Shown: one piece after another, positions 1 to 35,506 of the stretch
Layout of the letters: the number at the start of each line of letters is the position of its first letter
How positions within the stretch are numbered: position 1 is the stretch's first letter
Virus record (IMG/VR): IMGVR_UViG_3300024344_001463
Coordinates: 1 to 35,506 of that record
Length of the DNA stretch: 35,506 bases
Reading direction: 5' to 3' (one strand)
From: a virus
Notes under the pieces: model-generated
Databases searched by the model: none
What the model saw: only the letters and a program-made list of their open reading frames with translations
Told to the model about the DNA's origin: nothing
Made by a program: the position numbers and the translations under genes

Positions 1-855
1 CCTGTTGCTGCCACTACAAGTGGTGCTAGTGCTGGTGCTTTAGCTGGAGGCGTAGGTGCTGGTTCCGTTGGAGGTAGTGGCGCTGCTGGATTAGCTGCAA
101 TTCAATCAGGAGGTATGGCAACAACTGCTGGTGGTTTAAGTGCTGGTATAGGTTCTACTGCTGTTCCAGTTTCTTATGCTGCATATGGACCTACGACAAA
201 AGCAGGTTTTGCTCAAAACGAAGCCCTGATGCGAGCATCCGCCAATCCTAATGTAGGCAACCAATTTACCAAAGCTGGTTCAGAGTTTATGACTGATAAA
301 ACGGCTGGATCAGGTTTAGATTACGGTAAGATAGGTCAAAACATACAAAGTCTTACTCAAGATAGCGATGCTAATACACAAGGGACAGCGCCAGAAGGAG
401 ATAACCCTCCTCTTGATCCAATAACACCTCAAGACGATTCAGTGCAAGCCGAATTGGATGCAGAAGCAAGGCGTATTATGGACTTTCCTGGAGGACAAGC
501 TGAAACTGGCTTAAGTAATGTGGCAGCAAAAGGCGGTCTTGCCACGCGATATGGAATTATGAAAACACCTTCTGGTTCTTTGACAGGAGGAGAAATAGTT
601 GGTCCTGGTACAGGAACCAGCGATACTATACGTTCAGCAATTTATCCTGATGTAGCCAGCAAACTTGGAGCAAGTTCTTCTCCTATGGGAAAAGGACATA
701 GAGTTCAAGATGCAGCTTTATCAGACGGTGAATTTGTTATAACAGCTAAAGCAGTTGAAGGAGTAGGAAAAAATGCAGGTGCTCCACCTGGACAAGAACG
801 CGAATACGGTAGTAAACTTTTGGATCAGGCGATGAACCAATGGCAAAGGACATAA
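1..855 (+). CDS. Gly/Ala-rich virion protein, 5'-truncated
   Basis: The frame is open from the first base, so the gene starts outside the window and the first ATG at 115 is probably internal. The visible N-terminal part is very rich in Gly, Ala and Ser. The C-terminal third carries a pattern I associate with phage tail or internal virion proteins: a GG(L)AT motif, a GPGTGTSD segment and then DAALSDGEFVITAKAV. It is followed by three more rightward genes, and the next one starts inside its last codons (16-bp overlap). Position between the portal end of the genome and the giant virion gene supports a structural role. No catalytic motif is visible. The exact role (tail, internal core or fibre attachment) cannot be decided from sequence alone. 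Confidence 0.6.
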   Translation, partial: PVAATTSGASAGALAGGVGAGSVGGSGAAGLAAIQSGGMATTAGGLSAGIGSTAVPVSYAAYGPTTKAGFAQNEALMRASANPNVGNQFTKAGSEFMTDKTAGSGLDYGKIGQNIQSLTQDSDANTQGTAPEGDNPPLDPITPQDDSVQAELDAEARRIMDFPGGQAETGLSNVAAKGGLATRYGIMKTPSGSLTGGEIVGPGTGTSDTIRSAIYPDVASKLGASSSPMGKGHRVQDAALSDGEFVITAKAVEGVGKNAGAPPGQEREYGSKLLDQAMNQWQRT

Positions 856-1283
856 CAGAAGCAACAGTAAATGACATTTATCCACAATATAAACTACTAA
901 CAAAGGCTAAGAAGGGGTTTGGATATCCCACGAAAGACCACAACGCAGAAAAAGCTGTAGATCAATTAAGTCTTTGTGCATCTCAAGGACTTAACTTTAT
1001 AGCTAAAAAAGATGGAAAGATCGTAGGGTGCATGGTCTTATGTTATGATCAACTATGGTTTTCAAATGAAACATTCCTTGTTGATATAGCATATTATGTT
1101 GATGATAAATACAGAAAAAGTTCTTTGGCAACAAGGCTCTTAAACGCATCTAAAAAAAGAGCGAAGGAACTAGGATTACCACTACATATCAGTGTAACAT
1201 ATGGCACTGATGTAGAACGAAAAGAGAAGTTCTTTTTACGCCAAGGATTTGAAAAAATAGGCGGTAATTATTTATTGAGGTAA
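840..1283 (+). CDS. GNAT-like N-acetyltransferase fold protein
   Basis: This 147-residue protein has the order of elements of a GNAT domain: a beta hairpin around residues 52-68 (FIAKKDGKIVGCMVL), a beta strand at 78-86, then the acetyl-CoA loop and helix at 91-111 (YRKSSLATRLLNASKKRAKELG), and a C-terminal FLRQGFEKIGGNY at 132-144 like motif B. In the usual Q/R-x-x-G-x-G/A loop the central Gly is replaced by Ser (RKSSLA), so acetyl-CoA binding is likely but not certain. It overlaps the upstream virion gene by 16 bp and lies 4 bp before the next. GNAT-like proteins sit among virion genes in several short-tailed phages; the substrate is unknown. A structural or chaperone role without catalysis is also possible. 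Confidence 0.65.
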   Translation: MAKDITEATVNDIYPQYKLLTKAKKGFGYPTKDHNAEKAVDQLSLCASQGLNFIAKKDGKIVGCMVLCYDQLWFSNETFLVDIAYYVDDKYRKSSLATRLLNASKKRAKELGLPLHISVTYGTDVERKEKFFLRQGFEKIGGNYLLR

Positions 1284-1287
1284 AGGA

Positions 1288-4125
1288 ATGGGAAAAAGTT
1301 CAGGTGGTAGTGCTCCAGCAGGATCAACTACCGTAATACAAGACATAGCAGAACCTTTTAAGGGTTTCGCAACAAGGTCTCTTCAAAGAGCAGAGGACTT
1401 ACAAGGGCTTCCTAGTGTTCCTTTCACAGGTATAGCTACTGCGCCACCTACACCAGACGAACTTGTTGGGGCGCAAGCGTTACGCAATAGATTCTTAGAG
1501 TCTGATCCTCTTTCTGCAGAAGCTTTAGCCTTACAAAGAACTGGAGCAGACCCTATTACTGCTGCAAGCATACTAGAACGTCAAAGTCCTTTTGAATCTT
1601 TGATTGCTCAAGAAGCATATCGTAGATTAGATGAACGCACCCAACGTGATTTACAAAATCAAAGAGCCAGGGAGGTTGCTGCTGGTGGCATGGATCGTGG
1701 TAGAGGTGCTATAGAAGACAGCCTCATACGTCAACGAGCCGAAGATCAAGAACGTAAAATAGGTTTGGAAGCAGGACAAAGAGCTTTTACTGATGCATCT
1801 CGACTTGCACAAGAGGATAGAACAGCAAGAGGTCAAGCAGCACAAGGTCTATTGTCAGGACTAACACAACGACAAGCTTTAGGTAGGCGTGATATAGATG
1901 ACCTATTAAAAGTGGGCGCACAATTCAGAGAGAAATTTGTGCAACCAGAACTCAATCTTGAGCGTCAACAGTTCGGAGAGTTTCGTGGTCCTGCTTCGGT
2001 TCAAAATCCTTTTGGCTTTGAGCAATTTTTCTCAGGCATCAGGTCGGCTGCACCCACACCTCTTACTACTACAACCCAACAATTTGCACAAACTCCCTCT
2101 GGTCTGCAACAAATAGGGCAAATTGCTGGAGCAGGACTAGGAATAGCTAATCAGTTTGGAGCCTTTCATGAAGGTGGTGTTGTAGAACACGCAAGAGCAG
2201 GTCACTCACATGCTGAACAAGACCCTGCTGTAATCAATCAAGTCATACAAGTATTGCAATCGCAAGGGCATCTTGTTCAAGGTCCTCAAGGTCGCATGGA
2301 ATTTATGATTAGGATGCAAGATGATCCTAGTTTTAAAGCTTTGTATGATGATGCAATGGCTGGTGTTCTTCAAGGATCAGGTTATGTGCCACCTTTAGAG
2401 GAAACAGAAACAGAAACAGTAGTAGAAGAAGAGGCTGCTGTATCTCCGTCTGTAGACCAAAATGCTAATGTTGATATGGAAAGAGTAGAAAGAATTAAAA
2501 GTGGTGCTCAAGGCGGTATAGGTGACGATCTATATCAAATGTTTCGCAGAGATGATTTAGAAGGCACAGACATGATACCTAGAGATAGGGCTATAGCTAG
2601 ACATCTAGCTAAGTTCCCTGTTGTCGCAGAGGAAGAAGAGTTTGCAGCATCAGTCTCACCTCCAGATATGGATGAGGGTTTCAGTGTTGGAATGGCGGAA
2701 GCAAAACCTGTTCCAGGACCAAACAACCCTACTGGTTCTGATGATTTTGATTTAGGCTTTGCTACAGGTATGAATAGAATACCTGAGATGGTTGAAGGTC
2801 GCGCTCCTTTTAATGAGTTATCAGAGATGGTTTCAGGCAGGGCAGTATCTCCTGAAGCTCCTGAAGCTCCCAGACAATATAGTGACGCAGAAATTACTGG
2901 TATGTTGGAATTTGCTAACACAGGACGTATAGGGGATGGTCGTATTCCAAAAGGCTTGAGGTCTTTAAGTCAAATTGAAATGATGGAAGAACTTAAACCT
3001 ATAAGACAAAGAGCCAGAGAAAATTCTAAGGAGAGGCGCGACAAAGAAAGGCGTGAACGTATTGCTAATCGCAGAAATTTCCGTAGAAGTTCTTCTCCTG
3101 CAGAAAAATCAGCAAGCTTTGATTTTGACTTTAGTGATGTAAAAGAATTTCTTGGTTTTAAAGAAGGCGGTATTGCCAGCTTTGCTAATGGACAAGAAGT
3201 AGAAATGTTTTCAGATGAAGAAACTACTTTCACAGGTAAGCCACGAGAACAAGAAGACTTAGGAAATAAACAGGCAATGCAGAGTATGATGATTGCTGCT
3301 AATCTTGATCCTGAAAATGTGCAAGACGTTGCTAAGTTTATGAGAGAAGGCTTTGGTGAATACGCAAAAGTTCCTGGCTATCCTAGCAGAGGAAGAAAAT
3401 TAATAATGGCTGAGAAAAAAGCAGGAGCAGAGGGCGCAGAAAGAAGGGCGCAAAATAGGCTAGACGATAAACAAAGGGAAGGTTCAGGAGACATAATACC
3501 TGAACCAAAAGCTAGTGAAAGTGGTGGTGGTCTAGGAAAACAAGTTGAAAGAATGATGGAGATGTATGAGAAGTCTTTTCAAGAAAAGAAGACTAAAGGA
3601 TTTCCTGAAAAAATTCCTATGTCAGATGCACAAAGAAAAGAAGGTATTATTGGCGCAATAGCAGCAGCACTTATGGGAATTAAAAGCGATCCTGATACAG
3701 GACGAGCAGATTTTTCTGGTGTAGGAGCAGCTACAAATAAATACATGTCTGGATATATGGCTGGACTTGAGAAGAGAAGGAAAGACGTTATAGCTGCAGA
3801 AGCTGCCAGCAGAGCAGCCATGTTAGAAGGAGCTAAAGCTTCAACAGGAATGTTTAAAGATTTAAGCGCAGGACAAAAATCTGTAGCTGAAGCAGAGTTA
3901 GCCAGATTTAAAATAGAGAATCCAAACATAGACATTATTAAATCTTCAATAGGACCAATAATAACACAATGGGCTTCTGGACTTCTGACAGACGAGGCGA
4001 AAGATGCTGCCATCGCTGAGATTATAAACAGGGATTATACCTCAGGAGGAGTTCTTAATGTGGCAGGAACTACTACAATATTAACTCCTGATCGACTAGA
4101 AGCGATGAAGAAGCAAAACAGGTAA
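1288..4125 (+). CDS. large virion-associated protein, 945 aa
   Basis: The start is set by AAAGG just before ATG at 1288. The first 230 residues are Gln/Arg/Ala-rich and look helical; a Gly/Ala patch follows near 270-290. Two short glycine motifs stand out, EGGVVEHARAG near residue 292 and EGGIASFANG near 626, and a related GGLATRYG lies in the previous virion gene. Residues 370-560 are acidic and proline-rich, probably disordered; 745-870 are helical and Lys/Ala-rich and include a hydrophobic stretch (GAIAAALMGI). No enzyme motif is seen. Its place between a virion gene and the giant protein suggests a tail-tube, internal core or ejected protein. It overlaps the next gene by one base (TAATG), so the two are probably co-translated. 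Confidence 0.55.
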   Translation: MGKSSGGSAPAGSTTVIQDIAEPFKGFATRSLQRAEDLQGLPSVPFTGIATAPPTPDELVGAQALRNRFLESDPLSAEALALQRTGADPITAASILERQSPFESLIAQEAYRRLDERTQRDLQNQRAREVAAGGMDRGRGAIEDSLIRQRAEDQERKIGLEAGQRAFTDASRLAQEDRTARGQAAQGLLSGLTQRQALGRRDIDDLLKVGAQFREKFVQPELNLERQQFGEFRGPASVQNPFGFEQFFSGIRSAAPTPLTTTTQQFAQTPSGLQQIGQIAGAGLGIANQFGAFHEGGVVEHARAGHSHAEQDPAVINQVIQVLQSQGHLVQGPQGRMEFMIRMQDDPSFKALYDDAMAGVLQGSGYVPPLEETETETVVEEEAAVSPSVDQNANVDMERVERIKSGAQGGIGDDLYQMFRRDDLEGTDMIPRDRAIARHLAKFPVVAEEEEFAASVSPPDMDEGFSVGMAEAKPVPGPNNPTGSDDFDLGFATGMNRIPEMVEGRAPFNELSEMVSGRAVSPEAPEAPRQYSDAEITGMLEFANTGRIGDGRIPKGLRSLSQIEMMEELKPIRQRARENSKERRDKERRERIANRRNFRRSSSPAEKSASFDFDFSDVKEFLGFKEGGIASFANGQEVEMFSDEETTFTGKPREQEDLGNKQAMQSMMIAANLDPENVQDVAKFMREGFGEYAKVPGYPSRGRKLIMAEKKAGAEGAERRAQNRLDDKQREGSGDIIPEPKASESGGGLGKQVERMMEMYEKSFQEKKTKGFPEKIPMSDAQRKEGIIGAIAAALMGIKSDPDTGRADFSGVGAATNKYMSGYMAGLEKRRKDVIAAEAASRAAMLEGAKASTGMFKDLSAGQKSVAEAELARFKIENPNIDIIKSSIGPIITQWASGLLTDEAKDAAIAEIINRDYTSGGVLNVAGTTTILTPDRLEAMKKQNR

Positions 4126-7100
4126 TGGCTGAACCAGAGCTTATTCCAGATTCCCCAGAACTGGCGGAAATAAGGGAAAGTTATCCAGAGGAGCTTAAAG
4201 GATTTACTGATCCCCAAATAGCTGAATTTGTTTGGCAAACAGATGTTGTTGAACGAGGCGTAGAGGATCAATATGATAAGGATTTATTTTTTCAAGCACT
4301 TGGAACCTACCGTAATGACATAGACTTTTTTGATAGCGTAGCCAGAGGTGCATCACGAGCTTGGTATAATCTTTCTGATGGACTTGATCAGGTTGATCGA
4401 CAAATCAGAGATGCTATGCCTGGTGGTATCTTTGATGATATCATGCTTACTGATGATCAGTATGCTGACAGATTTGTAGCCAGAGATACAGCACGACAAA
4501 GAAACTCTATGTCTCTTGAAGACCTCAATAGATTATTAGCTATCACTTCTGAAGACTCTGCCATAGGGGATTGGACATCAGAAATTTGGGACATCTCCCT
4601 TATCGGAGGTCTCTTATCTGAAAGTTTTGTTCAATATGCGCCAGCATTGGTAGGATCAGCCCTTACAACTGTAGCTACTGGAGGTCTAGCAGCCCCTATT
4701 GTTGCTGCTTTCCTTATTCAAAGCGGTGTTGTAGGAAGCAGCGCTTTTCATGAATACCTGAGAGAAGAAGAAGGTGTTCAAACCAAAGAAGATTACCTAA
4801 GAGTATTCAATGATCCTGATGCAATGAACAGAGCAGTAGTGCATGGGGCTAAGTATGGTCTGCCTGTAGCTGCCCTAGATGCTTTTAGTTTGGGTATAGC
4901 AGGTAAAATTGCACCTCTTATAGGAACTGCACAAAAAGCCACAAGAAATGCCAATCGAATAAGAACAGGCAAAGCACTTAATAATGCTGTGTCGGGGAAA
5001 CGTAAGGCTGCACGATGGGCAGGACGCTGGACACCTGAAGTTCTTGCACAAGGAGGACTTGGAGCAGGAGGGGAGTTAGCTGGAAGCTATTGGGCTACAG
5101 GAAAAGTAAATCAAGGTGAAGCTTTTCTTGAGGCAATCCTCGAACCTATGATGTTGCCTGTAGAACTGGCTGTGAAATCACCTAAAGCAACAGCTAAAGC
5201 TCTCATTCGTAAACGAGTTAAAAATATGTCTGAGACAGAAGTTCGGGCAAGCTTAAAACGTAAGGGTATAAACACTGCCACACAAACCGAAACTGAGGCT
5301 CGTCAAACTCTCGAAGAAAATATGGGGCCTATTGAAGCTGGCTCTACTGCAACAAAGGTGGCAACAGAAAATAGAAAAGAAAGCCAAGACAAAGAATATG
5401 AAACCGAAACTGTTTTGGATATGCGCGAAGAAGTTTTTAACCTGGTTCCGCTTACTGACAGAGTGCTAGAAGGACGAAGAACAAGAAGGGATGCAGGTGA
5501 CGAAGAGTGGTCTTCAGAGATAAATAAAAAGCAGATTACATTCAACGCTGCTGATCTAGCTGAAGGACAAGCAGGAACACTTCAAGATTTGGGTTACATA
5601 AAAGAAGAGGGTGCTGGAAAATACAGTCTTACTCCTGCAGGTTTATCAGCAACTATGGACACCCCCATAACTGAACGAGTAGCTCCTCCAAAACGCTCAC
5701 GCAATAAAGATGGTACTCATAGCTATGGTAATTACACCATTAAAAAAGATAAAAAGAAGTGGGTAGTTGATGATAATAGACTTAAAGACTTTACCTTTAA
5801 AAATTTAAACGAAGCCACAAGTGCTATTGACAATCTTGAAGCTCCAGTAGAGCAGACTGTCGAAACTCCTGTAGAACCCTTAACAACTGAAGAAATTGTT
5901 GAAGACGAGGCATCCAAGGTAAAGAGCTATCCAAACTATCAGGAGACTGCCAGTTCTATTATAGCTTCGATGCAAGAGGATATAGATGCAGGAGTAGCAC
6001 CAGATCAAAGACCCACAGTTGACCAAAGAATTGCTGATGCTTTGGAAGCTGCTGACGAAAATTTAGATGAGACAAGTAAACCTGTTGAAATGGAAAACAT
6101 TCTTAAAACAATTCGGGATGTTTTAACGCTCACAAAGAAAGGCAAGCCAAGGAAAAAAATTAATAAGGCGTTGATGGAGGAGATTGATGGAGGCATACGA
6201 ACTGCTGAAGGCGGTCTATCTATGCTCAACAACGAAAAGGCAGGTCCTCAGGTAGAGGGAACTCCTGCTACCAATATTGAACCTACACCTGAAGACGTTG
6301 CTGAAACTGTAACAGAAGAAGATGTTGAAAGAGAAAGCACTGTAACTGTAGGTCAAGGTTTAGCTGGTGTTGTTGTTGGAGAAGAAGCTGTTACTCTGGA
6401 TACAGAAGCAGGAATAGGTATACGTCCTCAAGTTGAACCAGCCATGTATGAGTTCCTTGACCTGAACGCTGAAAAACTTACCGTAAAGCAAGCAGAAAAA
6501 ATTCTAAGGTCACTTGGTCAATTAAAAGAAATGCGAGACCTTGAGGCTAGGGAAGGTTTTCAAAAGAATACTGCTGTTAAAGCATTAGCCAAAAGCAAAT
6601 TGTTGGAACAACAAGAATTGGCTAGACAACAGGCAACAGACGCTAACATGGTGGCTGATCAAGTTACTCAAGAAAATTATGAGGCTGGTGATAACACTCT
6701 TAGAACGCTCCCACCTCAAGATCAACGTAGACTTATTGAATGGATACAACAAAGGGTTGGTCAAAATGTTGCTGTAGCTTTTGAAACAGTTAAAACCATG
6801 ACTGACACAGTAAGAGAGTTAAAGAATTTACCTAAGAATATATCTGTTCAAGGTTATGCCAATCCGCTAGACAAGATTATTGTTCTGGCTTTGGATCGTA
6901 AATACTCACAAGAGGTTGCAGGTGAGGAAGCCTTTCATATTGCAGCTAGACTTTTGTTGACTCCTGAAGAGTGGGCAGTTCTCAACAATTATGATTGGAT
7001 AGCTATCGCTCATGAAAATGGTATAGATGTTTCTCAGTATCCTGATGACTTACAAGCGTGGGAAGCTTTAGCCAAGATTGCATCGAAGTTTATGATGGGC

Positions 7101-10100
7101 GAAAAGGTTGTTAATATCGGTTCTAATAACAACAAAATAATGAACCGTCTGGTAAGATTTTTAAATCAACTGGCTAACTACATAAGAGGAAAAGGTTGGA
7201 AGAAACTTTATCCTTCACCACAAGACATATTTATTTCTTTCGATGCAGGACAAATTGCAGACAGACCACACAATCCCTATCCTTTAGGTCCTGAGTCTAT
7301 GGAGTTTGATCTCAATGCTGAAGCTCAATTAGATACTCTGACCAAGGGCGCTACAGAAAACCTCCAGTTGCCTGGCGCTAAAGATAGAAACTTTGTCACT
7401 ACAAAGATTGCTCAAGGGTGGGCATACTTACAAGAAGCTTTTAACCATCCTACATATTATTCAGCGAAGAACTATTTGTTTAGACCTGTCTTTAAAATTA
7501 TGGAGGAGATGAGAGAGTTTCAAGATAATGTGGTTCTTGAAGGGTTAGAAGCTTTTAGAGTGTATGCGGAATCTTCAGCAGAAACTCAAGCGGAAGCTGA
7601 CCAGTTTATTACTCTCCTAGATTTTATAACAACCAGAAATAATTTTCGTCCTGATCAAGGCTTCATGAGAGAAAATGAAGATGGGTCAATAACTTTTACT
7701 ATGCCCACTACAGCACAGGTTGCAGGTGAAGACATACAAACAAAGTTGAATGTTCTTTATCCTGATGGGATTAATGGTGAAGCAGTACAGCTTTCTGTAG
7801 ATGAGGAGTTAAATGAGGATGGCGAAGTTGTAACGGCTGCTCAGTTTGTAGAGTACACTATAAGTGGAGAGAAAGATGATAGGGGTGTGTCTCCTGCTGA
7901 TGCTTTTAACTCTTATAGAAATGGCGCAGAATATCAGAAAGGTTTATTGATACAAGCTATTAATATTTTAGTTGCAGAGATGCCTAGAAATTCAACTGTT
8001 GAGGACTTGCAAGCTAGAGTTCGTCTTTTAAATTTTGAAATTGCTAACAGCTATGTGGAAGTAAATGAAAAAGGAGAGGCTGTTGAATCAGAGGAAACTA
8101 AAGCTTTAATTAAACAAAGAGATTTAGTTAATCAAGCCATTGAGTATACTACAGAGCTTAATAACAAACCGTTTTGGGTTCCCAGAATACGCCAAGGAGA
8201 ACGTGCCGTTGTTGTAAAAGCTAATGGCAAAGTTCAGCACATGGAAGTTTATGACCAAAAGAAATTTGAATCTTCTAAAGCTTTTGAGAAGATGTTAGCT
8301 GATCGAGCAACAGAAGTAAGAAAAGTATATCCTAAAGGTGATGTTGGTGTAGGTGATTTTAGTTTAGGTGAAATGATAAATGACGCAACCACAAGTCCAG
8401 GAAGCTTCTCTGTAGTTTCTGGATTAGGTCTTGTCGAAGCTTTGTTTACAACGCTTAGTGATCCTGAAGCAGACAACTCAAGAATAGAAAACATTATAAA
8501 GCTAATAAAGCAGGAGACTGAAGGTAAAAAACTTAAGGGTGTAGAAGAAGTTCGCCAACCTCAAAATATTTCTGGGCATTGGAGACCTGATCTTACTGGC
8601 TATGTGAACATGGCTACTAAAAGAAATCTACACACCATGTCTTACCAACTTGGTAAAGTCATTTATAAGCCACTAATAGATAATCAATTAGATGAGATGA
8701 CTTCCTCTGAGGCTGCTATAAAAGCATCTGATCCTGTTAAGGCTGCAGCCATTGGAAGAACCAGAAGATATACTGAAAAGTATTTGGCTTTTGTTAATAA
8801 CCCTAAGACACAAGGAGCTTTAATTAGGAACGTAGTTTTTCATACGGCTCTTGGTGGCAGGTTCTCTAGTGCTGTTCTAAATTTAATGCAGTTACCACAA
8901 GCTTTGTTGCCTTTCTTGTATTCAGTAAATTCAGATAAGTTTCTTTTAGATAGCCCTTATGCAGTAGCAAAAAATGTGGGCATCGTGTCAAAAGCTTTTA
9001 GAGATGCAAGTCGATTAGCAGTCAAAGGTGGATGGGGAAATCTTCAGACCGCTTATAGCATGGAGTTAGAGGGAGCTAAACCTAGCTATCTTACTGAAGG
9101 TGAGTGGCAATTATTAAGAACTTTGTTTGGTCGAGGTATTCTAAGCCCTGTAAACCTTGAAGATTTGACAGACAAACTTAGCTATCAAACTCTAGTTAGA
9201 GATGCAAGTAAAGCTGCCATACCCATGCAAGCTTTAGACAAGGCTGCTGATCTTTCGAGTTGGATGTTTGGTAGCACCGAATTTCTTAACAGAGCTACCA
9301 CCGCATTAGCAATGTATCGGATTGCACGAGACAATGAAGTAGTTCTAAATAAGGTTGATCAAATAAGAAAGCAAAGTCACTTCAAAGATTCAGAAGCTGT
9401 TGGCAGTATGAATTTAACTAATGATGAACAAGGGTGGGCTAATGCAGCGCATATCGCTGTAGCTGAAACTCAGTTCATGATGGGTAAGTTCAATAGACCA
9501 GGACTTTTTTATAAGGGTGGTGCTCTTGGTCCTATCTTTACGCAGTTTATGTCCTTTCCATTTCAGTATGTAGAGATGATGGCGAAAAATGTAAGACGCA
9601 TGGCAACGCCAGGAGAAAGAGCAATAGGCGCAAGGATGTTATCGCTCATGGTTTTGGCTATGGTAGGAATGGCTGGTGTATTTGGCTTGCCCTTTATGGA
9701 AAACCTCAGAAGATTTATTCTAGCTATATCTGATACAGATTTAGAAAAAGATTTAAGAAAAGCTTTAATAGATGTGCTTGGTCCTACTTATACAAATGTC
9801 ATAGCAAGTGGAAGTATCTTTGAGTATCTAGGAATAGAAGCTAAACAAAGGGCTGGTGTTGGTACTCTGGTGGACTCTGGTATATTTCAAGGTGACATAG
9901 GATTTATCTTTGGTCCTTTGGGTGGTGTAATAGAAACAGCGTGGACTAATGTGGGTGCTGGAATAGAGCAAGGCGATGTAAGTAAAATTGCTAGAGGCAT
10001 AGTTCCTTTAGGTTTTGTCAGAGATGTGTTGGGTACTCAACTTGCTTTTGAAGAAGGCTATACAACTCAAAGAGGCACACAACTGATTGCCCCTCAAGAC

Positions 10101-10499
10101 ATACTGCCTACAGATTATTTTATTACTTTTCTGGGGTTCAATCCTGCAAACAGAGCTTTAGAAAGAGACAAGCAAGCTTACGCTAGAATGGCTCGAACTG
10201 CTGGTCAAAGAAAAAGGGATGTCGTTCTTAAGAGGGTTGCTAGGTTGTGGCGCAAATCCAGAGAAGCAACTTCTGCAACAGATCGAAAAGAATATCGGGA
10301 TGAATACACCGAAGAAATTCGAGATTGGAATAAGAGAGCCATAGAAAATGAATGGCCTCGCATCACACCTCAAATTTTAAATAACAGATTTTTAGGCAAC
10401 ATTAATCCTACAATGAAACTTTTGAAAAGGTCTCCTAAACATAGAAGGCGAGGCTTCGCTGAAGATATGAAAATGTTGGATAGACTTGGGAATGAATAG
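4125..10499 (+). CDS. giant virion/ejection-type protein, 2124 aa (large polyvalent protein-like)
   Basis: One uninterrupted frame of 2124 codons. Visible parts: a hydrophobic Ala/Gly-rich stretch near residues 165-205; a charged, low-complexity middle (about 370-740, many Glu/Thr) that looks like linker; a helix with EEAFH at 934-938 followed by LLLTPEEW, which resembles a pattern seen in phage large polyvalent proteins but is not a standard HExxH zincin; and a C-terminal part around 1785-1860 with an aromatic FTQFMSFPFQYVEMM segment and a hydrophobic LMVLAMVGMAGVFG segment. Length and position match the large ejected or internal virion proteins of short-tailed phages. Transglycosylase or protease motifs were looked for and not found. 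The stop is directly followed by a new promoter, so the gene ends the virion operon. Confidence 0.6.
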   Translation: MAEPELIPDSPELAEIRESYPEELKGFTDPQIAEFVWQTDVVERGVEDQYDKDLFFQALGTYRNDIDFFDSVARGASRAWYNLSDGLDQVDRQIRDAMPGGIFDDIMLTDDQYADRFVARDTARQRNSMSLEDLNRLLAITSEDSAIGDWTSEIWDISLIGGLLSESFVQYAPALVGSALTTVATGGLAAPIVAAFLIQSGVVGSSAFHEYLREEEGVQTKEDYLRVFNDPDAMNRAVVHGAKYGLPVAALDAFSLGIAGKIAPLIGTAQKATRNANRIRTGKALNNAVSGKRKAARWAGRWTPEVLAQGGLGAGGELAGSYWATGKVNQGEAFLEAILEPMMLPVELAVKSPKATAKALIRKRVKNMSETEVRASLKRKGINTATQTETEARQTLEENMGPIEAGSTATKVATENRKESQDKEYETETVLDMREEVFNLVPLTDRVLEGRRTRRDAGDEEWSSEINKKQITFNAADLAEGQAGTLQDLGYIKEEGAGKYSLTPAGLSATMDTPITERVAPPKRSRNKDGTHSYGNYTIKKDKKKWVVDDNRLKDFTFKNLNEATSAIDNLEAPVEQTVETPVEPLTTEEIVEDEASKVKSYPNYQETASSIIASMQEDIDAGVAPDQRPTVDQRIADALEAADENLDETSKPVEMENILKTIRDVLTLTKKGKPRKKINKALMEEIDGGIRTAEGGLSMLNNEKAGPQVEGTPATNIEPTPEDVAETVTEEDVERESTVTVGQGLAGVVVGEEAVTLDTEAGIGIRPQVEPAMYEFLDLNAEKLTVKQAEKILRSLGQLKEMRDLEAREGFQKNTAVKALAKSKLLEQQELARQQATDANMVADQVTQENYEAGDNTLRTLPPQDQRRLIEWIQQRVGQNVAVAFETVKTMTDTVRELKNLPKNISVQGYANPLDKIIVLALDRKYSQEVAGEEAFHIAARLLLTPEEWAVLNNYDWIAIAHENGIDVSQYPDDLQAWEALAKIASKFMMGEKVVNIGSNNNKIMNRLVRFLNQLANYIRGKGWKKLYPSPQDIFISFDAGQIADRPHNPYPLGPESMEFDLNAEAQLDTLTKGATENLQLPGAKDRNFVTTKIAQGWAYLQEAFNHPTYYSAKNYLFRPVFKIMEEMREFQDNVVLEGLEAFRVYAESSAETQAEADQFITLLDFITTRNNFRPDQGFMRENEDGSITFTMPTTAQVAGEDIQTKLNVLYPDGINGEAVQLSVDEELNEDGEVVTAAQFVEYTISGEKDDRGVSPADAFNSYRNGAEYQKGLLIQAINILVAEMPRNSTVEDLQARVRLLNFEIANSYVEVNEKGEAVESEETKALIKQRDLVNQAIEYTTELNNKPFWVPRIRQGERAVVVKANGKVQHMEVYDQKKFESSKAFEKMLADRATEVRKVYPKGDVGVGDFSLGEMINDATTSPGSFSVVSGLGLVEALFTTLSDPEADNSRIENIIKLIKQETEGKKLKGVEEVRQPQNISGHWRPDLTGYVNMATKRNLHTMSYQLGKVIYKPLIDNQLDEMTSSEAAIKASDPVKAAAIGRTRRYTEKYLAFVNNPKTQGALIRNVVFHTALGGRFSSAVLNLMQLPQALLPFLYSVNSDKFLLDSPYAVAKNVGIVSKAFRDASRLAVKGGWGNLQTAYSMELEGAKPSYLTEGEWQLLRTLFGRGILSPVNLEDLTDKLSYQTLVRDASKAAIPMQALDKAADLSSWMFGSTEFLNRATTALAMYRIARDNEVVLNKVDQIRKQSHFKDSEAVGSMNLTNDEQGWANAAHIAVAETQFMMGKFNRPGLFYKGGALGPIFTQFMSFPFQYVEMMAKNVRRMATPGERAIGARMLSLMVLAMVGMAGVFGLPFMENLRRFILAISDTDLEKDLRKALIDVLGPTYTNVIASGSIFEYLGIEAKQRAGVGTLVDSGIFQGDIGFIFGPLGGVIETAWTNVGAGIEQGDVSKIARGIVPLGFVRDVLGTQLAFEEGYTTQRGTQLIAPQDILPTDYFITFLGFNPANRALERDKQAYARMARTAGQRKRDVVLKRVARLWRKSREATSATDRKEYRDEYTEEIRDWNKRAIENEWPRITPQILNNRFLGNINPTMKLLKRSPKHRRRGFAEDMKMLDRLGNE

Positions 10500-10500
10500 G

Positions 10501-10529
10501 TTGACAGCCTAAATATATAAGAGTATATA
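10501..10529 (+). promoter_or_regulatory. sigma70-type promoter
   Basis: A perfect -35 TTGACA (10501-10506) lies 17 bp from TATATA (10524-10529), immediately after the stop codon of the giant virion gene. It is well placed to drive the glycosyltransferase and lysis genes separately from the virion operon. Confidence 0.75.
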
Positions 10530-10550
10530 TAGAGATATTTATAATCTCTA
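10530..10550 (+). promoter_or_regulatory. 7-bp hairpin at the expected mRNA 5' end
   Basis: TAGAGAT (10530-10536) and ATCTCTA (10544-10550) form a perfect 7-bp stem with a 7-nt AT loop. It falls at the expected transcription start of the preceding promoter and ends exactly where GGAG, the ribosome site of the next gene, begins. It could protect the mRNA 5' end or tune ribosome access. Confidence 0.5.
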
Positions 10551-10560
10551 GGAGCAATAA

Positions 10561-11271
10561 GTGAACAAGTTGTTGGTATGCGTGGGCTATGACTCTCGTG
10601 AAGACATAGCTTATCAAGTGTGTCGGCACTCAATTTATAGAAGAAGCACACTACCTGTTGAGATATATCCCCTTAAGCATAAGGAGTTAAGGGATCAGGG
10701 TCTTTTCTGGAGACCTTGGCTCACTGCTGGTTCGGGGCAAACTGTTGATTGCATAGATGGCAGACCTTTCTCAACTGCGTTTTCTCATACACGTTTTCTG
10801 ACACCACACATAGCAAAAGAAAAAGGTTATCAATGGGCTTTGTTTGTTGATTGTGATTTTCTTTTTCAAGAGGATGTTGCTGCTCTATTTCATCTCGTTA
10901 AAGATGATTACTCTGTTATGTGTAGAAAGTTTCAATACCACATAGCACAAGACACCAAAATGGATGGCATGAAACAATCTAGCTACGATAAAAAGTTGTG
11001 GTCTAGTCTTTGTTTGTGGAACACTGACAAACAATTTCCTTCTGTCAATCAAGTCAATTCTAAGGATGGGGCGTGGCTGCATCAATATCAATGGTTATCT
11101 GATGAACAAATTGGTTCTGTTCCTGAGGAATGGAACTGGATAACAGGAACTGATGAGGTTCCTAAAGCAATACACTATACCGAAGGTGGTCCTTGGTTTC
11201 CTGAATATGAGAAGTGCGAATATGGGCATCTATGGAAAAGTGAACTAAACCATATGGAGAACAGTGAATGA
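10561..11271 (+). CDS. GT-A fold glycosyltransferase (GT8-like)
   Basis: The GTG start at 10561 has GGAG 6 nt upstream. The 236-residue protein shows features of a GT-A nucleotide-sugar transferase: a first strand KLLVCVGYDSRE, a middle segment FSTAFSHTRFLTP (70-81), the metal-binding DxD as D97-C-D99 in FVDCDF, and a C-terminal IHYTEGGPWF like the His and sugar-nucleotide contacts of family GT8. The last four bases overlap the next gene (ATGA), whose N-terminal domain is also GT-A-like, so the two probably act on the same glycan. Acceptor and donor are unknown: host surface sugar, phage structural protein and modified DNA base are all possible. Confidence 0.75.
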   Translation: MNKLLVCVGYDSREDIAYQVCRHSIYRRSTLPVEIYPLKHKELRDQGLFWRPWLTAGSGQTVDCIDGRPFSTAFSHTRFLTPHIAKEKGYQWALFVDCDFLFQEDVAALFHLVKDDYSVMCRKFQYHIAQDTKMDGMKQSSYDKKLWSSLCLWNTDKQFPSVNQVNSKDGAWLHQYQWLSDEQIGSVPEEWNWITGTDEVPKAIHYTEGGPWFPEYEKCEYGHLWKSELNHMENSE

Positions 11272-13457
11272 TTTTAGTTACCAGTTTTCACGCTAAGTCG
11301 TGGGATACCTATGCAAAAAGATTTATGGAAAGTTTTAAACAACACTGGCCCAAGAAGGTAAAACTATATGCTTTTTATCATGATGGTGAGATTCCTACCG
11401 ATGCACCTACAGCGACAAATATTGTTTACAGGAAGCTCAATCATGCAGAGATGCTTCAGTTTAAAGAAAAGCACAAAGATAAAACTGGTGGCAACCCATA
11501 CAACTATAGGCTTGATGCGATTAAGTTTTGTCACAAAGTATTTGCCATCACAGAAATGGCGGAAGAACTAAGGGTAAATAAATCTAAACAAAACTGGTTG
11601 ATGTGGCTGGATGCTGACACAGTAACCAAAAAGAAGTTGCCCTTAAAAGAAGTTAAAAGTTGGGTTGAACCAGAGGCAGACATAGTTTACTTGGGACGTA
11701 AAGCTATAGATTATTGTGAGTCTAGCTTTCTTGGATTTAACATGGATAATGTTCCTGCCCATGTTTTTCTTGAAGACTTCAGGGGTTTGTATCTTTCTGG
11801 AGAATTGTTTGGTTACAGAGAATGGCATGATGGCTTTGTCTTTGAGCGCCTGTTGAGGATGCATAGAGCGCATGGTCTTGTCACTCATGACTTGACACCA
11901 GACTGCGAAGACTTACAAGCATTTAACAGCAGCCCACTATCAAAATACTTACATCATTACAAAGGACCAGATAAGGGACAGCAGCATCCTCCAGTAAGAT
12001 ATAATCATTTAGTTGAGATGGTAGGTTTTTATAAGCCTCAGACTCTGTTGGAGACAGGCACATGGAATGGTGAGAGGGCTGTTCAACTGTGTCTTGCTGC
12101 ACTTCAGGCAAACCCAGGCGATGTGCGTTATGTTGGCTATGATCTTTTTGAAGGTGGCAACAAAGAGATTAACGAGATGGAGTTCAATGCCAAACCTAAT
12201 ACAGCAATTCAAAGAGTAGAAGAAAAGCTGGATCGTTTAAAACAACTACACCCAAGATTTGATTATGTTCTTTATCAAGGTGATACCAGAGAAGTCATGA
12301 AACTTCATACTGTAGACTTTGCGTATCTTGATGGTGGTCATTCTATTGAAACTGCAGCCAATGATTTTGAAAAGGTTAAAGGATCAAAAGTTGTAGTGAT
12401 GGATGATTACTTTGTTGAGGATGAAGCAGGTCGAATACCTCCTGAAAAATGGCGAGGAACTAATAAGGTTTATGATACCTATGAGGGAAGAAAGTTTCTT
12501 ATTCATTCTCCTGATCCAGTCAATGTTGGAGGCAAGATTTCTTTGGCTGTCTTTGTTGAAGACGGTGAAGATCCACCAAACATGGACAAAACGGCTGTAC
12601 CTATCATCGTTAATCCTGTGGATTGTGTGGAGAAAGATTTTCTTTACGATAACATTAAAGAAAATGTAAAGCTTATTTCTAATTATATAGAGCGTAAGTT
12701 TGATTGGCATGATAGAAAACTGGTTGTTGTCTCAGGAGGACCTAGTATTAAGCAGGATTATGACGCAATCAGGAGAGCGCAAATAGATGGTGCTGATGTT
12801 ATATGTGTAAAACATTCTTACCCCATGCTTTTAGGGGCTGGTATAAATCCTTGGGGATGCATTATACTAGACCCAAGACCCTTAGATGGGGAAAGTACGC
12901 ATGGTATTGTCAGACGAAGTTTGTTTAAAAGAAAATCAGATACTATATTCTTTGTTGCAAGTATGACTAACCCTGAAGTAACTGAATATCTTAAGCGCAG
13001 GGGTGACACAATTTTTGGCTGGCACGCTTTCTCACAGGCTAGTAGTAAGTTGCCAGAGTTACAGAACAAAATGTTAGTTACAGGTGGAACCTGCGCTGCG
13101 ATGAGGGCTGTAGGGTTGGGGCATACATTAGGCTATAGAAGCTTTGATTTGTATGGTTTCGATTCATGTGTTGATGAACCTACAGAAGAACAAAAGAAAG
13201 AATTAGATAAGGATGTAGGGAAACCTAAGTATATTGAAGTGGGTATAGGCGGTAAAAAGTTTTGGACTACAGGAGAATTGTTGGCACAGGCACAAGATTT
13301 TGAAAGACTTGTCGCTCGTTCTGACGTAGACATGCGGTTGCAGGTTTTCGGTCAGGGTATGGTTCCTGCCTTATGGGAAAACATGCAAGCTCAAAGGGAA
13401 ATTTCCCCAACATTTGCTTCTTATGTAGCTAAATGTGAGAAAGGTAACGATGGCTGA
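11268..13457 (+). CDS. three-domain protein: glycosyltransferase, SAM methyltransferase, DUF115/MAF-like
   Basis: This 729-residue protein appears to fuse three enzymes. Residues 1-215 are GT-A-like, with WLDADT giving DxD at D115/D117. Residues 245-430 are a class I SAM methyltransferase: LETGTWNGE (261-269) as the Gly-rich loop, YDLF with an acidic residue at 292, DFAYLDGGHS (350-359) and VVMDDYF (377-382), a layout like Methyltransf_24/CmcI. Residues 450-700 resemble the DUF115 domain of MptE-like and flagellin (MAF) glycosyltransferases: VVVSGGPSIKQD (486-497) and GGTCAAMRAVGLGHTLGYRSFDLYG as a long conserved block from 606. It is coupled to the preceding glycosyltransferase by ATGA. A glycan is probably built and methylated; the target is not shown by the sequence. 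Confidence 0.7.
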   Translation: MILVTSFHAKSWDTYAKRFMESFKQHWPKKVKLYAFYHDGEIPTDAPTATNIVYRKLNHAEMLQFKEKHKDKTGGNPYNYRLDAIKFCHKVFAITEMAEELRVNKSKQNWLMWLDADTVTKKKLPLKEVKSWVEPEADIVYLGRKAIDYCESSFLGFNMDNVPAHVFLEDFRGLYLSGELFGYREWHDGFVFERLLRMHRAHGLVTHDLTPDCEDLQAFNSSPLSKYLHHYKGPDKGQQHPPVRYNHLVEMVGFYKPQTLLETGTWNGERAVQLCLAALQANPGDVRYVGYDLFEGGNKEINEMEFNAKPNTAIQRVEEKLDRLKQLHPRFDYVLYQGDTREVMKLHTVDFAYLDGGHSIETAANDFEKVKGSKVVVMDDYFVEDEAGRIPPEKWRGTNKVYDTYEGRKFLIHSPDPVNVGGKISLAVFVEDGEDPPNMDKTAVPIIVNPVDCVEKDFLYDNIKENVKLISNYIERKFDWHDRKLVVVSGGPSIKQDYDAIRRAQIDGADVICVKHSYPMLLGAGINPWGCIILDPRPLDGESTHGIVRRSLFKRKSDTIFFVASMTNPEVTEYLKRRGDTIFGWHAFSQASSKLPELQNKMLVTGGTCAAMRAVGLGHTLGYRSFDLYGFDSCVDEPTEEQKKELDKDVGKPKYIEVGIGGKKFWTTGELLAQAQDFERLVARSDVDMRLQVFGQGMVPALWENMQAQREISPTFASYVAKCEKGNDG

Positions 13458-13713
13458 CATCATATCATTGAATAAAATTGCTTCTGAAGACGTAAAAAAG
13501 TCTTTAGATGAGATAAATCAGTTCAAAGAAAAGGGGTTAGAAGAGGTTACTAAACACATAAAAGACAAGGATACTGTAGGATATTTAGTATTAACCTTCG
13601 ATGCTGAAGGAAATACCATGATAACAGCAGCAGGACAACTTGATCCAGCCGATTGCTGTATGGCTCTTGAGCGTGTAAAATATCAAATCGTAACTAATGA
13701 AGGAGGTATGTAA
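13450..13713 (+). CDS. small hypothetical protein, 87 aa
   Basis: ATG 13450 is preferred over the ATG 15 bp upstream because GAAAGG lies 5 nt before it. The reading begins MADIISLNKI and has a Lys/Glu-rich helical first half, then a strand-rich segment (VGYLVLTFDAEGNTMITAAG) and a conserved-looking PADCCMALERVKYQ. I recognise similar small proteins between tail and lysis genes of other phages, but no function is known to me. It overlaps the upstream fusion gene by 8 bp and ends in TAATG with the next gene, so it belongs to the same operon. Confidence 0.65.
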   Translation: MADIISLNKIASEDVKKSLDEINQFKEKGLEEVTKHIKDKDTVGYLVLTFDAEGNTMITAAGQLDPADCCMALERVKYQIVTNEGGM

Positions 13714-13964
13714 TGTCTGATCCAGTTACTACTGCAGTTGAGTCTGTCAGTTGGTGGACACAAATTTGGGAAGCAAGAGATGCTATCTTAGGTGGTGCTC
13801 TAGGTGTTGTTGCAGCAGCAGCGACTGTTGTGGGTGGAACTAAAACACCTGCTCCTGGCACTTTCTTAGCTAAAGTCTATAAGATGATTGAGTGGGTCTC
13901 TCTTACTTTCGGCAAAGCCAAAGATACTGGCACACCAAAAGAAAAAGAAGAAGCGCCTAAATAA
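13713..13964 (+). CDS. small membrane protein, holin candidate
   Basis: The 83-residue protein has a perfect AGGAGG 6 nt before ATG 13713. It has a Trp-rich amphipathic start (WWTQIWEAR), one hydrophobic segment around residues 25-42 (ILGGALGVVAAAATVVG), a second amphipathic helix (KVYKMIEWVSLTFGK) and a charged tail (KEKEEAPK). A short inner-membrane protein with a charged C-terminus directly before spanin genes is the usual position of a holin. Only one clear membrane helix is present, as in class III or T7-type holins. The identification rests on position and topology, not on a sequence family. Confidence 0.55.
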   Translation: MSDPVTTAVESVSWWTQIWEARDAILGGALGVVAAAATVVGGTKTPAPGTFLAKVYKMIEWVSLTFGKAKDTGTPKEKEEAPK

Positions 13965-13966
13965 TT

Positions 13967-14185
13967 ATGGGCGTACTTAGTATTGTAGTCAAAATCTTTG
14001 GGGTGGTTGCTAAACTAGCGCCACTCCTCTTTGCCTACAGCGCTGGTAAAAAGGGTGCTCAAAAGAAACACCTTGAGAAATCCCTTAAGAATGTAAAGGA
14101 GAGTAATGAAATATCTCAATCTATTAAGCGTCTTAATGTTAGCTCTGTTCTTAGCAAGTTGCGGAATAATTGGAGAAGGGGATGA
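13967..14185 (+). CDS. Rz: Rz-like inner-membrane spanin subunit
   Basis: This 72-residue protein has an N-terminal membrane helix (residues 4-24) followed by a Lys-rich periplasmic helix (KKGAQKKHLEKSLKNVKESNEI) and a short SSVLSKLRNNW tail. This is the topology of Rz-type i-spanins, which join the Rz1 lipoprotein to fuse inner and outer membranes at lysis. The last 80 bp overlap the lipoprotein gene in another frame, the nested arrangement typical of Rz/Rz1. The Shine-Dalgarno sequence before ATG 13967 is weak, and it follows the holin candidate by 2 bp, so translation may be coupled. It is short for the family. Confidence 0.7.
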   Translation: MGVLSIVVKIFGVVAKLAPLLFAYSAGKKGAQKKHLEKSLKNVKESNEISQSIKRLNVSSVLSKLRNNWRRG

Positions 14186-14294
14186 TTGCTCTTGGACAAG
14201 ACCTATACTTGTTGGTGATGAAGACGTTTTAAGTGAAGCTACGGCACGAGACATTCTTGTGCATAATGAAGTGTGGGAAAGACTTTGTAAATGA
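14106..14294 (+). CDS. Rz1: Rz1-like outer-membrane lipoprotein spanin subunit
   Basis: The 62-residue product begins with a lipoprotein signal, MKYLNLLSVLMLALF, and a clear lipobox LASC with the lipidated Cys at position 19. The mature part of 44 residues contains CSWTRPI, DVLSEATARDILVHNEVWERLC, a pattern I recognise from Rz1-type o-spanins of other phages. It starts inside the Rz-like gene in a different frame, preceded by AAGGAG. The presence of a lipoprotein spanin means the host has an outer membrane. It ends 13 bp before the secreted protease gene. Confidence 0.8.
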   Translation: MKYLNLLSVLMLALFLASCGIIGEGDDCSWTRPILVGDEDVLSEATARDILVHNEVWERLCK

Positions 14295-14307
14295 TTAGGA
14301 GAATATG

Positions 14308-15138
14308 ATGCGTAAGTTATTAGCTGCTTTCTCAGTTATTTTGATGCTGTCTGGTACAGCCTATGCAGGAAGCCAAACAGACCCAATCCCTGTTAAACAA
14401 CATTTGGAAATGCTGTATCCAACAGTGCTGGTGGCTGTAGGAAGTGGTTCAGGTTCGGGAACTGTTATCTTTTCGGAAAGGTTTCAAGGTGAGTATGCCT
14501 CTTTAGTTCTTACTAATTGGCATGTAGTTAGGGGTGCAATATCTGTTACTGAAGAATGGGATTCCAAGAAGAAAGAAAAGATTGAGAAGGAAACTCGCAG
14601 ACCAGTAAAGATTGAAATCTTTGAATACAACAATTATAGTAAAAGCATAGGAACGACAGGTCGAACTGCATCCATCGTAGCTTACGATAAGAAGAGAGAC
14701 TTAGCTCTGCTTAGAGTTGATGATAGAGAGCGCCCCTTAGAACATGTGGCTACTCTTTACGAAGAGGGTGTAGATGATGGTCCTTGGATTTTTCAGAAAG
14801 CATGGGCAGTTGGAGCAGGACTTGGCAAGCCTCCATTTCCCACACAAGGTTTGCTATCAGGATTTGCAAAGGACTCTTATGGTAATGACCTAATATTGGG
14901 AAGCGCCCCCATAATTTTTGGTAACTCAGGAGGCTCTGGATATGTCATGTCACCCAGAGGAAAGTATGAACTGGTGGGTGTTCCAAGTATGGTATCTGGA
15001 TTTGGTTGGGGCAATGTCGTGTCACATATGGGTTGGTGGAGACCAATCTCTCAGATAAGAATTTTCTTAAGGGCTAATGATTATGGATATGTGTTGGGCG
15101 ATCCAGAGGTAGAGGATGCCGAAGAGCAAGGTTACTAA
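14308..15138 (+). CDS. exported trypsin-fold serine protease (S1/DegP-like)
   Basis: ATG 14308 is chosen over ATG 14305 because AGGAG lies 6 nt before it. Residues 1-20 form a signal peptide ending AYA|GSQ, so the enzyme is sent to the periplasm. The chymotrypsin-fold triad can be read as His72 in TNWHVV, Asp131 in RDLALLRVD and Ser207 in GNSGG; the N-terminal GSGSGSGTVIF is the usual first strand. No PDZ domain follows, and the acidic tail is short. It sits directly behind Rz/Rz1, in the place where lysis or host-takeover proteins are expected. It might attack periplasmic or outer-membrane proteins during lysis or exclude other phages; it is not a peptidoglycan hydrolase by sequence. Confidence 0.8.
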   Translation: MRKLLAAFSVILMLSGTAYAGSQTDPIPVKQHLEMLYPTVLVAVGSGSGSGTVIFSERFQGEYASLVLTNWHVVRGAISVTEEWDSKKKEKIEKETRRPVKIEIFEYNNYSKSIGTTGRTASIVAYDKKRDLALLRVDDRERPLEHVATLYEEGVDDGPWIFQKAWAVGAGLGKPPFPTQGLLSGFAKDSYGNDLILGSAPIIFGNSGGSGYVMSPRGKYELVGVPSMVSGFGWGNVVSHMGWWRPISQIRIFLRANDYGYVLGDPEVEDAEEQGY

Positions 15139-15586
15139 CCTACAAGAAGCTTACCTTTCAAGCAAAGCGCCAAACTTTCTCGATCCTCACAGCTATCAAA
15201 CCCCTGCCATGATTAAGGGGTTGAAGTATGAGGCGCAAGTTAAAGAACATGTGAAGGAACTTTTCACGCATGAGACCAAAGTTTTTGCTGGTCCTTGGAT
15301 AAAATATTTTGATGGTCTCAAGTGGAGATACGCTCAACCAGACATCGTTTTATTTAATGAACATCTGGTTGTAGGGGAGATTAAACTTACATGGAGACCA
15401 GGCGCAGTCAGAAAGCTGGCTAATCTTTATGAACCTTTATGTCGAAAGGTATGGCCTGATTACGAAATCAAACGTGTTCAGATTTGTAAGGGCATAAGAA
15501 AAAATTGTAAGGTTGAAGAGTGGCACGAGCTTAAAGATATTATGAATCCTGATAAACCAGAACACTTCGATGTTCACTGGTTTTGA
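15116..15586 (+). CDS. PD-(D/E)XK nuclease-like protein
   Basis: The 156-residue protein has the core of a PD-(D/E)XK nuclease: Glu39 in a first helix (GLKYEAQVKEHVKELF), Asp76 in QPDIVLF and Glu88-x-Lys90 in VVGEIKLTW, followed by a helix with ANLYEPLCRKVW. The start at 15116 overlaps the protease gene by 23 bp and has AGAGGT upstream. It is the last rightward gene and meets a leftward gene tail to tail. It may process recombination intermediates or host DNA; single-domain phage nucleases of this type vary in target, so the substrate is open. Confidence 0.65.
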   Translation: MPKSKVTNLQEAYLSSKAPNFLDPHSYQTPAMIKGLKYEAQVKEHVKELFTHETKVFAGPWIKYFDGLKWRYAQPDIVLFNEHLVVGEIKLTWRPGAVRKLANLYEPLCRKVWPDYEIKRVQICKGIRKNCKVEEWHELKDIMNPDKPEHFDVHWF

Positions 15587-15705
15587 CGCTGTTTAAATTG
15601 TTTCTTACGCAACTCTTTGACTTTCTTTCTCCATAGCCAAGAAGACATAGCGATAAGGCGTTCTTCTATCCAGTTTATCAGGAAGTTATTCCAAAACCAG
15701 TACAT
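15574..15705 (-). CDS. small hydrophobic/basic protein, 43 aa
   Basis: On the minus strand an ATG lies 5 nt after the stop of the MazG gene and opens a 43-codon frame. The product has a Trp/Phe/Leu-rich first half (MYWFWNNFLINWIEERL) and a strongly basic second half (WRKKVKELRKKQFKQRQNQ). It could be a membrane-surface peptide. Its last 13 bp overlap the last 13 bp of the convergent nuclease gene. It has no strong ribosome site, so translation would depend on coupling to MazG. No family is recognised; it may be a chance frame. Confidence 0.4.
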   Translation of the reverse strand: MYWFWNNFLINWIEERLIAMSSWLWRKKVKELRKKQFKQRQNQ

Positions 15706-15710
15706 GTATT

Positions 15711-16097
15711 TTACTCGTATAGTTTCTTAACTGTGTCGAGATCAATTACGTCTGCTCGATTGTCACCTTTTATGGTGTCCTCGTGTTGACGTTTCTTTAG
15801 CTTGTAGAGATTTTGTTCCATCACTGTAGATAGTCTGGTGTCAAGAACAATAGAAAGTTGTGCTACATACCAGAGAACATCCCCTAGCTCATCTATAATT
15901 TTGTCTCTGACTTCTTCGGGTATGCCATCACCAAGCAGAGTGTCTCCATAATCTTTTCTGATTACCTTCTTTAGTTTGTTGGCTACTTCTCCTGCTTCAC
16001 CCACCAAACCAAGAGTCAGGTATTCTAAGGCGCGATCAGGGGGATAGACTGCTGTGAGTCCTGTTTGTTTTTGATAATCGTTTGGGTGTTCTATCAT
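15711..16097 (-). CDS. mazG: MazG-like nucleoside triphosphate pyrophosphohydrolase
   Basis: The 128-residue protein carries the MazG/all-alpha NTP-PPase metal site: E34-x-x-E37 in GLVGEAGEVANKLKK and E70-x-x-D73 in DELGDVLWYVAQL. Proteins of this family hydrolyse (d)NTPs to monophosphates and pyrophosphate; phage copies have been proposed to clean or rebalance nucleotide pools or alter stringent-response signalling. The gene is the next-to-last of the leftward block, behind the RNR and HesB genes, which suits a nucleotide-metabolism role. Length matches single-domain MazG proteins. Confidence 0.85.
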   Translation of the reverse strand: MIEHPNDYQKQTGLTAVYPPDRALEYLTLGLVGEAGEVANKLKKVIRKDYGDTLLGDGIPEEVRDKIIDELGDVLWYVAQLSIVLDTRLSTVMEQNLYKLKKRQHEDTIKGDNRADVIDLDTVKKLYE

Positions 16098-16098
16098 T

Positions 16099-16608
16099 TT
16101 ATAATCCTAATTCTAGTTGTTTTTGTTTGTTAATTCTTTTGGTGTGTTTAAGTTTTTCCATGTCTTCAAAAGGAACTAAAGTTAATTCATCTTTTCTTGT
16201 TGGTCTATTAAAAATATGATAAGGCGCTCTGCCTTTCGGTCTTCCCAAGTCTTGTATTTTTCTTACTGCAAACTGAAGTAGTTCTTCTCGATTAACAAGA
16301 AGCCACTCTTTAAATCTTTCAAAGGCTATGTAGTCAGCCTTACCACAAACCCAACCACCATTGCCTCTTACGTTTTTAAACTCTACCCAAGCTAGATCGT
16401 CTTGATACTCACCATCGAAACGCCTAATTTTCTTTATACCTTTGACATCAAACTTTAAAGATTTTCCTTCTTTTGTCAGAGCACCAGCTAAATCCCAATG
16501 CTCAAACATATCTTGTTTTCTGTCTGCCCACTGAACATCAAAAAGATTTTCTGCAAAAGCTTCTTCAACTTGTTTTGCCTTTGCTAAGTATGTTTTAAAG
16601 TCAGTCAT
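16099..16608 (-). CDS. PD-(D/E)XK-like protein of unknown target
   Basis: The start at 16608 is chosen because AGGAGA lies just upstream and because its ATG overlaps the HesB stop as ATGA. The protein has 169 residues. A possible nuclease core is E15 in a first helix, Asp39 in EHWDLAG and Asp54-x-Lys56 in KFDVKGIKK, followed by WVEFKNVRGNGGWVCGKADYIAFE, a pattern seen in some Holliday-junction-resolvase-like PD-(D/E)XK proteins. The C-terminus is basic. It lies between HesB and MazG. The assignment rests on motif spacing and could be wrong; no second domain is visible. Confidence 0.5.
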   Translation of the reverse strand: MTDFKTYLAKAKQVEEAFAENLFDVQWADRKQDMFEHWDLAGALTKEGKSLKFDVKGIKKIRRFDGEYQDDLAWVEFKNVRGNGGWVCGKADYIAFERFKEWLLVNREELLQFAVRKIQDLGRPKGRAPYHIFNRPTRKDELTLVPFEDMEKLKHTKRINKQKQLELGL

Positions 16609-16928
16609 GCTGTCTCCTTTAATGAAAAGCTTTCCCCACAACCACAAGCAGAGGCTACATTCGGGTTATCTAAGGTTAATACAGTACCAAATAAGTCCTG
16701 TTTATACTGAAGAACCGTTCCTATCACATACATAACAGCGATAGGATCTATGTAAAGGGTTCCTTTAGACAGGGGTACTGCCTCACCTGAGGGTTCTTTA
16801 ACCACTTGCCAATCATAACTAAAGCCAGCACAGCCACCACCCTTCACAGACAACAATACACCATCAGCCTTTTCTCTTTCGATGATAGTGCAAAGATGTG
16901 CGTCTGCTTCTGGGGTGATAGTTATCAT
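16605..16928 (-). CDS. hesB: HesB/IscA-type (A-type) Fe-S carrier protein
   Basis: The 107-residue protein has the three conserved cysteines of A-type carriers: Cys33 in GGGCAGFSYDW and Cys95/Cys97 in SACGCGESF. Such proteins bind Fe-S clusters or iron and pass them to client enzymes. The ATG at 16928 forms an ATGA overlap with the RNR stop and is preferred over a TTG 9 bp upstream; the downstream gene is also joined by ATGA. Tight coupling to RNR suggests a shared task in nucleotide metabolism, although the class II RNR itself needs cobalamin rather than an Fe-S cluster. A possible alternative client is the Cas4/RecB-like exonuclease with its Cys cluster at 23136-24014. Confidence 0.85.
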   Translation of the reverse strand: MITITPEADAHLCTIIEREKADGVLLSVKGGGCAGFSYDWQVVKEPSGEAVPLSKGTLYIDPIAVMYVIGTVLQYKQDLFGTVLTLDNPNVASACGCGESFSLKETA

Positions 16929-18607
16929 ACTCCGCAAGTACCTCCATGTCCTGTTAGGCTACATACATCGTGTGTTTCTAAGGCTTCTTCAAACTCTTCC
17001 CCTAATTTTTGTTTGGCTTCTTTGTAAGGAACTGCGGTGAGAGGTTGTCCTCCTCTACATCCATCAGGATAACAAGTAAACCCTCTAAGACGATGTGCAT
17101 AACCAGCTAGAGTTTCAGTAAATTGGGGTAAGGTATCTTCGTTGTTGCTTTTGCTTCCCCATTTAGGAAGATTGATGGTTGAAGATATGCTCATGTCCAC
17201 ATAGTCTTGAATGTCTGCTTGAAATTTTATACGTCTTTCATAATCTTCAGCCAAGTCTAAGGCAGAATCTATTTCCTCTGGTTTGATACCGTATAGGTCT
17301 ATGATCTCTTGGGCTGCTGAGTCTACTACATACTGGTAGTGCCAGCGATTAGCGCCCTTGAGATAGCGCCTCTTGTAGGCTACAGCAAAGATAGGCTCTA
17401 TACCTGTGCTAGTGCCAGCCAAGATGCCTATGGAACCTGTAGGAGCTATAGCTCTGTTAGCTACTGGAGTGCTAATGCTTAGAGATTGGGAGAACTCCTT
17501 GCTAACCTTGTCTGAGACACCCTTATAGACAGTCAGAAAGGAATGAAGCGTGGGTGTTACCTCGTAGCGATCCCCTTTCTTTATGAGGAACTCATGGATA
17601 CCCATAAGACCTAGACCTAATCGCCTATTCTTTTCTCTGACTTTAGATACTTTATCGTAAGGAAGCTTTGCTCTCAGGGTTCCACACATAAGAAATTTTG
17701 TTGCTAGTTCAACGACTTGTGAGAACTCATGGATGCTGTCGATGCGCCCCATATTAATTGAACCAAGATTACATACATCACTATCGTCCTCTGAACAAAC
17801 CTCCGTACATGCGTTGCGTAAAGTTTCTTTTTCCTTGTCAAAGAAGTTAAAGGAGAAGCCAGGTTCTGCTGTGCTTAGTGCTTGCTTTACATTCTCTTTA
17901 AAGAGAGCGCCTGGATCTCCTGTATTGTAATAGTTTAGAAGCCAATCAGTGTCGTAATTTACGGAGATATTTGTCATATCTAGGGGAGCCATAAAGTTAA
18001 AGTCTTGCTCTTTAATTTCTCCTAAAGATAATCCTGTATTACCTACTGGCATCTCATACCAGTTCTTTGAATATAGAAACTTACTTATGTCAGGATGCTG
18101 CCAGTTGAGTGAAGCATAGATTGCGCTGCGTCTACTGCCTCCCTGCATAACCCTTCTTCCTATCTCGTTAAGCATCTGCATCTTAGGTAGAGGTCCTGAG
18201 GCTAGTCCTCCTGTGCCTTGTAGGGTAGCTCCCTCTGCACGATACACCGAATAGTCCACACCTATACCACCACCTGTCATCAGGCATGACTCAGCTTTCC
18301 ATGAGAGATTTGCCCAATCTTCTCTGGTATCTTCTTCTGCTTTTAAAAGGTAACAGTTGTTAAAGAATTTATTTTCTCTTCCTGCATAATAAATGTAGCG
18401 TCCACCAGGAATAAACTTAAGGTTACTTATAATGTTTACCAGTTCTTCCTTTTCGGATTTACGCATATACTCTTGGCATACATCCTCAACGAGCACACGA
18501 GAAAGATCATTCCATGTATCACAGTTTTCATGGGCGTACTTATGATTAAAAATATCCTCAGAAAATTTGCTGCGAAACTGAGGATTGCGATTAGATTTGA
18601 ATGGCAT
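16925..18607 (-). CDS. nrdJ: adenosylcobalamin-dependent (class II) ribonucleotide reductase
   Basis: The 560-residue protein makes deoxyribonucleotides for phage DNA. Readable active-site parts are Cys85 in FFNNC and Cys279 as the redox pair, the N-x-C-x-E core N265-A-C267-T-E269 with Cys267 as thiyl radical site, the GGGIGVDYS block (112-120) typical of class II enzymes, PTGSIGILAGTSTGIEP in the barrel, and a C-terminal Cys549/Cys558 pair (CSLTGHGGTC) for re-reduction. No ATP-cone is visible at the N-terminus and no small subunit gene is nearby, both consistent with class II. It is shorter than the monomeric Lactobacillus-type enzyme. Activity would need host B12. HesB follows with a 4-bp overlap; the polymerase gene ends 4 bp upstream. 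Confidence 0.9.
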   Translation of the reverse strand: MPFKSNRNPQFRSKFSEDIFNHKYAHENCDTWNDLSRVLVEDVCQEYMRKSEKEELVNIISNLKFIPGGRYIYYAGRENKFFNNCYLLKAEEDTREDWANLSWKAESCLMTGGGIGVDYSVYRAEGATLQGTGGLASGPLPKMQMLNEIGRRVMQGGSRRSAIYASLNWQHPDISKFLYSKNWYEMPVGNTGLSLGEIKEQDFNFMAPLDMTNISVNYDTDWLLNYYNTGDPGALFKENVKQALSTAEPGFSFNFFDKEKETLRNACTEVCSEDDSDVCNLGSINMGRIDSIHEFSQVVELATKFLMCGTLRAKLPYDKVSKVREKNRRLGLGLMGIHEFLIKKGDRYEVTPTLHSFLTVYKGVSDKVSKEFSQSLSISTPVANRAIAPTGSIGILAGTSTGIEPIFAVAYKRRYLKGANRWHYQYVVDSAAQEIIDLYGIKPEEIDSALDLAEDYERRIKFQADIQDYVDMSISSTINLPKWGSKSNNEDTLPQFTETLAGYAHRLRGFTCYPDGCRGGQPLTAVPYKEAKQKLGEEFEEALETHDVCSLTGHGGTCGV

Positions 18608-18611
18608 AATA

Positions 18612-20018
18612 TTATTCTTTCCATTTCTTTAAGCCGTTGGGATTTTGTTCGGAGAACTTACCCCAATTAAGCCCAAATTCAGCATCAACAGGGATAGTCA
18701 TTTTTCTTTGATGTACTTCAACAGTAACTGTCAGACATTTTAACACATGCCTAAGGATTTCGTCAAAGTTTTTTATGGGTATGCTGGCAATTATTGCATC
18801 GTGTATCATTCCTTGAAGTTTTACTTGTGGTTCAAGCTCTTGCCACACTTTCTTAAGACCTTGTGCCATGATATCTGCTACTAAAGATTGTGGACCGTAG
18901 GCTATAGCTTTTCTTAAGGTGTGATCTGACCACGTTCTCTCATAAAAAATCCTCCTTCGTCCTAGAGGTGTAGTAATTTGTTGATCTTGTTGTATTTTTC
19001 TTGCCACACTTTGATGCCAAGTGCGTATGCCAGGAAAACTTCTAAAGAATTTTCTTTGAAACTCTTGAACAAATTTGGTTTCTACTTGAGCTACTTGGGC
19101 TAAAGTCCTGGCAGAGCCATAGTAATTCGTACCATGAGTGAGCCGTTTTGCAATGTCTCTGTAAGTAAATCCTCTATAGAACTCCCTGTCCACTCCGCTA
19201 ACTGATCCTCGATCTGGAGACACACCGAAAACCATTGATGCAACTTGACTATGCACATCTGATTCCTCCACTGCTTTTATATAATTTAAATCTTCACTAA
19301 GATAGGCTACTGCCCTTGCTTCAGCACCAGCCAAGTCACAATAAACTAGGTAATGATCAGGTTCCGCTACGAAAACTTCCCTAAGAGAAGGGTCTATGTT
19401 TTGCACATTAGCGGAGTGCCTGAGGGGATGATCACTACTAGACCATCTTCCTGTGTCAGTGCCAGCTACATTATAACCAGCAGCCCAACGATTTCCTACA
19501 GCTAAAGCTTTATTTAAAGTTTGGCATTGTTTTTCTAAGTCTCTGATATTCAATATTAATTTTACGAAAGGTCTAGCTAAAGGATAATGTTTTGCAATTC
19601 TTTCTAGTGCTACCCTGTTGCAGGTAATGCTTCGTACTCCTGCTTTAGATTGAGTTTGCGTAGGGATCATAAGGGTTTCATAAAAGAACTTCTTTAACTG
19701 TATGTGTGAGTTAGGATTAAGAGAGGAACCTGATACGCCTTTAGTTAGTTCGTTGAGTATGGAACGATAGCTATCTATTCTAGTTTGAGCACCGTCTACA
19801 ATAATCTTTCGAGCAGCAGTGTCTATTTGTATTCCACGCATCATCATGGTGTGAACAGGGGGCAGCAAAGATTTTTCAAACTCGTAGATGGGGCGCACCT
19901 CCTCAAGCTTTGGCTCTAAGATACCAAAGAGTTCATGGGTAAGCATGGTATCCATTCCACAATAAGCGAGATGAAGATCATGTGCGTTTAAGTTTTCAAA
20001 ATTAGTTACTGTTTTCAT
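18612..20018 (-). CDS. polA: DNA polymerase A, polymerase half (split gene)
   Basis: The 468-residue protein holds the polymerase domain. Residues 12-31 match the end of a 3'-5' exonuclease domain, with Tyr19-x3-Asp23 as motif Exo III (compare Tyr497/Asp501 of E. coli Pol I). Then follow GTDTGRWSS and NVQNID (186-208), motif A with Asp228 (YCDLAGAEAR), motif B R287...K291...H295...Y299, and motif C His406-Asp407-Ala408. Two positions are unusual: His where Pol I has Phe762, and Ala where motif C normally has Glu. Exo I and II are missing here and lie in the gene at 20970-21911, with three genes between. The start overlaps the VOC gene stop (ATGA). This is the replicative polymerase. Confidence 0.88.
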   Translation of the reverse strand: MKTVTNFENLNAHDLHLAYCGMDTMLTHELFGILEPKLEEVRPIYEFEKSLLPPVHTMMMRGIQIDTAARKIIVDGAQTRIDSYRSILNELTKGVSGSSLNPNSHIQLKKFFYETLMIPTQTQSKAGVRSITCNRVALERIAKHYPLARPFVKLILNIRDLEKQCQTLNKALAVGNRWAAGYNVAGTDTGRWSSSDHPLRHSANVQNIDPSLREVFVAEPDHYLVYCDLAGAEARAVAYLSEDLNYIKAVEESDVHSQVASMVFGVSPDRGSVSGVDREFYRGFTYRDIAKRLTHGTNYYGSARTLAQVAQVETKFVQEFQRKFFRSFPGIRTWHQSVARKIQQDQQITTPLGRRRIFYERTWSDHTLRKAIAYGPQSLVADIMAQGLKKVWQELEPQVKLQGMIHDAIIASIPIKNFDEILRHVLKCLTVTVEVHQRKMTIPVDAEFGLNWGKFSEQNPNGLKKWKE

Positions 20019-20449
20019 AGGCTATTATTTCCATTAGGTGCAGGAAAGTTTAACTCCCACCGCACATCATTCAAAGGGTCGGTAACAAATATTTGTAGAG
20101 CTTTTTCGGGATCATGAGAACGAAACTCTGTGTGATGCCTCCACTTCAGATTTAGTTTATTGTCAAGAAGAAATAAACGCCACCTTCTATACTCTTCGAT
20201 GGTGTCTTCGCCTTCTCGTCTAGCATCAAGAGCTATGTGATCTACAGGATTTACGTCTATTAATTCTTCGGCTCTATCAGGCATACGATTTTGTAAATGC
20301 AACATGGTTTTACGAGGTTCAATCCAAAGCCATGCTCCAGCAAAAGGAAAGTCTGGTCTGTCTGTCTCAACAAAACCAAACACATCTTTGTAAAATTGTA
20401 TGGATTTTTCTAGTCTAAGGGTGTTCAGGGTTACATGCTGTAATATCAT
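20015..20449 (-). CDS. VOC (glyoxalase/extradiol dioxygenase-like) superfamily protein
   Basis: ATG 20449 is preferred over an upstream start: it overlaps the previous stop as ATGA and GAGGA lies before it. The 144-residue protein shows two beta-alpha-beta-beta-beta units: LQHVTLNTLRLEKSIQFYKDVFGF, a strand pair ending MLHLQ, VDHIALDA and QIFVTDPLNDVRWELNF. The positions of the usual metal ligands are His5, His51, His71 and Glu132, so metal binding looks intact. VOC proteins include glyoxalases, antibiotic-binding proteins and dioxygenases; the substrate cannot be told. Its location is odd: it lies between the two halves of the split DNA polymerase and is translationally coupled to the polymerase half. 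Confidence 0.75.
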   Translation of the reverse strand: MILQHVTLNTLRLEKSIQFYKDVFGFVETDRPDFPFAGAWLWIEPRKTMLHLQNRMPDRAEELIDVNPVDHIALDARREGEDTIEEYRRWRLFLLDNKLNLKWRHHTEFRSHDPEKALQIFVTDPLNDVRWELNFPAPNGNNSL

Positions 20450-20748
20450 TTCAAATCCTCTATCATGTTTTCGAGATACCATTTGGCTTTCATGAGGTCT
20501 TCGACTTGGTATTGTTTATCTTTATGTTTGATATTGTAACGTGAAACATACTTGATGACATTGCCTTGAGCGTAAGACATGTTCCAAGATTTTATGTAGT
20601 CGTTTGTTTCTATGCCTTTGTTGTAGTGGGGTGGGTGGTTTACTAAATCTTCTTTGTATTTTGGGTCTAGCACTTCTTCTCGATAGCGCTGCCAGCCTGG
20701 TGAATCATTAGGAATATTGAGAGGAGGTCTGGTATCGGAGGAGGACAT
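20446..20748 (-). CDS. DUF3310 protein (T7 gp1.7-like C-terminal domain)
   Basis: The 100-residue protein has the DUF3310 signature: VNHPPHYNKGIETNDYI, a central NVIKYVSRYNIKHK and DLMKAKWYLENMIE at the C-terminus. This domain is common in phages and forms part of T7 gp1.7, a nucleotide kinase; on its own its function is not established. AAGGA lies before the start. It overlaps the upstream gene by 41 bp and joins the VOC gene by ATGA. The position beside replication genes fits a nucleotide-related task. Confidence 0.8.
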   Translation of the reverse strand: MSSSDTRPPLNIPNDSPGWQRYREEVLDPKYKEDLVNHPPHYNKGIETNDYIKSWNMSYAQGNVIKYVSRYNIKHKDKQYQVEDLMKAKWYLENMIEDLK

Positions 20749-20977
20749 TTAATCTTTTCCTTATAAAATTGGTTACGGATACAGGTTGGTTTATTACATG
20801 TAATGCTCTTATCTGGGTAGATTTAGGGTCAAGTTCTGCGAGATCACAAACGTAATTAAAATCGGAACTGCTTACAAACCAAGAAATAGCATCTTGTTTA
20901 TCAGGGTCTTGATCCTCTTTTGTAGCGTCAAGTAAAGCCTGATATATGACAGCCCTAAATAGTTTAGTTTCACTCAT
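20708..20977 (-). CDS. small conserved phage protein, 89 aa
   Basis: The 89-residue protein contains DAISWFVSSSDFNYVCDLAELDP, a motif I recognise from small proteins near phage replication genes, and ends in a basic helix (NFIRKRLNVLLRYQ). The arrangement suggests a helical DNA-associated protein, but no function is known to me. It overlaps the exonuclease half of the polymerase by 8 bp and the DUF3310 gene by 41 bp, so it is part of the cassette lying between the polymerase halves. Confidence 0.7.
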   Translation of the reverse strand: MSETKLFRAVIYQALLDATKEDQDPDKQDAISWFVSSSDFNYVCDLAELDPKSTQIRALHVINQPVSVTNFIRKRLNVLLRYQTSSQYS

Positions 20978-21911
20978 CTTTTTTGTGTTGTTCTTTTTTT
21001 CTTTTCTTATTCATGGTTTTCCATGCTGCTTCGTCACAGTAGAGGGAGCCAAGAAATCCCAAAGACTTTTGCATCTCAGGAGATATAGAATGATGGAGTA
21101 ACATAGTATCTTCAACAGGAAGAGCCACAGGAATACCATGATCAGTGAAATAACTAATGTCATAGATACCGTTGTGAAAAACCTTTGTGCAATCTCCTGT
21201 AAGTATTTCAAACATGAACTCCCAAATCTTTAATTCATCATCAAATGACCACTGATGATATCCATCTTTAGTTAGATTCCATATAGGTAACACATAACTA
21301 TCTGAAGGGGAAGGAGAAAATGAAACACAAGTTATTTGTTTATCTTTTGTTTCAACATCAATGGCAACGATACCCTTCATTTTTGGTTTGATAGTTTCTA
21401 AATCTGCAATGCTATCTACAATATGAACTTGTCGCTCTATTTTCTTTATACCCTGCAAGAATCTTTTAGCTTTCTTTAGATCAGCCCTGACTATGGGATG
21501 TGAACTAAAGTCTTTAAGCATAGTAGGTATATCTATGGTTGGTAAGATTGTGTATTTTTTATAGGGGCAAAGTGTGCCTCTGTATTCGCTGAGTCTTTGT
21601 CCAGTAAGCAGGGTAAAAGGAACCTTACCAAAAGTTATTATGAGATCAGGTTCTATCTCATCTATCTCAGCTATAAGTTTATCTATTTGTGGGTGGTATT
21701 CTTCGCTGATGTAACCTAAATCGAAGCGAGGAAACTGATTCTTTTTATTTGAGTAGTGTTCCCCTTTGGCAGGGAAGAGGCATCTGAAATGATTTCCTGC
21801 TAACTTAAGGTCGGCTAAATCAAAGATGCGTCTGATTTGTTTGCTTGTATCTGGTGTTAAAAATTTGGGTGGTTCTGCCAGAAGTTCTGGCTTCTCGAAA
21901 AGGAAAAGCAT
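20970..21911 (-). CDS. DNA polymerase A, UDG-like plus 3'-5' exonuclease half (split gene)
   Basis: The 313-residue protein has two regions. Residues 1-150 resemble the uracil-DNA-glycosylase-like fold found N-terminal in some phage polymerases (SPO1 type): EPDLIITFGKVPFTLLTGQ, RGTLCPY and LPTIDIPTMLKDF; the catalytic His-Pro of active UDGs is absent. Residues 155-313 are the DnaQ/Pol I 3'-5' exonuclease: Exo I Asp185-x-Glu187 (AIDVETKD), Exo II Asn247...Asp251 (HNGIYDISYF), then EDTMLLHHSI and LGFLGSLYCDEAAWK. The protein ends in a basic tail (KKRKKEQHKKDE) before motif Exo III, which is at the start of the separate polymerase protein. There is no Shine-Dalgarno, and an in-frame stop lies just upstream of ATG 21911; the start codon lies inside a stem. 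Confidence 0.8.
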   Translation of the reverse strand: MLFLFEKPELLAEPPKFLTPDTSKQIRRIFDLADLKLAGNHFRCLFPAKGEHYSNKKNQFPRFDLGYISEEYHPQIDKLIAEIDEIEPDLIITFGKVPFTLLTGQRLSEYRGTLCPYKKYTILPTIDIPTMLKDFSSHPIVRADLKKAKRFLQGIKKIERQVHIVDSIADLETIKPKMKGIVAIDVETKDKQITCVSFSPSPSDSYVLPIWNLTKDGYHQWSFDDELKIWEFMFEILTGDCTKVFHNGIYDISYFTDHGIPVALPVEDTMLLHHSISPEMQKSLGFLGSLYCDEAAWKTMNKKRKKEQHKKDE

Positions 21912-21947
21912 GGGGCATCAACATATGAGGCTGACACCCCATACCCT
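21905..21947 (-). promoter_or_regulatory. long RNA hairpin enclosing the start codon of the exonuclease half
   Basis: On the minus-strand RNA, bases 21947 down to 21931 pair with 21905 up to 21921 (about 17 pairs, several G-U), leaving a 9-nt loop at 21922-21930. The core is GGGG with CCCC. The AUG of the downstream gene (21911-21909) is base-paired inside the stem and no separate ribosome site follows. It is not followed by a U tract, so a terminator is unlikely. Confidence 0.5.
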
Positions 21948-21956
21948 TTCTTTCAG

Positions 21957-22400
21957 CTAGAGTGGAACACCGTCTGCTTTTTCAAGCTTCTTGACAGTGA
22001 CGAATGGCTTATCCATTCCTTCTACTTGGTCATGCACAACATGAGCGATGGCGGTATTGCCGATGCAGTCATCCAAGAGTTCAGTATAGGGAGTTCCTAC
22101 TGCCTCAAGAAGTTCTGCATTAAACGTGGCAATAAATTTTCGCCATGCCCTCTTGTCACGAGAACGATGTTGCAGCCAGAAACGAAGAGGAAAGTTGTTC
22201 TCTGTATCACTCATATCTTGATTGTCGAGAGCTTCCTCAACACGCAAGCTTACTTCATGCATGTTGTTGCCAGCTTTAGAAACCTTGGGTTCGTATTGGG
22301 TGAACTTAACAAGGTATTTACCTTCGGGATAACTTCTGTAAACAGGGGCTTCCTCTAGGCCGTCTTGTGTCGGATCGAAAACTTCATCATGATTGCTCAT
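21957..22400 (-). CDS. DUF669-like protein, probable ssDNA-binding/recombination partner
   Basis: The 147-residue protein begins with an acidic segment and then YRSYPEGKYLVKFTQYEPKVSKAGNNMHEVSLRV, a beta-rich pattern of the DUF669 type, followed by FPLRFWLQHRSRDKRAWRKFIATF and a strand-rich end (AIAHVVHDQVEGMDKPFVTVKKLEK). DUF669 genes are usually found directly beside a Sak4-like ATPase and a RecB/Cas4-like nuclease, as here, and have been suspected to be OB-fold single-stranded DNA binding proteins. The stop is 1 nt after the hairpin-containing leader of the exonuclease half begins. A DNA-binding role is inference from the neighbourhood. Confidence 0.65.
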   Translation of the reverse strand: MSNHDEVFDPTQDGLEEAPVYRSYPEGKYLVKFTQYEPKVSKAGNNMHEVSLRVEEALDNQDMSDTENNFPLRFWLQHRSRDKRAWRKFIATFNAELLEAVGTPYTELLDDCIGNTAIAHVVHDQVEGMDKPFVTVKKLEKADGVPL

Positions 22401-22402
22401 GT

Positions 22403-23149
22403 TTAACCTACTTTCTTTGTTTGATGTTTAATTTTCTGGAACAACTCCGCATAGTCTAACGGATGTTCAGCTTCAACTGCCTTGGGTGCAGAGCACTTCA
22501 AAGCCATAAATGAGTCAGACTTAGTTCTAATTATGGGAACTGACTCCCTCCCCATTCGTTTGCTATCAAGTCTCCAAAGATTGTTGAAGTAACGCCCAAT
22601 AGCTTTAGACACTGCAGAGCCTATCATCTGGGGATACCCCTTCATCAAGCCCTGATCGTTCTCAATAGTCTGTATGTGTGTGTTGACAATGACATTACAT
22701 TTTACCTGAGGTCCAGTCAAGAATTGTATAACTTGTTTTAACTCTTGTCCAGCATCAAAGTAACGCATACGTCCATCAGATTTTTTGCTGTGTGCTAGTA
22801 GACACTCACCATAAAGGCTGGCTGAATCTATAACTATAACTTGATCAGAACCCCATTCAGTTATGCGTCCTAAATCTGTATCAGCATACTTCCAATTTCT
22901 TAGAAGGTCTCTTGCAATAGTTGGTGTTTCTGGTTCTTCTACATTAAAACTAACGTAGTCAAGATTGCCTAGCTTGTCTTCATCAACATAACTATGAAGA
23001 ATATCTAAGCCATTATCAAAATCAAGAACAACTATTTTGTAGTCTGCATTTAAGAGAGATGCTAAAGCTCCTGTCTTGCCTGAACCAGGATCTCCACAAA
23101 CTAATGCTTTAACACGTTGATCTCTTGGGTGGTCTTTAAAATTTGGCAT
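22403..23149 (-). CDS. Sak4-like RecA-fold ATPase (AAA_24)
   Basis: The ATG at 23149 is chosen; a longer frame exists, but its extension lies wholly over the nuclease gene and has no matching motif. The 248-residue protein has Walker A GDPGSGKT (19-26), Walker B VIVID (104-108), and CNVIVNTHIQ (151-160) as the following strand, the order of small Rad51/RecA-like phage ATPases such as Sak4. These proteins promote single-strand annealing or exchange during phage recombination. It overlaps the upstream nuclease by 14 bp and is followed by the DUF669-like gene after 2 bp, a common trio. Confidence 0.8.
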   Translation of the reverse strand: MPNFKDHPRDQRVKALVCGDPGSGKTGALASLLNADYKIVVLDFDNGLDILHSYVDEDKLGNLDYVSFNVEEPETPTIARDLLRNWKYADTDLGRITEWGSDQVIVIDSASLYGECLLAHSKKSDGRMRYFDAGQELKQVIQFLTGPQVKCNVIVNTHIQTIENDQGLMKGYPQMIGSAVSKAIGRYFNNLWRLDSKRMGRESVPIIRTKSDSFMALKCSAPKAVEAEHPLDYAELFQKIKHQTKKVG

Positions 23150-24014
23150 TTTGGTTTTCCTCTTGGAGTTTATATTGGTCACAAAATTTGGATACAGGAC
23201 ACCAGTAGCGACACCTGATTGATACGCCAGGTCTATGCTCGATGTCAAGTCCTTTCTTATTGGCAAAGTCAATAGCCTCATACTCGCTGGCAAAAACTCT
23301 TGTTGCCCTTGATGCACCTGGTTTGACTGCTGCCCACTTGTCACCTCTATGCCAACGATCTTCGTCTGAACATAAAGGTAATTCTTTTAAAGCTTGTTGG
23401 TGTTTACTTATTCGGTTTGATATCCACTCACGAGTCTCCTCTTGTGTCCACATATTAGGCATCACTTGAATGACTGAAACATGCGGATAGTCAAGGCGCT
23501 TCTCACGTTTACTAGGTGAATAGTCTACTAAGAATACTACAACTTTCATAAATTCTACAGGATGTTCAGGATAATTTTCTTCCCATAAATATTTATAGAT
23601 GTTTAGTTGTTGTTCCCACTCTTGAAATTCTTCAGCTTCTTTGTTCATGTAGCTGGAAACTAAGGCGGTCTTCCAATCTACTAGAGTTTTATCTTTGAAC
23701 TGTAGGAGGTCAGGTTTACCTGATAATACCCAATCTCCAAAGACAGAGTATAAACGCTTTTCTACTATGCTATCACTAGATACATAGCGTTCTATTTTTT
23801 CATGCCAAGCAGTCCCATATTCTGAGCGCATAGCCTCAGATACATCTATCTCAAGTTCATCTTTGTGCAGTTGTTGTAAGGCAAACATACGACTAGGTTT
23901 AAGGAGATCAGTTGCACTTGCCTGACTCTCCCCTCTATCGTAAGCATTGGCTTCCACAAGATTCACCAATTCCTGTGGAAGCTCATAGTCATTTCTAATT
24001 TTAATCTTAGGCAT
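23136..24014 (-). CDS. RecB/Cas4-like PD-(D/E)XK exonuclease
   Basis: The 292-residue protein has the RecB-family nuclease core: His71 in YGTAWHEKIERY, Asp102 in LSGKPDLLQF, Asp113-x-Lys115 in LVDWKTA and the QxxxY-like QQLNIYKYLWE helix (135-145). Near the C-terminus CRYWCPVSKFC brings three cysteines together, as in Cas4-type nucleases where cysteines hold an Fe-S cluster; a fourth ligand is not obvious. The enzyme would resect DNA ends for the Sak4-like ATPase. It starts one base inside the stop of the preceding gene (TAATG). Confidence 0.8.
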   Translation of the reverse strand: MPKIKIRNDYELPQELVNLVEANAYDRGESQASATDLLKPSRMFALQQLHKDELEIDVSEAMRSEYGTAWHEKIERYVSSDSIVEKRLYSVFGDWVLSGKPDLLQFKDKTLVDWKTALVSSYMNKEAEEFQEWEQQLNIYKYLWEENYPEHPVEFMKVVVFLVDYSPSKREKRLDYPHVSVIQVMPNMWTQEETREWISNRISKHQQALKELPLCSDEDRWHRGDKWAAVKPGASRATRVFASEYEAIDFANKKGLDIEHRPGVSIRCRYWCPVSKFCDQYKLQEENQNAKF

Positions 24015-24232
24015 TACCCTTCACCTCCTTCATCAGGTGGTAGCCAGTTGTCTGCAGCTTCATCCCAAAGTTGTTGCAGTCGGGGTGCAGATACTTGAGT
24101 CATATTATCTAAAGCATAACGCAACATATCAGAAAAATTTTCTATGCCATCCTGAAGAGCATTACCAACACATTCTTGGTGTTCTAAATCCCAATCGCTC
24201 ATGCTTTGTCTGATGTGATGTGGATGGTTCAT
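24014..24232 (-). CDS. small acidic hypothetical protein, 72 aa
   Basis: A strong GAAGGAG stands before the ATG. The product is acidic and helical, with many Asp, Glu and Gln (DWDLEHQECVGNALQDGIENF, LQQLWDEAADNWLPPDEGGEG). No motif is recognised. It precedes the exonuclease gene with a 1-base overlap and could be an accessory or inhibitor protein of it; that is a guess from position only. Confidence 0.65.
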   Translation of the reverse strand: MNHPHHIRQSMSDWDLEHQECVGNALQDGIENFSDMLRYALDNMTQVSAPRLQQLWDEAADNWLPPDEGGEG

Positions 24233-24234
24233 TG

Positions 24235-24609
24235 TTAAACTCCTTCTTCTGGTGCATCAAGAGTTTCTATCTCGATAGGCTCAGTGATAGGCTCTAGTGC
24301 TTCTTCTGCTTCTCTTTGATTGCGCTCTATCACCTCTTGGTTAAGACGCTTAATGTCTTCCGCCCATTCTTTAGTTTCTTCATCGCCAAGCCAACCAAGC
24401 CTACGAGCTACAGCGTCAGGAAGTAATCCTTGAGTAGCACAATGCATAGCGTGGTTCATAGTTCCGAAGGCTGCTATGCTGCCATCAGACAATACATACT
24501 TACCATCTTCTCTGTAGTTGCATGTGCCACTAGACCCTGAAGCCATGACACCTCCAACAGTTGCGATAGTAGCTACAGCAGCGATTAAAAGTATCGGTAA
24601 TTTTCTCAT
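24235..24609 (-). CDS. exported or membrane-anchored hypothetical protein, 124 aa
   Basis: The N-terminus MRKLPILLIAAVATIATVGGVMA is a signal peptide or single membrane anchor. The mature part has Cys30 and a second Cys near 57 that could pair, a short GKYVLSDGSIAAFGTMNHAMHCA segment and then a long Glu-rich helix (ETKEWAEDIKRLNQEVIERNQREAEEALE). AAGGA precedes the start and ATGA links it to the preceding gene. An exported protein inside the replication block is unusual and suggests an early membrane or periplasmic function, for example superinfection exclusion, but nothing in the sequence proves this. Confidence 0.65.
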   Translation of the reverse strand: MRKLPILLIAAVATIATVGGVMASGSSGTCNYREDGKYVLSDGSIAAFGTMNHAMHCATQGLLPDAVARRLGWLGDEETKEWAEDIKRLNQEVIERNQREAEEALEPITEPIEIETLDAPEEGV

Positions 24610-24776
24610 TTGGTTTTTCCTTTCGTAGGTTTACTTGGATCAAAAAGTTCTTCTTGATGTTTCTTTTCTCTTAGTTTTCTTCTAGTTTCTAATCGTTTTA
24701 TTACCTCCTCTAATAGTTCTTCTCTAGTTTCAGGCTTACCTAATTCATCTGGTGACACATCTAATATTCTTTTCAT
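24606..24776 (-). CDS. small charged hypothetical protein, 56 aa
   Basis: ATG 24776 is preferred over a GTG 15 bp upstream because it forms an exact ATGA overlap with the micropeptide before it. The product is almost all helix and very charged (TREELLEEVIKRLETRRKLREKKHQEELF), ending in a basic PSKPTKGKTK tail. No family is recognised. It is joined by ATGA to the exported protein that follows. Confidence 0.6.
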   Translation of the reverse strand: MKRILDVSPDELGKPETREELLEEVIKRLETRRKLREKKHQEELFDPSKPTKGKTK

Positions 24777-24844
24777 AATACATATGTCCACATCAAAACC
24801 ATGAAGCCCATTACATATAGTGCCAGTGATGCCATTACAAACAT
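24773..24844 (-). CDS. 23-aa transmembrane micropeptide
   Basis: The frame starts in the A of the upstream stop (TGATG) and stops in an ATGA overlap with the next gene, leaving no untranslated base. The 23 codons encode an almost wholly hydrophobic peptide of Met, Leu, Val, Ala, Phe, Trp and Tyr, starting MFVMASLALYVMG, long enough for one membrane pass. Perfect junctions on both sides and the composition argue for a real gene. Function is unknown; it could help insert or regulate the exported protein two genes further on. Confidence 0.5.
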   Translation of the reverse strand: MFVMASLALYVMGFMVLMWTYVL

Positions 24845-25092
24845 CAGTGTAACACCCTAGGTATAATTTCGGTCATCTCTTCCCTTTCGGTGGCTGTTCT
24901 TAAAGTTAATATTACCTGTTTGGGATCGTAGTTATAACGATTAACAGCACTTACTACCAAGCGTTCCGTAATCAACCAGACTAGAAACATAGGGTCGAGA
25001 CCGCAATCATCAGCTAGATCGTAAACTTGTTCCGCTATCTCTTCGAGATTTGCTAAAACAAAGTCTTTTCTTTTTGTATTAGGATCATCCAT
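24844..25092 (-). CDS. small hypothetical protein, 82 aa
   Basis: The 82-residue protein is predicted helical (NLEEIAEQVYDLADDCGLDP followed by MFLVWLITERLVVSAVNRYNYDP) with a mildly hydrophobic centre and an acidic C-terminal part. It overlaps the upstream gene by 8 bp and meets the micropeptide by TGATG. No family is recognised. Confidence 0.6.
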   Translation of the reverse strand: MDDPNTKRKDFVLANLEEIAEQVYDLADDCGLDPMFLVWLITERLVVSAVNRYNYDPKQVILTLRTATEREEMTEIIPRVLH

Positions 25093-25330
25093 CTTTTATG
25101 TCAATCGTTTCTACTTGTTCTAAAAGCGATTGACATACTTTATCATCCTTAAAATTTGGATTTAAGGTAGCGCCTAAAGGGTAGCGTTGCCCTTTACCTT
25201 CTCGTAAGAATTTAGTTATAGCAAATCTTTCCTCCTCTGTCGATAGTGTTGGAACATTGGCAAACTTACGCTGTCTATTGCGATTGTTATACCATGATTG
25301 TGTTATCTTTTTCATTTTTTCATTGGGCAT
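25085..25330 (-). CDS. small basic hypothetical protein, 81 aa
   Basis: The ATG at 25330 has AAAGGA 6 nt upstream and is preferred to a TTG 6 bp earlier. The product is Lys/Arg/Asn-rich at the N-terminus (MKKITQSWYNNRNRQRKF), which could bind nucleic acid, and continues with TLSTEEERFAITKFLREGKGQRYPLG. It starts inside the end of the methyltransferase gene and overlaps the next gene by 8 bp. No family is recognised. Confidence 0.6.
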   Translation of the reverse strand: MPNEKMKKITQSWYNNRNRQRKFANVPTLSTEEERFAITKFLREGKGQRYPLGATLNPNFKDDKVCQSLLEQVETIDIKDG

Positions 25331-26273
25331 CTTCAATCCTTTTCAATGGTTTAAGACTGATTCTTTCACTTGCTATGTTTGAGTATTCATCGTTCAATTC
25401 TATTATGGTAGCGTTTCTGTTGTGCTTTGCTGCAACTAATGCTGTTGTTCCTGCTCCACCAAATGGATCAAGAACATGACCACCTTCAGGACATCCTGCA
25501 AGTATGCATGGTTCAATTAAATCTGGTGGATAAGTAGCAAAGTGAGCTTCTTTGTATGGCTTAGTTGTGACAGTCCACACTGATCGCTTGTTTCTTTTAT
25601 CGTAGTGGTTTGTTTTTAATCCTTTCATTTTAGAACGACCAGGTGTGTTGTTTAGTTTTGTTATGTCTCTGTTTCTGTTGGAGTTATCTTTGGTTTTAGT
25701 GGGTTCTTTTATGGCTTCGTTATCATAGTAGTATTTCTTATTTTTACTGAGAAGAAAAATATATTCATGTGCTTTGGTGCATCTGTCTCTGACACTTTCA
25801 GGCATTGGGTTAGGCTTATGCCAAATAATATCTTGACGTAGATACCATCCATCTGCTTGAAGTGCAAAGGCTACTCGCCAAGGAATCCCAACTAAATCTT
25901 TGTCTTTAAGTCCTTGTTGTTTGTTAGCTCTACGCCCTACTTCAATAGGAAAATCCTGTCTGGTTTTTGCTACAGTTTGTTTAGGAACATACTGTCCTTT
26001 ACCTGGTCTGTAGTTGTAATAACTATCACCAAGATTTAACCAGAGTGTGCCATCATCCTGTAATACACGCCTCACTTCACGAAAAACATCAACTAAATTA
26101 GATACATATTCTTCAGGTGTTTGCTCTAAACCTAGCTGATTGGAGTCTCCATAATCTCTTAGACCCCAATAAGGCGGAGAAGTAATAGCGCAGTTTACAG
26201 ATTTTTCAGGCATCTTAGGTAATTCATAAAGACAATTTCCTGTTATAATTTTTATCATGCTTCCAACAGACAT
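25320..26273 (-). CDS. DNA methyltransferase, beta-class amino-MTase (N4-cytosine or N6-adenine)
   Basis: The start at 26273 is set by AGGAAAGGA 7 nt upstream and by TAATG overlap with the preceding stop. In the 317-residue protein the catalytic motif TSPPYWGLRDY (31-41) comes first and the SAM-binding motif VLDPFGGAGTT (to 276) near the end, which is the beta order of amino-methyltransferases. The SPPYW form is frequent in N4-cytosine enzymes but also found in N6-adenine ones. A target-recognition segment lies between (about 90-240), containing a basic, Asn-rich stretch. No restriction enzyme gene is beside it, so it is an orphan enzyme that probably protects phage DNA from host restriction. 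Confidence 0.88.
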   Translation of the reverse strand: MSVGSMIKIITGNCLYELPKMPEKSVNCAITSPPYWGLRDYGDSNQLGLEQTPEEYVSNLVDVFREVRRVLQDDGTLWLNLGDSYYNYRPGKGQYVPKQTVAKTRQDFPIEVGRRANKQQGLKDKDLVGIPWRVAFALQADGWYLRQDIIWHKPNPMPESVRDRCTKAHEYIFLLSKNKKYYYDNEAIKEPTKTKDNSNRNRDITKLNNTPGRSKMKGLKTNHYDKRNKRSVWTVTTKPYKEAHFATYPPDLIEPCILAGCPEGGHVLDPFGGAGTTALVAAKHNRNATIIELNDEYSNIASERISLKPLKRIEDAQ

Positions 26274-26764
26274 TATATGATCCTTTCCTGATACCATGTA
26301 GGTATGGGTGTATTTTTCCATTTAGCCATATAAGATTTTTCTTTGATGTAGTAATTTCTATAGCCTGTTATAGCGTCAGTATTATCTTTGCAGTAGTCAG
26401 GCATACATTGTGGTGGTTGAGTAAACTCTCCCTCCGCAATATTTTTAGGAAGTTTGATTAACGCTTTTACAATACCGCTATGTTGTGTCTTGTGTATTTT
26501 GTCGTAGCGTTTTGTATATTCTTTACATAGGTTAAGTAGTAAGTGCCACAACCACTTGTAATTGCTTGCGTTTTTTCTAGCCCATACTGCACTAGGATGA
26601 TTTGTGTGCGTTTTTTTGTAGCAGTTAATTGCAGGTTTACCATCTAAAATATGATGTGCTGTAGATAACAGTTGTGCATACTCTAATATCATTTTAATTG
26701 TATGTTTATCACAATGATATTCTGCACATTTATCGGCTTCTTTGTGAACGTAAAAGATATTCAT
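26273..26764 (-). CDS. conserved phage protein with N-terminal CAxYHxDKHxxKM motif
   Basis: The 163-residue protein starts with MNIFYVHKEADKCAEYHCDKHTIKM, a pattern I know from uncharacterised phage proteins, followed by ILEYAQLLSTAHHIL, HPSAVWARKNASNYKWLWHL and a C-terminal YRNYYIKEKSYMAKWKNTPIPTWY. The clustered Cys/His residues could bind metal. It is joined by ATGA to the upstream GP88-like gene and by TAATG to the methyltransferase. It may act on DNA or nucleotides given its neighbours; no function is established to my knowledge. Confidence 0.7.
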   Translation of the reverse strand: MNIFYVHKEADKCAEYHCDKHTIKMILEYAQLLSTAHHILDGKPAINCYKKTHTNHPSAVWARKNASNYKWLWHLLLNLCKEYTKRYDKIHKTQHSGIVKALIKLPKNIAEGEFTQPPQCMPDYCKDNTDAITGYRNYYIKEKSYMAKWKNTPIPTWYQERII

Positions 26765-27492
26765 GCTGCATCCTCCAAGGGTTTAATAGGGAAAGATAAT
26801 TCTGCATCAGGATTGTTGCGAAGTGTTCCTTTAGCATTAAGTGCTACGCAACAAGGTTTAGGATCAAGAAAACGTAGATCGTTATCATCACCGTTAATAG
26901 TAGGGTATCCGTAAAACTTTTCTGGTATATGATCCTCAAATACCGCAGATACATTGGTGTTTGTTTGCTTTGCTTGAGTCATAAAGTAGTCAAAATATTT
27001 AGGAGATTTAAGCAAGTTAGAATACATGCTTAAGGTTAGATTGTAATTGTTGGGTAAGTTACTTAGTCGTTTAGGTCGCTTAGTGTAGTCATAGAATTGA
27101 CAAGGGTAGGATTCCATATCTATTCTGTTTTCCCAATCTACATCAGATAAAACATTTAGTCTAACGGCTAACTGTTTCTTCTTGCGATCAGCATAGCGCA
27201 ACATCATATATATTTCTTTGTCTAAAAGTTTGTAGAATGTATCTTGATCCTCAAACAGTAGCTTGGTTTTAGTTATGCGAGATGTTTGGACAGTAGTCAT
27301 TGCACCCCTACCTGCAAAGTATAAGCAAGTAAGTTTACATCCAGCATGATTCTCATGGGTGCAAACACGATACCCACTAAGATCACTAGGCGCTAGTGAT
27401 AGACCAGCAACAAGCCAATCTTCACCAGCTTTATTTAGTTTGGTATTAGTGCCTAGCATTAATAGTTTACCTTGTTTTTTATACATCGTCAT
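26761..27492 (-). CDS. GP88-like Cys-rich phage protein
   Basis: ATG 27492 is chosen because AGGGAG lies upstream; an earlier ATG lies inside the previous gene. The 243-residue protein has LSLAPSDLSGYRVC followed by CKLTCLYFAGRG, giving Cys44, Cys52 and Cys56 and a conserved AGRG, then a long region with KRPKRL and NYNLTLSMYS and a second Cys pair (PKPCCVALN) near the end. The Cys cluster recalls the GP88 family of phage proteins and could hold a metal or Fe-S cluster. The family match is from memory of the pattern. Function is unknown. Confidence 0.6.
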   Translation of the reverse strand: MTMYKKQGKLLMLGTNTKLNKAGEDWLVAGLSLAPSDLSGYRVCTHENHAGCKLTCLYFAGRGAMTTVQTSRITKTKLLFEDQDTFYKLLDKEIYMMLRYADRKKKQLAVRLNVLSDVDWENRIDMESYPCQFYDYTKRPKRLSNLPNNYNLTLSMYSNLLKSPKYFDYFMTQAKQTNTNVSAVFEDHIPEKFYGYPTINGDDNDLRFLDPKPCCVALNAKGTLRNNPDAELSFPIKPLEDAA

Positions 27493-27775
27493 GGATTTTC
27501 TCCCTTGTAACAATACTGTGTTTGTCTATTGCCTTGGCTGCTAAACCATAAATTTCATACAACAATTCCATAGGCATACGGAAGTGCGTTGAAGTTCCCG
27601 CTTGCACCTTATTCATTTCTTTACAAGTGTTAGAGAGATCGTTAGCAATACGATAGAGATCATATTCTAACTTGTCGTATCTTTTTTGGTCAGCTTCAAG
27701 GTCGAAAGAATCTACCTTTCCTGAACTGGCAAAGATGTCTACATAGTATTCTTGTTCGTCATTGTGTCTCGACAT
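27479..27775 (-). CDS. small hypothetical protein, 98 aa
   Basis: AAGGAG lies before the ATG. The acidic 98-residue protein has an N-terminal strand-rich part (EQEYYVDIFASSGKVDSFD) and long helices (ADQKRYDKLEYDLYRIANDLSNTCKEMNKV, MELLYEIYGLAAKAI). No family is recognised. A possible promoter lies just upstream, so it may head a sub-operon ending at MazG. It overlaps the GP88-like gene by 14 bp. Confidence 0.6.
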   Translation of the reverse strand: MSRHNDEQEYYVDIFASSGKVDSFDLEADQKRYDKLEYDLYRIANDLSNTCKEMNKVQAGTSTHFRMPMELLYEIYGLAAKAIDKHSIVTREKIHDDV

Positions 27776-27812
27776 GGTATGTCTCCTTGTTAGGGTTAGG
27801 GTAGGCTTGGCA

Positions 27813-27842
27813 GTATTACTACGATACCGCCTTGGCTGTCAA
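27813..27842 (-). promoter_or_regulatory. possible leftward promoter
   Basis: On the minus strand TTGACA (27842-27837) is followed after 18 bp by TAATAC (27818-27813). The -35 is perfect and shares TTGACAGC with the other two good promoters in the window, but the -10 is poor. It sits in the only gap longer than 200 bp of the leftward block. Confidence 0.4.
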
Positions 27843-27925
27843 GGTTGCCTACATCACCTCCGCTTGAGAACAAATTATAACTCATGACTGCAAATCGCTT
27901 TTTGCCTGGAGAGATAAGCGATAGG

Positions 27926-27980
27926 GGCTACTAGCTATAACTGCTAAAGATATCAGCTATACCTCAGGAGTGCAGTAGCC
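27926..27980. repeat. 7-bp inverted repeat after the gene at 27980
   Basis: GGCTACT (27926-27932) and AGTAGCC (27974-27980) are a perfect inverted repeat enclosing 41 nt that has weaker internal symmetry (AGCTAT and CAGCTATA). It begins at the stop codon of the leftward gene. It may be an mRNA 3' structure; there is no T tract, so a rho-independent terminator is not supported. Confidence 0.3.
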
Positions 27981-28918
27981 TAGCAAGCAAATGGAGCTTC
28001 TTTAAGTAAAGCACCAACAAACTTTTGTCTTTCTGCTAGAACACCTAGACAATTTTTCTCACCTTTACGTTGTCTTACAGGAAATTCATTAGAGTCATGT
28101 GTTGACCAATAAGTTAAGGCACTTGATAAAGCAAACAAGTTGTTACCTTTATCTTCTCTTTCATATTCCCATTGGTCATAGATACGTTCACCTGCTTTAT
28201 TTAATTCAATTATTGGAGTGCCATCATGATGTTCTAGTTTACGTCCTTCATCGTCACACATTTGTTTACTCCACTTGGGTATTTTGTGTAGATATTCCGT
28301 TACATTGTGGTCGCTAAGTTTATGTTGAGTATGCTTGTCGTGTGCTTTTCTCATAGCATGATAGTAATCTACAAAATTGTTTTGCAGTTTCATAAAGCTA
28401 TTCATATTAAACTTGTTAGTATGTTTAGCCTTGAATAGTGACCACTCACCACCCATCTCCATATTGGCACAAGCAAAGTCCATAAGTCCTATAGCAGATG
28501 TTAGTCCCCAATCACCATCTAAACCATGATTAACAAGTAAGAAGAAGTTTCTTGTTACTTCTTGTCCTGCAGTCTCTGAGTGGTAAGATGTTGCTAGTTC
28601 TGGAAACTCAAATCTAAGAGACATCTTACTTTTATCAGGGCTAAACTGAACGTGTTCTTTTCGAGATACATAGCTATTAAGGATTGTAGGCGTTGATACT
28701 CTCCATGTATCTAGGAAGGTTGTAAACGCATCATACACAGCACCATGTTGAAGTAATTGGAAGCCATCCTTCACAACATTTACTGCTTTATTGCTAGGGT
28801 AGTCGGCTGTTTTAAATACTCCCTTGTAGTTAGAACAATTAGCCAAGTCGCGTATCTCAAACCTTGGCATTTCGTAACGGTCGATATTGGATTCGATAAC
28901 TAAAGAATTGTTAAGCAT
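27980..28918 (-). CDS. DUF932-like phage protein, 312 aa
   Basis: AAGGAG lies before the start. The protein contains NFFLLVNHGLDGDWGLTSAIG and LMDFACANMEMGG, followed by KAKHTNKFN, a spacing that recalls the DUF932 (phage/plasmid-like) family, where a DG...G...CaN...H pattern is typical. The N-terminal region (GVFKTADYPSNKAVNVVKDGFQ) and the C-terminal region (NLFALSSALTYWSTHDSN) are also consistent with that family as I remember it. The role of DUF932 proteins is not established. The gene lies among small early genes near the divergent control region. Confidence 0.5.
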   Translation of the reverse strand: MLNNSLVIESNIDRYEMPRFEIRDLANCSNYKGVFKTADYPSNKAVNVVKDGFQLLQHGAVYDAFTTFLDTWRVSTPTILNSYVSRKEHVQFSPDKSKMSLRFEFPELATSYHSETAGQEVTRNFFLLVNHGLDGDWGLTSAIGLMDFACANMEMGGEWSLFKAKHTNKFNMNSFMKLQNNFVDYYHAMRKAHDKHTQHKLSDHNVTEYLHKIPKWSKQMCDDEGRKLEHHDGTPIIELNKAGERIYDQWEYEREDKGNNLFALSSALTYWSTHDSNEFPVRQRKGEKNCLGVLAERQKFVGALLKEAPFAC

Positions 28919-28919
28919 T

Positions 28920-29210
28920 TTACATCTCCTTGATGTATAGGGTTACATTTGAGTTAGGGTAATCTTCTTGTAAATCTGCACAAGAATCATATTCTAGTCG
29001 ATCTATGTCGTATGATATTTCGCCTTCGTCACAATGTTCACACCTCCTTTCATAATAATCAACGTATGGTGTGTCGTTATGAACACCAGTTTTAACTTCG
29101 TCATATGTCCCTTGACCGTCACATTCAGGACAATCAACATCTACTTGCCAGTGTGATTTAAGTCCTGAACATTGCGGTAAGTGAACAACTTTAAACTTAT
29201 TTTTTACCAT
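28920..29210 (-). CDS. small zinc-ribbon protein (DnaJ CxxCxGxG-like)
   Basis: ATG 29210 is preferred to a GTG 9 bp upstream. The 96-residue protein has two zinc-knuckle halves: Cys27-P-E-Cys30-D-G-Q-G and Cys57-E-H-Cys60-D-E-G-E, similar to the CxxCxGxG repeats of the DnaJ cysteine-rich domain, separated by a 26-residue linker. A further Cys14 and acidic tail are present. It probably binds one zinc ion and a nucleic acid or protein partner. No J-domain is present. Confidence 0.65.
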   Translation of the reverse strand: MVKNKFKVVHLPQCSGLKSHWQVDVDCPECDGQGTYDEVKTGVHNDTPYVDYYERRCEHCDEGEISYDIDRLEYDSCADLQEDYPNSNVTLYIKEM

Positions 29211-29400
29211 GTTTACCACTCACTTTATGAAAAATCTTGGGTAAGTCTTTGTTTTCAAAGAACATATTGACAACACAAGGGTATGTTTCATCCCTATAAT
29301 TGTTACAATTATAGATAATTTTTACCCATTGATAGTCATCGTGAGTGCTTTCTATTACTTCAATTTCCATGTTTCTGATACTTGATACAGTTGATTCCAT
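29197..29400 (-). CDS. small hypothetical protein, 67 aa
   Basis: GGAG lies before ATG 29400. The product has alternating strand-like segments (EIEVIESTHDDYQWVKIIYNCNN, YPCVVNMFFENKD) and a basic end (HKVSGKHGKK). No family is recognised. It overlaps the zinc-ribbon gene by 14 bp. Confidence 0.55.
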   Translation of the reverse strand: MESTVSSIRNMEIEVIESTHDDYQWVKIIYNCNNYRDETYPCVVNMFFENKDLPKIFHKVSGKHGKK

Positions 29401-29402
29401 GA

Positions 29403-29672
29403 TTATTCTCCTACTCTTCGTGGATATGTGTTTTCTGGAGGACTTGTAGATTCTTTCAGAATAGCTTGAACATCTATAAACCTACGTCTACGAAATGATT
29501 TGCCTTGTGAGTCCAGATAAACGAAGGTGTATAAAGGAACAAATTTCCTACGACTCCATGACTTAACAAGACTAAGGTTGACATTTAATATTTCGCTTAT
29601 TTGTTTAGGGTCATGAACATTTAATGCTTTTACTAAGTCGCAGTATTTATAATAGAGTTTCATTTGTGACAT
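29403..29672 (-). CDS. possible helix-turn-helix DNA-binding protein, 89 aa
   Basis: Residues 21-44 (DPKQISEILNVNLSLVKSWSRR) fit a helix-turn-helix, followed by KFVPLYTFVYLDSQGKSFRRRRF, a wing-like basic part, and a helix (IDVQAILKES). The layout resembles small AlpA/excisionase-type or Cro-like regulators. It lies three genes from the divergent promoter region, so it could be a regulator of it. It shares one base with the upstream gene. Confidence 0.5.
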   Translation of the reverse strand: MSQMKLYYKYCDLVKALNVHDPKQISEILNVNLSLVKSWSRRKFVPLYTFVYLDSQGKSFRRRRFIDVQAILKESTSPPENTYPRRVGE

Positions 29673-29869
29673 TACGTTTCTCCTTGTATGAGTATGTATT
29701 GTCGGGTGTGCTTGTGCTTGAAAGCATAATTAATCGAATGTGGATATTTACCCATATACATGTAATCACCTACATAATTAAGGTCATCTTCATCAAGAGA
29801 TAAGCGCCCTATCTTTAAGGCATAGTCGAATGCACGTTGTGCTTCTTGCTGCTGTTCTTGTAAAGACAT
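29672..29869 (-). CDS. small hypothetical protein, 65 aa
   Basis: GGAG lies before ATG 29869. The product begins with a Gln/Glu-rich helix (MSLQEQQQEAQRAFDYALKIG) and ends with a basic aromatic part (SINYAFKHKHTRQYIL). No family is recognised. It shares one base (TAATG) with the next gene. Confidence 0.55.
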   Translation of the reverse strand: MSLQEQQQEAQRAFDYALKIGRLSLDEDDLNYVGDYMYMGKYPHSINYAFKHKHTRQYILIQGET

Positions 29870-29882
29870 GATAATTCTCCTG

Positions 29883-30083
29883 TTAAAAGGTAAAGTTTAC
29901 AAATACACTGGTGTCAGGTTTAAACAGCATTTCTCTGCTGATATCATCCCAATCACTACAAGCCCAGCGTTTTACTTCTGGACAATAGTGATCTTTCCGA
30001 TACACTTTGCTACTGTTTTCTTTGCGCTTGAATAGGGAATTTGTAGGTAATTGTCGTATGGTAGTCCAGCCTTGTTTGGTCAT
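29883..30083 (-). CDS. first gene of the leftward block, 66 aa hypothetical
   Basis: The start has AGGAGCA upstream. The basic 66-residue product (LFKRKENSSKVYRKDHYCPEVKRWACSDWDDI) contains two cysteines and many Lys/Arg/Trp residues, but no known motif. It is the promoter-proximal gene of the leftward block; small early proteins in this place often act on the host, though nothing specific can be said. Confidence 0.55.
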   Translation of the reverse strand: MTKQGWTTIRQLPTNSLFKRKENSSKVYRKDHYCPEVKRWACSDWDDISREMLFKPDTSVFVNFTF

Positions 30084-30161
30084 AACTTGCTCCTATGCTT
30101 GGTTCGCCCTAACGTATTGAATTAACTACTTGTTGGCGAAGATTGGTGGCGTGATTGTTCT

Positions 30162-30190
30162 AGGATAACCGATTGCTGCCTCGCTGTCAA
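30162..30190 (-). promoter_or_regulatory. main leftward promoter, sigma70 type
   Basis: On the minus strand a perfect -35 TTGACA (30190-30185) is followed after exactly 17 bp by TATCCT (30167-30162). The first gene of the leftward block starts about 75 bp downstream. Confidence 0.7.
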
Positions 30191-30469
30191 CCCCACCCTG
30201 CCACAAGTAAGTGCTCTTCTCTTCTTCTTTTACAGAAAGAAAGGAAGAAAAGTATGACTTAGGGAAATACTTTCGCGCAAAGACTTAGCTTCGACTTGTA
30301 AGTGCCTCATATACTTGACACTTCACCGCCAGTTCGCCCCAATTAACACTTGACAAACCGCCAGAAGTATGCATGTCGCTCAGATTTACATTCGTTTGAT
30401 TTTGATTGTGATATGTTCTTGATACTTGTCTTTCAGAAAACTTAGGAAGTATGCCAAGTCAGGGGGAAA

Positions 30470-30491
30470 AACCCAATGATTTCAATGGGTT
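30470..30491. promoter_or_regulatory. 22-bp imperfect palindrome, operator candidate
   Basis: AACCCA and TGGGTT flank TGA-TT-TCA, with a single A/A mismatch between the arms, giving nine pairs in a 22-bp dyad. It lies 11 bp upstream of the -35 of the rightward promoter, a fitting position for a repressor or activator site. Confidence 0.5.
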
Positions 30492-30502
30492 AGCGATAGT
30501 TC

Positions 30503-30530
30503 TGGACAATCCCAAGGATAGCTGTATAAT
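30503..30530 (+). promoter_or_regulatory. rightward promoter, sigma70 type
   Basis: TGGACA (30503-30508) and a perfect TATAAT (30525-30530) are 16 bp apart. The gene at 30588 begins about 50 nt after the expected start site. Confidence 0.75.
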
Positions 30531-30587
30531 GGGAACTAGATCGGCAGACAAACTGCTGGTCATAACTCTAAATAAAGGATTAGCAAA

Positions 30588-30842
30588 ATGGCTAAATCAA
30601 CGGAAGAATATTACACTCTAACTTTCAAAGTTCCCGTCAATAAAATGGGCGTTTCTACAAACGGACTTTGGTTCAATTTGCCATATAGAGTAGAAGGCGA
30701 ATTAAAACATGGAGCCAAGCGCTCAAAGATTATGATTAATAAAGGAAGGATTCTTGCACCAACCGCCAAGGGGCGAGATGACTACAACAAAACTTCCAAG
30801 GCGACCGCCAAACCTAGCATTGACGTTTCAAATTTAATGTAG
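30588..30842 (+). CDS. first rightward gene, small hypothetical protein, 84 aa
   Basis: AAAGGA stands 8 nt before the ATG and a strong promoter precedes it. The basic 84-residue protein is strand-rich (YYTLTFKVPVNKMGVSTNGLWFNLPYRVEG) with a Lys-rich second half (AKRSKIMINKGRILAPTAKGRDDYNK). It might bind DNA, but no motif is recognised. The gene itself contains two copies of ACCGCCA(A), a motif that also occurs upstream in the control region. A stable hairpin follows its stop, so it is probably expressed as a short early transcript. Confidence 0.65.
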   Translation: MAKSTEEYYTLTFKVPVNKMGVSTNGLWFNLPYRVEGELKHGAKRSKIMINKGRILAPTAKGRDDYNKTSKATAKPSIDVSNLM

Positions 30843-30851
30843 GTTGACAAA

Positions 30852-30896
30852 TTCTCCCCTCTGTGTCTTAGCCAATATTAGACATGGGGGGGAGAA
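30852..30896 (+). terminator. 17-bp stem-loop after the first rightward gene
   Basis: Bases 30852-30868 pair with 30880-30896 (17 pairs, three G-U), with an 11-nt loop and a TTCTCCCC/GGGGAGAA base. It starts 9 nt after the stop codon. There is no downstream T run, so termination is not certain; it could also be an RNA-stabilising 3' structure. Confidence 0.45.
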
Positions 30897-30987
30897 AATT
30901 CCAGCCAACCAACGCCTCTATAGTATAGATACAATAGACTCATGATGAGCAAAATTTCGACTTAGGTTCCCCTACCCCCAAAAAAAT

Positions 30988-31075
30988 ACTTGACTACACA
31001 TATCCACCTAATGTATATCTGTATTAGTGGGGGAGTTGAACTCCTAGTTCTGTTCGGGTGGCCTAGTAGTCAAGT
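30988..31075. repeat. multi-hairpin element closed by a 10-bp inverted repeat
   Basis: ACTTGACTAC (30988-30997) pairs perfectly with GTAGTCAAGT (31066-31075). Inside lie a bulged hairpin (CCACCTAAT with ATTAGTGG, about 31005-31031) and a perfect GGAGTT-G-AACTCC dyad (31032-31044). This is the layout of a multi-branch RNA or a cruciform. Confidence 0.45.
30990..31019 (+). promoter_or_regulatory. possible promoter of the helicase-packaging genes
   Basis: TTGACT (30990-30995) and TATATC (31014-31019) are 18 bp apart. If used, the helicase mRNA would have a leader of about 500 nt that includes the hairpins and the symmetric repeat array. The site overlaps the 10-bp inverted repeat, so structure and promoter may exclude each other. 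Confidence 0.35.
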
Positions 31076-31151
31076 TTTAGGGTCTTGGCGTGTAGTTCCT
31101 CCCCCCAAAGTTCTCAGAAATTCTCACGAAAAAGTTTTTAAGGTTCCCCTG

Positions 31152-31409
31152 TGGGCTATTGATGGGCAGCAGTTGGGCAGTTCAAAACCACAATTTCCCC
31201 TGCAGTTTCAACGCTTTGGGCAGTATGGGCGGAATGGGCGAATGTTTTTTTTAATATTAGATAATATATATAGACAGGCTTGAAGCGGTGTGATAGATAT
31301 AGAGTATGAAAGTTACTAGCGCCCAGATCGCCCTATTCGCCCAACCCCTTGATATTAAAGGGAAAAAGCCCCAACGATCCGCCCATAGTCGCACCCATAG
31401 GAACGCCCA
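31152..31409. repeat. two-fold symmetric GGGC/GCCC array with AT-rich core: candidate replication origin
   Basis: Left of the centre GGGC occurs at 31153, 31164 and 31175 (11-bp period) and at 31218, 31227 and 31236 (9-bp period). Right of it GCCC occurs at 31321, 31330 and 31339 (9-bp period) and at 31381, 31393 (ACCC) and 31405 (12-bp period). All six pairs mirror each other about position 31280 within 1 bp. TTTCCC near 31194 and GGGAAA near 31360 also mirror. Between the arms lies an AT-rich stretch (31241-31273) with T8 and ATATATATA. The array lies about 110 bp before the helicase gene. Iteron plus AT-rich layout suggests an origin; a packaging site or RNA structure is the alternative. 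Confidence 0.6.
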
Positions 31410-31522
31410 AGGCTCCAAAAGAAAAGACTGCCACATCGAAAATCCTAACCTGTGGATTCCAAACATGGCAGCCCTTTACCTTGGATGCCCAATAGTTCTA
31501 ACATATCCCGAAAGGAAATACA

Positions 31523-33025
31523 ATGCCTAATATTACTACTCGCACTGTAGAAGCGATAGAAAATAGAATTAGCCTTTTTCAGTCAAGAGATGAGATGCTC
31601 TATGTGCGTTTCACATGGAACAAAAAACAGCAGATAGCCAAGCTTCAGGGAAGTAGCTTTAGAGCTTTTGTGCAGGATTTTTATTACAATATGCATGGAG
31701 ACATTCCTTCTAGGGCAAACACAGAAGCTGTGGTTGATTGGTTTAAAGGTAAGTGTCTTACCTCCCCTAGACTTTCTCCATCTGTAAGAGTGAAGAAGTA
31801 TAAGGATGCTACATGGTTTAACATGAGCGACAAGGATTGGCGTTACATCAAGGTAAACAAGGACGGTTGGCAAATAGAGAGTGAGTGTCCTAAGTCTGTG
31901 CCTTTGGTGCGCGAACAATCGGTAAGTCGTTATCCTGATCCTGTGAAGGGAGGAAACCTAGAACTCCTAAAGAAACATATCCATTATGGTGATGAAGATC
32001 AGTGGAAACTCTTAGTGGGCTTTATGCTTTCTGTTCTTAGGGACGAAAAAGAATATCCCATACTGGTAATTTCTGGACAACAGGGATCGGGTAAAACCAC
32101 CTTATCTGATATTCTAATGACCTTGCTTGATCCTCATGGGGATACACCAGCGTCATTACCTAAAAAGGAATCAGATATTGGAACAACCGCCCGACATAGG
32201 CATCTATTGGCTTTTGACAATATCTCTGGTCTTAAGTGGGATGTATCTGATTCTCTCTGTAAACTAAGTACAGGTCTATCGGTGTCTCAAAGGTCTCTCT
32301 ATACTAATGGAGAGCTTTATCAATACACTGTCACGAGACCTGTCATTCTTAATGGTATTCCCAATTTGGTTAATCGTGACGATTTAGCACGAAGAGTCAT
32401 AAGTATTCACTTAGATAAAATGCCCCACGATAAAAAGGGTAAGGGTATCTCTCAGGTAAAGAGAGACTTCATGGAGGATAATGCTGAAATTCTAGGTGGT
32501 TTACTGGATGCTTTGGTTGCCTGTCATAAAAATGTAGATAAGGTGAATGTAGGTGAGACCAGAGGATTTAATGAGGTAGCAAGGTGGGTTGAGGCTGCAG
32601 CAGAGCATTTAGGGTGGAAACAAGGTGAATTTACTCGTATATATAATGAGAACAGACTTTCAAGCAGCAGTAATTTGGTTGAAAGTAATTTCTTGGCGAG
32701 AACTATAATGAAGACTTTGGCTTATTTACAGGACAATGGAGCCTCACCTCAATTTGAGGGAACCTATGAACAGATGCTTCAGTGGTTTTGTATTCCTAGT
32801 GCAAGCCAATATAATGTAGATCAGTGGGTAAAAGAGAAAAAGCTTCCCACCAGCTATAATTGGAGATCAGAATTGCTGCGAATAAGTGATGGGCTTGAGC
32901 CTTTGGGCGTAAAAGTTTATGGTGTAAACAAAAATGAGTTACGAACTTGGCGAACTAATGACGCTGCAAGGCTTGCTAAAGTAGCCATTCAACTACATAA
33001 TGTGAACAATGAGACCACATCTTAA
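31523..33025 (+). CDS. replicative helicase-like ATPase (SF3/D5-like)
   Basis: GAAAGGA lies before the ATG. The 500-residue protein has an ATPase core at about 150-310: Walker A GQQGSGKTT (185-193), Walker B-like LLAFDN (228-233), a sensor strand PVILNG (273-278) ending in Asn, and an Arg pair in DDLARRVISIHL (287-297). This order is typical of superfamily 3 and poxvirus D5-type helicases fused or associated with primases. The first 140 residues show no primase metal motif, and the C-terminal 180 residues, partly helical, could be a DNA-binding winged-helix part. It is the best candidate to load at the symmetric array just upstream. Confidence 0.75.
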   Translation: MPNITTRTVEAIENRISLFQSRDEMLYVRFTWNKKQQIAKLQGSSFRAFVQDFYYNMHGDIPSRANTEAVVDWFKGKCLTSPRLSPSVRVKKYKDATWFNMSDKDWRYIKVNKDGWQIESECPKSVPLVREQSVSRYPDPVKGGNLELLKKHIHYGDEDQWKLLVGFMLSVLRDEKEYPILVISGQQGSGKTTLSDILMTLLDPHGDTPASLPKKESDIGTTARHRHLLAFDNISGLKWDVSDSLCKLSTGLSVSQRSLYTNGELYQYTVTRPVILNGIPNLVNRDDLARRVISIHLDKMPHDKKGKGISQVKRDFMEDNAEILGGLLDALVACHKNVDKVNVGETRGFNEVARWVEAAAEHLGWKQGEFTRIYNENRLSSSSNLVESNFLARTIMKTLAYLQDNGASPQFEGTYEQMLQWFCIPSASQYNVDQWVKEKKLPTSYNWRSELLRISDGLEPLGVKVYGVNKNELRTWRTNDAARLAKVAIQLHNVNNETTS

Positions 33026-33035
33026 ATACGGAAAA

Positions 33036-33617
33036 ATGACTGAGCATGAATTGGTGGATCATTACCGCTTTATGCTTCAAGGAAGGAAAACGCCTAGAGG
33101 TTCCGACATTGTGCATCTCAGGGCAGAATTAGCTAGGAGAAAAGGTGTGCTTGAAAATCCAAGCCAACGAAAGATATGGGAATTTGGAGGACTTACTCCA
33201 AAGCAAGAAAAGTTCTGTCTTGAGTATATGAGAACAGGAGACCCAGAAGAAGCCTATAAGAAGGCTGGCTATAAATCTAAATGGATTAAACCTGCGGTTC
33301 AACGTATGTTATCAAATCAACTGATACAGATGCGATTACAAGAAATAAGGGAGCAAGCTTTGAAAGATATAAAAGTAGATGCTGAAAAAGTTATAGACAG
33401 AGTTTTGGAAGTATACGATTCCGCTATGCAGGAGTCAGACTTTACTAATGCTAACAGGGCAATGGAAACCATAGGTAAACATCTTGGAATGTTTGTGGAT
33501 CGTTCAGAACAGAAAGTTACACAGCTTACTAAAGGTGATGAACCTGAAACAGTAAAGCAGGACATACATCGTCTTGCAGAGGTAATAGGCTTTAAGGTTG
33601 TTGACGGAGGCAAGTGA
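33036..33617 (+). CDS. terS: terminase small subunit
   Basis: ATG 33036 with a GGA 5 nt upstream is chosen; a longer start at 33009 overlaps the helicase end and lacks a ribosome site. The 193-residue protein contains LTPKQEKFCLEYMRTGDPEEAYKKAGY, the helix-turn-helix signature of the Terminase_2 family, followed by long coiled helices (MLSNQLIQMRLQEIREQALKDI, AEKVIDRVLEVYDSAM) and a C-terminal part that contacts the large subunit in related phages. It selects viral DNA for packaging. It overlaps the large subunit gene by 20 bp. Confidence 0.85.
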   Translation: MTEHELVDHYRFMLQGRKTPRGSDIVHLRAELARRKGVLENPSQRKIWEFGGLTPKQEKFCLEYMRTGDPEEAYKKAGYKSKWIKPAVQRMLSNQLIQMRLQEIREQALKDIKVDAEKVIDRVLEVYDSAMQESDFTNANRAMETIGKHLGMFVDRSEQKVTQLTKGDEPETVKQDIHRLAEVIGFKVVDGGK

Positions 33618-35094
33618 ACTACGCGATAAGTTAGTCTATCTAGTTCTGCATCAAAGTAGAACAGACTTTCTTAGTTTCGTTAAGCTCGTAGCCCCAGAGC
33701 TAGTTCACGATTTTAAAATGGGAGCACACATAAAGGTTATCTCTGATAAGCTTCAGCAAATCGGAGATGGAAACCTTAAACGTCTTATGGTCTTTCTTCC
33801 TCCTCGTAGTAGTAAGTCTTTGCTTTGTTCTAAGTTGTTTCCTGCGTGGTATATAGGGCAATATCCTGAAAAAGAAATACTGACTGTATCACATTCAGAT
33901 CAACTGTCTACAGATTTTGGTCGTGGTGTTCGTGATCTTATAAATTCACCTACCTTTCAGTCTATCTTTCCTGATGTTAAAGTTAGGTCAGATGTGCGTA
34001 GTGCTGGTAAATTTATGATCAATAAGGGTGGAACCTATTTTGCTGCTGGAGTGAAGACACAGATTGCTGGTCGTGGTGCTCATGTCGCTATTCTTGATGA
34101 TGTAATGTCGGAAGAAGATGCTTTCTCTGAAGCAGGACGTAGATATATAAAGAATTGGTATCCTTCTGGTCTTAGAACTCGTCTTATGCCTGGTGGCTCT
34201 ATAGTGGTTATTAATACTCGTTATCATGAAGACGATATATCAGGGTGGCTCCTGAATAACGCCAAAGAAGGTGAGTGGGAAACACTTAAAATTCCTGCTT
34301 GGGTAGACGATGCTTCCAGTAGTCTTCTTCAACTTCCTGTGGGTAGTAGTTATTTTCCTCAGTGGAAACCTGATAATCTTTTAAGAGAAGAAGAAGACGA
34401 AATAAAAAGAAATAATGGGACGCAATATTGGCAGTCTCTATATATGCAAGACCCACAACCTCAAGAAGGGGGTCTTATAAAAAAGGAATGGTTTAGAATT
34501 TGGGATGAACAAGACCCTCCTGAGTGTAGCTACATTATGCAAACAATGGATACTGCTTTTTCAAAAAGAAGCACAGCAGACTACTCTGTTATGCAAACTT
34601 GGGGTATATTTGAAATATTGGAACGTGATTCAGAAGGAGTTGAACGATGGATATCTAATTTGGTTCTTCTTTCTAATGTTCGGGGGCGTATGGAATATCC
34701 TGAATTAAGATCAACGGCACAAAACTTATTTGATAAACACACACCTGATATGGTGTTAATTGAAAAGAAGGCATCTGGGCAATCACTCATACAAGATTTA
34801 AGAAGGGCTGGACTTCCTATTTTGGAATATACTCCTGATCGTGATAAAGTAAGTAGAGTTAATGCAGCTACGCCTTTACTGGAGTCAGGTCGCATTTGGA
34901 TTCCCGACAAGGAGTGGGCGCAAGAGCTTGTTACGGAGAGTGGGGGATTTCCAACGGCTAGATACGATGACCAAGTAGATGCTATGACTATGGCGATTTT
35001 ATGGATGAAGGAGTCTTGGCGGTTGGAGCATCCCCACGATCCCGATTATGACGCTCCAAAAAAGAAGACGGCTGTAGGATACTGGAGGATTTAA
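33598..35094 (+). CDS. terL: terminase large subunit (ATPase-nuclease)
   Basis: The protein powers DNA packaging and cuts the concatemer. Readable motifs are the Walker A-like FLPPRSSKS (66-74), Walker B VAILDD (163-168) followed by acidic residues, and the RNase H-like nuclease acids: Asp in MQTMDTAFSK (about 313), Glu in MVLIEKKASG and Asp in RYDDQVDAM near the C-terminus. Length (about 498) is normal. The start is uncertain: no ATG is available, TTG at 33598 or 33601 must be used, and the best ribosome site (GGAGG 33606-33610) instead precedes an out-of-frame GTG. It follows the small subunit with overlap and is followed 1 nt later by the portal. Confidence 0.9.
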   Translation: MLTEASELRDKLVYLVLHQSRTDFLSFVKLVAPELVHDFKMGAHIKVISDKLQQIGDGNLKRLMVFLPPRSSKSLLCSKLFPAWYIGQYPEKEILTVSHSDQLSTDFGRGVRDLINSPTFQSIFPDVKVRSDVRSAGKFMINKGGTYFAAGVKTQIAGRGAHVAILDDVMSEEDAFSEAGRRYIKNWYPSGLRTRLMPGGSIVVINTRYHEDDISGWLLNNAKEGEWETLKIPAWVDDASSSLLQLPVGSSYFPQWKPDNLLREEEDEIKRNNGTQYWQSLYMQDPQPQEGGLIKKEWFRIWDEQDPPECSYIMQTMDTAFSKRSTADYSVMQTWGIFEILERDSEGVERWISNLVLLSNVRGRMEYPELRSTAQNLFDKHTPDMVLIEKKASGQSLIQDLRRAGLPILEYTPDRDKVSRVNAATPLLESGRIWIPDKEWAQELVTESGGFPTARYDDQVDAMTMAILWMKESWRLEHPHDPDYDAPKKKTAVGYWRI

Positions 35095-35095
35095 A

Positions 35096-35506
35096 TTGGC
35101 TGATACAGAATTTTATGTTGTAGACGGTACTGCTGAAGCGGTAGTCGAAGAAGAAGAAATAGTAATTTCTCACTCTGAAAACTTAGCTTTGCATATTGAT
35201 GAACGTGAGCTTGAAGAAATATCCCAACAAGTCAGGCAAAAATTTGAAGACGATAAGGATGCTAGGCAAGATTGGGAACAGATGTTCGAGAAAGGCTTTG
35301 AGCTTCTGGGTTTAAAGCTGCAGGAAACTTCTGAACCTTTCGAGGGGGCATGTACTGCTGTGCATCCTCTCATCATTGAAAACGCTGTTAAGTTTCAAAG
35401 TAAAGCTTCGCAAGAATTGTTTCCACCCAAAGGACCAGTTAAGACACAAATCATAGGAAAACTTAGCACACAAAAAGAAGCTCAAGCTAAACGTGTTAAA
35501 GAGTTT
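35096..35506 (+). CDS. portal protein, 3'-truncated by the window end
   Basis: TTG 35096 has a perfect GGAGG 7 nt upstream, two bases after the terminase stop; the frame stays open to the window end (137 codons). After an acidic start, residues around 65-110 read QMFEKGFELLGLKL, EPFEGACTAVHPLIIENAVKFQSKASQELFPPKGPV, which matches the pattern near the N-terminus of portal proteins of short-tailed marine phages. The portal is the ring at the capsid vertex through which DNA enters. Gene order terS-terL-portal supports this. Confidence 0.75.
   Translation, partial: MADTEFYVVDGTAEAVVEEEEIVISHSENLALHIDERELEEISQQVRQKFEDDKDARQDWEQMFEKGFELLGLKLQETSEPFEGACTAVHPLIIENAVKFQSKASQELFPPKGPVKTQIIGKLSTQKEAQAKRVKEF

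Follow-up and report, generated by a model that had tools for sequence, protein, structure and literature searches.

The family A DNA polymerase (PolA) of the virus studied here is very probably a two-chain enzyme (rough probability 0.86), in which one ancient fission between the Exo II and Exo III motifs would have produced two proteins that associate as a heterodimer, with the metal site for proofreading lying across the two chains. The window, that is the whole stretch of DNA that was analysed (35,506 nucleotides, IMG/VR virus record IMGVR_UViG_3300024344_001463), carries both parts of the polymerase on its minus strand, separated by three genes. The relevant features are the following.

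20970..21911, minus strand: exo half of the split PolA (chain 1, 313 aa), combining a UDG-like domain with the initial portion of the DEDD exonuclease domain (Exo I, Exo II).
21444..21911, minus strand: UDG-like N-terminal domain, residues 1-156, family 4 UDG fold (Pfam, fold match, profile).
21351..21359, minus strand: Exo I, D185-V-E187, equivalent to Klenow D355 and E357 (joint alignment).
21159..21173, minus strand: Exo II, N247-xxx-D251, with D251 equivalent to Klenow D424 (joint alignment).
20708..20977, minus strand: 89-aa gene with weak similarity to DUF6280; 17 split loci have a gene of this cluster.
20446..20748, minus strand: 100-aa DUF3310 gene; same cluster found in 9 split loci.
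20015..20482, minus strand: 155-aa VOC/glyoxalase-like gene; no counterpart found between the halves of relatives.
18612..20018, minus strand: polymerase half (chain 2, 468 aa), made of an N-terminal Exo III segment followed by a complete family A polymerase domain.
19950..19964, minus strand: Exo III, Y19-xxx-D23, equivalent to Klenow Y497 and D501 (joint alignment).
19335..19337, minus strand: polymerase motif A aspartate D228, equivalent to Klenow D705 (joint alignment).
18798..18800, minus strand: polymerase motif C aspartate D407, equivalent to Klenow D882 (joint alignment).

An earlier, sequence-only reading of this DNA had placed Exo I (Asp185, Glu187) and Exo II (Asp251) in the 313-aa protein and had Exo III (Tyr19, Asp23) open the 468-aa polymerase protein. 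Every one of these residues is exact, and no second Exo III is found in the first protein. The DEDDy exonuclease residues are complete but divided over two chains, unlike those of the usual single-chain proofreading members of family A.

Chain 1 is matched by the Pfam family DNA_pol_A_exo1 at residues 163-305. When it is folded alone, the model has a mean pLDDT of 85 and its exonuclease part adopts the fold of PolA-type exonucleases (Z 11.8 to the apicoplast polymerase). The UDG-like domain gives a weak Pfam hit (E 0.046) and a clear profile match (E 1.9e-25), and in fold comparison it is closest to family 4 UDGs (Z 14.6, rmsd 2.9 over 142 residues, single-chain model). In this domain (21444-21911), the window has IDIP where the cultivated Caulobacter phage Kuura has WHPS; the lack of recognisable UDG motifs in the clade of the window suggests a non-catalytic role. 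Chain 2 matches DNA_pol_A at residues 92-453 (E 3.3e-44), and its single-chain model covers Klenow 468-928 (Z 33.0, rmsd 4.4, 416 residues). It belongs to family A (phrog_17, UDG-exo-pol type), with polymerase motifs A, B and C and both catalytic aspartates present; in 67 of 67 split sequences, the counterparts of D228 and D407 line up with Klenow D705 and D882. Thus, the whole polymerase domain is held by the 468-aa chain and the break lies outside it.

The joint alignment with E. coli Pol I places the break after about Klenow residue 475. The phage DNA polymerase profile PHROG 17 is matched at 549-798 by the exo half and at 807-1232 by the polymerase half and, because these stretches adjoin, the halves represent successive parts of one family with hardly anything lost between them. 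The sequence-only reading had compared a summed Exo II-Exo III spacing of about 80 residues with about 73 in E. coli and concluded that nothing seemed lost. The comparison itself is borne out (81 in the window, 85 as the median of split loci, 73 in E. coli). However, the nearest fused relatives have only 61-67 residues and, since the summed spacing exceeds this, the split loci hold about 15-20 residues extra rather than a loss. That these are purely new docking segments is made less likely by the resemblance of the Klenow loop HKTITFEE to split tails such as TIKRDE, and part of the extra stretch may be ancestral. The exo half of the window ends in a conserved tail with KKDE at its C-terminus, and in most loci the tail ends KRDE, KKDE, KADE or KREE. 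The new N-terminus of the polymerase chain is also conserved, usually with 18-25 residues ahead of the Exo III tyrosine.

The split is not a peculiarity of one contig. Profile searches covering IMG/VR and phage records recovered 148 split, 8 fused and 14 undecidable loci in the redundant set, reduced to 72 split and 8 fused loci at 97% polymerase identity. All 14 loci without an exo half have their polymerase within about 830 nt of a contig end. The split loci come from many metagenomes, one isolate (Kuura) and one Sphingomonadales MAG. An assembly error joining unrelated genes is excluded, as the same break is present in dozens of independent contigs and in a cultivated phage. Intact polymerase genes were likewise sought in near relatives, and every one of these is split. 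In a maximum-likelihood tree built from 79 polymerase sequences, each taken from Exo III onwards, the 67 split forms group in a single clade apart from the 12 fused forms (support 100/98), and a single split/fused change is obtained in 200 of 200 bootstrap trees; none of the members of this tree shows re-fusion. The split is therefore a large and old phage lineage with a single origin. The tree is unrooted, and the direction of the change, fission and not fusion, is drawn from the outgroups and cellular PolA, which are fused.

The three genes that had been reported between the halves are indeed there, as ORFs of 89, 100 and 155 aa, all on the minus strand. The gene order on this strand is SSB-like, exo half, 89-aa gene, DUF3310, VOC/glyoxalase-like, polymerase half and ribonucleotide reductase. 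For the 89-aa protein, the phage collection gave no match. Each reading frame from the exo half through to the polymerase half overlaps its neighbour, by 8, 41, 37 and 4 nt in turn, an arrangement suggestive of co-transcription and translational coupling of both parts of the enzyme. Next to the ribonucleotide reductase gene, a 110-aa protein (16605-16937) with the C-terminus CGCGESF resembles the iron-sulphur carriers SufA/IscA; SufA has been reported in OM43 phage genomes.

The nearest relatives with enough sequence (79-90% identity) are all split and have both the 89-aa gene and the DUF3310 gene in the gap. In three loci (L001, L002 and L013) an HTH gene takes the third position, and L003 has no third called ORF. 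Over the 72 loci, the 143 ORFs located between the halves form 74 clusters (approximate counts from a simple ORF caller) and include DUF7768, DUF6378, DUF1937, DUF3310, cpYpsA and HTH. Their number per locus goes from none to about five. As both number and identity vary freely, the intervening genes are incidental to the split.

How the fission arose is a separate matter. A homing endonuclease may have caused it and then been lost from most lineages, an idea that concerns the origin only, is compatible with the two-chain reading and is, in our view, unlikely though deserving of mention. It has a precedent in T4-like phages, and an HNH-like ORF directly follows the exo gene in L033 and, weakly, in L034. 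However, among the ORFs tested HNH-like ORFs are found in these two related tips only and look like late arrivals; most loci have none, and no endonuclease gene lies between the halves in the window.

The exonuclease site has been kept in spite of its division. The equivalents of D355, E357, D424, Y497 and D501 are identical to Klenow in 67/67 split and 8/8 fused sequences of the joint alignment, and every testable split locus carries Exo III on its polymerase chain. As the Exo III motif was part of two of the search patterns, a control for sampling bias was made: polymerase-only patterns can find 58 split loci, and all 58 keep the Exo III tyrosine and aspartate, although 46 of them lack a match to the pattern used to search for Exo III. 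Y19 and D23 are among the 20 invariant columns of 50 polymerase halves; D185, E187, N247 and D251 are among the 17 invariant columns of 49 exo halves. pN/pS ratios, pooled among six or seven close relatives, are 0.12 for the exo domain and 0.23 for the UDG-like domain, 0.066 for the Exo III helix and 0.17 for the rest of the polymerase. Hence, both halves are under purifying selection. In the C-terminal tail of the exo half, pN/pS is 0.042 and synonymous change is high. Overlap with the start of the next gene could account for part of the tail conservation; against its being a mere by-product of this kind stand the high synonymous change and the KREE tails kept in two loci (L031 and L158) where no gene start overlaps. 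The pN/pS pattern and the conserved residues match what would be predicted for a working site common to the two chains.

These data bear on another reading, in which proofreading is dead and the exo half is retained for its UDG-like domain or as a scaffold. The attached UDG-like domain and the physical division of the site speak for it, and the exo half could keep its residues for some other role. However, the five exonuclease residues have all persisted on the two chains among proteins down to 30-40% identity, the exo domain is more constrained than the UDG-like domain, and it is the latter that has lost the WHPS motif in the window. We consider this reading highly improbable.

It is less probable still that the halves are rejoined into one polymerase by protein or RNA splicing, translational bypass, stop readthrough or frameshifting: the few loci where the halves touch would allow it, but the distance between halves runs from -8 to 2305 nt with unrelated genes in between, both new termini are conserved, all three stop codons end the exo halves (37 TGA, 22 TAA and 13 TAG), and the next in-frame stop comes at a median of 6 codons downstream. 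Five loci have no gene between the halves (gap of -8 to 2 nt). In L163, the exo half ends at 4940 and the polymerase half starts at 4941, so that a single in-frame TAG divides them and readthrough of one codon would yield a fused polymerase; in L142 and L150, the halves overlap by a few bases. No readthrough signal was found at the break. The sequence-only reading had seen no intein ends there, and this holds: the chain ends are short tails, and neither half has a Pfam intein domain. For RNA introns, no Rfam match was obtained in the window at E up to 1 or in 14 loci at gathering score, thresholds that divergent introns could escape. Within the same record, which may be a fragment, no second polymerase or exonuclease was found. 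Intein-like insertions do occur in two split relatives, L162 (about 4872-7361) and L168 (3536-5497), where they are located inside the polymerase domain and not at the break; their ends read ...VTGN, followed by S or T.

The preferred reading is thus that of a two-chain polymerase. DEDD exonucleases bind one metal through the equivalents of Klenow D355, E357 and D501, and the other through those of D355 and D424. A replicative polymerase of the UDG-exo-pol type would have been split once in the Exo II-Exo III loop, near Klenow residue 475, and both products, made from one tightly packed gene cluster, would fold together as a heterodimer. Chain 1 would give D185, E187 and D251, and chain 2 would give Y19 and D23. 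With the D501 equivalent on the other chain, the metal would be coordinated across the interface and both chains would be required for 3'-5' proofreading; chain 2 contains the entire polymerase site. Because all catalytic residues are conserved on both chains, we infer that the exonuclease site must assemble from the two; chain association, proofreading activity and co-expression are deduced here from the sequences. The exo tail and the new N-terminus of the polymerase chain, both conserved, may form part of the contact. In the model of the exo half folded alone, the last ten residues have a pLDDT under 50 (37-48 for the C-terminal tail); beside the mean of 85, this would fit the need for a partner, and low values are also usual for free termini.

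A more speculative extension, to which we give little credence, is that the polymerase chain alone would be free of proofreading and that docking of the exo chain, set by its own expression, would switch proofreading on, so that fidelity or strand displacement would be tuned through exchange of subunits. If true, it would explain the absence of re-fusion, even where a single stop codon separates the halves as in L163. A proofreading site divided between two gene products offers a natural on/off test of proofreading. The lineage also indicates that a replicative enzyme can stay stably divided through a catalytic site while unrelated genes turn over in the gap.

The closest known system is the cultivated Caulobacter phage Kuura (OQ067476). 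Its proteins Kuura_029 and Kuura_026 have the same Exo II/Exo III break and belong to the same split clade, with two other genes between the halves and 33% identity. The Kuura paper reports only a DNA polymerase and makes no mention of a split. Kuura_029 (3210-4319 in L016) is publicly annotated as hypothetical and should read proofreading half of DNA polymerase; exo halves of this kind are being overlooked in annotation.

Other divided phage polymerases are known. In LUZ24-like phages (PaP3, tf) and in phiEco32, as in the window, the PolA-type exonuclease and the polymerase are separate proteins with genes between them (PMC3517423). However, in PaP3 and phiEco32 the exonuclease domain of the exo subunit is complete and comprises Exo III (YCLQD, YCEQD), so that the active site is undivided. 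The Methylophilales phages MEP401 and MEP402 are marine phages that also have PolA in two ORFs with a small gene between (PMC10580990), but with the whole exonuclease domain in the first ORF and a break in the polymerase domain adjoining motif A. Two further loci are divided at other places. In L183 (Vibrio phage vB_VspS_VS-ABTNL-3, 3731-6865), PolA is interrupted directly ahead of motif A and a single ORF fills the gap; this break differs from that of the window and would divide the polymerase domain. In L184 (MW202554, 1727-4364), PolA is cut after the complete exonuclease domain and an 86-aa NrdR-like zinc-ribbon ORF lies between.

Reassembly of split phage enzymes has a precedent in T4-related phages, where two chains come together in active form in the split gp43 of phages 25 and 44RR (43A/43B) and in the split NrdA of Aeh1. 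Indeed, 43A and 43B of phage 25 co-purify with activity and the split Aeh1 NrdA is fully active (PMC2988022). However, gp43 is a family B polymerase, NrdA is a reductase, and unlike in the window these splits are associated with a homing endonuclease or an untranslated insert.

The viral PolA exonuclease ExnV1 (7r0t), described with PolI_G20c (PMC9629493), is sequence-related and occurs as a 314-aa protein, and direct contacts to its D355, E357 and D501 equivalents have been described. It was considered as a solved example of the exo half and rejected, as it has a complete exonuclease site including the D501 equivalent. In phiVC8 DpoZ, mobile helices E1 and E2 are located between helices E and F, the region of the break in the window, and take part in proofreading (PMC8599892). 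DpoZ is likewise a phage PolA with an exonuclease, but as a single chain and from a 2-aminoadenine phage. A link of this kind had been prompted by a nearby MazG-like gene and was dropped, since no PurZ-like gene is recognised in the ORF list of the window.

Within open-access papers, no description was found of a PolA break between Exo II and Exo III. The split phage polymerases already known are cut elsewhere.
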